NCBI GenBank assembly: GCA_003223255.1
Contig: QHYJ01000110.1
Location: 5,440-51,370, forward strand
Source of the DNA: Acidobacteriota bacterium
Lineage (GTDB): Bacteria; Acidobacteriota; Terriglobia; Acidiferrales; UBA7541
DNA: 45,931 nt
Direction of reading: 5' to 3'
Both the position numbers and the translations under genes were made by a program. Shown here in pieces: positions 1 through 45,931 of this stretch (its first letter is position 1; each line of letters starts with the position of its first letter). The notes beneath the pieces are model-generated. The model had not been told where the DNA came from. It saw only the letters and a list, made by a program, of their open reading frames with translations, and made no database searches.

Positions 1-864
1 CACTTGATGCACGCCATCGGGCATACGATCAAGAAGCGCAACCCGGCCATGCGGCTGAGTTACGTGAGCGCCGAGAAATTCACCATTGAAGTGATCAACT
101 CGTTGCGCTTTGACCGCATGATCAGCTTCCGAGAACGTTTTCACACGGTGGACGTGCTGCTGGTGGACGACATCCAATTCATCGCCGGAAAGGAGCGCAC
201 GCAGGAAGAATTTTTTCACACCTTCAACGCGCTCTATGAACAACAAAAGCAGATCGTTATTTCCTCCGACTGCCTGCCGAAGGACATCAATTCCATCGAA
301 GAGCGGTTGCGCTCGCGGTTCGAATGGGGATTGATCGCCGACATCCAGCCGCCGGACCTGGAAACGAAGATCGCCATTCTCCAGAAGAAAGCGGAGAACG
401 AGCGCTTCAGTTTGCCGGACGACGTGGCGGAATACATCGCGCGGGCGATTAAATCCAACGTGCGCGAACTGGAAGGCGCGCTGACGCGCTTGATGGCCTA
501 TGCGTCGCTGACCGGCGCAACGATTTCTCTGTCCACCGCGCAGCAGGTGTTGCGAAACATCATCGCTTCCCAGGAAAAGCGCGTCACTATCGACCTGATC
601 CAGAAGCGCGTGAGCGAGCACTTCGATTTGCGCGAGCAGGATCTGAAAATGCGCAGCAACACGCGCGCGATCGCTTTCCCGCGCCAGGTGGCAATGTACA
701 TCGTGAAACAGCTCACCACGGCCTCCCTGCCGGAGATTGGTCGTCAATTCGGCGGCAAGCACCACACCACGGTACTGCACTCCATCAACAAAATCGAAGA
801 GCTGCGACGCTCCGATAAGGATCTCAACCGGACCATCACGCGTTTGATGGACGCATTGCAGTAA
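1..864 (+). CDS. dnaA: Chromosomal replication initiator DnaA, C-terminal part
   Basis: DnaA binds DnaA boxes and opens the origin as an ATP-bound oligomer. The frame is open from base 1, so the 5' end lies outside the window; 287 residues are visible of a usual 440-470. The N-terminal domains and Walker A are missing. Visible are Walker B (VLLVDDIQF, about residues 52-60 of the fragment), the AAA+ arginine-finger and sensor region ([21 protein letters not shown]), and the domain IV DNA-binding helix-turn-helix with the signature [11 protein letters not shown] near the C-terminus. A strong hairpin terminator follows directly. dnaN follows after about 620 bases, the usual order. The identification is certain; only completeness is limited by the window edge. 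Confidence 0.97.
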
Positions 865-885
865 GGCCCTCAATCCCAATCTTAT

Positions 886-924
886 GGAACGCGGCCCATT
901 TGCTTGGGCCGCGTTTCCATTTTG
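886..924 (+). terminator. Rho-independent terminator after dnaA
   Basis: A 13-base 5' arm (886-898, GGAACGCGGCCCA) can pair with 905-918 (TGGGCCGCGTTTCC, one bulged T) over a short loop, followed by a T-rich stretch. It starts 22 bases after the dnaA stop codon, so it should end the dnaA transcript and separate it from dnaN. Confidence 0.85.
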
Positions 925-1486
925 ATCTCCCCAAGGCAACAACCTACTTGTCCCATCAGGCTTCCTGCCAAACAATGCTGTGGAGAAGGATTGAAAAACG
1001 CGCGGAGAATTTGTTGATGGAAGTGGATGAATTTAGGAGCTACCTCGTCGGCGGGCTGAGGCGGCTTCCGTTTTCCACCGTTCTCACAAAAAAGCGCATC
1101 CGACGCCGCGTTTCAAGTGGGAGTCGGGAAAGGGCTTGTGGTAGTTTCCACAGATTCACAACCCTCATCACAGCAACAAGGGTCGTTCGTTTTGGTTTTT
1201 GAGAAAGGTTCTTGCAGCCTGTGAATATTTGCAAAAGCAGCTGATTTTGGGAGCCACCGGTGTCTGGGCAAGTCTGAAAAGCGGGCTATTCCACAGTTTA
1301 GTAATGGAGATGGGCTTTATACTTTCCGAAAAAGCGAGTACAGTACCTGCCTGAAGTCAGTCGGGCGGCAGCGGTAGAATCGAACGAAAACAGGGCGGCC
1401 GTCCCCGCCCGAGCCTGAGGGCCACAGGCAGGCCGAGGATAAACTCCATGACCGCACCTGGAACGGCACGCGAGGAACATCAAGCG
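925..1486. other. dnaA-dnaN intergenic region, candidate oriC with degenerate DnaA boxes
   Basis: This is a long gap between dnaA and dnaN, a frequent site of oriC. The best DnaA-box-like sequence is TGTGGAGAA at 979-987 (one mismatch to TGTGGATAA). Weaker ones are GTTTCCACA at 1144-1152 and TATTCCACA at 1287-1295 (two mismatches each). No perfect TTATCCACA is present, and there is no long AT tract, so the assignment is tentative. Short open frames here have no ribosome-binding site or recognisable protein pattern and are not called. A possible -10 (TATACT, 1318-1323) could serve dnaN. Confidence 0.35.
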
Positions 1487-2599
1487 ATGGAATTCAGCGT
1501 TTCAAAGTCCGCGCTGTTGAACGAACTAAGCATGACGCAGGGAGTCGTGGAGCGCAAAACCACCATCCCCATCCTGTCGAACTTGCTGGTGGAGGCCCAG
1601 GGAAGCCAGCTCGCGATTACCGCGACGGATCTGGAACTCAGCATTCGCACTTCCTGCGAAGCCCAGGTCAAGAAGGAAGGCGCCGGGACGATTCCCGCGA
1701 AGAAGCTGCTCGAACTCGTGCGGCTGCTGCCCGAAGGCGAGATCAAGCTCAAGCTGCTCGAGAATCATTGGGTCGAGATCGTCAGCGACCGGAAGAAATA
1801 TAAGCTGGTAGGAATGGCGAAGGAAAATTTTCCAGCGCTGCCGGCCATGCCGCACACTTTCGTAAAAATCCCGGCTGCTATTCTGGAGAGCCTGATCGCC
1901 AAGACGAAATTTGCGATTTCCATGGAGGAGTCGCGCTACACGCTGAACGGCGGACTGCTGATTTTGCGGCCGGACACGCTGGCCATGGTAGCCACCGACG
2001 GACACCGTCTGGCATTGGCGGAAACGGACCACAAACTCACCGGCATGAATGCGGAACTAAAGGTGCTAGTCCCGAAGAAGGCCATGGACGAAGTCGAGAA
2101 ACTTTCCAGCGCTGCCGGCTCCGACGCCCAATTCGATTTTGCAAAGGATGAAAGCCATCTTTTTTTCCAGGTCAAGCATCGTTTGCTGATTTCGCGGATT
2201 CTGACCGGGCAATTCCCGAACTACGAAGCGGTTTTGCCGCGCGACAACAACAAGCACGTGGTCATCGAGAGAGGTGAATTGACCGATGCCGTGCGCCGCG
2301 TTTCGCAGCTTGCCGACCAGCGCTCGCACGCGGTGAAGTTCGCGATCTCCGGCGAAGGCGTCGAAATCTCCGCTTCGAGCCCGGAGTACGGTGAAGCGAA
2401 GGAAAGCATCGAGAAGGAATATAAGGGCGATCCCATCGCCATCGGGTTCAATTCCAGCTACATGCTGGATTTTCTCTCCGCCGCCGCCGATGGCCCCGTC
2501 AGCATCGAGCTGAAAGACGAGCAGTCCGCCGGGCAGATGCGGCCGCTCGCCGACGAATCCTATCGTTACCGCTACATCATCATGCCCATGCGCATTTGA
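1487..2599 (+). CDS. dnaN: DNA polymerase III beta sliding clamp
   Basis: DnaN forms the ring-shaped dimer that tethers DNA polymerase III to DNA. The product is 370 residues, matching the family (about 366-380). It begins MEFSVSKSALLNEL and ends with the conserved YIIMPMRI tail. Internal clamp motifs include ATDLELSIRTSC near residue 50 and LATDGHRLAL-type sequence (VATDGHRLALAET) near 170. An ATG 39 bases upstream is in frame, but ATG 1487 is preferred. It is preceded at 10 bases by GAGGA (1472-1476), and it places the family's usual N-terminus at residue 1. A perfect terminator hairpin follows. The identification is certain and the start is likely. Confidence 0.97.
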   Translation: MEFSVSKSALLNELSMTQGVVERKTTIPILSNLLVEAQGSQLAITATDLELSIRTSCEAQVKKEGAGTIPAKKLLELVRLLPEGEIKLKLLENHWVEIVSDRKKYKLVGMAKENFPALPAMPHTFVKIPAAILESLIAKTKFAISMEESRYTLNGGLLILRPDTLAMVATDGHRLALAETDHKLTGMNAELKVLVPKKAMDEVEKLSSAAGSDAQFDFAKDESHLFFQVKHRLLISRILTGQFPNYEAVLPRDNNKHVVIERGELTDAVRRVSQLADQRSHAVKFAISGEGVEISASSPEYGEAKESIEKEYKGDPIAIGFNSSYMLDFLSAAADGPVSIELKDEQSAGQMRPLADESYRYRYIIMPMRI

Positions 2600-2626
2600 G
2601 CCCGAAATCCATCGTAAAGGGTCTCG

Positions 2627-2652
2627 AAAAAGGCGCTTGCAAGCGCCTTTTT
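2627..2652 (+). terminator. Rho-independent terminator after dnaN
   Basis: Bases 2627-2652 form a perfect 26-base palindrome: an A5 run, GGCGCTTG and its complement, ending in T5. The symmetric A/T runs mean it could terminate transcription from either side. It lies 27 bases after the dnaN stop. Confidence 0.9.
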
Positions 2653-5526
<2,874 letters not shown>

Positions 5527-5545
5527 TTTCGATGGCGCAAAGCTG

Positions 5546-5806
5546 ATGGCCGAAATTGCTCCCCGATCCACGCGAGACGCTGTTCGCTGGGGCTTGTTGC
5601 TTTCAGCGGCGGCGGTTAGTGGATTTCGCTTGCCGCGGACTTACGGCGCTTTTCGGGACTGGCACGCGATTCGCTCTACGGATCGATCGGCTGCGGAGTT
5701 GTACCGGCTCAATTTCACGGCTAACGCCGTTGGAATTGTGATTATTCTGGTCTTGGCGTTGGGAGTGTTTTATCTGTTGCGGCCCCGAGCACCGAAGCAG
5801 CCATGA
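5546..5806 (+). CDS. Small membrane protein of unknown function between gyrB and gyrA
   Basis: I do not recognise this 86-residue protein. It starts 19 bases after the gyrB stop and is probably cotranscribed. It has a moderately hydrophobic stretch near residues 16-27 and a clear transmembrane helix near residues 58-78 (AVGIVIILVLALGVFYLLRP), followed by a short basic tail. Its stop overlaps the next gene's start in an ATGA arrangement, so the two are likely translationally coupled. Position suggests no direct role in gyrase; function is unknown. Confidence 0.6.
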   Translation: MAEIAPRSTRDAVRWGLLLSAAAVSGFRLPRTYGAFRDWHAIRSTDRSAAELYRLNFTANAVGIVIILVLALGVFYLLRPRAPKQP

Positions 5807-6051
5807 TGTATCAGTTGGGTTGGAGCACGCTGCCGGGGCTGCGCGGATTGAGCGTCAGCGAGTTCCGCGCAACGCCGACGAATATGCCCGACAACGAGCG
5901 CGGCGTAGCGATGGAATTTGCGAGCGATGCGGACCGCGACAGGTTCTTACGCGAAATCGAAGCAGCGTTTGCCGCGCGGCGTTTTACGAATGCGGCCGAC
6001 GCCTTCGACACGGTGAAGGCGTACGTGCTCGACCGCGCCGCGAAACGATAG
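5803..6051 (+). CDS. Small hypothetical protein, coupled to the upstream membrane protein
   Basis: This is an 82-residue protein of unknown function that starts at ATG 5803, overlapping the preceding stop by four bases; a second ATG at 5806 is equally possible. The sequence is soluble-looking, with a PH-like or small alpha/beta composition. The C-terminal half (ASDADRDRFLREIEAAFAAR ... TVKAYVLDRAAKR) is helical and charged. The close coupling with 5546-5806 suggests that the two products act together. No catalytic motif is visible. Confidence 0.6.
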   Translation: MMYQLGWSTLPGLRGLSVSEFRATPTNMPDNERGVAMEFASDADRDRFLREIEAAFAARRFTNAADAFDTVKAYVLDRAAKR

Positions 6052-6060
6052 GGTTTTCCT

Positions 6061-6128
6061 GCAGCGCCGCCCTTCAGGGCGGCGCTGCCAGGTTAAAGCC
6101 TGGTGACGCAGGCAGGCCCGGCGCTAAA
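6061..6128. repeat. Palindromic intergenic element before gyrA
   Basis: A perfect 12-base inverted repeat (6061-6072 GCAGCGCCGCCC and 6077-6088 GGGCGGCGCTGC, loop TTCA) is followed by CCAGGTTAAAGCCTGG and CAGGCAGGCCCGGCGC. The hairpin lacks a T run, so it is not a standard terminator. It resembles REP-type palindromes. A related C/AGGC-rich hairpin occurs at 38082-38121 in this window. Confidence 0.5.
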
Positions 6129-6154
6129 CGGCACCAAACGAAACACGAGGGCAC

Positions 6155-8812
6155 ATGCCAGACGAACAAAATCTGTCGGTGATGATTCCGGTGGACATCG
6201 AAGCCGAGATGAAGAAGTCCTATCTCGACTACTCGATGAGCGTAATCATCGGCCGCGCGCTGCCCGAAGTGCGCGACGGCCTGAAGCCCGTGCACCGGCG
6301 CATTCTCTACGGCATGTACGAGTTGGGGCTGTCTTCCACGCGCCCGTACCGCAAATGCGCGAAGATCGTCGGCGAAGTCCTCGGCAAGTATCACCCGCAT
6401 GGCGACACGCCCGTCTACGACGCACTGGTGCGCATGGCGCAGGACTTCAACATGCGCTATCCGCTGGTGGACGGCCAGGGCAACTTCGGCTCCGTCGACG
6501 GCGACATGCCTGCGGCGATGCGCTACACCGAAGCGCGTCTGGCGCGCATCGCCGAGGAATTGCTGGCTGATATTGAAAAAGAAACCGTCGATTTCGCTCC
6601 CAACTTCGACGAAACGGAGAAAGAGCCGCTCGTTCTTCCCACGCGGATTCCGAATCTTCTCGTCAACGGCGCTAGCGGCATCGCCGTCGGCATGGCCACG
6701 AACATTCCTCCGCACAACCTGCGCGAAATCATTGACGCCACGGTGCTCATGATCGAGAAACCCGACACGACGCTCAAAGAAGTGATGAAGCTCGTACCGG
6801 GGCCGGACTTTCCGACCGGCGGCTATATCGCCGGCCACGAAGGCATCGAAGCGGCGTACAAAACCGGACGCGGCAGCTTCACCATGCGGGCGAAAGCGGC
6901 GGTCGAAGAAGTCGCCAAGGACCGCGAGAACATCGTCATCACGGAAATTCCCTACCAGGTGAACAAGGCCACGCTCATCAAGCGCATCGCCGAGCTGGCG
7001 CAGAGCAAAAAGCTCGACGGCGTCGCCGACGTGCGCGACGAAAGCGACCGCGAGGGCATGCGTATCGTCGTCGAGCTTAAGCGCGGCGAGGAGTCGCAGC
7101 TCATCCTCAACAACCTCTACAAGCACACGCAGATGCAGGAATCCTTCGGCATGATCCTGCTGGCCATCGCCGGGGGGCAGCCGAAAGAGATGGGGTTGCT
7201 CGAGTTCATCCGACTGTTCATCGAGCACCGCCGCGACGTGGTGCTGCGCCGCACGCGCTACGACCTGCGCAAAGCGCGCGAACGCGAGCACATTTTAGTG
7301 GGCTATCAAGTCGCGCTCGATCATCTGGACGACCTAATCCGCATCATCCGCGGATCGGGAAGCCGCGCCGACGCCAAGCAAAACCTGCTGAATTTCTTTT
7401 GCGAGCAAGACGTCACCATCACGGAAAACGGGAAGTCGCGCAAGGTTACCGGTGTCAAACTCGATGGCAGGAAGTACAAGCTCGGCGGCATCGAAGGTGA
7501 AACTGCGCGCACGATTACCGGCGGCCTCACGCCGGTTCAAGTGGACGCCATCCTTGAATTGCAATTGCATCGCCTGACGCAGCTCTCCGTCGACGAAATC
7601 CTCAAGGAATTGAAGACCATCCGCGAGCGCATCGTCGAGCTGGACGAAATTCTGTCCAGCGAGAAAAAGCTGAAGTCTGTCATTACCAGCGAGCTGAAGG
7701 AAGTGCAGAAGCAATACGGGGACGACCGGCGCACGCAAATCGTGGACAAAGTTGACGAGATCAAACTGGAAGACTTGATTGCCGACACGGACATGCTGAT
7801 CACCGTCAGCCATGCCGGGTACGTCAAGCGCACTCCCGTGGAGATTTACCGGCACCAGTCGCGTGGCGGCAAGGGCCGCATCGGCGCGCGCACGAAGGAA
7901 GAAGATTTCGTCGAGCACCTCTTCATCGCCTCGGCGCATAGCTACATTCTTCTGTTCACGACCAAGGGCCGCGTGTATTGGCTCAAGGTCTACGAGATTC
8001 CCGAAGCCGCGGCGGCGACGCGCGGCAAAGCCATCTCCAGCCTGGTGCGCTTCCAGGAAGACGAAAAACTCAGCGCGATCGTGCAGGCTCGCAACCTCGA
8101 AGAAGAAGGCAAGTGCGTCTTTTTCGCCACGCGCAGCGGCACAGTGAAAAAATCCGCGTTGACAGAATTCTCGAATCCGCGGCCCAGCGGCATCATCGCG
8201 ATCAACCTGGAGGCCAAAGACGAACTAATCGGCGCCAGACTCACCGACGCCAAGCAGATGATTTTCCTGGCGAGCCATGAAGGCCAGGCGATTCTATTCC
8301 GCGAAACCGAAGTGCGGCCGATGGGCCGCAACGCCGGCGGCGTGATCGGCATGGACCTGGCTAAGGACGATTATGTCGTCAGCATGGACGCCGTGCAGCC
8401 GGATTTCGCAGTCATTGCCAAGGAACACAAGAAAACTACGCAGGATCTCGAGGAGCTCGAGAACGAACAGATTAAGGATTCACTTACGTCGCTGATGCTC
8501 ACCGTATCGGAAAAGGGCTACGGCAAGCGCACGCCGCTGGCCGAGTACCGCATTACTTCGCGCGGCGGCAAGGGCGTGGTCAACATGAAAACCACTGACC
8601 GCAACGGCTCGGTAGTGGCCGCGTTGCAGGTGACCGAAGAGTCCGATGTGATGATCATCACGCAGCACGGCAAGGTGATCCGAGTGCACGCGAAGGAGAT
8701 TCGCGAAGCGGGCCGCTCGACGCAAGGCGTGCACCTGCTGCGGCTTGACGCAGATGATTCGGTCGCCGCCGCCGCCATCCTCCAGGAAGAGAACGAAGAA
8801 GAAAAAAAGTAA
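6155..8812 (+). CDS. gyrA: DNA gyrase subunit A
   Basis: GyrA is the DNA-cleaving and rejoining subunit of gyrase. The product is 885 residues. The catalytic tyrosine is Tyr124 in [10 protein letters not shown]. The N-terminal block [21 protein letters not shown] and the quinolone-determining region [17 protein letters not shown] are intact. The GyrA box QSRGGKG lies at about 568-574, at the start of the C-terminal beta-pinwheel that wraps DNA, and a related SRGGKG repeat follows further on. The protein ends in an acidic tail (EENEEEKK). The start ATG follows GAGGG (6147-6151) at a short distance of three bases. Having the GyrA box marks it as gyrase rather than topoisomerase IV. Confidence 0.98.
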
Positions 8813-8843
8813 TCGACCCGCCACACGCCAGATGCTTGAGTGT

Positions 8844-8869
8844 AGGGGCACGATATATCGTGCCCTTTC
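8844..8869 (+). terminator. Palindromic terminator after gyrA
   Basis: GGGCACGATA at 8846-8855 and its exact complement 8856-8865 form a perfect 20-base palindrome followed by TTTC. It lies about 30 bases after the gyrA stop. The sequence around it looks like a repeat sometimes found between genes, so it may be both a repeat and a weak terminator. Confidence 0.55.
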
Positions 8870-8905
8870 AAAGGTTTTGCTTCCAAAGACTAGCGCAACG
8901 AATGA

Positions 8906-8911
8906 TAAAAT
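8906..8911 (+). promoter_or_regulatory. Candidate -10 box for the lactonase gene
   Basis: TAAAAT lies exactly 10 bases before ATG 8922, and there is no Shine-Dalgarno sequence between them. No convincing -35 is seen at 16-18 bases. The same TANAAT-N10-ATG arrangement occurs at 13520 and 25774, which is why it is listed. Confidence 0.35.
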
Positions 8912-8921
8912 CCTTCTTCCA

Positions 8922-10100
8922 ATGAAAACTACGCGACGAGTATCTTCGTTCTTCTTTGTTTTGTCGGCGACGATTGCCTTATCGCTTTTAACCCACGCTG
9001 CTGGCAAACCCGGCGCACAGAAAAACTACTGGGTGTACGTGGGTACCTACACGACGAAGACGGCCAGCAAAGGCATCTACGTTTTTCGTTACGATGCCAA
9101 CTCCGGAAAACTCACATCGATGGGTATGGGTGCGGAAACGCAAGACCCTTCCTGGGTTGCGATTCATCCCAACGGAAAGTTCTTGTACTCCGCGAATGAA
9201 GCCGGAAAGAAAAGTATGGTCAGCGCGTTTGCTTTGGATGCGAAATCAGGAAAGCTCACACTGCTGAACCAGGTGCTCGCGCTCGGTGAAGATCCCTGTT
9301 ACCTCTCCTTCGACAAAACGGGTAAGTATGTCCTGGTGGCGAACTATACCTCCGGCAATGTCGTGGTCTTTCCCCTGGGCGCAGATGGCAAGCTCGGCGC
9401 CGCCACCTCGAAGGTGCGCGACGAGGGTACCCTCGGCCCCAACCAGGAGCGTCAGGAGGGTCCTCACGCCCACTGGATCGAACCGTCCACCGACAATCAC
9501 TACGCTTACGTCTCCGATCTGGGCCGCGACAAAGTCCTGATTTACAAATTCGATCCGGCGAAAGGCACACTTGCTGTTCCCGATCGAAAGGGGCAAGATT
9601 CATGGTCTCTGGCTCTTCCACCCGGCTCAGGTCCCCGGCATCTCACATGGTCACACGATGGTAAGTTCATGTACGTTCTCGGCGAATTGCAGTCCACTGT
9701 AACGGTATTCGCGAGCGACGCACGCGGTAAGTTTCACCTGGCGCAAACCATCTCTTCATTGCCCCCCGGCTTCTCGGGAAGAAACGACGCGGCGGAAATT
9801 GCGATTCATCCGAATAGCAAATTCCTGTATGCGTCGAATCGTGGCCACGACTCCATCGCAGTGTTTCATATCGATCCGTCCACCGGCAAACTCGCCGCAA
9901 CCGGCGATTTCTCCGTGGAGGGCAAAGAACCGCGCCATTTTGCCATCGATCCCTTCGGCAACTATCTGCTCGCGGAGGACCAGCTCTCCGACAAAATCGT
10001 GACCTTTCGTATCGACCAGAAAACCGGCGCGCTGACGCCGACCGGCGATTCCGTGGAAGTTCCTTCGCCCGTTTGTCTTGCTTTTCTTCCGCTCGATTAA
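8922..10100 (+). CDS. Lactonase, seven-bladed beta-propeller family (6-phosphogluconolactonase-like)
   Basis: The product is 392 residues. An N-terminal signal peptide (about 1-26) suggests export to the periplasm. The body consists of repeated propeller blades seen as recurring WVAIHPNGKFLYSANE, YLSFDKTGKYVLVANY, HLTWSHDGKFMYVLGE and IAIHPNSKFLYASNRGHDS motifs, typical of the lactonase/YbhE family related to 6-phosphogluconolactonase and carboxymuconate cyclase. The actual substrate cannot be read from sequence, and the signal peptide argues against a role in the cytoplasmic pentose phosphate pathway. ATG 8922 is chosen because the signal peptide begins there. The frame is open further upstream, but that part is low-complexity. 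It is followed by the M14-type peptidase gene in the same orientation. Confidence 0.85.
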   Translation: MKTTRRVSSFFFVLSATIALSLLTHAAGKPGAQKNYWVYVGTYTTKTASKGIYVFRYDANSGKLTSMGMGAETQDPSWVAIHPNGKFLYSANEAGKKSMVSAFALDAKSGKLTLLNQVLALGEDPCYLSFDKTGKYVLVANYTSGNVVVFPLGADGKLGAATSKVRDEGTLGPNQERQEGPHAHWIEPSTDNHYAYVSDLGRDKVLIYKFDPAKGTLAVPDRKGQDSWSLALPPGSGPRHLTWSHDGKFMYVLGELQSTVTVFASDARGKFHLAQTISSLPPGFSGRNDAAEIAIHPNSKFLYASNRGHDSIAVFHIDPSTGKLAATGDFSVEGKEPRHFAIDPFGNYLLAEDQLSDKIVTFRIDQKTGALTPTGDSVEVPSPVCLAFLPLD

Positions 10101-10181
10101 CTCGCGGTATCAGAAAATGCCTCGGGACGTCCAAGTGAGTTAGAATCTGCATTCTTTCCAATGAAACGCAGGAGACGCGTC

Positions 10182-13100
10182 ATGAATCGTGTGTTCTGGT
10201 CTAAGCTTGCGCTGTTTGTCATTTTGGGGAGCACGTTCGCGCCGCACGCCTGGGCGGATGGCGCAACCGCTCCCGGGCGTGATCCCAAGCAGCCCGTGGA
10301 CGACGCCTACACGGAGAAAATCCACAAGTACACCACGCAACCGTATTTCACGTCGCCGCTGGTGGACTATCTACCAGCCTCGAAAACCGTGCCGACACCG
10401 CGAGCCGTACTGGGCGACATCTCTGGCGCCCCCGGGATCCTGCCTTACGCCGAAGATGTGTACAAATACATGCGCCTGCTCGAGAAAGCCACGCCACGAG
10501 TGAAGGTCTTCTCTATCGGAATAACCGAGGAAGGCCGCGAGATGATCGCCGTGGCCGTGTCCTCCGAAGAAAACATAAGAAATCTCGAGGAGCATCGCGC
10601 GCGCTTGGCGAAACTCGCTGATCCCCGCACCATCAAGCTCGATGATGCGGAAGCCGACAAGCTCGTCGCGCAAGCCGTGCCCATCTACTACATTACCGGC
10701 ACCATCCATTCTCCCGAAACCGGCGCGCCCACCGCCCTGATGGAGCTGGCTTACCGGCTCGCGGTGGATGAAAGCCCGTACATCAAGGAGATTCGCGACG
10801 GCACCATCACGCTGATTACGCCCGTGGTCGAAGTCGACGGCCGCGACCGCATGGTGGACATCTACAAATGGCACCTCGCGCATCCGAAGCAGTTTTTCCC
10901 TTGGCTGGTGTACTGGGGCAAGTACGTCGCGCATGACAACAACCGCGACGCCATGGGCGTCACGCTGAAGCTCACAGAAAATGTTTTGAAGACCTACGTC
11001 GGCTGGAAAGCGCAGGTGCTGCACGACCTGCACGAATCCGTGCCGTATCTCTACGACAACACCATCGGCGACGAGCCCTACAACGCCTGGATCGACCCGA
11101 TCCTGGCCGATGAATGGCAAATCATCGGCTGGAACAATGTCTCCGCCATGACGAAATTTGGAATGCCCGGCGTTTTTGCGCATGGCGATTTCGACACCTG
11201 GTCGCCCGGCTATTTGATGTTTATCGCCGCCCTGCACAATGGCATCAGCCGCCTCTACGAAACGTTTGGGAACGGCGGTGCCGACACCGAAGAGCGCACG
11301 CTGCAGCCCGAAGACTATGCACGCACCTGGTACCGCCAGAATCCTCCACTTCCCAAAGCGCTCTGGTCGCAGCGCGACAATAATAATTACGAAGAGACCG
11401 GGCTGCTCACTTCGCTGCATTTCTTCAACGACAACAAGCGGCTGTTCCTGAAAAATTTCTATTTGAAAGCCAAGCGCTCCACGCTGAAGCCCACCGAAGA
11501 AGGCCCCGCCGCTTATGTTCTCTCGGCCGACGATCCGCGTCCCGGCCTGCAGGCCGAACTTCTGCAAGTTTTGCGAAGGCAAGCGGTAGAAATTTCGCGC
11601 GCCAGATCCGCTTTCACCGTGACGCTGCCCGCGAAAAAGTCCAAAGAATCCGCCAAAAGCAAAGACAAAAAGGAACAAGAAGAAAAAACGGAGCCGGCTG
11701 CGCCGACCACAAAGGAGTTCCCGGCGGGCAGCTACATCATTCGAATGGACCAGCCGTATTCCCGCATCGCCGACGCCTTGCTTGACTATCAATACTGGAG
11801 CCCGGACGATCCGCAGAAAACTCCCTACGACGATACGGGCTGGACCTTTGGCGAACTCTTTCACGCGCAGGTGACGCGCGTTACGGACACAAAAGTTCTG
11901 GATGTGCCCATGGACCGCGTCACGGAGATCCACGCCCCGGGTGGCGTGAAGGGCGACGGGGCCGTGTTCGCCGTCAACAACAACGCCGAGCCGGCGCTAG
12001 CGACACTGCGCTATAAGCTTCCTGATGCTGCTATCGAAGCGGTGGAAGAGTCCTTCGAAAGTTCGGGGCAAAAATTCAGGCGCGGCTCCTTCGTTATTCG
12101 AAACGTCAACCGTGCGGACCTCGACCGCACCGCGTCCGAACTCGGTGTGCAAGTAAGCACGCTCAATGCCGCGCCCGGCGTGAAAACCCATCCCCTTCGC
12201 GCCGCACGCATCGCCTTTGTGCATACATGGCTGAGCACGCAAACCGAAGGGTGGTGGCGCTTAGCCCTCGACAAGCTCGGGATTCCTTACGACTACCTGA
12301 GCACGCAAACGGTGGCAAAAATTCCGGACCTGAATGTCAAGTACGACGTGATTCTGTTTCCACCGGCAGGAGGTTGGGGAGGCTCCGTAAACGCCATCGT
12401 CAACGGCGTTCCGACGGCTTGGGGCAATGCGCTCCCGTGGAAGAACACGCCGGAAACGCCGAACCTCGCCGGCAAGAACGATTCGACCGACGATCTTCGC
12501 CCCGGCCTAGGCTGGGACGGCGTGGCGCGGTTGCAGGAATTCGTGCAGCGTGGCGGAGTGCTATTGACCGCCACGGACACTTCGTCGCTCGCACTTGCCT
12601 TGGGCTTCGTGGACGGCATCAGCACGCAAAGCGCAAACAAAATGAAAATCATTGGCTCGGTGGTGGGAACACGCCTCGTCGACGCCGCCAGTCCCATCGC
12701 CTACGGCTACGACGAAAAAGGCGCGGCCTACTGCGACAACGGCCCGATTTTTTCGCTCAGCAGCATTGCCGGACAACGCGGCCGGCGACGCCTTGGCCCG
12801 GAAATGCACGCGCGCCCCACCGGCCGCGGCCGCTCCGACGATCCCGACTTTACTGTCGGCCGCGTCGGCGTAGAAGCGCCCGAAGAGGCCAAGTCCGAAA
12901 TCTGGGAATCGCCGCCGGTGTTGGACGAGCAGAAACGAAACGGCTTCCGCGTGATTCCTCCGGCTCTCCGCCCGCGCGTGATTTTCCGCTACGCCGACAG
13001 CAAAGATTTGCTCATTTCGGGTTTGGTCGAGGGCGGCGATGAAATTGCGCAGCACCCTGCGGTCGTGGACGCGCGCTCCGGCAAAGGCCACCTCGTGTTG

Positions 13101-13220
13101 TTCTCCATCAATCCGGTCTATCGCGGAGAAACCTGGGGAACTTACTCGATGGTGCTGAACGCCATCCTGAACTTCGACAACTTAAACGCTGGCCGCAAAG
13201 ACGCTGCGGAAGCCAAATGA
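10182..13220 (+). CDS. Secreted M14-family zinc peptidase, large
   Basis: The product is 1012 residues with an N-terminal signal peptide (about 1-24, ending AWA-D), so it is probably periplasmic or secreted. The peptidase M14 fold is supported by TGTIHSPETG (His176 and Glu179 as the HxxE zinc ligands) and a downstream HDLHES (His281/284, one being the third ligand). A Lys/Glu/Ser-rich linker at about residues 484-508 separates the catalytic half from a C-terminal half with a ThuA/GATase-like YDVILFPPAGGWGG segment and a closing NPVYRGETWGTYSMV block. I chose ATG 10182 because AGGAG (10170-10174) lies seven bases before it. ATG 10161 in the same frame would lengthen the N-terminus. The substrate is unknown. 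Confidence 0.85.
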   Translation: MNRVFWSKLALFVILGSTFAPHAWADGATAPGRDPKQPVDDAYTEKIHKYTTQPYFTSPLVDYLPASKTVPTPRAVLGDISGAPGILPYAEDVYKYMRLLEKATPRVKVFSIGITEEGREMIAVAVSSEENIRNLEEHRARLAKLADPRTIKLDDAEADKLVAQAVPIYYITGTIHSPETGAPTALMELAYRLAVDESPYIKEIRDGTITLITPVVEVDGRDRMVDIYKWHLAHPKQFFPWLVYWGKYVAHDNNRDAMGVTLKLTENVLKTYVGWKAQVLHDLHESVPYLYDNTIGDEPYNAWIDPILADEWQIIGWNNVSAMTKFGMPGVFAHGDFDTWSPGYLMFIAALHNGISRLYETFGNGGADTEERTLQPEDYARTWYRQNPPLPKALWSQRDNNNYEETGLLTSLHFFNDNKRLFLKNFYLKAKRSTLKPTEEGPAAYVLSADDPRPGLQAELLQVLRRQAVEISRARSAFTVTLPAKKSKESAKSKDKKEQEEKTEPAAPTTKEFPAGSYIIRMDQPYSRIADALLDYQYWSPDDPQKTPYDDTGWTFGELFHAQVTRVTDTKVLDVPMDRVTEIHAPGGVKGDGAVFAVNNNAEPALATLRYKLPDAAIEAVEESFESSGQKFRRGSFVIRNVNRADLDRTASELGVQVSTLNAAPGVKTHPLRAARIAFVHTWLSTQTEGWWRLALDKLGIPYDYLSTQTVAKIPDLNVKYDVILFPPAGGWGGSVNAIVNGVPTAWGNALPWKNTPETPNLAGKNDSTDDLRPGLGWDGVARLQEFVQRGGVLLTATDTSSLALALGFVDGISTQSANKMKIIGSVVGTRLVDAASPIAYGYDEKGAAYCDNGPIFSLSSIAGQRGRRRLGPEMHARPTGRGRSDDPDFTVGRVGVEAPEEAKSEIWESPPVLDEQKRNGFRVIPPALRPRVIFRYADSKDLLISGLVEGGDEIAQHPAVVDARSGKGHLVLFSINPVYRGETWGTYSMVLNAILNFDNLNAGRKDAAEAK

Positions 13221-13268
13221 GGAACCGGCAGCCCACGTCTCATGGATTCCAGTGTTGCCGCGACTAAG

Positions 13269-13299
13269 CCAGGATTCCTCGCTTCGCTCGGAATGACAG
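13269..13299 (-). repeat. Dispersed repeat, 'GTCATTCCGAGCG' family
   Basis: Read on the - strand it is TGTCATTCCGAGCGAAGCG followed by AGGAATCCTGG. This is the cleanest copy of a repeat found at least six more times in this window, always between genes. It lies after the M14 peptidase gene and faces the next copy at 13354. Confidence 0.75.
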
Positions 13300-13353
13300 G
13301 CTGCCGTGGGGGGAGCAAAATCATTAAACCGCGGCGCAATTGCCGATGTCTCT

Positions 13354-13394
13354 GTCATTGCGAGGGCGGTGTCGGCCCGAGGAATCCTGGTTTG
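13354..13394 (+). repeat. Dispersed repeat, divergent copy
   Basis: GTCATTGCGAGGGCG followed by CCCGAGGAATCCTGG is a divergent copy in inverted orientation relative to 13269-13299. The pair could fold into a hairpin in the transcript past the M14 gene. Confidence 0.6.
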
Positions 13395-13497
13395 ATCAGG
13401 CCCAGAGCCGACTCTAGGAAAGAAAAAAGAAAGATGAATCTGGCCAGACCTCAGCTTGGCACCAACTCGTTGCCGGCCGGCCCGCTCCACCTATTTC

Positions 13498-13525
13498 TTG
13501 CGCCAGCGGCAATTTGCGCTACAAT
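13498..13525 (+). promoter_or_regulatory. Sigma-70-like promoter of the ABM-domain gene
   Basis: A -35-like TTGCGC (13498-13503), a 16-base spacer and a -10 TACAAT (13520-13525) preceded by CGC. The -10 ends exactly 10 bases before ATG 13536, with no ribosome-binding site between, implying a nearly leaderless transcript. Confidence 0.55.
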
Positions 13526-13535
13526 CCCCGCCACT

Positions 13536-13907
13536 ATGCCGAAGCACAAAACAAAGGTCCGCCGCCGGCCGGCACCCAAAGCGCGCAGGAAGCCGGCATC
13601 CGGCGGAAAACTGCCAAAAGACGCCGTCACCCGCATGGTCATTTTGCGCGCCCGCGAGGGCCAGGAAATCCTGCTCGAAGCGGAGTTGCGCGCGCTGATC
13701 GGCCCATCCCGAAAGGAAGAGGGCTGCCTCACGTTTGACCTGCACGCCTCGGTGGAGCAGCCCGGCAGCTATCTGCTCCATGAAGTCTGGGCCAGCCGCG
13801 AGGCGCACACCGAACACATGCATACGCCACATTTTCTCCGCTGGGACGCCCGCAAAGATGCGCTTCTCACTTCCCGCGACGGCTCCTTCTGGAAGCAAAT
13901 CGCCTGA
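13536..13907 (+). CDS. Antibiotic biosynthesis monooxygenase (ABM) domain protein
   Basis: The product is 123 residues. After a basic, probably disordered N-terminal 33 residues, it shows a single ABM/dimeric alpha-beta barrel domain: VTRMVILRAREGQEILLEAELRAL, then EEGCLTFDLHASVEQPGSYLLHEVW and HTEHMHTPHFLRW, including the usual glutamate-cysteine strand and the C-terminal His-x-x-Thr-xx-Phe segment. Family members are small oxygenases or stress-related quinol oxidases, and the substrate cannot be told. The start is set at ATG 13536 because the promoter -10 lies just upstream. The frame is open further 5' but runs through repeat DNA. Confidence 0.75.
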   Translation: MPKHKTKVRRRPAPKARRKPASGGKLPKDAVTRMVILRAREGQEILLEAELRALIGPSRKEEGCLTFDLHASVEQPGSYLLHEVWASREAHTEHMHTPHFLRWDARKDALLTSRDGSFWKQIA

Positions 13908-13930
13908 CAGCCTATTGAAAACCCTCGCGC

Positions 13931-13980
13931 TTGTCATCCCCAGCCGGCCTGCGGCAGGCAGGCGAACCGAGGGATCTGCT
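13931..13980 (+). repeat. Dispersed repeat, variant with inserted CCTGCGGCAGGCAGG
   Basis: TTGTCATCCCCAGCCGG, then a GCCTGCGGCAGGC palindrome, then CGAACCGAGGGATCTGC. This is a variant of the same intergenic repeat family, with the GCCTGC/GCAGGC palindrome also seen at 16845-16857. It lies between convergent genes. Confidence 0.6.
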
Positions 13981-14011
13981 TTCTCGAAATCAGTCAAGTG
14001 GAAGCGGAAGG

Positions 14012-15163
14012 TTAACTTTCCGGCGGTGCGAGGTAGTATCCCGGCCGCGCGCGAACCTTCAAGTTCTTCGCATCGCTTCGAAGTACCGACACTTTGATTT
14101 CGTGATATCCGGTGGCATCGGCGTCGGTTGGCGTGTAGCTCAGCGTGTACTGCGAGTGCAGTTCGCCGCCAATTTCGTCGACGGCCTTCTCAATGGAGCG
14201 GTCCTTGAATGTGGAAAGGTGTGCGCCACCGGTGCCCGCTGCCGCTACTTCCAGGGGATTGCCCTTGACCTGATCATGAATGTGCTGCACCAGCCAGACC
14301 ACGGCGGCCATCAAATCAGCGCCGCCGTAGCGGTAGTTATCCTCGTAAGTCGGCGTTGCCGGAACTCCTGGCGGTGGTGGGACCGAACCCACCGGTAGAT
14401 TTGGCCGCTGCGGAGCCTTGGGCTTGGCCTGCAGCTCCGCCCGCGTCGTGGAAAGCCCCACGCTGTAAATCGTTACGTTCGCCAGTTGCGCCTGCCGCAG
14501 CACTTCGCCTAAGTTCTTCTCGCTGCCCTCATCGACCGCTTCAGAAAGAATCAGCAGCACGCGGCGCCGCCCCGGTTTTTCCGCGGTCACTTGTGGTCGA
14601 CTCGAAAGCATTTCCATGCCTGCCGCCATCGCATCGAACAGCTTCGAACCGGAAGTTCCGAGCCGCAGATTCGCGATTGTGTTTTCGATTGTGTCCGCGT
14701 TGCTGGTGAAATCCTGCAGCTTGTCCACCGCATCATTGAAGCCCAGCACCGCGGCTTCCCCGGTTTGCCCCATGACCGTTTGCGTGAAGAGAATGCCGGT
14801 CTTGCGTATCTCGGGCATGAGCGGCTCGATGCGCGAGCTCGTTTCCATCAGAAACACCAGTGAAAGCGGATCGCCTCCCAAATCGAAGTGCGAAATTATC
14901 TGTGGGATCCCGTTGTCTGTTACTTGAAAATCTCTCGCTTCGAGGTCGTGGATCATGTCATCTCGAGAATCGCGCACCGTCACCGGAGTCGTCACCAGCG
15001 CCACTTGCACTTTGATCTCGTTTTTGGGAGCTTGCTGCACCGGCACGCCCGGCCTAGGCGGAAGCGGCCCCGTCGGCGCTTGCCCCAGCAGTGGTCCTGC
15101 CGCGGCCAGCATAGCAAGAAGAAGCCAACTCAACCGGCATCCCTGTCGTTTCATCCAATGCAT
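14012..15163 (-). CDS. Secreted VWFA-related domain protein (acidobacterial type)
   Basis: The product is 383 residues with a signal peptide (about 1-27, ending LLGQ-A). A Pro-rich segment and a beta-rich stretch follow (VQVALVTTPVTVRDSRDDMIHDLEARDF), then a von Willebrand factor A-like domain. This layout matches the VWFA-related family that is expanded in Acidobacteria. The metal-binding DxSxS position reads METSSR here, so the first Asp is Glu and the last Ser is Arg: a degenerate MIDAS. A Pro-rich insert lies near residues 262-290. It is divergent from the LOG gene and shares about 140 bases of upstream DNA. ATG 15154 is an alternative start. The ligand and role are unknown. Confidence 0.8.
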   Translation of the reverse strand: MHWMKRQGCRLSWLLLAMLAAAGPLLGQAPTGPLPPRPGVPVQQAPKNEIKVQVALVTTPVTVRDSRDDMIHDLEARDFQVTDNGIPQIISHFDLGGDPLSLVFLMETSSRIEPLMPEIRKTGILFTQTVMGQTGEAAVLGFNDAVDKLQDFTSNADTIENTIANLRLGTSGSKLFDAMAAGMEMLSSRPQVTAEKPGRRRVLLILSEAVDEGSEKNLGEVLRQAQLANVTIYSVGLSTTRAELQAKPKAPQRPNLPVGSVPPPPGVPATPTYEDNYRYGGADLMAAVVWLVQHIHDQVKGNPLEVAAAGTGGAHLSTFKDRSIEKAVDEIGGELHSQYTLSYTPTDADATGYHEIKVSVLRSDAKNLKVRARPGYYLAPPES

Positions 15164-15244
15164 ACCGTCCGTCCCGCGCCGAGGTTCCGTAATGCCAATC
15201 CCTTAAGCAGTGTACTCATTTCGACGCACCTTTGCCGGAAGACG

Positions 15245-15274
15245 TTGCCGCAAGCCGCCCGGAATTCCTACAAT
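15245..15274 (+). promoter_or_regulatory. Promoter of the LOG-family gene
   Basis: TTGCCG (15245-15250), an 18-base spacer and TACAAT (15269-15274). Transcription would begin about 24 bases before ATG 15305, leaving room for the GGGAGAG ribosome-binding site at 15291-15297. Confidence 0.55.
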
Positions 15275-15304
15275 CAAAGTTCGTCCTTACGGGAGAGTAG
15301 ACAC

Positions 15305-16180
15305 ATGCCCGACGGCAAAAAACTGAAGCCGCAGCACGCGCCCAAGGTCGCCCATGAAGACCCCAAGTTTCTGGGCAGCGTGCCGGCGCGGCCGATTCGC
15401 ATCCTCGCCGAATACATTCATCCTCTCGTACAGCTCAAGAACGAGGGCATTGGCGACACCATCGTGATGTTCGGCTCGGCGCGCATTGAGTCGCACGAAA
15501 CCGCGCAAGCACGCTACACGCGGCTCAAACGCAGGAAAACCGGCAAAATGTCCTCCGAAGCATTGCACCGCCACCACGCCGCCTTGCGCAGCGCCAAAAG
15601 CTCGCTGGAAATGTCCCGCTATTACGAAGAGGCGCGCCAGCTTTCCTACAAAATCACCAACTGGGCCTTGACGCTGGGGCCCAAGCCGCGGCGCTTCGTA
15701 GTTTGTTCCGGAGGCGGCCCGGGCATTATGGAAGCGGCCAATCGCGGCGCTTACGAAGCGGGCGGCAAGTCCATCGGACTCTCCATCGAGCTCCCGCACG
15801 AGCAATTTGCAAATTCCTACATCAGCCCGGAGCTGAGCTTCAACTTCAAATACTTTTTCATGCGCAAACTCTGGTTCGCGCAAATCGCCAAGGCGCTAAT
15901 TGTTTTTCCCGGCGGCTTCGGCACCATGGACGAGCTCTGGGAAATGCTCACCCTGCTGCAAACCGGGAAGCTGGCCAAGCGCAATCTGATCCTGATTTAT
16001 GGCCGCAAGTATTGGGACGAAGTCCTGAATTGGAAGGCCATGGTGCGCTGGGGAACCATCAACGAAGAAGAGTACGAGATGCTGCAGTTCGCCGATACGG
16101 TGGACGATGCCTTTGACCGCATTCGCGCCGGCCTGGAGAAATACCACATGCAGGCTGAGCCCTTCCTGCAAGCTTACTAA
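15305..16180 (+). CDS. LOG-family protein (TIGR00730-like, 'lysine decarboxylase'-fold)
   Basis: The product is 291 residues. It carries the LOG Rossmann-fold signatures: VVCSGGGPGIMEAANRGAYE and PGGFGTMDE at residues 202-210 (PGGxGTxxE), plus KSIGLSIELPHEQ and ELSFNFKYFFMRK. Proteins of this family cleave nucleoside monophosphates at the N-glycosidic bond (phosphoribohydrolase, cytokinin-activating type). The old 'lysine decarboxylase' label is misleading. It has an N-terminal extension of about 70 residues before the fold, as in the longer bacterial LOG group. ATG 15305 follows GGGAGAG by seven bases. It is divergent from the VWFA gene. Confidence 0.9.
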   Translation: MPDGKKLKPQHAPKVAHEDPKFLGSVPARPIRILAEYIHPLVQLKNEGIGDTIVMFGSARIESHETAQARYTRLKRRKTGKMSSEALHRHHAALRSAKSSLEMSRYYEEARQLSYKITNWALTLGPKPRRFVVCSGGGPGIMEAANRGAYEAGGKSIGLSIELPHEQFANSYISPELSFNFKYFFMRKLWFAQIAKALIVFPGGFGTMDELWEMLTLLQTGKLAKRNLILIYGRKYWDEVLNWKAMVRWGTINEEEYEMLQFADTVDDAFDRIRAGLEKYHMQAEPFLQAY

Positions 16181-16229
16181 GCGTTGCGCTCTTTCAACCA
16201 TCGGACCTTCACGCTTCGGGCCTGTCCGT

Positions 16230-16270
16230 TTGTCATTCCGAGCGCAGCGAGGAATCCTGGCTTGATCTAT
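16230..16270 (+). repeat. Dispersed repeat copy
   Basis: TTGTCATTCCGAGCGCAGCG followed by AGGAATCCTGGCTTGATC, a near-consensus copy lying in the 246-base gap between the LOG gene and the small secreted-protein gene. No other feature is seen in that gap. Confidence 0.75.
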
Positions 16271-16426
16271 CACTAGCGCGGGTCGCTCGGAGGAACGCCG
16301 CGCGCCGGCATCGGGAGTCTTGCGGTGCAAAATCAACCACGCGACATTCTCCCGGCAAGCGTGTTTAACCACGCAGGGACCAACGCCCCATCCCAGTCGG
16401 GGAAATTACGGGAGGATGGAGAATCC

Positions 16427-16756
16427 ATGACCACCTACACAGGGGCCAAGAGGTTTCTGGGTCGCTCGGTGCTCGCAGGGGCCGCCTTGCTTGGCTTGTT
16501 GGCATTCGCGGCCACGCCGCGCGCTTCTGCCGACGATTACGATCGTTGTCAACGCCGCGTTGCCAAGGCGGACCATAAATTGCACGAAGCGATCGAGCAT
16601 CATGGCCAGTACAGTAGGCAAGCCAACCATGCTCGCCATGAGTTGCGGGAAGCACGCGAACGCTGCTGGAACGAACACCACCGGTGGTGGGACGAGGACG
16701 GACACCGCTGGCGCAACGATCGTGACTGGGACGACCATGATCACGATCGCCACTAA
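16427..16756 (+). CDS. Small secreted His/Asp/Arg-rich protein
   Basis: The product is 109 residues. A signal peptide is likely (about 1-36: basic start, then VLAGAALLGLLAFAATPRASA-D). The mature part is charged and helical, with Cys residues in DRCQRR and ERCWNEHH, and ends in an Asp/His-rich tail (DDHDHDRH) that could bind metal ions. That is inference from composition only. ATG 16427 is preceded by GGAGG (16411-16415). The function is not recognised. Confidence 0.6.
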   Translation: MTTYTGAKRFLGRSVLAGAALLGLLAFAATPRASADDYDRCQRRVAKADHKLHEAIEHHGQYSRQANHARHELREARERCWNEHHRWWDEDGHRWRNDRDWDDHDHDRH

Positions 16757-16828
16757 AACCAGGAAGGCTCAGAACCACATCCCGGGCGTTCCAGTCCTTT
16801 GGAGCGCCTTTTCCGTGTTGCAACGTCG

Positions 16829-16880
16829 GTCATGTCGAGCCAGCCTGCGGCAGGCAGACGCAGCGAGGAATCCTGGCTAG
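16829..16880 (+). repeat. Dispersed repeat copy with inserted palindrome
   Basis: GTCATGTCGAGCCAGCCTGC, then GGCAGGCAGACGCAGCG, then AGGAATCCTGGCTAGC. It belongs to the same family and carries the GCCTGCGGCAGGC palindrome also found at 13945. It lies between convergent genes. Confidence 0.65.
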
Positions 16881-16924
16881 CTCCACAATCGCACCCAGCT
16901 CGACGGAGAGGAATGACATGGCAG

Positions 16925-16961
16925 GAAATAAAAAAGCGGGGCGCTGCTGGTTGCGCCCCGC
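16925..16961 (-). terminator. Rho-independent terminator of the zinc-ribbon gene
   Basis: A perfect 9-base stem (GCGGGGCGC, 16936-16944, with GCGCCCCGC, 16953-16961) is followed on the - strand by a T6 run (complement of 16930-16935). It lies about 19 bases past the stop of the - strand gene at 16980. Confidence 0.85.
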
Positions 16962-16979
16962 ATCCCTTTAGCAAAATGT

Positions 16980-17294
16980 TCAGTTCACCGTGACCAAGTG
17001 CTCGTCGGAAAAAACCGCTGAGAACCTTCGCGCCTCTTCTTGATCGTGCACCATCACAATAGGAACCACGCGCAACGACTTCTTGCAGGCATGGCAGACG
17101 GTCACTTCGCCCTGCAAATCCTGCAGAAAGCCGTCCGTGAAATGGTACAACGTGCGCTCGCGCCGGGCATTCTTTTGGTCCCGCGCTCCGCAGTGCGGAC
17201 AGATGAATTCCACCTTGTCTTGCTGCGGATCGCGGTCCATGGCAGCCCACCCGGTGCGGCGAACTCCAATCGTCTCCGCATTACGCCGGTCCAT
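16980..17294 (-). CDS. Small zinc-ribbon protein, unknown function
   Basis: The product is 104 residues. Two CxxC pairs (FICPHCGARD near residue 35 and TVCHACKKSLR near residue 70) should bind one zinc ion in a ribbon. The 27 residues between them are helical and charged. ATG 17294 is chosen because GAGGAGG (complement of 17304-17310) lies nine bases before it. The frame is open upstream to 17513, but that part looks non-coding. A strong terminator follows. It is divergent from the TonB gene. A regulatory or RNA-binding role is possible but not shown. Confidence 0.65.
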   Translation of the reverse strand: MDRRNAETIGVRRTGWAAMDRDPQQDKVEFICPHCGARDQKNARRERTLYHFTDGFLQDLQGEVTVCHACKKSLRVVPIVMVHDQEEARRFSAVFSDEHLVTVN

Positions 17295-17652
17295 GGGAGT
17301 CAGCCTCCTCAGATCCACGTCCTTAAGCAGTAAGATGCGCAAAAGCGTAAGGTGGGTACAGTTTTTTCGTATCTCTATAAATCTACAGCCTTTAGCGGAA
17401 GCCGCAAGGGCCGCGTTGCCATTCGGAACGCCCAAGCGGTCGAGTGGGCACACTGCAGGGAACTTGCGTTGCTTCCCGGTGTCCAACGCTTTGGAGGACG
17501 CGCGCAACCTCACATCCCTGCGAGCGCGGCGCCGGTCTCCTTGGAGGACTAGAGCAACCCCCAGGAGGCTGGCGTCGCAAAATTTCTGCCGTCGGCTTCC
17601 CCGCGTGTTGATGGACCGGCGGACCCTCGCAGAAAAACTGTGGAGGTGCGTG
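17295..17652. other. Divergent intergenic region between zinc-ribbon and tonB genes
   Basis: About 358 bases carry the control regions of both flanking genes. I see an AT-rich segment around 17358-17390 (TTTTTTCG, TCTCTATAAATC) that may contain a promoter, but no clear -35/-10 pair. The tonB ribosome-binding site GGAGG (17642-17646) is at its right end. No gene or RNA is recognised. Confidence 0.4.
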
Positions 17653-18453
17653 ATGCCGTTCGATTCTCACAAAGTTTCAGAAGGAATTCCGAAAGAAAGT
17701 CTGGGTTCGTTAGGAGGATGTCTCGTCGAAGGCGACCCCGAGCAGCGCCGTCGCGCACGCCGCGTTCGTCGCCGCGCGCTCGTTCTTTCCATCCTGATCC
17801 AGACGGCCGTGCTTGGTGTGCTGGTGCTGCTCCCGTTGTTTGGGAAAACACAGCACATCGCCCTCACCATCCCCACGCACATCCCGCCCTATTCTCCTTA
17901 CAAAGGCGCATCGCACGATGCCGGCGCGCAGCACCCTCACGGTCAGCGACACAATGTCTGCCACTTTTGCGTGCCGCCCAACATTTCCCCTATCATCGTT
18001 ACGCACAACCCGCAGCCCTCCGGCGACGGGACGAATGACGCGCCTGATGGCACGGTGCCAGGCATTCCCGGAGGTTTGATTCCCATTCCCGGGGTTCGGA
18101 GTAATGTGCCGCCGCCACCCGATGACCATCGCGTCGCGCGGCAAACGGTCATGCGCATGACGCAAATTGACCCCGCCATGCTGATTTACCGCGTTGAGCC
18201 CGTCTATCCGCCGCTGGCAAAACAAATTCACAAGGAAGGTCGCGTAGAGCTACGCGCTATGATCGCCACCGACGGAACGATCCAATCACTCGAAATCGTC
18301 GGAGGCGACCCGATATTCTACCAATCGGCCAGGAACGCCGTAAGTCAATGGCGCTACCGGCCGACCATTCTCAACGGCCAACCCGTGGAAATCGACACGC
18401 ACATCACCATCATCTACACGATGTCGGACTGGCGTCCTGTCGCCCAAGAGTGA
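17653..18453 (+). CDS. TonB family energy-transducer protein
   Basis: The product is 266 residues. A short cytoplasmic, Arg-rich N-terminus (EQRRRARRVRRR) is followed by one transmembrane helix at about 42-63. A long Pro/Gly/His-rich periplasmic spacer with two Cys (CHFCVPP) comes next, then a TonB C-terminal domain at about 185-262 (YRVEPVYPPLAKQIHKEGRVELRAMI ... SARNAVSQWRYRPTILNGQPVE). Such proteins pass proton-motive energy to outer-membrane receptors; no exbB/exbD or receptor gene is in the window. ATG 17653 follows GGAGG by six bases. Confidence 0.88.
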   Translation: MPFDSHKVSEGIPKESLGSLGGCLVEGDPEQRRRARRVRRRALVLSILIQTAVLGVLVLLPLFGKTQHIALTIPTHIPPYSPYKGASHDAGAQHPHGQRHNVCHFCVPPNISPIIVTHNPQPSGDGTNDAPDGTVPGIPGGLIPIPGVRSNVPPPPDDHRVARQTVMRMTQIDPAMLIYRVEPVYPPLAKQIHKEGRVELRAMIATDGTIQSLEIVGGDPIFYQSARNAVSQWRYRPTILNGQPVEIDTHITIIYTMSDWRPVAQE

Positions 18454-18527
18454 AACGAGCGGCACCTGGAAATCCCTGCGGCTGCAACCGGCCTTTACGG
18501 AGAACTTAAACTTACAACTGAAAACTC

Positions 18528-18571
18528 CAAAAAAGGTGCAGGGGCCGCTTCTGCCTGACCACGCGGCCCCT
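18528..18571 (-). terminator. Terminator of the outer-membrane barrel gene
   Basis: AGGGGCCGC (18540-18548) pairs perfectly with GCGGCCCCT (18563-18571). On the - strand the stem is followed shortly by a T6 run (complement of the A run at 18529-18534). It fits the end of the - strand gene at 18619. Confidence 0.75.
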
Positions 18572-18618
18572 CTGCCTAACACTGGGCAACCGATTCTGTT
18601 GTGCCTATCGCACTCTCG

Positions 18619-19182
18619 TTAGAACCGGAACACAAATCCGGTCGACACGCGGAAATTGTTCTGGTTCCGCGCGGCCAACGGTCCTTCCCGGAATCGCGTC
18701 AGCAAGTATTCGGTCTGAAACGGACGGATCGAAAAGTGATCGAACACCTTGTAATCCAAGCCTCCGCCTGCGGTCATGGCAAACGCGTTCTGCGTGCCGG
18801 TGGTCCCGAACGCCGCAGCGTTCGCGTGCGCCGCACCAAAGAGCACCTGTCCGAACGGCGTGATCCGCGAATAATGGCGGTAGGACACTCGCGGACCAAA
18901 GAGGTACGTCGAGTATGTCCCGCTAGCGCCCGAGTTCAGAATGTTGCCGTTGTTGTATCCGCCAAAGTCGGCCACGCCCCCGAGCCAGTTCGTGATGTTG
19001 TAGGCCACGTTGGCGTTCCCGCCATGCAGGTGGAAGCTGTCCACTCCCGTCACGCCGGGATTGGCTTGCACATAAGAATAGCCCGCAAAAACATCCACCC
19101 TCGGCGCATTTTCCTGCGCGAAAGCCGAAACGGCGGAAAGCGAGAGTACCCCGAGTAAAGACACCCATAGCTTCAATTTCAT
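18619..19182 (-). CDS. Outer-membrane beta-barrel protein
   Basis: The product is 187 residues with a clear signal peptide (about 1-23, ending AFAQ). The mature part has alternating hydrophobic/polar strands with aromatic girdles (VDVFAGYSYVQ, NVAYNITNWLGGVADFGGY, STYLFGPRVSYRH, GGGLDYKVFDHFSIRPFQTEYLL) and ends in a C-terminal phenylalanine (VSTGFVFRF), the classical signal for BAM-mediated outer-membrane insertion. It resembles the OmpA-like eight-stranded barrels. ATG 19182 is chosen over an upstream in-frame start because GGAGGG (complement of 19186-19191) and the signal peptide fit it. The function is structural or unknown. Confidence 0.82.
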   Translation of the reverse strand: MKLKLWVSLLGVLSLSAVSAFAQENAPRVDVFAGYSYVQANPGVTGVDSFHLHGGNANVAYNITNWLGGVADFGGYNNGNILNSGASGTYSTYLFGPRVSYRHYSRITPFGQVLFGAAHANAAAFGTTGTQNAFAMTAGGGLDYKVFDHFSIRPFQTEYLLTRFREGPLAARNQNNFRVSTGFVFRF

Positions 19183-19770
19183 AAACCCTCCAAATGGATT
19201 TAGTTTTTTGCGCAGACTCACACGCTTAAAGCGCGGCCGCGCTCTTCGCGGGTTGCCTCAGGCAGGGAGGCAGCACTCCGCATCCCTTGATTTGTTTTGT
19301 CCATAGAGATGCGGGAAATCGCCGCTTCGTTGCAAGTTCTTTGAATTTTCTGCGTGCAATTTTGTGACTACGATTCTCAAGAGATTTCTGCAGGAAATGG
19401 AAGGTCTGAGAGTAGCCGTTGCAAGGGCGCGTTCCCCCTGCGGTTTGAAGGAATCGCATAGCAGTCGCCAACGAAGCTATTTGGAGTGCGGCAGCTTGCT
19501 GCCGCTTTTCCTGTGGGCAAACCCTGCTCTGAAGGTCAGCTATGAAACACGGCTCGAGCATTCGCTGCGAGCTTTTTACATTCACTCTGGGTCTGTTCGC
19601 CTTGGAGAACAACGACACTCCCCGTGAATTCCGGGGCCGAGGCAAAGGCAGGTACAGATGGAAGTGTTTGCCCTTGGGGATCCGACCCCATTGGTCTCTT
19701 ATGGCTCATAATGAGATTTGCTCACGCAGGTCGTTGGTCAGAGTTCCCCTTAGGGGATGGGAGTTGAGTC
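19183..19770. other. Long intergenic region with a hairpin repeat
   Basis: About 590 bases lie between the divergent barrel and amidohydrolase genes. The one clear element is the hairpin GCGGCAGC-TT-GCTGCCGC (19488-19505) followed by TTTTCC, part of a GGAGTGCGGCAGCTTGCTGC repeat. A related half is found inverted at 36151-36170. Open frames here (for example - strand 19226-19645) lack a ribosome-binding site and protein-like composition. Confidence 0.5.
19481..19512 (+). repeat. Hairpin repeat, 'GGAGTGCGGCAGCTTGCTGC' type
   Basis: An 8-base perfect stem with a two-base loop (19488-19505), preceded by TTTGGAGT and followed by TTTTCCTG. It could act as a terminator on the + strand. A shorter related sequence (CTTGGAATGCGGCAGCTTTT on the - strand) lies at 36151-36170. 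Confidence 0.55.
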
Positions 19771-21132
19771 TTGAGCGCCAAACGTGTTCTTCCTGTTGCT
19801 CTCATGTTGTGCATTCTCGAGTTTGCCCACCAGCATGCGGAAGCAGGCTCCAAAACGGTTGTTTTCGCGCACGTTAACGTCGTGCCCATGGATGGCGACC
19901 GCATCTTGACCGATCAGGACGTAACTGTCGTCGACGACAGGATCTCATCCATTGAACCAGCGGCCAGTCCCATCGTTCCTAAAGACGCGCAAGTCATAGA
20001 GGCGACCGGCAGGTTTCTTATGCCTGGCCTGGGTGAGATGCACGCTCACCTTCCGGAGCCTTCTGATCCGCAAGAGTACATGCGAGCGACCTTGGCTCTC
20101 TACGTGGCGAACGGAGTCACCACTGTCCGTTGCATGCGTGGATTTCCAAATCACCTAGCCACAAAGCGGGATGTGATCTCGGGAAAGTTATTGGGTCCCT
20201 TTCTTTTTCTCGCAGGTCCCGGTCTGGGAGGCGACAGCGTTAAGTCGCCGGAGGATGGAGTTAAGCAGGTACTGCAGCAAAAGTCGGAAGGCTGGGACAT
20301 GATCAAGATATTTCCAGGTCTTAAACGCGCTGAATACGATGCGATCATGACTACGGCGCGACGCATCGGAATGAGGACGGGCGGCCACGTGCCGACCGAG
20401 GTGGGACTCGAACACGCTTTGCAGACCGGCCAAGAAACGATCGAGCATCTGGATGGGTATTGGGAGGCCCTGCACTTCGAAAAGCCGGTGCCGGAAGCCG
20501 GTTTGAGAGAGATGGCCGTAAAGACGCGTGAGGCCGGAGTATGGAACACGCCAACGATGACAATCGTCCGATTCACGCTATGCATGGAGCCTATACAAAG
20601 TGCGCTTGCGAAAAAGGAAATGGAGTACCTACCAAAGTTCCAGGTGGACCGTTGGGTCAAGCTCTCGGAAGAAGTTGTATGCAAGGGGCATTCCGACCCG
20701 AACGTATCCCGGATCGTGCAACAGAACCGGGAGCGGTTCCTAAAGGAATTGAACGATGCGGGAGCGGAAATTCTTTTTGGGACTGACTCACCTAATCTCT
20801 TTGAGGTTCCGGGTTTTTCGGTCTATGAGGAGCTCATAGCCATGCGGCACGCAGGACTCTCGCCCTATGACGTCCTGCTTTCGGCCACACGAAAGGTAGG
20901 ACAGTACTTACACAAAAATGTGGGAACGGTGACCGTTGGCGCGCAAGCCGATTTGATTCTACTCGACGGCAACCCCGTAGAAGACGTTGCAAATGTCCGC
21001 AAACAATCAGGCGTAATGCTAAGGGGCAGATGGTTCCCGCTTTCAGAACTTCAACGCATGCTGAAAGCTATCCATGATTTGCCCGGAAATTACCAAGCCT
21101 CATACCATCAAAAAGCAGAAGCGGGCTCGTAG
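19771..21132 (+). CDS. Amidohydrolase-family protein, exported
   Basis: The product is 453 residues of the metal-dependent amidohydrolase superfamily (imidazolonepropionase/prolidase-like branch). After a signal-like N-terminus (about 1-25), a beta-sandwich leads to the metal site: HAH at His91/His93, a likely carbamylated Lys179 (MIKIFPG), His206 (GGHVPTE), His226 (IEHLDGYW) and the catalytic Asp339 (FGTDSPN). The closing GTVTVGAQADLILLDGNPVED block is typical. The start is TTG 19771 with GGGAG seven bases before it; ATG 19804 is an alternative but would remove much of the signal peptide. The substrate is unknown; many relatives are exported dipeptidases. Confidence 0.85.
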   Translation: MSAKRVLPVALMLCILEFAHQHAEAGSKTVVFAHVNVVPMDGDRILTDQDVTVVDDRISSIEPAASPIVPKDAQVIEATGRFLMPGLGEMHAHLPEPSDPQEYMRATLALYVANGVTTVRCMRGFPNHLATKRDVISGKLLGPFLFLAGPGLGGDSVKSPEDGVKQVLQQKSEGWDMIKIFPGLKRAEYDAIMTTARRIGMRTGGHVPTEVGLEHALQTGQETIEHLDGYWEALHFEKPVPEAGLREMAVKTREAGVWNTPTMTIVRFTLCMEPIQSALAKKEMEYLPKFQVDRWVKLSEEVVCKGHSDPNVSRIVQQNRERFLKELNDAGAEILFGTDSPNLFEVPGFSVYEELIAMRHAGLSPYDVLLSATRKVGQYLHKNVGTVTVGAQADLILLDGNPVEDVANVRKQSGVMLRGRWFPLSELQRMLKAIHDLPGNYQASYHQKAEAGS

Positions 21133-21288
21133 CGGTGGCCGTGCGTAAATACGGTGAGAAGATTGCGCTACACGCCTGCCAAACGCCACAAAAAATGACA
21201 CACTATGAGCGTGCTTGAGAACTGCGTCAGGGGAGTTCAATGCGTTTGTTGTCAGCTGAACTGTGACTGCCGAGAACAGTAGGAACGG

Positions 21289-24243
21289 CTAGAGCAGCGG
21301 CTCCCCGCAGTCTTTCGCAACCGCTTCGCGCGTCGCGTCGCGTAGACGAACCAATTCCCGCCACCCCGCAGAATCTGGCGCCTTTCTGTCGTTATCAACC
21401 GCCTCGGGATAAATCGGCGGATGCACCGTAATCGTCACCCTGCCAGGCCGTGGCAAATAAGCTCCGTCTGGCAAGATTTTCCGCGTGCCGGCCAGCGAAA
21501 TCGGCAGGATGGGCGCGCCCGTGGCCACGGCTGCCTTGAACGCGCCGAGCTGGAACGGCCGCACGCCGTCTCCTCTGGTGAACGTCCCTTCCGGAAAAAA
21601 GAAAATGGACTCGCCATTGCGTAGAAGTTCTTCCACTTCCCCCACCTGCCGCAAACGCGACTCCGGATCGCTGCGGTCAAATCGCAGGTGCCCCATCCGA
21701 TCGAGAAAAGCCCCCACGAACGGCATCCCGCGTACCTCCATTTTCGCGACGAAGTGGTACGGCACGCCCAGGCCGAGCATCAGCGGCAGCACGTCCAAAT
21801 AACTGGCGTGATTGGACGCAAGAACTCTCCCGCCAGGAATATCCATATATTCCTTGCCAATGACGCGCACTTTGCATCCGACCAGCGCGAACAAAATCTT
21901 CACCGCCGAGGAAGTATAGCGGCCCGCAGCGCGATGATCCCGGATGAAATGAAGAATCGCCCAAGTCGGCGCAATCCAGAGGGCAAACACCGCCCAGAAG
22001 TACACGCCATACAGCATTTCGAAACCGCGCTTCAGTCCGCCAAGAATTTCCCGCCGGACATTGTGCACCGTGCTGGTCGTGCACAGCCGCACGATCTGTA
22101 CCCACGCCGGAGCGCGCCCTGCGGAAAGCGTGCCCGCAAGGTAAAGCTGCTTCGTCTCTTCGCGGCGCAATTTTCCACTCGATGTTTTGGGAATGCTTCC
22201 CGGCGGAATCAATTCCACACGATCCGGCGGCAATCCCAGCCCTTGCGAGGCGATTTCCGTAACCTTCGCCGCAATCGCCGCGCGGCGCGCCCCGTCACGT
22301 TCTCGCGTTTCCGCCACCACCACCAGCTTTTCCGTGCCGCTTTCTTCATCGCTCAATCCAAACGCGACCACGCAACCCTTGCGAATCCCTTCAGCCCGCG
22401 TCGCCAACTCCTCAACTTCGTGCGGATACAAATTGCGTCCGCCCTTGATAATGATGTCCTTCACGCGCCCGGTTACGTAAATTTCGCCTTCGGCGCGATA
22501 CGCGCGGTCGCCCGAATTTACCCAGGGAAATCCGCCGTCACTCGCCGTCGGCCCCTCCGGCAGAAGGGCTTCCGTCGCTTTCGGATTGCGATAGTAACCG
22601 CTCGTCGCGGATGGGCCTCGGAACCACAAAAATCCTTCGGTGCGATCCGGCACTTCGTTGCCCTCTCGGTCCACGATCCGCACTTCGTGCCCAGGCAGCG
22701 CCTTTCCGGATGACACAAAGGAAATCGCGGTCTGGTCATCCGCGACGGCAGGCAGCGCGCGCCCCTTCAACGTGAACGTCTCGCGCTCTACGCGATCAAT
22801 CCGCGGCCCGCGACCGAGCGGCGGCACGGTCACGCCCAGCGTGGCCTCCGCCAATCCATAGACCGGCAGTTGCGCTTCGGGACGAAAGCCATATTTCGCA
22901 AAGCGCTCCCCGAAACGCTCCAGCGTTTCCGGGTTCACCGGCTCGGCCCCATTCAGCGCCGCCCGCCACAAGCTGAGGTCCACGCCGTCAATGTCTTTGT
23001 CCGCGATCTTCCGCACGCAGAGCTCGTAGGCGAAGTTGGGCGCCGCCGCCACGGTTCCGCGATGCTTGTGAAACGCATGCAGCCATTTCTCCGGCCGCGT
23101 CAAAAACGCCAGCGGCGACAGCACCGCGACAGGAAGCCCAAAATGCAGCGGCGTGAGCCACGCGCCGATCAAGCCCATGTCGTGATACAGCGGAAGCCAC
23201 GTCACGATCACATCGCCGGGCCCAAGCCTTGCAGCTAGCCCAACGGCGCGTATGTTCGCCAGCATGTTCGCGTGCGTTAGCATCACCCCTTTGGGATCGC
23301 CCGTCGAACCGGACGTGTATTGCAGCATCGCCAAGTCGCTCGCCTTGCGCACGCGGCTCCCGCCGAGGTGTGGCGAAAGCGCGCCAGGCGCCGGCGGAGG
23401 CGCCTTATCCGCCGCTTCGATCACTTTCTCCGCATCCGCCACTTCCTGTAGTGAAGCCACGTGCGGCCGTAACAGCTTCGCCACCGCCTCTCCGCGCCGG
23501 AACGTTAGCAGCATGCATACTTCCGCGTTGTTCAGAATCGCTGATTGCCGCGCTGCGTATTCTTCAATGCGGTCCGCGCGAAACGGCGGATAAATCGGCA
23601 CGGGAACTGCTCCAGCGAGAAGGATTCCCGCATAGGAAATGAAAAACGCCCGCGAAGTCGGCAGCATCAGCGCCACCCGCCCGCCCGCTGGCACACCGCG
23701 CCGCGCCAACTCTTCGGCGAAACGCTGCGCCGCGGCATGCAACTCGCCGAACGTCATGGTGGAGCTAACTTCTCCGGCTGGCCCATCCTCGGTGATCAGC
23801 AGATGCGTTTGCTCCGCGTTGCGCTTGGCGCGGTACCGTAGTATGTCGACAAGTGTCTCGGCCGAAAACACGCCCGCGTCCACGGCGTCGCGATGCCGCT
23901 TCTGCGCCGTCGCCGCCGCTCGCAGCGCGGACTCCGGCTCTGCCAATTCTTCCGCCGTTCCGGGAATCGCGAGAATCGCGTGCGCCAGGTCTTCCGGCGT
24001 GTCAGCCTCCGAGGCCACGCGGTCCAGCAAGCGTACGCCAAACGCACTCTCCAGCCGCGTCAGCAGTTCCACGCGTTCCAGGCTGCCCAACCCCAGTTCG
24101 CGGTCCAATTGTGAGGAGAGGCTCAGCATCGGCAGGGCACCTTGGCTGCCGAGCTCGCTGAGCAAGGTGCGGATGACCTCCAGCACGCGCTCGCGCACGG
24201 CGGAAGTGTCGAGTTGTGTCGCTGGGGTGGCCACGATTTGCAT
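21289..24243 (-). CDS. ACP / fatty-acyl-AMP ligase / 1-acylglycerol-phosphate acyltransferase fusion
   Basis: This 984-residue protein joins three activities. Residues about 15-95 form an acyl carrier protein domain with the phosphopantetheine serine in LGLGSLERVEL (Ser54). Residues about 125-710 form an AMP-binding adenylation domain of the FAAL type, with YTSGSTGDPKG (310-319), LPLYHDMGLIG, YGLAEATLGV (462-471), SGDRAYRAEGEIYVTGR and the catalytic lysine in SSGKLRR (Lys691). Residues about 745-984 carry a hydrophobic segment (748-766) and a PlsC acyltransferase with NHASYLD (811-817) and FPEGTFTR (883-890). Together they suggest activation of a fatty acid, loading on the ACP and transfer to a glycerophosphate-like acceptor at the membrane. 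That order is inference. It is read from a single uninterrupted frame. Confidence 0.9.
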   Translation of the reverse strand: MQIVATPATQLDTSAVRERVLEVIRTLLSELGSQGALPMLSLSSQLDRELGLGSLERVELLTRLESAFGVRLLDRVASEADTPEDLAHAILAIPGTAEELAEPESALRAAATAQKRHRDAVDAGVFSAETLVDILRYRAKRNAEQTHLLITEDGPAGEVSSTMTFGELHAAAQRFAEELARRGVPAGGRVALMLPTSRAFFISYAGILLAGAVPVPIYPPFRADRIEEYAARQSAILNNAEVCMLLTFRRGEAVAKLLRPHVASLQEVADAEKVIEAADKAPPPAPGALSPHLGGSRVRKASDLAMLQYTSGSTGDPKGVMLTHANMLANIRAVGLAARLGPGDVIVTWLPLYHDMGLIGAWLTPLHFGLPVAVLSPLAFLTRPEKWLHAFHKHRGTVAAAPNFAYELCVRKIADKDIDGVDLSLWRAALNGAEPVNPETLERFGERFAKYGFRPEAQLPVYGLAEATLGVTVPPLGRGPRIDRVERETFTLKGRALPAVADDQTAISFVSSGKALPGHEVRIVDREGNEVPDRTEGFLWFRGPSATSGYYRNPKATEALLPEGPTASDGGFPWVNSGDRAYRAEGEIYVTGRVKDIIIKGGRNLYPHEVEELATRAEGIRKGCVVAFGLSDEESGTEKLVVVAETRERDGARRAAIAAKVTEIASQGLGLPPDRVELIPPGSIPKTSSGKLRREETKQLYLAGTLSAGRAPAWVQIVRLCTTSTVHNVRREILGGLKRGFEMLYGVYFWAVFALWIAPTWAILHFIRDHRAAGRYTSSAVKILFALVGCKVRVIGKEYMDIPGGRVLASNHASYLDVLPLMLGLGVPYHFVAKMEVRGMPFVGAFLDRMGHLRFDRSDPESRLRQVGEVEELLRNGESIFFFPEGTFTRGDGVRPFQLGAFKAAVATGAPILPISLAGTRKILPDGAYLPRPGRVTITVHPPIYPEAVDNDRKAPDSAGWRELVRLRDATREAVAKDCGEPLL

Positions 24244-24365
24244 CTAGCGCAGGGCGAGTTTCTGCCTGTGGGCAAACAGGTACGAGCCCTGCAGCTTCCA
24301 CTGGCGTGAGGCTAACACGCAACAGCGCGGAATGCCACTCGGAGTAGGCTCGTTAGGCAACGGGC

Positions 24366-24902
24366 CTACGCGCTTTTCTTTGCTGCTGTCGGCAAGGAAA
24401 AACCCTTCGGCAGCAGCGCCGTGGACAAATCCACGCCCGTCAAATCCGCGCCGGTCAAATCCGTTTCGCGCAAAATCGCCACGCCCATGTCCGCGCCCGA
24501 AAATCGTGCGCCATTCACACGGGCTCCGCGCAAGTTTACGTTGCGCAAGTGCGCCCGTTCGAATCGCACGTTCGAAAGGTCGCACCGGAAAAATTCCACG
24601 CCGCTCGCCTGGGCACCGGTTAAGTCCGCCCCCGGAAGAATTGCTTCCGTCATGTCCGCGTTGCGCAAATCGGTGTTTCGGAGGCGGGCGCCGGAAAGGT
24701 CCGCTCCCGGAAGGCGGGCTGTTCGGAGATCACTTCCTTCCAAATTCGCGTTGCGCAAAATCGCGCCGCTCAAATTCACGCCAGACAAATCCGCGTGAGA
24801 AAGGTCCGCGCCAGTCAGGTCCGCGCGCGCGCCGCCGTCTTTCCCGCGGAAAAACAGTTCATGCGCTTGTAAAACGTCCGTAAGTTTTTCCCCCAGTCCC
24901 AT
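24366..24902 (-). CDS. Pentapeptide-repeat protein
   Basis: The product is about 178 residues from ATG 24902. From residue ~28 to ~162 it is an almost unbroken run of A(D/N)Lxx-type five-residue repeats (ADLTGADLSHADLSGVNLSG and onward), which fold as a right-handed quadrilateral beta-helix. Some pentapeptide proteins mimic DNA and inhibit gyrase, but nothing here shows that role, and gyrase is encoded 16 kb away. The N-terminal 20 residues (MGLGEKLTDVLQAHELFF) are helical. An upstream in-frame TTG at 24923 is an alternative start. It lies just upstream of the fused ligase gene on the same strand and ends 122 bases before it. Confidence 0.85.
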   Translation of the reverse strand: MGLGEKLTDVLQAHELFFRGKDGGARADLTGADLSHADLSGVNLSGAILRNANLEGSDLRTARLPGADLSGARLRNTDLRNADMTEAILPGADLTGAQASGVEFFRCDLSNVRFERAHLRNVNLRGARVNGARFSGADMGVAILRETDLTGADLTGVDLSTALLPKGFSLPTAAKKSA

Positions 24903-25136
24903 AAAATAACCAGTCCTGTCCAAGATGATCGTGTTGTCTTTGATTCTGCCAATTTTACCGGAAGTGGCTGGGCGCGTGGAACTCGCTAGGAAAATCTTGA
25001 AAGGCGTGACGGCTCTTCATTCCGAGGAGTGAAGCGCGGCTTGATGTCAGCACAAGCGAGGCCGCGGCGAGCGTCGCAAAACGGTATTCATGGCTTCGAT
25101 GCAGCAGCCGCTTCCCGCCGATTCTTGCTTACAGTC

Positions 25137-25499
25137 CTAGGCCGCAACGGGTGTCGCGGCGGACGAAGTCCCGATGGCGGAGTAAAGTGCGTCTCGGAGC
25201 GCCACCTCGCGCGGATCTCCGGTCAACACGCCCCGCATCTGGCTCGTCACGTAGGCGTAACCGACGGCCGCTACCGGATCCGCAAAGCCAAGAGAGCCGC
25301 CAGAGCCGGGTGACCCGAAGGAGCTCGCGCTAGCGCTGCCGAACGACCACACCGCGCTCGGCTTCATGAAACCCAGGGAGAACTGCACCTCCGCCTTCAG
25401 GCATTGGTCATAAAACCCGCGCGCCGGCGGAATCGCCGGAGCGGCCAACAGGTCCAGCGTTTCTTTGCGCAAGCCCAGTTCACGTCCGCCCACACAGGT
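25137..25499 (-). pseudogene. Remnant of a serine hydrolase (beta-lactamase/esterase class C family)
   Basis: The last ~120 codons match the C-terminal end of the beta-lactamase-fold serine hydrolase family: LGFMKPS, FGSPGSGGSLGFADPVAAVGYAYV and DPREVALRDALYSAIG are typical of it. Upstream of about 25499 the frame stays open, but its translation no longer resembles the family. The catalytic SxxK and YxN motifs are absent, so only the 3' end survives. The open frame continues to 25784 on the - strand. I call it a degraded copy rather than a short gene. Confidence 0.6.
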
Positions 25500-25750
25500 C
25501 CGGTGACCGTCGATAAGTCCCGTTCTTCGCACCGCAAATTCCGAAGGCTTTTCGGCACTCGTCTGAGGAGCAGGGCCCGGACGGCCTAGTGAGGCATACG
25601 ACGTTGCAGGCGAAGCAACCACTTCATGCAGCGATGGGGGCGCGAAGAAATTGCGCGATCTGGTCGGGCACTTTCGCCATAACTGCGTAAGCCGCCACTG
25701 TGTCTGTTTGCGACCTGAGATGGTAGCACTACCGGATCCCGGATTTCCCC

Positions 25751-25779
25751 GTGAAAAACTTGCGGAAGGCTCGTAAAAT
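25751..25779 (+). promoter_or_regulatory. Candidate promoter for the secreted unknown protein
   Basis: GTGAAA (25751-25756, four of six matches to TTGACA), a 17-base spacer and TAAAAT (25774-25779). The -10 ends 10 bases before ATG 25790, the same spacing as at 8922 and 13536. If real, the in-frame GTG at 25751 is part of the promoter and not a start codon. Confidence 0.45.
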
Positions 25780-25789
25780 TTCATTGGGG

Positions 25790-26797
25790 ATGTTCAGGGC
25801 CTTTCCAACGCGGCCAAGCATGCGGAACGTTTCGTTGCGGCTCGTGTATCTCGGGATTCTTCTGTTCTTCTTTGCGGCGGTCATTGCGGCGCAAGCGCAA
25901 GACCGCGAAGAGGAGATCATCGCCAACCTGGCCGGCGGATGCGTCATTGTGCACGTCGCGCGCGACACCATCGTTTTCGCCGCCATCGATCACGCCGTCG
26001 AATCGAACTCCATTCCTCCCCGCGTCGCTGGCGTCGACTCCACGCACATTGGCGTGCTCTTCGGCGCTTCCGAATGGCGCATTCCTGCCGATCCCAAGCC
26101 CATCCGCTTGGACCGCAATTATCAGCGTGTGGGCCCTCAAGCGCGCGAAGATACTGTGCCTGGGGAAGCCGAGCCGGATCTCGAGCTCATCGGCACCGTG
26201 TTCCTCGAGAAGCTTCGTCCGCTCGTTGGCCGGTTGCACCACAAGGTCGATTTCTCTCCCGATGACCCTGTCTTCCAAATGGTCATCATCGGCTATGCGC
26301 CGGGCGGCTACGGCCCCGAGGTTTGGGTCGTCGAATATCACATGGAGCAAGAGCAGATCGCCACGCGAGGTGAGGAATACTGGCAGACGCGCGTCCTGCG
26401 GCCGCACTTCACGCAGCTCTACCCGCCGGAGAAGCATGCGCCGCACACGTTAGTCGAAAGCCGCTATCCCGCGAACCTGAAAGGGCCGACGCTGGAAGAA
26501 ATGATCAAGAGCAATGACCCGCGCCTCGGTGCCGTGCTCCACGAGCCGCGTTTCGAGAAGGTGCTGGAGAACCTGCGCGGTGGCACAGCCCAGAAAGCCG
26601 CCCCCGCCGATTCCATCGATTTCATGCGCGCCGTCATGCCGCTGCTTGCGGGAAATTCTTCTTATGTCATTGGCACGATGGATGAGCAGCACGGCATGAA
26701 TTGGGTCGTTCCCCCTTCCGAGCCCATCGAAAAGGCCGAAGAAGACAGGAACCGCCCGCCCGACGCCCCCACCCTCCGCCGCCCCATCAAACCGTGA
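25790..26797 (+). CDS. Secreted protein of unknown function
   Basis: The product is about 335 residues from ATG 25790, with a signal peptide or N-terminal anchor (SLRLVYLGILLFFFAAVIAA, cleavage near AQAQ-D). The mature part begins with a GGCVIVHVARDTIVFAAIDH segment and then HIGVLFGASEW. This pattern of paired strands is faintly like Ntn-hydrolase folds, but I would not assign it. A later segment has VDFSPDDPVFQMVIIGYAPGG, and the C-terminus is Pro/Arg-rich. GTG 25751 and ATG 25817 are other possible starts. The gene stands alone and its function is not recognised. Confidence 0.6.
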   Translation: MFRAFPTRPSMRNVSLRLVYLGILLFFFAAVIAAQAQDREEEIIANLAGGCVIVHVARDTIVFAAIDHAVESNSIPPRVAGVDSTHIGVLFGASEWRIPADPKPIRLDRNYQRVGPQAREDTVPGEAEPDLELIGTVFLEKLRPLVGRLHHKVDFSPDDPVFQMVIIGYAPGGYGPEVWVVEYHMEQEQIATRGEEYWQTRVLRPHFTQLYPPEKHAPHTLVESRYPANLKGPTLEEMIKSNDPRLGAVLHEPRFEKVLENLRGGTAQKAAPADSIDFMRAVMPLLAGNSSYVIGTMDEQHGMNWVVPPSEPIEKAEEDRNRPPDAPTLRRPIKP

Positions 26798-27038
26798 CCA
26801 TTAAACCCAGCAAGAAACAGCGATCCGTAATTGCGGCTTTCTCCGATGAGGTCCTTAATTCGGAGACCTGTGGGCTTGTTCCCTTTGCGCAAATCCCGAA
26901 TTCGGTCGATGGCCCTGCCAACGGACTTAGCGCGAGCTTCTTTCGTTCCGGTAGCCCCCGGTGGTAACCTTGACGGCGTGACCGGGGCGCGGGCTTCACG
27001 GTGATCTCAACGTCCACACCCCAATGGAACTTCGAGCA
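26798..27038. other. Intergenic gap, nothing recognised
   Basis: This is a 241-base gap between convergent genes. Both strands have short open frames with no ribosome-binding site and no family pattern. No strong hairpin with a T run is seen. Confidence 0.3.
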
Positions 27039-27458
27039 TCACAGAAGCCTTTCGATGGGATCGCCCGGGCGGACGATGCCGCCTTCCAACACGCGGCAAA
27101 GCATCCCGCGCCGGCCCCAGAGTTCTTTGCGCAGCCCCTGCCGGATCCGCTCCATCTGATTGCACGGCGTGCACACCAGGGTGACTTCCAGGCGCGCTTC
27201 GCCAATGCGGAGCTGCTGGCCAATCGACAGGCTGTTCACGTTCAAGCCATCGGTGGTGATATTCTCGCGTAGGAGGCCGGGCTGCAACTCCATGGCTTCC
27301 AGCGTTTCGCGGTCCACCAGCAAGATCTGCCGACCGCTGCCTGGCTTTGCGTGCGCGCAGCCCTCCAGGCCAAAGTCCGCCAGGATTCTTGCCTCCCGAA
27401 GCTCCTCCATCGGCACATGTTTCTTCGGCGCTCGGAACAGGTTCTGTACCCTGGCCAT
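27039..27458 (-). CDS. MOSC domain protein
   Basis: The product is 139 residues and consists of a MOSC (molybdenum cofactor sulfurase C-terminal) domain. Visible are the N-terminal RVQNLFRAPKKHVPMEEL strand-helix, FGLEGCAHAKPGSGRQILLVD, LRENITTDGLNVNSLSIGQQL and the conserved cysteine motif VTLVCTPCNQMERIRQGL. Stand-alone MOSC proteins are thought to handle sulfur for molybdenum enzymes or detoxify N-hydroxylated compounds; the exact role here is unknown. It begins six bases after the purD stop and is surely cotranscribed with it. Confidence 0.82.
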   Translation of the reverse strand: MARVQNLFRAPKKHVPMEELREARILADFGLEGCAHAKPGSGRQILLVDRETLEAMELQPGLLRENITTDGLNVNSLSIGQQLRIGEARLEVTLVCTPCNQMERIRQGLRKELWGRRGMLCRVLEGGIVRPGDPIERLL

Positions 27459-27463
27459 ATTCT

Positions 27464-28753
27464 TCAGTTCCCACTCGCCTTCAGCGAATTGAAATGCCGC
27501 CCGATGTCCTTGCGGTAATGCATGCCCTCGAAGTGAATTTTCTCCGCAGCCGCATAGGCTGCCCCTAGAGCCGCCCCCAGAGTTGGACCGGCCGCCGTCA
27601 CCCCAAGCACTCTCCCGCCGCTGGTGACCACCTCGTCGCTAACGCCCTGGGTGCCCGCATGCAAAACCTTCACACCGGTAATCTGCTCCGCGCCGGCTAG
27701 TCCCTCGATGCGCTTTCCCGATTCGAATCGCCCCGGATACCCGCCCGACGCAAGCACCACGCATGCACTCGCACCAGGCTTCCAACGCAACTTGGATGTT
27801 TGCAGGTTCCCGGAGGCTACGTTTTGGAGCACGTCCGCCAGATCAAAGTCCATTCGAGCCACGATGGCCTGCGTCTCGGGATCGCCCAGTCTGCAATTAA
27901 ACTCCAGAACCTTAGGACCGGAGTTCGTCAGCATCAACCCGATGTAGAGGAAGCCTTGATAAGGAATGCGATCAGCCGCTAAGCCCGCCAACGTCGGTTG
28001 AACGATGGTCGAGACAATGGTTTTGCGCAGCGCCTCCGGCAGCAAGTCATCGGTCGAATACGCTCCCATCCCTCCGGTATTGGATCCCTGGTTCCCGTCG
28101 TAGACGCGTTTATGGTCGCGCGTCGGAACCAGTGGCGCATAGCTGTTTCCATCCGACACCACGATGAAAGAAAGCTCGTCGCCTTCGAGTCCCTCTTCCA
28201 AAAGGATGCGCTTTCCCCCGGCGCCGAGTTCGCTTTTCTCCATCACGCGCTCGATGAAATCGCGTGCCTTTTCGAAATTCTGGGCGACGAGAACGCCTTT
28301 GCCCGCGCACAAGCCGTCCGCCTTAACCGCTACGGGAAAAGGAACGTTGTGCAGGGCGGTGTATGCCTTGCTTGCGGATTCGAAAGCGCCGTACGTTCTC
28401 GCAGTTGGGATGCTGTGCCGCTGCAAAAACTCCTTCGAAAAAATCTTGCTGCCTTCGAGCTGCGCCGCTTGTTTCGACGGTCCCACAATCGCCCAATGAC
28501 GCTCGCGGAAGGCATCTCCAATGCCGTTTACTAACGGCAGTTCCGGTCCCACGATGGCCAGGTCGGGCCGCATCTTTTCCGCGAAGGCCACCAGTGCGGC
28601 CACGTCGCCTGCATCAATGGCCACGCATTCTGCGTCGGCAGCGATACCGCCGTTTCCCGGTGTGCACCAGATTTTCTCCACGCGCGGGCTCTGCTTCAAC
28701 TTCCACACCAGCGCGTGCTCGCGCCCGCCGCCGCCAATCACCAGAACTTTCAT
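27464..28753 (-). CDS. purD: Phosphoribosylamine-glycine ligase
   Basis: PurD (GARS) joins glycine to 5-phosphoribosylamine using ATP, the second step of purine synthesis. The product is 429 residues, the family length. The N-terminal MKVLVIGGGGREHALVWKL block, the ATP-grasp domain (FPVAVKADGLCAGKGVLVA; LLEEGLEGDELSFIVVSDG), the signature RDHKRVYDGNQGSNTGGMGAY and LEFNCRLGDPETQAI are all intact. The MOSC gene follows after a few bases in the same operon. No riboswitch-like structure is evident upstream. Confidence 0.97.
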   Translation of the reverse strand: MKVLVIGGGGREHALVWKLKQSPRVEKIWCTPGNGGIAADAECVAIDAGDVAALVAFAEKMRPDLAIVGPELPLVNGIGDAFRERHWAIVGPSKQAAQLEGSKIFSKEFLQRHSIPTARTYGAFESASKAYTALHNVPFPVAVKADGLCAGKGVLVAQNFEKARDFIERVMEKSELGAGGKRILLEEGLEGDELSFIVVSDGNSYAPLVPTRDHKRVYDGNQGSNTGGMGAYSTDDLLPEALRKTIVSTIVQPTLAGLAADRIPYQGFLYIGLMLTNSGPKVLEFNCRLGDPETQAIVARMDFDLADVLQNVASGNLQTSKLRWKPGASACVVLASGGYPGRFESGKRIEGLAGAEQITGVKVLHAGTQGVSDEVVTSGGRVLGVTAAGPTLGAALGAAYAAAEKIHFEGMHYRKDIGRHFNSLKASGN

Positions 28754-29025
28754 TTCTCGATTTCCTCGCTCGACAACTCTTTCGAACGATAGACGCGGCC
28801 CCGCGGCCTGTCAACCTTCGACCCTCCTGGCGCCCATGGGGCGAAATGCAGAAATCGAGCATCGTACGAACCTCGCTCCCGCGAGGTTTCCGAGCGAACT
28901 CCGCGTGACTAACCGATTGGGAAACCTGCCCCGCAGGCCAGTTTTCCGTTGTGCTATCTGACCGCTACGCTAAGAAATTGGAGAGCTTGCTTTAGGCCAA
29001 ACGTTAGAACCCGAAAGGGGCCGAG
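28754..29025. other. Intergenic gap upstream of purD
   Basis: This is a 272-base gap between the divergent purD gene and the rhomboid remnant. It holds the purD upstream region (GAGGAAATC before the ATG on the - strand). It also has a small hairpin, CCTCGC-TCCC-GCGAGG, near 28869. No gene is recognised. Confidence 0.3.
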
Positions 29026-29991
29026 TTGCTCCTCATTCCCTTGAAACATGAAAACATGGTAGGCCGCCGCTGGCCGATGGTTACATTCACTTTGATTGGC
29101 CTGAACATCCTGCTATTTCTTGCCACGCATTGGACTATCGAGAGACAGGCGCCAGAATTCGCCGAGGTCCGCCTCCATTTGCTCCTGCTTGCCGCCGAGC
29201 ATCCCGAATTGAAAATGCCCGACGAGGCGCAACAATTCGTGGCGGACTTTCAAAAAGCCCCATCCGGAAGCTTGGAAGCAGGCGGCTTCTCCGTACCGTC
29301 AACTTGTTGACGCTGCCGATGCGCGTTACCGCATGACGGATGGCACCGAGAAACTGCAAGCGGAGATGGATGAGCTCGCCCAGAGCTTTCACGATCTTCG
29401 CGAACAGTCCCTGTGTCCTTGTTGTACAACTACGGGTTCGTTCCGGCGCACAAGAGAGCCACCGCCTATTTGACCTCCATGTTCATGCACACGGGCTGGA
29501 TCCACCTGATTGGGAACATGTGGTTTCTGTGGCTGGCGGGTTTCATCCTGGAGGAGAACTGGGGCTGCGTCATTTACGCAAGAACGAAGTGGCCAAACAC
29601 CATGAAATGTCGATCAGGCTTTGCCAGATCCATTTGAAAGCGCAGGACACCGAAGCGGCCTGGCAGGATTATCAGGAGTACCTGAACACGGGCGGGAATC
29701 GCATGCCGGTTGCCACCTGGCTGGAACTTTGCAGGATCGCCGAAGGGCAACAGAATTTTGAACGCGCCGTGGCGGAATATGCGAACCTTGCGGAAGTCTA
29801 TCCGAACGAGCGCCAGTCGATCTTGCAGCTTCTATCGGCGGGCTGGCTCTCCCTGAAGAAACTCAACAGGTCTTCCGAATGCGCATCGCTATTACAAAGC
29901 GGCTGCAGCCTCCCCGGTGCCGCACCTCGACTGGCAGTCCAACATTGAAGCGGGGATTCGGGAGGCCGAGAAGACTCTCGGAACGGGCTAG
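29026..29991 (+). pseudogene. Rhomboid intramembrane protease with TPR-like tail, degraded
   Basis: Pieces of one gene are spread over different frames. 29026-29260 encodes the usual start (MLLIPLKHENM..RRWPMVTF, then the first membrane helix). About 29260-29420 in another frame reads PEAWKQAASPYRQLVDAADA onward. From about 29419, a third stretch reads LYNYGFVPAHKRATAYLTSM and HLIGNMWFLWLAGFILEENWG. Then the core carrying the catalytic GxSG serine and histidine is absent, and from about 29575 the TPR-like tail follows, frameshifting once more near 29875 to end at TAG 29989-29991. At least three frameshifts and one internal deletion make it inactive. Confidence 0.8.
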
Positions 29992-30086
29992 TGCGCCTGC
30001 GGGCAAGCCGTAAGGCGCGATTCCCCATTAGGCAGGTTTGAGTAAACCAGTTCGGAATTGCAAAAGGGACTTGCGCGGCCAGGCCG

Positions 30087-30128
30087 TTAATATTACTATT
30101 AATATATAATACCATTAAATACTTATTT
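30087..30128. other. 42-base AT tract
   Basis: Of 42 bases, 38 are A or T and none is G, in otherwise high-GC DNA. It contains overlapping TTAATATTA/TATTAATATATAATA near-palindromes. It lies just past the bactofilin stop and could be a DNA-unwinding element, a promoter-like region or a relic. No perfect DnaA box is next to it. Confidence 0.6.
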
Positions 30129-30545
30129 GGCGCCGCCGGCGGCGCGAATGGGTATGGTGACCGAAGCGGAAGCGGCGTCCGAGGACGCCAGCATGTGGCA
30201 ACGCCCATCAAAAATCCCGCCGGGATCGATTACCATGCACGGAGAGTGAACTTCTCCGGTGACCACGCCCTTGGCTTCAATCTCCACGCGGCCCTTGGCA
30301 AAAATTACACCGTCGAAGCGCCCGGAAATCACCACACGATTGCCTTCAATTTGCCCCTCGACTTTCGCGCCGTCCCCCAGAATCACGGTCTGTTCCGAAA
30401 TGATGTTGCCTTTCACATTTCCATCGATACGGAACGTTCCGCTGACCGTAAGCGTTCCTTCGAGGGTTACGCCCTGATCGATGAATCCTGTCCACTCTTC
30501 GTTCGATGCGCCATTTTGTGACGGTGCGGGCCACTTCCAGGCCAT
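30123..30545 (-). CDS. Bactofilin (polymer-forming cytoskeletal protein)
   Basis: The product is 140 residues. The central ~100 residues form the bactofilin (DUF583) beta-helix: FIDQGVTLEGTLTVSGTFRI, then DGNVKGNIISEQTVILGDGA, KVEGQIEGNRVVISGRFDGVI and KGVVTGEVHSPCMVIDPGG. The tails are short and Ala/Ser/Pro-rich. Bactofilins assemble without nucleotides into filaments. In myxobacteria, bactofilins scaffold the ParABS segregation machinery, and here the gene follows parB on the same strand after 179 bases. ATG 30545 is preceded by GGGGAG (complement of 30552-30557). Confidence 0.93.
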   Translation of the reverse strand: MAWKWPAPSQNGASNEEWTGFIDQGVTLEGTLTVSGTFRIDGNVKGNIISEQTVILGDGAKVEGQIEGNRVVISGRFDGVIFAKGRVEIEAKGVVTGEVHSPCMVIDPGGIFDGRCHMLASSDAASASVTIPIRAAGGAK

Positions 30546-30724
30546 AGTGAGCTCCCCTAAAATTTTCCGACACTTCTACTTTCAATGGGGCCCGAAAACA
30601 AGTCAACGCGGCAAAAGAACGGGTGTTGTCGAACGATTAAGACTGCACGAACGGACAGTGTTGCGCAGGCAATCTTTCGAGCGATTTCCTTATACTACAG
30701 CAGAACCAACCTTAGCAGATTGCT

Positions 30725-31657
30725 TTACTTCATCAAGCGATCGTACAGCCCCATCAACTGGGCGTCATCGTAAAACTCGAGCACCAACTGCCCGGGGCGC
30801 ACTTTCGTCTTCAAGCGCAAAATGATTCGCGTTCCGAGATGCCGCTGCAACTCTTCGAGCGCCGAGCGCATGTTGGGATCCAGTTGCGGCGGCGAGGGAG
30901 GCTGAAGTTGTTTCCCTTGCGCGCGTCGCGCGGCCAGCTTTTCAATTTGGCGAACGGTCAAGGCGCCGCGGGCAGCGCGATGCGCATAGCGCAGGCGCAA
31001 CAACTGCTCGGGCACCGCCAGTAGCGCGCGCCCATGCCCAGCGGAGAGCTTCCCTTCTTCAATCCACTCTTGAACCTTGGGATCCAACTTCAGCAGCCGG
31101 ATGGCGTTGGCCACCGTTGCCCGGTCTTTGCCGGTGCGCTCGGCAACGGCATCCTGGGTCAAGTGAAATTCGTCCATCAGCCGCTCGAAGGCGCGGGCGG
31201 CTTCCATGGGATTCAAATCTTCGCGTTGTATGTTTTCGACCAGCGTCATTTCCAGTGCGAGCTCGTCCGGCACTTGCTTGACGATGGAGGACACTTTCGT
31301 TAGGCCAGCGCGCTGTGCCGCACGCCAGCGGCGCTCGCCAGCAATGAGTTGAAACTTGTTGCCAATGGGGCGAACGACCAAGGGCTGAATGATGCCGCTT
31401 GTCTTGATGGAGCGGGCCAATTCGTCGAGAGCTTGTTCGTGGAATTTCGTGCGCGGCTGATACGGGCTGGGCTCAATCAGGTCAATGTCGATTTCCTGTG
31501 GACCGCCCTGCACAGGCTGCCGCGCAGGCATCGCTGCGGCAGCGCTTCCGGGGGCCGTTGTTTGCGGCTGCGGCGGAGCGGGCGCTGACTCGGACTTCTT
31601 GCCTTCAAGCTCCCGAATGAGCGCTCCGAGCCCCCGTCCCAGTGCGTTTGTCGCCAT
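30725..31657 (-). CDS. parB: Chromosome-partitioning protein ParB
   Basis: ParB binds parS sites, slides as a CTP-dependent clamp and activates ParA. The product is 310 residues. The canonical N-terminus LGRGLGALI, the CTP-binding GERRWR motif (107-112), ENIQRE(D)LNP near 140, the helix-turn-helix (LTQDAVAERTGKDRATVANAIRLL) and a C-terminal dimerisation domain are all present. Its start lies inside parA, overlapping it by 53 bases, and is preceded by an exceptionally complete Shine-Dalgarno sequence. Four perfect or near-perfect parS sites lie upstream of parA. Confidence 0.97.
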   Translation of the reverse strand: MATNALGRGLGALIRELEGKKSESAPAPPQPQTTAPGSAAAAMPARQPVQGGPQEIDIDLIEPSPYQPRTKFHEQALDELARSIKTSGIIQPLVVRPIGNKFQLIAGERRWRAAQRAGLTKVSSIVKQVPDELALEMTLVENIQREDLNPMEAARAFERLMDEFHLTQDAVAERTGKDRATVANAIRLLKLDPKVQEWIEEGKLSAGHGRALLAVPEQLLRLRYAHRAARGALTVRQIEKLAARRAQGKQLQPPSPPQLDPNMRSALEELQRHLGTRIILRLKTKVRPGQLVLEFYDDAQLMGLYDRLMK

Positions 31658-32411
31658 TGGCGATCACCTCCTTGGCAAGATGCGTGTAGCCCTCTGCCCC
31701 TTTACTGTTCATGTCATAAAGAATAATCGGTTTGCCGAAACTGGGCGCCTCTGCCAGACGAACGTTGCGCGGAATCATGCTCTTGAAAATCTGATTGCCA
31801 AAGAACGTGCGCAGATCGTTGGCAACCTGGCGAGAAAGCGTTGTCCTTTCGTCGTACATGGTGAGGAGAATCCCTTCGATCTCCAAGTTAGGATTCAACG
31901 TGCGCCGGATGCGCATGAGCGTATCTAGCAGTTCCGATACGCCTTCGAGCGCCAGGTATTCGCATTGGATGGGGACAAGCACCGAGCCGGCGGCAACCAG
32001 AGCATTCAACGTCAGCAGGTCCAAAGCAGGAGGGCAATCCAAGATAATGAAATTGTATCTGCCTTCCAAGACCTTGAGCGCTGCGCGCAACCGGTACTCC
32101 CGGTCCTCGGCAGAAACCAGCTCCACCGCGGCACCGGCCAGGTTCTTATCCGCAGGGATAACATCTAGGCCTTCAACCTGCGACTTCTGAATGACGCGGT
32201 CGAAGGGCTCGTTGAGAATCAGCGCGTGGAAAAGCGTGCGGCGCGAAGGGTCCTTGGCGAACCCAATGGCTGCCGTAGTGTTCGCCTGGGAATCGCAGTC
32301 GACAAGCAGCGTAGGCTGTTTGGCAGTGGCGAGGCACGCGGAGAGATTTACTGCTGTGGTTGTTTTCCCCACGCCCCCTTTTTGGTTAGCAATCGCGATG
32401 ATGCGCGCCAC
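31605..32411 (-). CDS. parA: Chromosome-partitioning ATPase ParA (Soj)
   Basis: ParA is the ATP-dependent DNA-binding switch that moves ParB-parS complexes. The product is 268 residues of the small, chromosomal type without an N-terminal HTH. The deviant Walker A KGGVGKTT (11-18), LLVDCDSQANTT (Walker A' region) and IILDCPPALDLLT (Walker B) are intact. The start is GTG 32411 with GGGGGA a few bases upstream. The 3' end overlaps parB by 53 bases. The first parS site lies 53 bases upstream of the GTG, so ParB may regulate its own operon. Confidence 0.97.
   Translation of the reverse strand: MARIIAIANQKGGVGKTTTAVNLSACLATAKQPTLLVDCDSQANTTAAIGFAKDPSRRTLFHALILNEPFDRVIQKSQVEGLDVIPADKNLAGAAVELVSAEDREYRLRAALKVLEGRYNFIILDCPPALDLLTLNALVAAGSVLVPIQCEYLALEGVSELLDTLMRIRRTLNPNLEIEGILLTMYDERTTLSRQVANDLRTFFGNQIFKSMIPRNVRLAEAPSFGKPIILYDMNSKGAEGYTHLAKEVIANGDKRTGTGARSAHSGA
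31662..31673 (-). promoter_or_regulatory. Full-length Shine-Dalgarno for parB inside parA
   Basis: On the - strand this reads AAGGAGGTGATC, the exact complement of the 16S rRNA 3' tail over twelve bases. It lies four bases before the parB ATG (31657) and codes for KEVI in ParA. It fixes the parB start and suggests strong, independent initiation. Confidence 0.85.
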
Positions 32412-32463
32412 GCAAATCCCCCAGACAGCGAAAATCTAGCAGAGGATGGTTTTCGATGCAAGT

Positions 32464-32479
32464 TGTTTCACGTGGAACA
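32464..32479. promoter_or_regulatory. parS centromere site 1
   Basis: TGTTTCACGTGGAACA: the left half matches the Bacillus-type parS (TGTTTCAC), the right half the TGGAACA variant. It lies 53 bases before the parA start. Confidence 0.88.
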
Positions 32480-32540
32480 ATCGGGCGGCGGTGGGAATCG
32501 GGAGGGCAAACACCGGCTCGAGGCCATTAAGATTCGGTTT

Positions 32541-32556
32541 TGTTCCACGTGGAACA
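32541..32556. promoter_or_regulatory. parS centromere site 2
   Basis: TGTTCCACGTGGAACA, a perfect 16-base palindrome of the parS type. Confidence 0.92.
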
Positions 32557-32732
32557 CTTGTAGGCAAGCCGGCGCGAGAATTACGACAGGACGCAGGACG
32601 CGCCCGGAGGCGCGAGTCTTCCGTCGTGGGATCGATCGAAGTGCTCGATGGGGAACATGGTCCTGCGTCAGCTCAGTTCCAATTATCGAAATGTTTAGTC
32701 CTGTGAGGACGAATGTGAGTGGGACGGCTAGA

Positions 32733-32760
32733 CCAGAGTGTTCCACGTGGAACACTCTGG
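32733..32760. promoter_or_regulatory. parS centromere site 3, extended palindrome
   Basis: The core TGTTCCACGTGGAACA at 32739-32754 is flanked by CCAGAG and CTCTGG, giving a perfect 28-base palindrome, the longest of the four. Confidence 0.92.
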
Positions 32761-32940
32761 TTCGATTTTGAGGTTCGCATTTCATGCAGCGTTCTTCCTC
32801 GAAGTGGATTCTACTGGATGCGCACCTCGGACCAAGCACACCTGAGGGGGGGGCCATCGGATGGCCTATATTCCACAGGGAAGATTCTGCGAGGGATTAG
32901 CCGGGAGTAGGTATGCCATGGATCGAAGTTATGCGGCGAG

Positions 32941-32972
32941 CACGCCAGGATTCCTCGGTCGCCTCGGAAGGA
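32941..32972 (-). repeat. Dispersed repeat, divergent copy
   Basis: On the - strand it reads TCCTTCCGAGGCGACCGAG followed by GAATCCTGGCGTG, a diverged copy of the GTCATTCCGAGCG family, inside the parS region. Confidence 0.55.
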
Positions 32973-32995
32973 CCGCTCGTTCTTCGCACCGGACT

Positions 32996-33011
32996 TGTTT
33001 CGCGTGGAGCA
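32996..33011. promoter_or_regulatory. Degenerate parS-like site
   Basis: TGTTTCGCGTGGAGCA has three mismatches to the perfect sites around it, and so may be a weak or decayed site. Confidence 0.4.
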
Positions 33012-33163
33012 CTAGATGTCAAAGACCTCACCGGCCTGAGCCGCGCGGATTCTTTGAACTTTCGGCACGGAAGCCGTGCCCTAACGAAAGCCAGAGTCCT
33101 CCTACAGAAGGCCCTTAGGGCCCTCACGGTAAGATAGGCTGTTCCATCTGGACGCGGTGTGGA

Positions 33164-33179
33164 TGTTCCACGTGGAACA
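33164..33179. promoter_or_regulatory. parS centromere site 4
   Basis: TGTTCCACGTGGAACA with an A on the left and a T on the right, giving an 18-base palindrome. It lies 71 bases past the rsmG stop. A partial TGTTCCATCTGGAC lies just to its left near 33139. Confidence 0.92.
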
Positions 33180-33249
33180 TTCTAGAGCGCGATTGAGGAA
33201 TCTCGGGGCGGCTCTTTGAAGGAGTGCGAAAGGGGACGAGGTGACAGGG

Positions 33250-33894
33250 CTAAGGCTTCTTGGAGCCAACGAGGAGAAGCCGACGGAGGGAGTTGGGCAC
33301 GGGGATGGGCTCACGCCAATCCCAGTCGAGATTGCTCTGGATTTCCGGGAGAGCGTTGGCGCCAATCCATAGCACCACTTCTTTGGCCGCGAGGCGGTCG
33401 GAGCGCGCCCAGTCGAGGAGCTTGGCGTATTCGCCCACGGCGCGGGCGCACACGAAGTCCTGGGGGGCTAGCTCCTCGCCAAGCTCTTCATAGCGCCGGA
33501 CAACCACTTTGGCGTCTCTAAGCCCCAGGTCGCGAATGACTTCCGCCAGGAAAGTCGCCTTCTTCAGATTGGATTCGATCAGGAAAACTTGTAGCCCCGG
33601 GCGGAGAATTTTCAGCGGCAAGCCCGGAAATCCGGCACCAGTACCCGCGTCGGCGAGCCGACCACTCTCGATGGGCACGGAAATGCCTGCAAACATGCTC
33701 TCGCAGAAGTGCCGATAGAGGATTTCCAGGGGATCGCGAATCGCGGTCAGGTTGACCTTGTCGTTCCAAGCCAGCAAAATCTTGATATATCGTTGAATCT
33801 GAAGGGCTTGGTCGTCATACGCAGGAAGTTTGAATTCCTCAAGAGCGCGACGGATGACCGCAAGGGAAAGGATCGCTGGACTGCCTGTTGTCAT
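33250..33894 (-). CDS. rsmG: 16S rRNA (guanine-N7)-methyltransferase RsmG (GidB)
   Basis: RsmG methylates G527 of 16S rRNA using S-adenosylmethionine. The product is 214 residues, matching the family. The motif pattern YIKILLAWNDKVNLTAIRDP, the SAM-binding LADAGTGAGFPGLPLKI, FLIESNLKKATFL and FVCARAVGEYAKLL is diagnostic. It stands immediately upstream of the parS-parA-parB region, the order seen in many bacteria near the origin, though mnmG and mnmE are not in this window. The start ATG 33894 fits the usual N-terminus. Confidence 0.95.
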   Translation of the reverse strand: MTTGSPAILSLAVIRRALEEFKLPAYDDQALQIQRYIKILLAWNDKVNLTAIRDPLEILYRHFCESMFAGISVPIESGRLADAGTGAGFPGLPLKILRPGLQVFLIESNLKKATFLAEVIRDLGLRDAKVVVRRYEELGEELAPQDFVCARAVGEYAKLLDWARSDRLAAKEVVLWIGANALPEIQSNLDWDWREPIPVPNSLRRLLLVGSKKP

Positions 33895-34026
33895 AGTAGT
33901 TACTGTTAATCGCCTTTAGAACTACATCCTGTCCCGATGCCAATGGCCTGTAACGTCGGCGGGGAGCGCCAAGGCGCGCCCGCACAATAACTTGGGAAAG
34001 CTTGGAGACCCGCCCGCGAACTAGGA

Positions 34027-34740
34027 CTAGGGAAACTTGACCAGGAGCCCTGTATTGCGCTGCAGATAGCGCTTCCCGGCCACCCCGGCCACCACATCGA
34101 CGGCGCTATGCCAGAAAATTGCAGGAACCAGACTATTGTACGTCAACCGGCTCACCCCCAGCAGCAACCCCACGACGAAGGTCATCATAATGCCACCCCT
34201 GCCCTGGTAGCTGTGGGCCAGGCCAAACAGCAGCGAAGAAACAAGGACCACCAGCCAGGCGGATAGTCCCGCCTGGGCAAGGGCGGCCATGGCAAAGCCG
34301 CGGTAAAGAAATTCTTCGCAAAGGCCGGCGGTAATGGCGAGGGCGGAATAGGGGAGCAGTTCGAATACGGACTGCGGGAGGATGCGTTCGGCGATGGCTT
34401 GCAGCGGCCCGCGCGACTCGACGGGGATGTGCCCGAGGCGCCGCAGGTTGAGCCACTCGAGGCCGCCGATGACCACCGCCCCAACGAGCCCGGCAAGAAT
34501 GAGCCTGGTTTGATTGCGGAAGACTAAGCCCAATTGCAGAGCCGAATAGCCGTGCACCCAAACGCGCCAGCCTACGACGGCAACTGCCAGCCATTGGAAA
34601 ACGATGGTCGAGGCGTAAAGCACCAGCCGCTCCATCGAGCTGACGTGCGGCATGGCCAGCAACTTTTTCATGCGCGCGCGCCCGCGCCACGGCAGGAGCA
34701 CCCCCAGCGCAATGAGAATCAGCCAGAAGTCCCAAGGCAT
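34027..34740 (-). CDS. CPBP-family intramembrane metalloprotease
   Basis: The product is 237 residues with about six to seven hydrophobic helices, so it is an integral membrane protein. It carries the CPBP (CAAX protease/bacteriocin-processing, 'Abi') signature: EEFLYRG, then FGLAHSYQGRGG and HSAVDV, which supply the glutamate and histidine metal ligands. Bacterial members may process peptides or prenylated proteins, and the substrate is unknown. ATG 34740 gives a start with the first membrane helix. No obvious operon partner; rsmG lies downstream after 132 bases on the same strand. Confidence 0.88.
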   Translation of the reverse strand: MPWDFWLILIALGVLLPWRGRARMKKLLAMPHVSSMERLVLYASTIVFQWLAVAVVGWRVWVHGYSALQLGLVFRNQTRLILAGLVGAVVIGGLEWLNLRRLGHIPVESRGPLQAIAERILPQSVFELLPYSALAITAGLCEEFLYRGFAMAALAQAGLSAWLVVLVSSLLFGLAHSYQGRGGIMMTFVVGLLLGVSRLTYNSLVPAIFWHSAVDVVAGVAGKRYLQRNTGLLVKFP

Positions 34741-35020
34741 CCGCAGATAAGAACATTTTCACGCTGGTCGGCGCAAGTCGGCAAACGTCAAGCGGATCGT
34801 GACCATCGCTTAGTTGATCCTGTAAGGACGGTCCGGGGAAGCCACGTATGGCGACACAAGTTCTGTGGCCCACGACGTAAGCCCAACGCAATTGTGTTCT
34901 GCGCCGAAGTCTTGCATTATCTCACCGACGCATTCCGCCGAATGGCTCAAATGTGAATCGAGTGCAAGCAAGAACGTCTCGACCTCGCTATAATTGAGGC
35001 GCGATACAGCGAGGTGCGGC
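34741..35020. other. Divergent region upstream of selD
   Basis: This 280-base gap separates the divergent CPBP and selD genes. It holds the selD promoter -10 (TATAAT, 34989-34994, preceded by CGC). I see no gene; a short - strand frame overlapping it runs antisense to the selD 5' end. Confidence 0.4.
34989..34994 (+). promoter_or_regulatory. Candidate -10 box of selD
   Basis: TATAAT, a perfect -10 sequence, in the context CGCTATAAT, the same CGCTA(T/C)AAT form seen before the ABM gene at 13517. No good -35 is seen. Transcription would begin near 35001, giving a short leader with GAGGTG (35011-35016) in front of TTG 35021. Confidence 0.5.
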
Positions 35021-36100
35021 TTGAGCCAGACCGTGAAACTGACGGCCATGGTCAAGGCAGCGGGTTGAGCGGCGAAGCTGAGTCCCAGTTTGCTGGACTC
35101 CGTCTTGCGCGGCTTGCCGCGAGCCTCTGATCCCAACGTGCTCGTAGGCTTCGAAACCAACGACGACGCCGGGGTGTACCAACTCGGGCCGGAAATGGCC
35201 TTGGTGCAGACGGTCGATTTCTTCACGCCCATCGTGGATGATCCGCAAACATTCGGGCAAATTGCCGCAGCCAATTCGCTGAGCGACATTTACGCTATGG
35301 GCGGCAAGCCGATTTCGGCGCTGTCCATCGTGGGTTTTCCGGAAAAAGGGGATGCGGAGATTCTCAAGCGGATACTGCGCGGCGGGCATTCGAAAATGGC
35401 GGAAGCGAAGTGCAGCGTCATTGGAGGGCACTCGATTCGCAACGACGACATTCAATTTGGCTATGCGGTCACCGGACTGATCCATCCGCAGCGCGTTTGG
35501 AGAAATGTTGGCGCGCACACCGGCGATGTCCTGCTGCTGACCAAGGCGCTCGGGACGGGCGTGCTCTCGACGGCGCTGAAGAAAGATGCAGCCGCGCCGG
35601 CGGATCTGGGGGCGGCCATTGCTTCGATGTCGGAACTGAACCGCGCGGCGTCCGAAGCGCTGCTCGAATTGCAGGAAGAAGCGGGAGCGGCGCACGCGAT
35701 CCATGCGGTCACCGATGTCACGGGATTCGGTTTGCTAGGGCACGCGCGCGAAATGGCGCTCGGAGATCGTGAGCGAGGAATCGAGGCGGTGTCGCTGCAA
35801 CTCGACCACACGGCGATCCGTTATTTGCCGGGCGCGGAGAAGGCCGCGCGCGAGGGGTTTCTGCCCGGCGGGCTGAAAAATAACCGCGAATTTCTGGGCC
35901 CTTGCGTGGGATTCAGGGAGACGGTTCCGCATGAGTTTCGCGACCTGCTCCATGATCCACAGACATCGGGCGGCTTGTTGATCGCCGTCGCCCCGGAATT
36001 CGGCAATGAGGCGCTGGCGGTCCTCGACAAGCACGACGTCGCTGCCCGCCGCATTGGCGTGGCCATTCCGAAAGGCAAGCCGCTGCTCTCCGTGCAATGA
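35021..36100 (+). CDS. selD: Selenide, water dikinase SelD, itself a selenoprotein (in-frame TGA = Sec)
   Basis: SelD makes selenophosphate from selenide and ATP, the selenium donor for selenocysteine. The body is diagnostic: GFETNDDAGVYQLG, VQTVDFFTPIVDDP, AAANSLSDIYAMGGKPISAL and TSGGLLIAV. The frame continues upstream of the first sense-only start (35090) through one TGA at 35066-35068, reading MVKAAGUAAKLSPS. This aligns with the GAGCGCK active-site loop of E. coli SelD, the UGA replacing Cys17 and the catalytic Lys kept three residues later. From TTG 35021 (GAGGTG five bases before) Sec is residue 16 of 359; GTG 35033 and ATG 35048 are alternatives. A SECIS-like hairpin follows the TGA. 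The body is certain and the Sec reading strongly supported. Confidence 0.9.
35080..35100 (+). promoter_or_regulatory. Bacterial SECIS-like hairpin in selD
   Basis: GAGTCC (35080-35085) pairs perfectly with GGACTC (35095-35100). Inside, A87-T94 and G88-C93 can also pair, leaving a small loop (TTTG) and one bulged C. A G sits at the loop entrance, and the loop begins about 20 bases after the TGA, within the 16-37 base range expected for bacterial SECIS elements. Confidence 0.65.
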
Positions 36101-36150
36101 GTTCTGGCAACATCGAACTTCGGCAGAGCTTAAGCAGGCAGGCAGGGAAG

Positions 36151-36170
36151 AAAAGCTGCCGCATTCCAAG
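36151..36170 (-). repeat. Half copy of the GCGGCAGC repeat
   Basis: On the - strand it reads CTTGGAATGCGGCAGCTTTT, related to the hairpin repeat at 19481-19512. It lies in the short gap between selD and the next gene. Confidence 0.45.
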
Positions 36171-36172
36171 AA

Positions 36173-37366
36173 ATGGACACGATCACGCATGGGATCGCGG
36201 GAGCACTGATCGGGAAGGCGGTTTTTCGCGGTGGGGATATGTTCGGCGGGCAGCCGCTAAATCGCGGGCGAATCCTGACGTGGTCGCTCATGCTGGGCGC
36301 GATTTTTCCGGACTCGGACGTGCTCCGCGATATTTTCTCGCACGACGGGCTGCTCATCGTCACCTGGCATCGCAGCATCACGCATTCGTTGGTGATGCTT
36401 CCGCTGTGGGCACTGCTGCTCGCAGGAAGCACGCGCGCATTTTGCAACTGGCGCAGGTGGGAAGCGCCGTCGTTTGCGGCGCTGAGCGCGATCTATGGCG
36501 TGGGCATCCTGAGCCACATCTTGCTCGACCTGGTGACCACGTTTGGAACCATGATCTGGTCGCCCGTGGCGTGGTCACGTCCGGCGTGGGACATGATTTT
36601 CATTGTGGACTTCACCCTGACCGCAATTCTGCTCGTGCCGCAACTGCTCGCGTGGGCTTATGCACACCCGGAAAAAGTGAGGAGCCGCGCCGCGGGCGTT
36701 TGGCTCGCGTTCATGCCTGCGCCATTTCTTATCGCGCGCATTGGCGAAGCGGCTGGCGCGCCGATTTCGGGACAGACGGTGATGGGCGCGATGATTATTT
36801 TCACCGCCATTTTTCTCTTGCCGGCGTTGCGCGGCTGGGGCTTGAAGATTCGGCACGACCAGTGGAACCGCGCGGGGTTTGCCGCGGCGCTGGTGTACGT
36901 GGCGCTAACCTTCTTTGCGCATCGCGCGGCGCTTGAGCGCATTCACAAGTTTGCGGAACTTGATCATCTGCAGGTGAAATCGATTGGTGCGTTGCCGCTT
37001 CCGCCGTCGCTTTGGCATTGGGATGGATTGGTGCGCTCGCAGCGGGGCGTCTACGAACTACGCATGGATTTGAGCGATCGGAGCGCAAGCGATGCGGACT
37101 TGTTGGCGCGGGAGCATCGCTACTATCCGGATGCGCCGCCGAATTCGTACATCGAAGCGGCCGGGCGTTTGCCGGAAGTGCAGAAAGTGTTGTGGTTTGC
37201 GCGGTTTCCCGTGACGCGATTCCACAAAGAGGGCGACGAGGCCATCGTGGAAATCTCGGATGTGCGATTCTCGCGTTCGAGCACCGGGCGCCCGCCGGCG
37301 TTTACGTATCGCGTGCGTTTTGGCGCGGACGGGAATGTGGTCTCGCAAGGGTGGGTGACGAGGTAG
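36173..37366 (+). CDS. Membrane-bound metal-dependent hydrolase (YdjM/LexA-binding-type)
   Basis: The product is 397 residues of the 'inner membrane-bound metal-dependent hydrolase' family. The N-terminus MDTITHGIAGALIGKAVF, then LGAIFPDSDVL, TWHRSITHSLVMLPLWALL and ILSHILLDLVTTFGT contain the family's conserved His and Asp residues. About five to six transmembrane helices fill residues 35-285. A soluble C-terminal domain of about 110 residues follows. Its molecular function is not well established. It lies 72 bases after selD on the same strand and may share its transcript, although a role in selenium metabolism is not implied. Confidence 0.85.
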   Translation: MDTITHGIAGALIGKAVFRGGDMFGGQPLNRGRILTWSLMLGAIFPDSDVLRDIFSHDGLLIVTWHRSITHSLVMLPLWALLLAGSTRAFCNWRRWEAPSFAALSAIYGVGILSHILLDLVTTFGTMIWSPVAWSRPAWDMIFIVDFTLTAILLVPQLLAWAYAHPEKVRSRAAGVWLAFMPAPFLIARIGEAAGAPISGQTVMGAMIIFTAIFLLPALRGWGLKIRHDQWNRAGFAAALVYVALTFFAHRAALERIHKFAELDHLQVKSIGALPLPPSLWHWDGLVRSQRGVYELRMDLSDRSASDADLLAREHRYYPDAPPNSYIEAAGRLPEVQKVLWFARFPVTRFHKEGDEAIVEISDVRFSRSSTGRPPAFTYRVRFGADGNVVSQGWVTR

Positions 37367-37474
37367 GTTGCACGCCGCGACACGACAGCAACAAGAAAAA
37401 AAAACAATTAAGACAGAGGACACGGAGTTCGCAGAGAGGAAACCTAAAGCAGCTCACTCAGATCTCGCATAAGA

Positions 37475-37512
37475 AGAAGCGAGGCGAGATTTCTCGCTTC
37501 CCTCGAAATGAC
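37475..37512 (-). repeat. Dispersed repeat copy, GAAATC variant
   Basis: On the - strand it reads GGTCATTTCGAGGGAAGCG followed by AGAAATCTCGCC, the 'ATTTCGAG..GAGAAATC' subtype of the repeat family. It lies between convergent genes. Confidence 0.6.
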
Positions 37513-37516
37513 CATG

Positions 37517-38047
37517 TTATTTCTTGAGTACAGATTCGGCGGGATGAATGACCACTTGGCGGTGCTCGCCCATGCCGACGCTTTGCGTGCGCACGCCGGG
37601 CATGTCTTTGAGTGCCAGATGCACGATGCGGCGCTCGCGTGAAGACATGGGATTCAAGCGAAAGGGCTGCTTGGTTTGCTGTACGCGTTCGGCAGCCACA
37701 CGAGCGGTCATTTTCAATTCTTCGAAACGCAGCGCGCGGTAGCCACCGCAATCGATGCGAATTTTTTCGTGGTAAGCCGGTTCCAGGCGCAGGGCCTTGA
37801 AAGCCAGGTGTTCGAACGCCTTCAAAACGTCGGCGCCGCGTTCCAGCAAAATTTCTTTGTCGCGGCCATCGACGTCGGCGAGCACTTCCGCTTCGCCTTC
37901 GGCGCCAGGGGCGTCCTCAGAAACCGCGCGCACGTTCACCTTCAATTCGAAGCCGGAGGCGCGCACGATATTTTCGAGAAACTGGCCCAGCGCTTCGACG
38001 GTCGCTTGCCGGTCGAGCTTTCCGTCGCGAATGAGTTCAGGGGACAT
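37517..38047 (-). CDS. jag: RNA-binding protein Jag/KhpB (KH and R3H domains)
   Basis: The product is 176 residues. After an N-terminal helix, an alternating KH-type segment is followed by the R3H domain near the C-terminus (RFRLNPMSSRERRIVHLALKD region, with RxxxH spacing in RERRIVH) and GMGEHRQVVIHP. The separate N-terminal Jag domain of Firmicutes is absent. Jag/KhpB binds RNA and is linked to cell envelope growth in several bacteria. It is the last gene of the rpmH-rnpA-yidD-yidC-jag operon and is separated from yidC by a 119-base gap holding a hairpin repeat. Confidence 0.93.
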   Translation of the reverse strand: MSPELIRDGKLDRQATVEALGQFLENIVRASGFELKVNVRAVSEDAPGAEGEAEVLADVDGRDKEILLERGADVLKAFEHLAFKALRLEPAYHEKIRIDCGGYRALRFEELKMTARVAAERVQQTKQPFRLNPMSSRERRIVHLALKDMPGVRTQSVGMGEHRQVVIHPAESVLKK

Positions 38048-38081
38048 GGGAGAGATGAACCAAATCCTTGAAAAGCGGAAT

Positions 38082-38121
38082 CTTCAGGCCTAAAGCCTGC
38101 CTGCGCAAGCAGGGCCTGAAG
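38082..38121. repeat. Hairpin element between yidC and jag
   Basis: CTTCAGGCC (38082-38090) pairs with GGCCTGAAG (38113-38121), with an inner GCCTGC/GCAGG pair. It resembles the palindromic element before gyrA and may reduce readthrough into jag. Confidence 0.5.
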
Positions 38122-38166
38122 TACGGCGCTCGAATGACACTTCGAGAAACTTTTTCCCGCCGGGCG

Positions 38167-39942
38167 CTACGATTTCTTCCCGCTCTTGGCGCGCGCGGAT
38201 TTGCCCGGAGTGGGCAGCGGATGCGTCCGGTTCAAATACCACTGCTGGACAATCCCCACCACGCTGCTTGTGAGAATATACACCGCCAGGCCGCTGGGAT
38301 AAGGAATAACCATAAACATTCCAGCCATGCCGATGGGCATGATTTTCATCATGGCTTGCTGTTGTGGGTCGGTGGCGGTCATGGGCGTCATCTTTGAGAC
38401 CAGGTACATCGACAAGCCCATCAGCAAGGGCAAAATGTAATACGGATCTTTTGCCGACAAATCGCGAATCCAGCCGAACCACGGCGCGTGGCGCAGTTCA
38501 ATCGTGCCCTGCAGCGCGCGGTAAAGCCCAAACCAAATCGGAAACTGCAGAAGCTGCGGGATGCAGCCGCCCACGGGATTAATCCCTTCGCGGCTGTAGA
38601 TGGCCATGATTTCCTTGTTCATCTCCGCTTTGCGCGGATCGCGCATGGAATATTTTTTATACTTGTCCTGGATAACCTTGATTTCCGGTGCCACGCGCTG
38701 CATTTTCAACGTGGTCTTGTAGCCGGAAATGCGCAGCGGAAACAGCAGCATGTTCAAAAGCAGCGTGAGGACGACGATGGCCCATCCCCAATTCGCAATG
38801 TAGCCGTGCAGCCACTTCAAGGCGTGGAACAGAGGATCTGCGACAAACTCGAGCCAGCCAAAATTCACCAACCCGTGCAGCGGCGGGTTCATCTTTTTTA
38901 AGTCGTCGTAATCTTTGGGGCCGACGTACACGCGCAACGCGAGTGGATTCGCGAAGGAAGCTACGGCCACGTCCGGCACAGGTTCGGGAGTATCTTTCTC
39001 GTCTACCTTAACGTTGTGCCAGGCCTTCCAGTAGCGCGTCTCGAGCGTTCCTGGAGCGGCGCCGTTCGGCGGAAGAAACGCCGCCGTAAAGTATTGGTCC
39101 TCAATGCCCACAAAATCTTTCCCGCCTTGCCACAAGCGGGGGGGCCACTTGTCGATGTTCTCTAGCTTTTTGTGGGGATAATTCGTGATTCTTCCGCCTT
39201 CGCTGTAGTAAGTGGACACCGTCTGAACCGGAACAGGATTTGAAACGGTAAGGTCGCCGAATCCGCCCAGCCAAGCCAGTCCTGCCTTGATGGGGCTGCC
39301 GTTGAGCTTGACGGAAGTTTCCACGCGCACGACGTAACTGTGATCCAATTTAAATTGCTTGCTCACCTCAAGGTGGCCGTCGCTCCAGGCAAATTCCAGG
39401 TCCGCCGGCGCATTCGGCGTGCTTGCCGAGCTAGAAACTTGATAGAGTCCGCCGTTCGCCGCGTTTTGCAGTTGTTCATCGTCCAGGATCACGGCGAACG
39501 GCCAGCCGCCGTTTTGCTGCGAAGCTTCGGCGTGCACCACATCCAGCACGCGGGGCGGTTTGGCATCGTCGAGATATTTCTTGAGCTTCCAGCTCTTGAC
39601 CACTGCGCCTTGATTCGAAATCTCCACTTGGTAGAGATTGTTTTCGATGGTAATGGTGCGTTCCTGCGAATCGCTCCGCACAGGAACGCTCGCAGTCGCG
39701 GCGGCGGCGGTTGTAGTTGGAGCAGCGGCAGCTTTTGACCCCGCCGTTGTGGACGCGGTGGCAGCGGACGACCCGGGAGTGGCGGGAGCAGTTTGCCCTG
39801 GGTGGTTGGCTTGGGGCGTTTGAACCGGCGGCTTCGGCCCGAAATATTTTGCCCAAAGCAGGATCACCAACATGCACAGCAGAGAGGCGACCAGAATCCG
39901 CAGCTCCGGCGTGTACTTGTCTTTTTGTCCGGGCACGCTCAA
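38167..39942 (-). CDS. yidC: Membrane protein insertase YidC
   Basis: YidC inserts and folds membrane proteins with or without SecYEG. The product is 591 residues, the long Gram-negative type. An N-terminal helix is followed by an Ala/Thr/Pro-rich linker and a large periplasmic domain (about residues 85-365). The conserved core follows: [54 protein letters not shown] and [18 protein letters not shown]. It starts at TTG 39942 and overlaps the yidD stop by three bases, so it is coupled. The basic C-terminal tail (RAKSGKKS) fits ribosome binding. Confidence 0.97.
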
Positions 39943-40319
39943 GAATGCACCTCATGAGGAAATTCGACCGCGTGGCTTGTGGCCGTCGAGGTCGCGGCTC
40001 GTTCTAGCGTTGTCTGCGGTTCGCTCTGGTTGCAGTTCTCGGGAACCGGGTCGTAGCCAAACTTGTGCGAAAGCGGATGGCAGCGCAGCAGCCGCTTCAG
40101 TCCCAGCCAAATTCCGCGCGCTACGCCGAAGCGTTCGATCGCTTCGTAGGTATACTGCGAGCAGGTTGGTTCGAAGCGGCAGTTCCCCGCAAACAGAATG
40201 GACAAATAAGTTTTGTAAAAGCGCAGCGCGAGGAGCGCAGCGCGTACGGGGAGACTCAGTGGGACAGACTTTAGTCCGTGGTCTTCTCTCTGAAACCGCG
40301 TCATCTCTTCAATTTTCAT
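39939..40319 (-). CDS. yidD: Membrane protein insertion efficiency factor YidD
   Basis: The product is 126 residues from ATG 40319. The YidD core [39 protein letters not shown] and [18 protein letters not shown] is intact, including the conserved cysteines. It has an N-terminal amphipathic helix region and a longer C-terminal tail than usual (about 35 residues, Ser/Thr/Ala-rich). The start overlaps the rnpA stop in an ATGA arrangement. It aids YidC-dependent insertion. An upstream in-frame ATG at 40415 would run inside rnpA and is rejected. Confidence 0.93.
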
Positions 40320-40678
40320 TTTTCGGCGTTCTGCAACAGCCGCAGCAAATCCCCGGCCAGCGCCGCAAACGGCATTTTGGCCGCGGTGCTCTTCGGGTGA
40401 ATGACCATGTCCCATCCCGCGGGTATCTCCCTCCGGTGGCAGCGCACGATTTCTCGCAAGCGCCGCCGGATACGATTGCGCACCACCGCGCCGCCCAGCG
40501 CTTTTTTGATGCTGACGCCAAAGCGGCTCTGCGGCAGTTCGTTGGCGCGAAAGAAAACGGTGAAGTGGGAACTCGAACGGCGCTTTCCGGCGCGGTACAC
40601 CGCATCAAAATCACCGCGCCTTACCAGCCGCGCTTCGCGCGGAAACGTCATCCTCTCGTTGCCCGCGGCACCGGGCAT
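40316..40678 (-). CDS. rnpA: Ribonuclease P protein component
   Basis: RnpA is the protein subunit of RNase P, which matures tRNA 5' ends. The product is 120 residues, and the signature [13 protein letters not shown] (RNR motif) is intact, with [23 protein letters not shown] before it. It begins 16 bases after the rpmH stop with GGGAG in front of ATG 40678. ATG 40651 (MTFPREAR) is a possible alternative start that matches the usual N-terminus more closely. It is the second gene of the rpmH operon. Confidence 0.95.
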
Positions 40679-40694
40679 CGCCGGGCTCCCGGAG

Positions 40695-40835
40695 CTATTC
40701 GGGGGTGAGCCGATGGCGTCCCTTCTTGCGGCGCGCGGCCAGCACTTTGCGGCCGCCGCTCGTCTTCATGCGGGCGCGGAAACCGTGGGTCTTGGCGCGG
40801 CGACGTCGCCGCGGTTGATAGGTGCGCTTTGGCAA
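40695..40835 (-). CDS. rpmH: 50S ribosomal protein L34
   Basis: This 46-residue protein is easily missed because of its length and TTG start. It reads (M)[18 protein letters not shown], then [19 protein letters not shown] and GRHRLTPE, the L34 pattern throughout. TTG 40835 is preceded by GGGGG (complement of 40842-40846) at six bases. It is the first gene of the rpmH-rnpA-yidD-yidC-jag operon. In most bacteria this operon lies beside dnaA; here dnaA lies about 40 kb away in this window and on the other strand. Confidence 0.95.
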
Positions 40836-40980
40836 AGCAATCCCCCTTTGTAGTACGTAAACGCGCGGTGCTCCGTATCACGCGCGGTGCGACAGTCCTA
40901 CAGCCACTTTTGCGGCCGATTCCGAATTTCTTAGTGTATGCGACCCTTGCGCGCAGGGTCAAGAAAGGTCGGGCGCCCGC

Positions 40981-42522
40981 CTAACTTGCCGCGGCCACGA
41001 CGTCTAACGGGCGCATCATTTCGTTGTCTTCGTGCTCGAGCATGTGGCAGTGCCAAACATAGCGAAATCTCTGTCCCGGCGTAACCGAAGTACCCGTAGG
41101 CAAGTCGAACTTGGCCAGGATGCGCGTGATCATGCCCGGGTATGCCTTGATGGTGTCCTTCCACGCCGGACGTTCGTTGGCGTCAGGCGGAACGGGCGGG
41201 CCGGTGAACACCAAATCGCGGGAACTCAGAAAGGTTAGCTTGTCGAACGGTCTGCGCTCGAGCGCTTGAAACAGCACCAGGTGCACGTGGATCGGATGCG
41301 CATCGTCGGTGGCATTGACCAGGTTCCACATTTCCAGCGCGCCCACTTCAGGATTCTCCGTAACGGCGTCCGACCAATGCGCTTGGTCGAGCATGCCGAT
41401 TTCCGGGAACTCGTCCGACGGCCGATCAATTTCGGTGATGGCCAGGTTGCGCTCCCGGCTGGCTTGAGCCGGATCGTATAACGGAATGTCGGCTAACTTC
41501 GCCGGCAGCGAACTCGTGTCGCGGCCAGTGAGCGGCGGGATCACGCGAAACATCATTACATCGCTCGGGACCACTTCGCCGCCGCTGGGATAGGGCGCCG
41601 GCGCGTCGTTTTGCAGGACAAAGAACTTTCCTTGGGCCCCGGAAAAATCAATGACGAAATCAAATCGCTCCGCCACGGCAATCAGAAAATTATCCAGTTT
41701 TACGGGAGCCGGAAGCAGTCCGCCGTCGGTGCCAATCTGAAAAATGGGCGGTCCCGAATTGCCGTTGGGAGTGCCAGTGTCGTTGCATTCCTGCAGCGTC
41801 AAATGATAGAAGCGCGCGTTCGACGCGTTCAGCATACGAAAGCGATATTTGCGCGGCTCTACGTCCAGATACGGCCACACCTTTCCGTTGACCAGTACCG
41901 TGTCGCCAAAAAATTCCGGGATCCAACAGGGATGCGTGCCGCCCACGGCCACCGGATAGAGCAGCGAACCGTCGGCGTGGAACATGCGGTCCTGGAGCAC
42001 CAGCGGAATTTCGTACGGGCGTTGCGGCAGACCGAGCAGGTCCTCTTGCGCACTGCGGATGAGATAAATGCCCGAAAGTCCGGCGTAGTTGTTGAGCCGG
42101 GTGATGCCGAGACCGTGATCGTGATACCAAAGCGTGGTTGCAGGCTGGTCGTTTGGATAAACGTATGGATTGGGATTGAAGTCCGGTCCGGTTTTCCCGT
42201 CGGAAGTGAACCACGCCTCGGGATAGCCGTCGTTTCCAGGCAATATTTTGTGCCCGTGGAGATGAACCACGGTACGCACTTCCGGCTGGCTGCTTTCCGC
42301 GCCATGAATAGTGTTGTCGATGGGAAGAAAATGGGAAGTAGGAAGATTGTTGACCCACTGCACTTGCACGGGCCAGCCTTGGCGTGCTTCGAGCGTCGGT
42401 CCCGGATAGCTTCCCTGGAAGCCCCAAACGAGGGTTGGCGGCAGGTCCCGGTGCAGCTTCTGTTTGAATTGCGACATGGCCATGCGAGTCACAACCCCGC
42501 TCTTGAGTTGCATCACCGGCAC
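40981..42522 (-). CDS. Multicopper oxidase (CotA/bilirubin oxidase type), body, frameshifted from its leader
   Basis: This open frame holds the three cupredoxin domains, 513 residues from its first Met. All four copper-ligand motifs are present: VHLHGH, WYHDHG, HPIHVHL and HCHMLEHEDNEMMRP near the C-terminus. They support type 1, 2 and 3 copper sites and oxidation of phenols, bilirubin-like compounds or metal ions with O2. The frame upstream of the first Met still reads NADPLPVVPVMQLKSG, family-like sequence, until a stop. The missing signal peptide lies in another frame immediately upstream (42542-42745). Deleting one T at about 42543 would join them. The gene is therefore either inactivated or carries a sequencing error. 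Confidence 0.85.
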   Translation of the reverse strand: MPVMQLKSGVVTRMAMSQFKQKLHRDLPPTLVWGFQGSYPGPTLEARQGWPVQVQWVNNLPTSHFLPIDNTIHGAESSQPEVRTVVHLHGHKILPGNDGYPEAWFTSDGKTGPDFNPNPYVYPNDQPATTLWYHDHGLGITRLNNYAGLSGIYLIRSAQEDLLGLPQRPYEIPLVLQDRMFHADGSLLYPVAVGGTHPCWIPEFFGDTVLVNGKVWPYLDVEPRKYRFRMLNASNARFYHLTLQECNDTGTPNGNSGPPIFQIGTDGGLLPAPVKLDNFLIAVAERFDFVIDFSGAQGKFFVLQNDAPAPYPSGGEVVPSDVMMFRVIPPLTGRDTSSLPAKLADIPLYDPAQASRERNLAITEIDRPSDEFPEIGMLDQAHWSDAVTENPEVGALEMWNLVNATDDAHPIHVHLVLFQALERRPFDKLTFLSSRDLVFTGPPVPPDANERPAWKDTIKAYPGMITRILAKFDLPTGTSVTPGQRFRYVWHCHMLEHEDNEMMRPLDVVAAAS

Positions 42523-42541
42523 AACCGGAAGAGGATCCGCA

Positions 42542-42745
42542 TTAGGGCGTCAAAGTCGCGCCCGATTGCAGCGCGCTCATCTTATGCGAAGGCGTCGCGC
42601 GCCAGCGCGGGTGATGGCCGGTAGAGGCGAGTCGCTGTAAACTCTTCTCGCCTTTTCGGCCTACCAAGAAATCGCCTGCGGCAAGCAGGCCCGCACCGGT
42701 AACGGTGCCCAGTTTCAAAAACGTGCGTCGCGTGGTCTTTCGCAT
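42542..42745 (-). pseudogene. Twin-arginine leader fragment of the multicopper oxidase
   Basis: This 67-residue frame starts at ATG 42745 after AAGGAAAGG. It contains the Tat signal TRRTFLKLGTVTGAGLLAAG and continues as far as SALQSGATLTP before a TAA. The TAA arises where one additional base shifts the frame away from the oxidase body. Multicopper oxidases are normally exported folded through Tat, so the leader clearly belongs to the gene downstream. Confidence 0.8.
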
Positions 42746-43037
42746 GAGCCTTTCCTTTCCGATCAACAAGCGTTGGATGAACAAGCGCGCGGATTACAGT
42801 TCGATCGGCGATCTGAGGTAGGGCGGGTCTCGTGGCAGTTCTGAAGCGGGTGGAACTTGCTGGGCGGGAGCGCACGAATTTCGCGCGTGGATAGAATAAG
42901 GTGTCGCGCGCGAGCGCTCAATACTCTTCTTCCTTGCACGCTATCGAAGTAAGGGTTTTTGTTGAGCGGGAAAACCTTTACGGGCAGGTTGTCAGAAAAT
43001 TTGCTCCGACCCTATTTTGCGTGGCCCTGGCGTAAGG
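42746..43037. other. Intergenic gap upstream of the multicopper oxidase
   Basis: This 292-base gap holds the oxidase control region on the - strand (a possible -10 GTAATC near 42794) and, on its right side, sequence leading into an Ig-like gene remnant. No gene is recognised. Confidence 0.3.
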
Positions 43038-43760
43038 AGCAGATGCGACGGTCAACGCTGCTAATCTTGTCACCAACGGGCCCTCGTCTTCCACGCAGCC
43101 GAGCTTCACTCTCTCCGCATCACCCTCGAACCTGACGATCCTCCAGGGCACATCCGGCTCGACGAGTATCTCGATCAATGCTCTTAACGGATTCAGTGGC
43201 AGCGTGAAGTTGACGGCCTCGGGCTTGCCCAGCGGCGTTAGTGCGACCTTCAGCGCAAATCCCGCCACCGCCAGCAGTCTTCTGTCTCTACCGTTCAGTT
43301 TGTTTCTACGCCTCCTTCCGTTTGGTCCGACGGCTTCCATTATGCGTACCAGCCGCTGTCCGGGGACGGGTTGATCGTAGCCCGCGTTTTGAGCGTGCAA
43401 GGGAGCAGCGCGGCGCAAGCGGGCGTCATGATTCGGGAGACGCTGAATGCGGGAGCCAATCATGTGTTCCTGTTCGACTACGCGTCGTCGATTTTGGCGA
43501 CGGAACGTACGAACACGGGAACAAGCAGCTCTTATCAATGGGTGGGAAGTGCGACGCTGCCCTATTGGCTGAAGCTCATGAGAAGCGGGAACGTGTTCAG
43601 CATGTACGGGTCGAGCGATGGAGTGAACTGGGTGCAATTAGGGGCGAGCCAGACGGTGAGCATGGCGTCGAGTGTGTATGTAGGCTTGGCGGTAAGCAAT
43701 CGCACGACGGCGTCTCTGGCCACCGCCACGTTCGACAACGTCTCGCTTTCCACGCCTTAG
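43038..43760 (+). pseudogene. Remnant of an Ig-like/LamG-type surface protein
   Basis: The first part (43038-43270) reads, without a start codon, TQPSFTLSASPSNLTILQGT and GFSGSVKLTASGLPSGVSAT, a repeat type common in acidobacterial surface proteins. A frameshift near 43275 then moves to a second frame that reads VSTPPSVWSDGFHYAYQPLS, VARVLSVQGSSAAQAGVMIRE, NVFSMYGSSDGVNWVQLGAS and ends in FDNVSLSTP, a concanavalin-like (DUF1349-type) domain. A stop lies just before the first part, and no leader is visible. It is the 3' end of a large gene, frameshifted and truncated. Confidence 0.7.
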
Positions 43761-43775
43761 ACGCCAGGCATGGCC

Positions 43776-44006
43776 CTAGGGACTACCGGAGTGCGAGTGG
43801 TTTGAGGCACTCGGGAGTGGACCGCTGTGGGCTTGCGAGGGGCGGCGCCAATGGCGAAGATCGCACCTGAGGCAGCGATACGGACTGACTTGGAGAAGCC
43901 AGTGAAGAAGATGCTCGGTCAGGCCTTTCTTCCGCGATCTGCAAATCTGCGAGCTACCACAGTAAGGACAAGCGTGAACACCGGATTTTGAGAGGACCCA
44001 CTTCAT
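43776..44006 (-). CDS. Small zinc-ribbon-like protein, unknown function
   Basis: The product is 76 residues from ATG 44006 (AAGGTGAAGGG lies just before it). It contains two CxxC pairs (HACPYCGSSQICRSRKKG and SPYRCLRCDLRHWR) separated by a helical stretch (TEHLLHWLLQV), a compact zinc-ribbon arrangement that I associate with short hypothetical proteins of this phylum. The tail is Ser/Pro/His-rich. An earlier ATG at 44036 is possible. No partner gene is evident. Confidence 0.5.
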   Translation of the reverse strand: MKWVLSKSGVHACPYCGSSQICRSRKKGLTEHLLHWLLQVSPYRCLRCDLRHWRRPSQAHSGPLPSASNHSHSGSP

Positions 44007-44228
44007 ACCCTTCACCTTAGTGCGGTCCGGGGACATTAGATTAACGCAAAAGCGAAGGTGAATCATCCCGCATTGCGCTTGTGTAATAACCCTGTCCCGT
44101 CGTATCCGCTGGCGAGCTTGAGGTGTTGCGCGAAAAGCAAAGAAACCAGGTCCGCTACGGACGCGGGGGGTTACCGGTTGGTCTGGAGGGCCCCCTCGGT
44201 TTTTGTAAGTGCGGATTCAAAGGACTGG

Positions 44229-45467
44229 TCAAAGACCGGTGGTGCGCTCAACGGAGAGCTCCTCTCTGGTTGTGTGAGCGAAGCGGGATGGCAGGTTCAG
44301 TATACCGTTCCATTCGTCCATGTAGTGCTGGTGTACATCTGTGGCTATGACCATGTCAGGGACGCAATCCCACAAATCGAGCATTTCTCCGTCCACCCAA
44401 AAAGTGACCTGCCACTGGTAAGCACCCGGGCGGAGCGGGAGAGACGGGAAGGTGTGGGAGAGGACGTGAATTCCAGCACTGAGGGACAGATTTTGCGCAG
44501 CGCGGGCCCACATCAATTGGCGGTCGGAGTTGAATAAAGCCACGCCCTGTTCGGCGTTCGCAACAGGCTTCTTGACTTCGATGGTAAAGTCGACCGTCAC
44601 TGAGCCGAGAGTCGTGAGTACATGCGGGTCCGTGCGAGGTTCGGCGAGTTCCCACTTCAGGAACTGTCCTTTGGCGTCGGTACTGCGGGCTTCCCCGAAA
44701 CCGGTGCGATCACCGCGGGCCACGGCGGATTCGTAGGCGGAGACGACTTCGTGGGTGGGGCCGTTCTGGCGGACGTGGCCGTCGTCGATCCAGACGACGC
44801 GGTGGCAGAGGCGGCGAATCTGATTGAGTTGATGGGAGACGAGGACGACGGTGCGGCCGGCGCGGGCCACGTCGCCCATTTTGCCGAGGCATTTTTTCTG
44901 GAAGTTTATATCGCCCACGGCCAAGACTTCGTCGACGAGGAGGATTTCGGGTTCGAGATGCGCGGCGACGGCGAACGCCAGGCGGACGTACATGCCGGAG
45001 GAGTAGTGCTTGACGGGCGTGTCAATGAATTTTTCGAGTTCGGCGAAGGCCACGATTTCGTCGAACTTGCGGGAGATTTCGGCTTTGGACATGCCGAGAA
45101 TGGCGCCGGAGAGGAAGGTGTTTTCGCGGCCGGTGAGCTCGGGATGGAAGCCGGTGCCGACTTCGAGGAGCGAGCCGACGCGGCCGTGGATTTCGGCCCA
45201 GCCTTCGGTGGGGCCAGTGATGCGGGAGAGGATTTTGAGCAGCGTGGTCTTGCCGGCGCCATTGCGGCCGATGAGGCCGAGGACTTCGCCTTCGCGGACG
45301 GAGAGGGAGACGTTTTCGAGGGCCCAGAACATTTCGGCTTTGGGGCGGCGGAGCGCGGCGAGCGGGGAGTGCAGGAAATCTTCGAGGGCGTGGCGGAGGC
45401 CGGTGTCGACCTGCAAGCCGCGCCGGTACTGCTTGCTTAGGCCTTCGCCATGGATCACGACGTTCAC
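44229..45467 (-). CDS. Wzt-type ABC transporter ATP-binding protein for polysaccharide export
   Basis: The product is 412 residues. The ATPase domain has Walker A GRNGAGKTT, the SSGMYVRLAFA signature of the polysaccharide/teichoic-acid exporter group and LLVDEVLAVGD as Walker B. After residue about 245 comes a C-terminal Wzt-like carbohydrate-binding beta-sandwich (VDFTIEVKKPVANAEQGVAL ... YQWQVTFWVDGEMLDLWD), which recognises the end of the exported chain. The permease (Wzm) is not in the window. A methyltransferase gene lies directly upstream on the same strand, fitting a lipopolysaccharide O-antigen or glycan cluster that continues beyond the right edge. Confidence 0.92.
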   Translation of the reverse strand: MNVVIHGEGLSKQYRRGLQVDTGLRHALEDFLHSPLAALRRPKAEMFWALENVSLSVREGEVLGLIGRNGAGKTTLLKILSRITGPTEGWAEIHGRVGSLLEVGTGFHPELTGRENTFLSGAILGMSKAEISRKFDEIVAFAELEKFIDTPVKHYSSGMYVRLAFAVAAHLEPEILLVDEVLAVGDINFQKKCLGKMGDVARAGRTVVLVSHQLNQIRRLCHRVVWIDDGHVRQNGPTHEVVSAYESAVARGDRTGFGEARSTDAKGQFLKWELAEPRTDPHVLTTLGSVTVDFTIEVKKPVANAEQGVALFNSDRQLMWARAAQNLSLSAGIHVLSHTFPSLPLRPGAYQWQVTFWVDGEMLDLWDCVPDMVIATDVHQHYMDEWNGILNLPSRFAHTTREELSVERTTGL

Positions 45468-45510
45468 GAGTGACGAGCCTCAGGTGGGAAGGAATTATGG
45501 ATTAGGGTGG

Positions 45511-45931
45511 TCATAATTTTTGGAACCAGGAGGCTTCCCCGACACGATGGAGCGGGAAAGTGAGTCCGCGAGATTGGAAAAATTCGTCGACGGCGAGACG
45601 GCAGCCGGGCCAGGCGTGGTAGTCGTCAAAGGAAACGAAGCCGCGAGAGGCGACGGCATCGTAGAACGTGTCGAGGCAGAGCTTGACGGATTCGTACCAG
45701 TCGGCGTCGATATTGAGAAGAGCGATCTGCGGGATGCGGACGGTGGGAAGGGTTTGTTGGAACAGGCCGGGAACGATGCGGACGCGGGAGAGGTCGGCGC
45801 CGGTGCGGCGAAGGAGCCGTTCGACGCGCACCGCGCTGGACTTGAGGTTGCCGACCCAACTGCGAGCTTCGGGGCCGTCGACGTCGGTGGAGGGAGGCAT
45901 GCCGGTGAAGACGTCGAAAAGCCAGAGGGTG
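45511..45931 (-). CDS. TylF/MycF-family methyltransferase, partial
   Basis: The frame is open to the window's right edge, so the N-terminal part, including the SAM-binding glycine loop, is missing. Visible are LWLFDVFTGMPPSTDVDGPE, RVRIVPGLFQQTLP, IALLNIDADWYESVKLCLDTFY and GFVSFDDYHAWPGCRLAVDEF. These match the macrocin O-methyltransferase (TylF) family, with the metal-binding aspartates in DADWY and DDYH. Relatives methylate sugars on antibiotics or glycans. It lies 44 bases upstream of the Wzt-type gene on the same strand, so a sugar-modifying role in the exported glycan is likely but inferred. Confidence 0.85.
   Translation of the reverse strand, partial: TLWLFDVFTGMPPSTDVDGPEARSWVGNLKSSAVRVERLLRRTGADLSRVRIVPGLFQQTLPTVRIPQIALLNIDADWYESVKLCLDTFYDAVASRGFVSFDDYHAWPGCRLAVDEFFQSRGLTFPLHRVGEASWFQKL

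Follow-up and report, generated by a model that had tools for sequence, protein, structure and literature searches.

The ACP-FAAL-PlsC gene and its protein

The window is a stretch of 45,931 nucleotides of acidobacterial DNA. It carries on the minus strand a gene whose 984-aa product is predicted to join an acyl carrier protein (ACP), a fatty acyl-AMP ligase (FAAL) and a PlsC-type acyltransferase. The features of the locus are given below in window positions.

21289..24243, minus strand: ACP-FAAL-PlsC protein, 984 aa; ORF from ATG, stop codon included; homologues show the same layout
23974..24147, minus strand: ACP (PP-binding) domain, residues 33-90; Pfam E 3.7e-6, passes the cut-off
24082..24084, minus strand: Ser54 codon, predicted phosphopantetheine site in LGLGSL; motif alignment
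22120..23862, minus strand: predicted FAAL domain, residues 128-708; Pfam, NCBIfam and alignment to solved FAALs
22720..22827, minus strand: FAAL-specific insertion region, approximately residues 473-508; E. coli FadD and Aas lack it here
22171..22173, minus strand: Lys691 codon in the motif PKTSSGK; motif alignment
21940..22008, minus strand: hydrophobic helix (residues 746-768) in the N-terminal portion of PlsC; 5kym_A alignment and hydropathy
21493..21873, minus strand: PlsC / LPA acyltransferase core, residues 791-917; Pfam, TIGR00530 and 5kym
21793..21813, minus strand: PlsC motif I NHASYLD, residues 811-817; alignment and conservation of the His
21574..21597, minus strand: PlsC motif III FPEGTFTR, residues 883-890; motif alignment
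24366..24923, minus strand: pentapeptide-repeat-like ORF upstream of the ACP-FAAL-PlsC gene; labelled by eye

Pfam placed an AMP-binding domain at residues 151-551 (6.9e-71) and an Acyltransferase domain at residues 791-917 (2.5e-27) behind the PP-binding domain, confirming the single three-domain protein, and the domain order, claimed by the first-pass annotation. The residues and motifs it had named (Ser54, Lys691, NHASYLD, FPEGTFTR, and YTSGSTGDPKG at residues 309-319) were all found at their positions. Since the same set of domains recurs in the same order among homologues, the combination is not a product of chance. An AlphaFold2 model of the full-length protein, computed from ten rows (the window protein and L021-L029), reached a mean pLDDT of 35.1 and a pTM of 0.23 and was set aside.

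The best NCBIfam model for the window protein was PRK09192, a fatty acyl-AMP ligase (419 bits), and a second scan gave a similar result. Other FAAL models scored 258-345 bits versus 215 bits for the CoA-ligase model PRK06187; among the matches listed for this protein (25 models of 110), none reached its curated cut-off. An insertion of about 20 residues follows the YGLAE motif, at a place where E. coli FadD and Aas have none, and through this region the window protein aligns to solved FAALs. In the alignment with 3pbk, where chain and paper numbering differ by one residue, as deduced from motifs, window residues W349, P351, M356, R383-P384 and F404 correspond to W224, P226, M231, R258-P259 and F279 of EcFAAL, residues that, according to a passage of PMC8460268, close off the CoA pocket or line an alternative one. 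Because of the model scores, the insertion and the CoA-pocket residues, the ligase domain is by sequence a FAAL, as first proposed, and would be expected to reject CoA.

The PlsC/AGPAT family is marked by the motifs NHX4D and FPEGT, together with motifs II and IV. In the alignment, motifs I-IV are all intact in the window protein (ACYLTRANSFERASE), which bears out its description as a PlsC-type acyltransferase. The best NCBIfam model for this part was TIGR00530, at 95.7 bits slightly under the cut-off of 102.95, and the sole solved relative found was the 1-acyl-glycerol-3-phosphate acyltransferase 5kym (7.3e-26). A membrane segment had been placed between FAAL and PlsC. A hydrophobic stretch does exist at residues 746-768, albeit a modest one (Kyte-Doolittle 1.72 over 19 residues, compared with 1.91 for a stretch inside the ligase), but it is not a separate segment: residue 10 onward of 5kym_A aligns with window residue 746 onward, so the stretch is part of the PlsC domain, near its N terminus.

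By eye, the neighbours of the gene are the pentapeptide-repeat ORF, purD, a beta-barrel-like ORF and an amidohydrolase-like ORF; the ORFs at 25751-26794 and 25140-25784 gave no Pfam match at 0.001. Among the loci examined, the pentapeptide-repeat ORF and ORF 25751 accompany the gene in the nearest relatives only (10/10 loci), and purD does so in 8 of these 10. Seeds for an elb-like operon (HAD, epimerase etc.) found no match anywhere in the whole window. We rejected any pathway read from these neighbours; no lipid operon was seen at the locus.

Distribution of the family

At an E-value of 1e-20, with partial matches included, 37 of 41 genomes matched, the genome of origin counted. Within the class, 100 of 250 genomes matched at 1e-100, and 84 of the 250 did so near full length, a count made by eye of rows starting at or before residue 19 and ending at or after residue 917, with the own genome and the altered clade described below included. 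The 150 genomes of the class with no match at 1e-100 indicate that the protein is dispensable to many. Across the phylum, 91 of 396 genomes gave a match at 1e-60, most of these over the ligase alone; outside the class, this search recovered 11 genomes with a near full-length match and one whose match is cut by a contig end.

Among plasmid records, 226 of 72,556 matched at 1e-40, and in 9 of them a single place accounts for at least 80% of the query length. All 9 are proteobacterial (Sinorhizobium, Methylobacterium, Cupriavidus, Paraburkholderia and Photobacterium) and 39-42% identical to the window protein. Eight plasmid loci were fetched, seven from among these 9 and one, L109, a shorter relative with a 773-aa ORF. 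ACP-FAAL-PlsC is thus a conserved and widespread family, and the design is not peculiar to this acidobacterial group, since proteobacterial plasmids carry the same architecture.

The ACP domain is a divergent one: alone it scored 24.1 bits against the acyl carrier protein model TIGR00517, under its cut-off of 70.45. Of the 86 loci that cover the Ser54 site (87 examined), 85 retain the Ser, the sole exception being L097, which reads LGFDAADL. Before this Ser the window protein and most acidobacterial loci have Gly, and a few have Ala, Ser or Glu, whereas Asp occupies the position in L140, L146, L147 and all eight plasmid loci. Gly before Ser54 is therefore a lineage trait, usual in acidobacterial members; the reported replacement of Asp by Gly is real, but it is no oddity of the window gene. 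Three phosphopantetheinyl-transferase matches were present in the host genome.

FAAL-only relatives were also recovered (L036-L038), and the ORF lists around L036 and L038, inspected by eye, showed no separate ACP or PlsC gene nearby. Proteins of 1105 and 1106 aa (f11; one same-genus genome) were rejected as members, their combination of AMP-binding and NAD_binding_4 domains being a different architecture. L020 and L040, from one genome, and L041 contain frame breaks and were handled as fragments. The motif alignment comprised 70 ORFs, including some copies from one genome, after fragments, FAAL-only relatives and Thorarchaeota rows had been dropped by name and ORFs below 850 aa by length; 15 rows more than 96% identical to another were removed from a later alignment.

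A clade with an altered PlsC domain

Acyltransferases of this family generally carry NHX4D. In one clade of the ACP-FAAL-PlsC proteins (family codes f6, f7, f13 and f14; 34 genomes), Arg replaces the catalytic motif I His in 32 of the 33 loci that cover the site, and none retains the His; the remaining locus, L134, reads VRRSATAQD, with Ser at the aligned place. These counts take in all 34 genomes, with L171 not covering the site and a second match in genome G084 left out. Outside the clade, the His was present in 53 of 53 loci examined, namely those with flanks in hand, a subset of the intact members. Motif III FPEGT is likewise degraded in the altered clade. All 21 altered proteins aligned retain the ACP Ser and the ligase motifs, L133 reading PRTSNGK with its Lys preserved.

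In a phylogeny of the AMP-binding domain built on ligase columns (72 rows), the 22 altered rows were separated from the rest by a branch with SH-aLRT 100, and f13 sat inside f6; the tree was made by a quick method with no bootstrap, nearby forks are not resolved, E. coli Aas forms a very long branch and the outgroup is split. The 72 rows were drawn from 99 by thinning same-genus rows and leaving out L073, L080 and E. coli FadD; L098 (no ORF by pattern) and L167-L185 are absent from the tree. Because NHX4D is general in the family, we read the absence of the His as one loss.

Mean identity in f6 (15 rows) was 40.8% over the linker-PlsC part versus 73.0% over FAAL, and in f13 42.3% versus 69.9%; the corresponding values were 53.3% and 64.9% in the intact f1 (10 rows), and 37.5% and 53.7% in 11 intact rows of other classes. 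This comparison indicates that the altered linker-PlsC part changes faster. Arg812 and other residues are nevertheless kept in at least 90% of 20 f6 and f13 rows, which argues against mere decay. Since the altered clade keeps ACP and FAAL beside a PlsC without its His, and one member, L097, lacks the ACP Ser too, the activities are not always coupled.

Most members of the clade have a FAR-type reductase gene next to the altered gene. The f6 flanks contain FAR in 20 of 24 cases, a PlsY-like gene in 23/24, HAD in 17/24 and Lar_N in 16/24; for f7 the figures are 3/3, 3/3, 2/3 and 1/3, and the single f14 flank has FAR (1/1). None of the four was found in the six f13 flanks. In L129 the genes lie on one strand in the order FAR, ACP-FAAL-altered PlsC, PlsY-like, HAD and Lar_N. 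The FAR-type protein combines NAD_binding_4 with a Sterile match under the cut-off, and its best NCBIfam match is a thioester-reductase model (102.5, under the cut-off of 213.35). The PlsY-like protein passes Pfam and scores 112.8 against TIGR00023, under the cut-off of 137.2, while the DAGK label of L100:184-1206 was given by eye. No FAR, PlsY-like, HAD, Lar_N or DAGK gene lay within the fetched flanks of the 53 intact-PlsC loci, where flank lengths vary and are nearly nil on one side in L021, L148 and L149; the sole operon-type match among them was a weak epimerase in L152 (28%). As the loss of the His is read as one event, its link with the FAR operon counts as one association, not as many independent ones.

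By its gene content, HAD and epimerase near a ligase-carrier protein and a FAR, the operon of f6 and f7 resembles a split version of the elb ether-lipid operon of PMC9131029, FAR being a separate gene. ACP-FAAL may be a module with a switchable acyl outlet, a view suggested by the retention of the loader where the built-in PlsC outlet is lost, and gene order suggests that FAR may take the acyl group from the ACP of the altered clade. Tentatively, and with rather less than even odds, we propose that here ACP-FAAL serves as a switchable loader, beside a conserved pseudo-PlsC (His to Arg), and delivers acyl-ACP to the neighbouring FAR and a divergent PlsY, giving an elb-like ether-lipid route without a one-chain ElbD. 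Such a route would be a candidate source of ether-linked lipids in some acidobacteria without ElbD, a question raised in PMC10087280 and PMC11868695. Intact PlsC without a FAR operon and altered PlsC with one together form a natural experiment on the target of the loader. Judged by title and opening of abstract, the publications listed as matches, from a search whose coverage excludes most subscription journals, held none on the altered-PlsC clade, its operon or a PlsC pseudoenzyme of this family; the clade with its conserved FAR operon appears to be the novel part of this work.

Proposed function and comparison with known systems

We propose, with a probability of roughly 0.6, that the window protein is a self-loading acyl-ACP:lysolipid acyltransferase. 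Its FAAL domain would adenylate a free fatty acid with ATP to acyl-AMP, and the acyl group would be loaded onto the Ser54-bound phosphopantetheine arm of the ACP in the same chain, with CoA excluded. The membrane-associated PlsC domain would then transfer the acyl group off the ACP and onto the free hydroxyl of an acceptor, either lysophosphatidate or a similar lysolipid, including 1-alkyl forms. The first two steps are proposed because of the FAAL features and the ElbD precedent (see below), and the third because of the PlsC motifs. The domains with their motifs and the conserved set are observations; holo-ACP formation, transfer in cis, the acceptor, the CoA-free route and the product are inferred. 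If this holds, a single protein would convert free fatty acid into lipid with no need of CoA, in a soil phylum that is large and mostly uncultured.

The host genome bears on the role. It has one PlsY match and, beside the window protein, four further Pfam Acyltransferase matches, two of which are small AGPAT-like open frames (265 and 271 aa) and another an MFS-PlsC-AMP-ligase protein of 1162 aa with the LplT-Aas layout. Given PlsY, the two small AGPAT-like proteins and the LplT-Aas-layout protein, the window protein is likely to handle one particular pool of fatty acids or a special lipid rather than to make phosphatidate in bulk. The fourth Acyltransferase match, the 972-aa C73 protein, has the order ligase-carrier-acyltransferase (AMP-binding, PP-binding, Acyltransferase) and is 29-30% identical to the family over local matches. 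A separate cluster encodes an HAD-FAR fusion and a second NAD_binding_4 protein; it also has two AMP-ligase-like ORFs and one ORF each of DAGK-like and AGPAT-like type, the DAGK and ligase labels resting on similarity to family seeds or on inspection by eye.

A narrower form of the self-loading reading, whose odds overlap with it, is salvage of the Aas type only, in which lysophospholipids would be re-acylated with exogenous or released fatty acids and no special acceptor is involved. The two chemical steps are those of Aas, and among NCBIfam models the PlsC part is nearest to LPA acyltransferases; however, the host already has the MFS-PlsC-ligase protein of LplT-Aas layout, and we consider salvage alone unlikely. 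The first-pass annotation had suggested recycling or unusual lipids; given the same host protein, plain recycling would be redundant.

Somewhat less probable still is a special-lipid enzyme of the ElbD type, which would provide acyl-ACP and contribute the sn-2 acyl chain of an ether lipid or another unusual lipid, in concert with reductases encoded elsewhere in the genome; this is the same chemistry as the self-loading reading in a different role, and the odds again overlap. The altered clade has its gene beside those for a FAR-type reductase, HAD, an epimerase and DAGK-like proteins, like the elb genes of PMC9131029, and the host has the separate HAD-FAR locus with its second reductase and its ligase-, DAGK- and AGPAT-like ORFs. 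That locus, however, is already equipped with ligase- and acyltransferase-like genes, none of the 53 intact-PlsC loci has FAR, PlsY-like, HAD, Lar_N or DAGK genes in its fetched flanks (some of them short), and the domain order is unlike that of ElbD. An amino-acid lipid of the lyso-ornithine type, or another hydroxyl outside the glycerolipids, is an improbable acceptor: OlsA-type models do match the PlsC part at 54-66 bits, but their cut-off is 300 and they are outscored by the LPA acyltransferase model (95.7 bits).

The self-loading acyltransferase that we favour can be set beside several known systems. Aas and LplT-Aas also unite a ligase with a PlsC-type acyltransferase on one chain, but in Aas the acyltransferase precedes the ligase and no carrier is present, and E. 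coli Aas is without the FAAL insertion; the window protein is the reverse on each count, and its Pfam layout upholds the opposite order and missing carrier noted for E. coli Aas at the outset. Aas is nonetheless not the closest comparison, ElbD (as described in PMC9426513 and PMC9131029) and the fusions of PMC8460268 being nearer. HapA and NocH, FAAL-ACP didomain proteins of natural-product assembly lines (PMC11837247), share a FAAL with its own carrier on one chain, and the text of PMC11837247 mentions neither PlsC nor glycerol nor phospholipid. A passage of PMC8460268 (eLife 2021) mentions FAAL-like domains fused to lysophospholipid acyltransferase in bacteria, the same pairing as in the window protein, and leaves aside order, ACP, organism and function; the architecture as such is therefore not new. 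ElbD of Myxococcus xanthus likewise carries an AMP ligase, a carrier and an AGPAT-like acyltransferase on one chain. According to PMC9131029, its ligase and ACP activities are confirmed in vitro and acyltransferase activity was not detected. The ElbD homologues of PMC9426513 are listed there in the order reductase, synthetase, thiolation, acyltransferase, whereas the window protein runs carrier-FAAL-acyltransferase without a reductase, ElbD being taken here from published descriptions. The host C73 protein has the same three domains as the window protein in the order of ElbD minus its reductase. Finally, the window locus differs from the elb operon in being without HAD and epimerase neighbours, which the altered clade has in part.

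The operon around genes with an altered PlsC

In families f6 and f7 of the clade whose fused PlsC has lost its catalytic histidine, a FAR-type reductase, the ACP-FAAL-altered PlsC protein, a divergent PlsY, a HAD protein and a Lar_N protein form a conserved operon, found at loci L129, L100, L136 and other f6/f7 loci:

L129:349-8041, altered-PlsC operon (also L100, L136 and further f6/f7 loci)

The divergent PlsY carries the motif GSGNPGFNNV, and the Lar_N protein is 560 aa long. At some of the loci only, the operon is joined by an epimerase and a DAGK-like gene. At the f7 locus L097, which has adjoining FAR and PlsY-like genes, both the ACP serine and the PlsC histidine are missing.

Plasmid homologues and FAAL-only relatives

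On four proteobacterial plasmids (L105, L106, L107 and L109), the homologue is surrounded by genes annotated as stress-type, namely those for a universal stress protein, FtsH, Hsp20, BON, DUF302 and a P-type ATPase. The L107 homologue is overlapped on its upstream side by another AMP-binding gene and is followed by genes annotated as acsA, PDH E1/E2 and a separate ACP. A Methylobacterium nodulans plasmid holds, near the homologue:

L106:14224-14715, gene annotated as CDP-archaeol synthase

Three relatives (L036, L037 and L038) are FAAL-only: their match extends into the linker ahead of PlsC, to residue 723-732, and the matched region contains no ACP or PlsC domain.

Neighbours in the window and related genes in its genome

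Window 24366-24923, pentapeptide-repeat-like ORF, same strand as and upstream of the ACP-FAAL-PlsC gene
L119:1321-4236 (contig C73), 972-aa ligase-carrier-acyltransferase protein
L166:5870-17941 (contig C262), HAD-FAR fusion cluster

The pentapeptide-repeat-like ORF was present at all ten nearest-relative loci (L021-L029 and L040) and absent from all remaining loci searched. Elsewhere in the same genome, the 972-aa protein is adjoined by an ORF that appears to encode an HpnH-type radical SAM protein, and the C262 cluster comprises the HAD-FAR fusion, a second reductase, a pyruvyl-transferase-like protein, two AMP-ligase-like ORFs, a DAGK-like ORF and an AGPAT.
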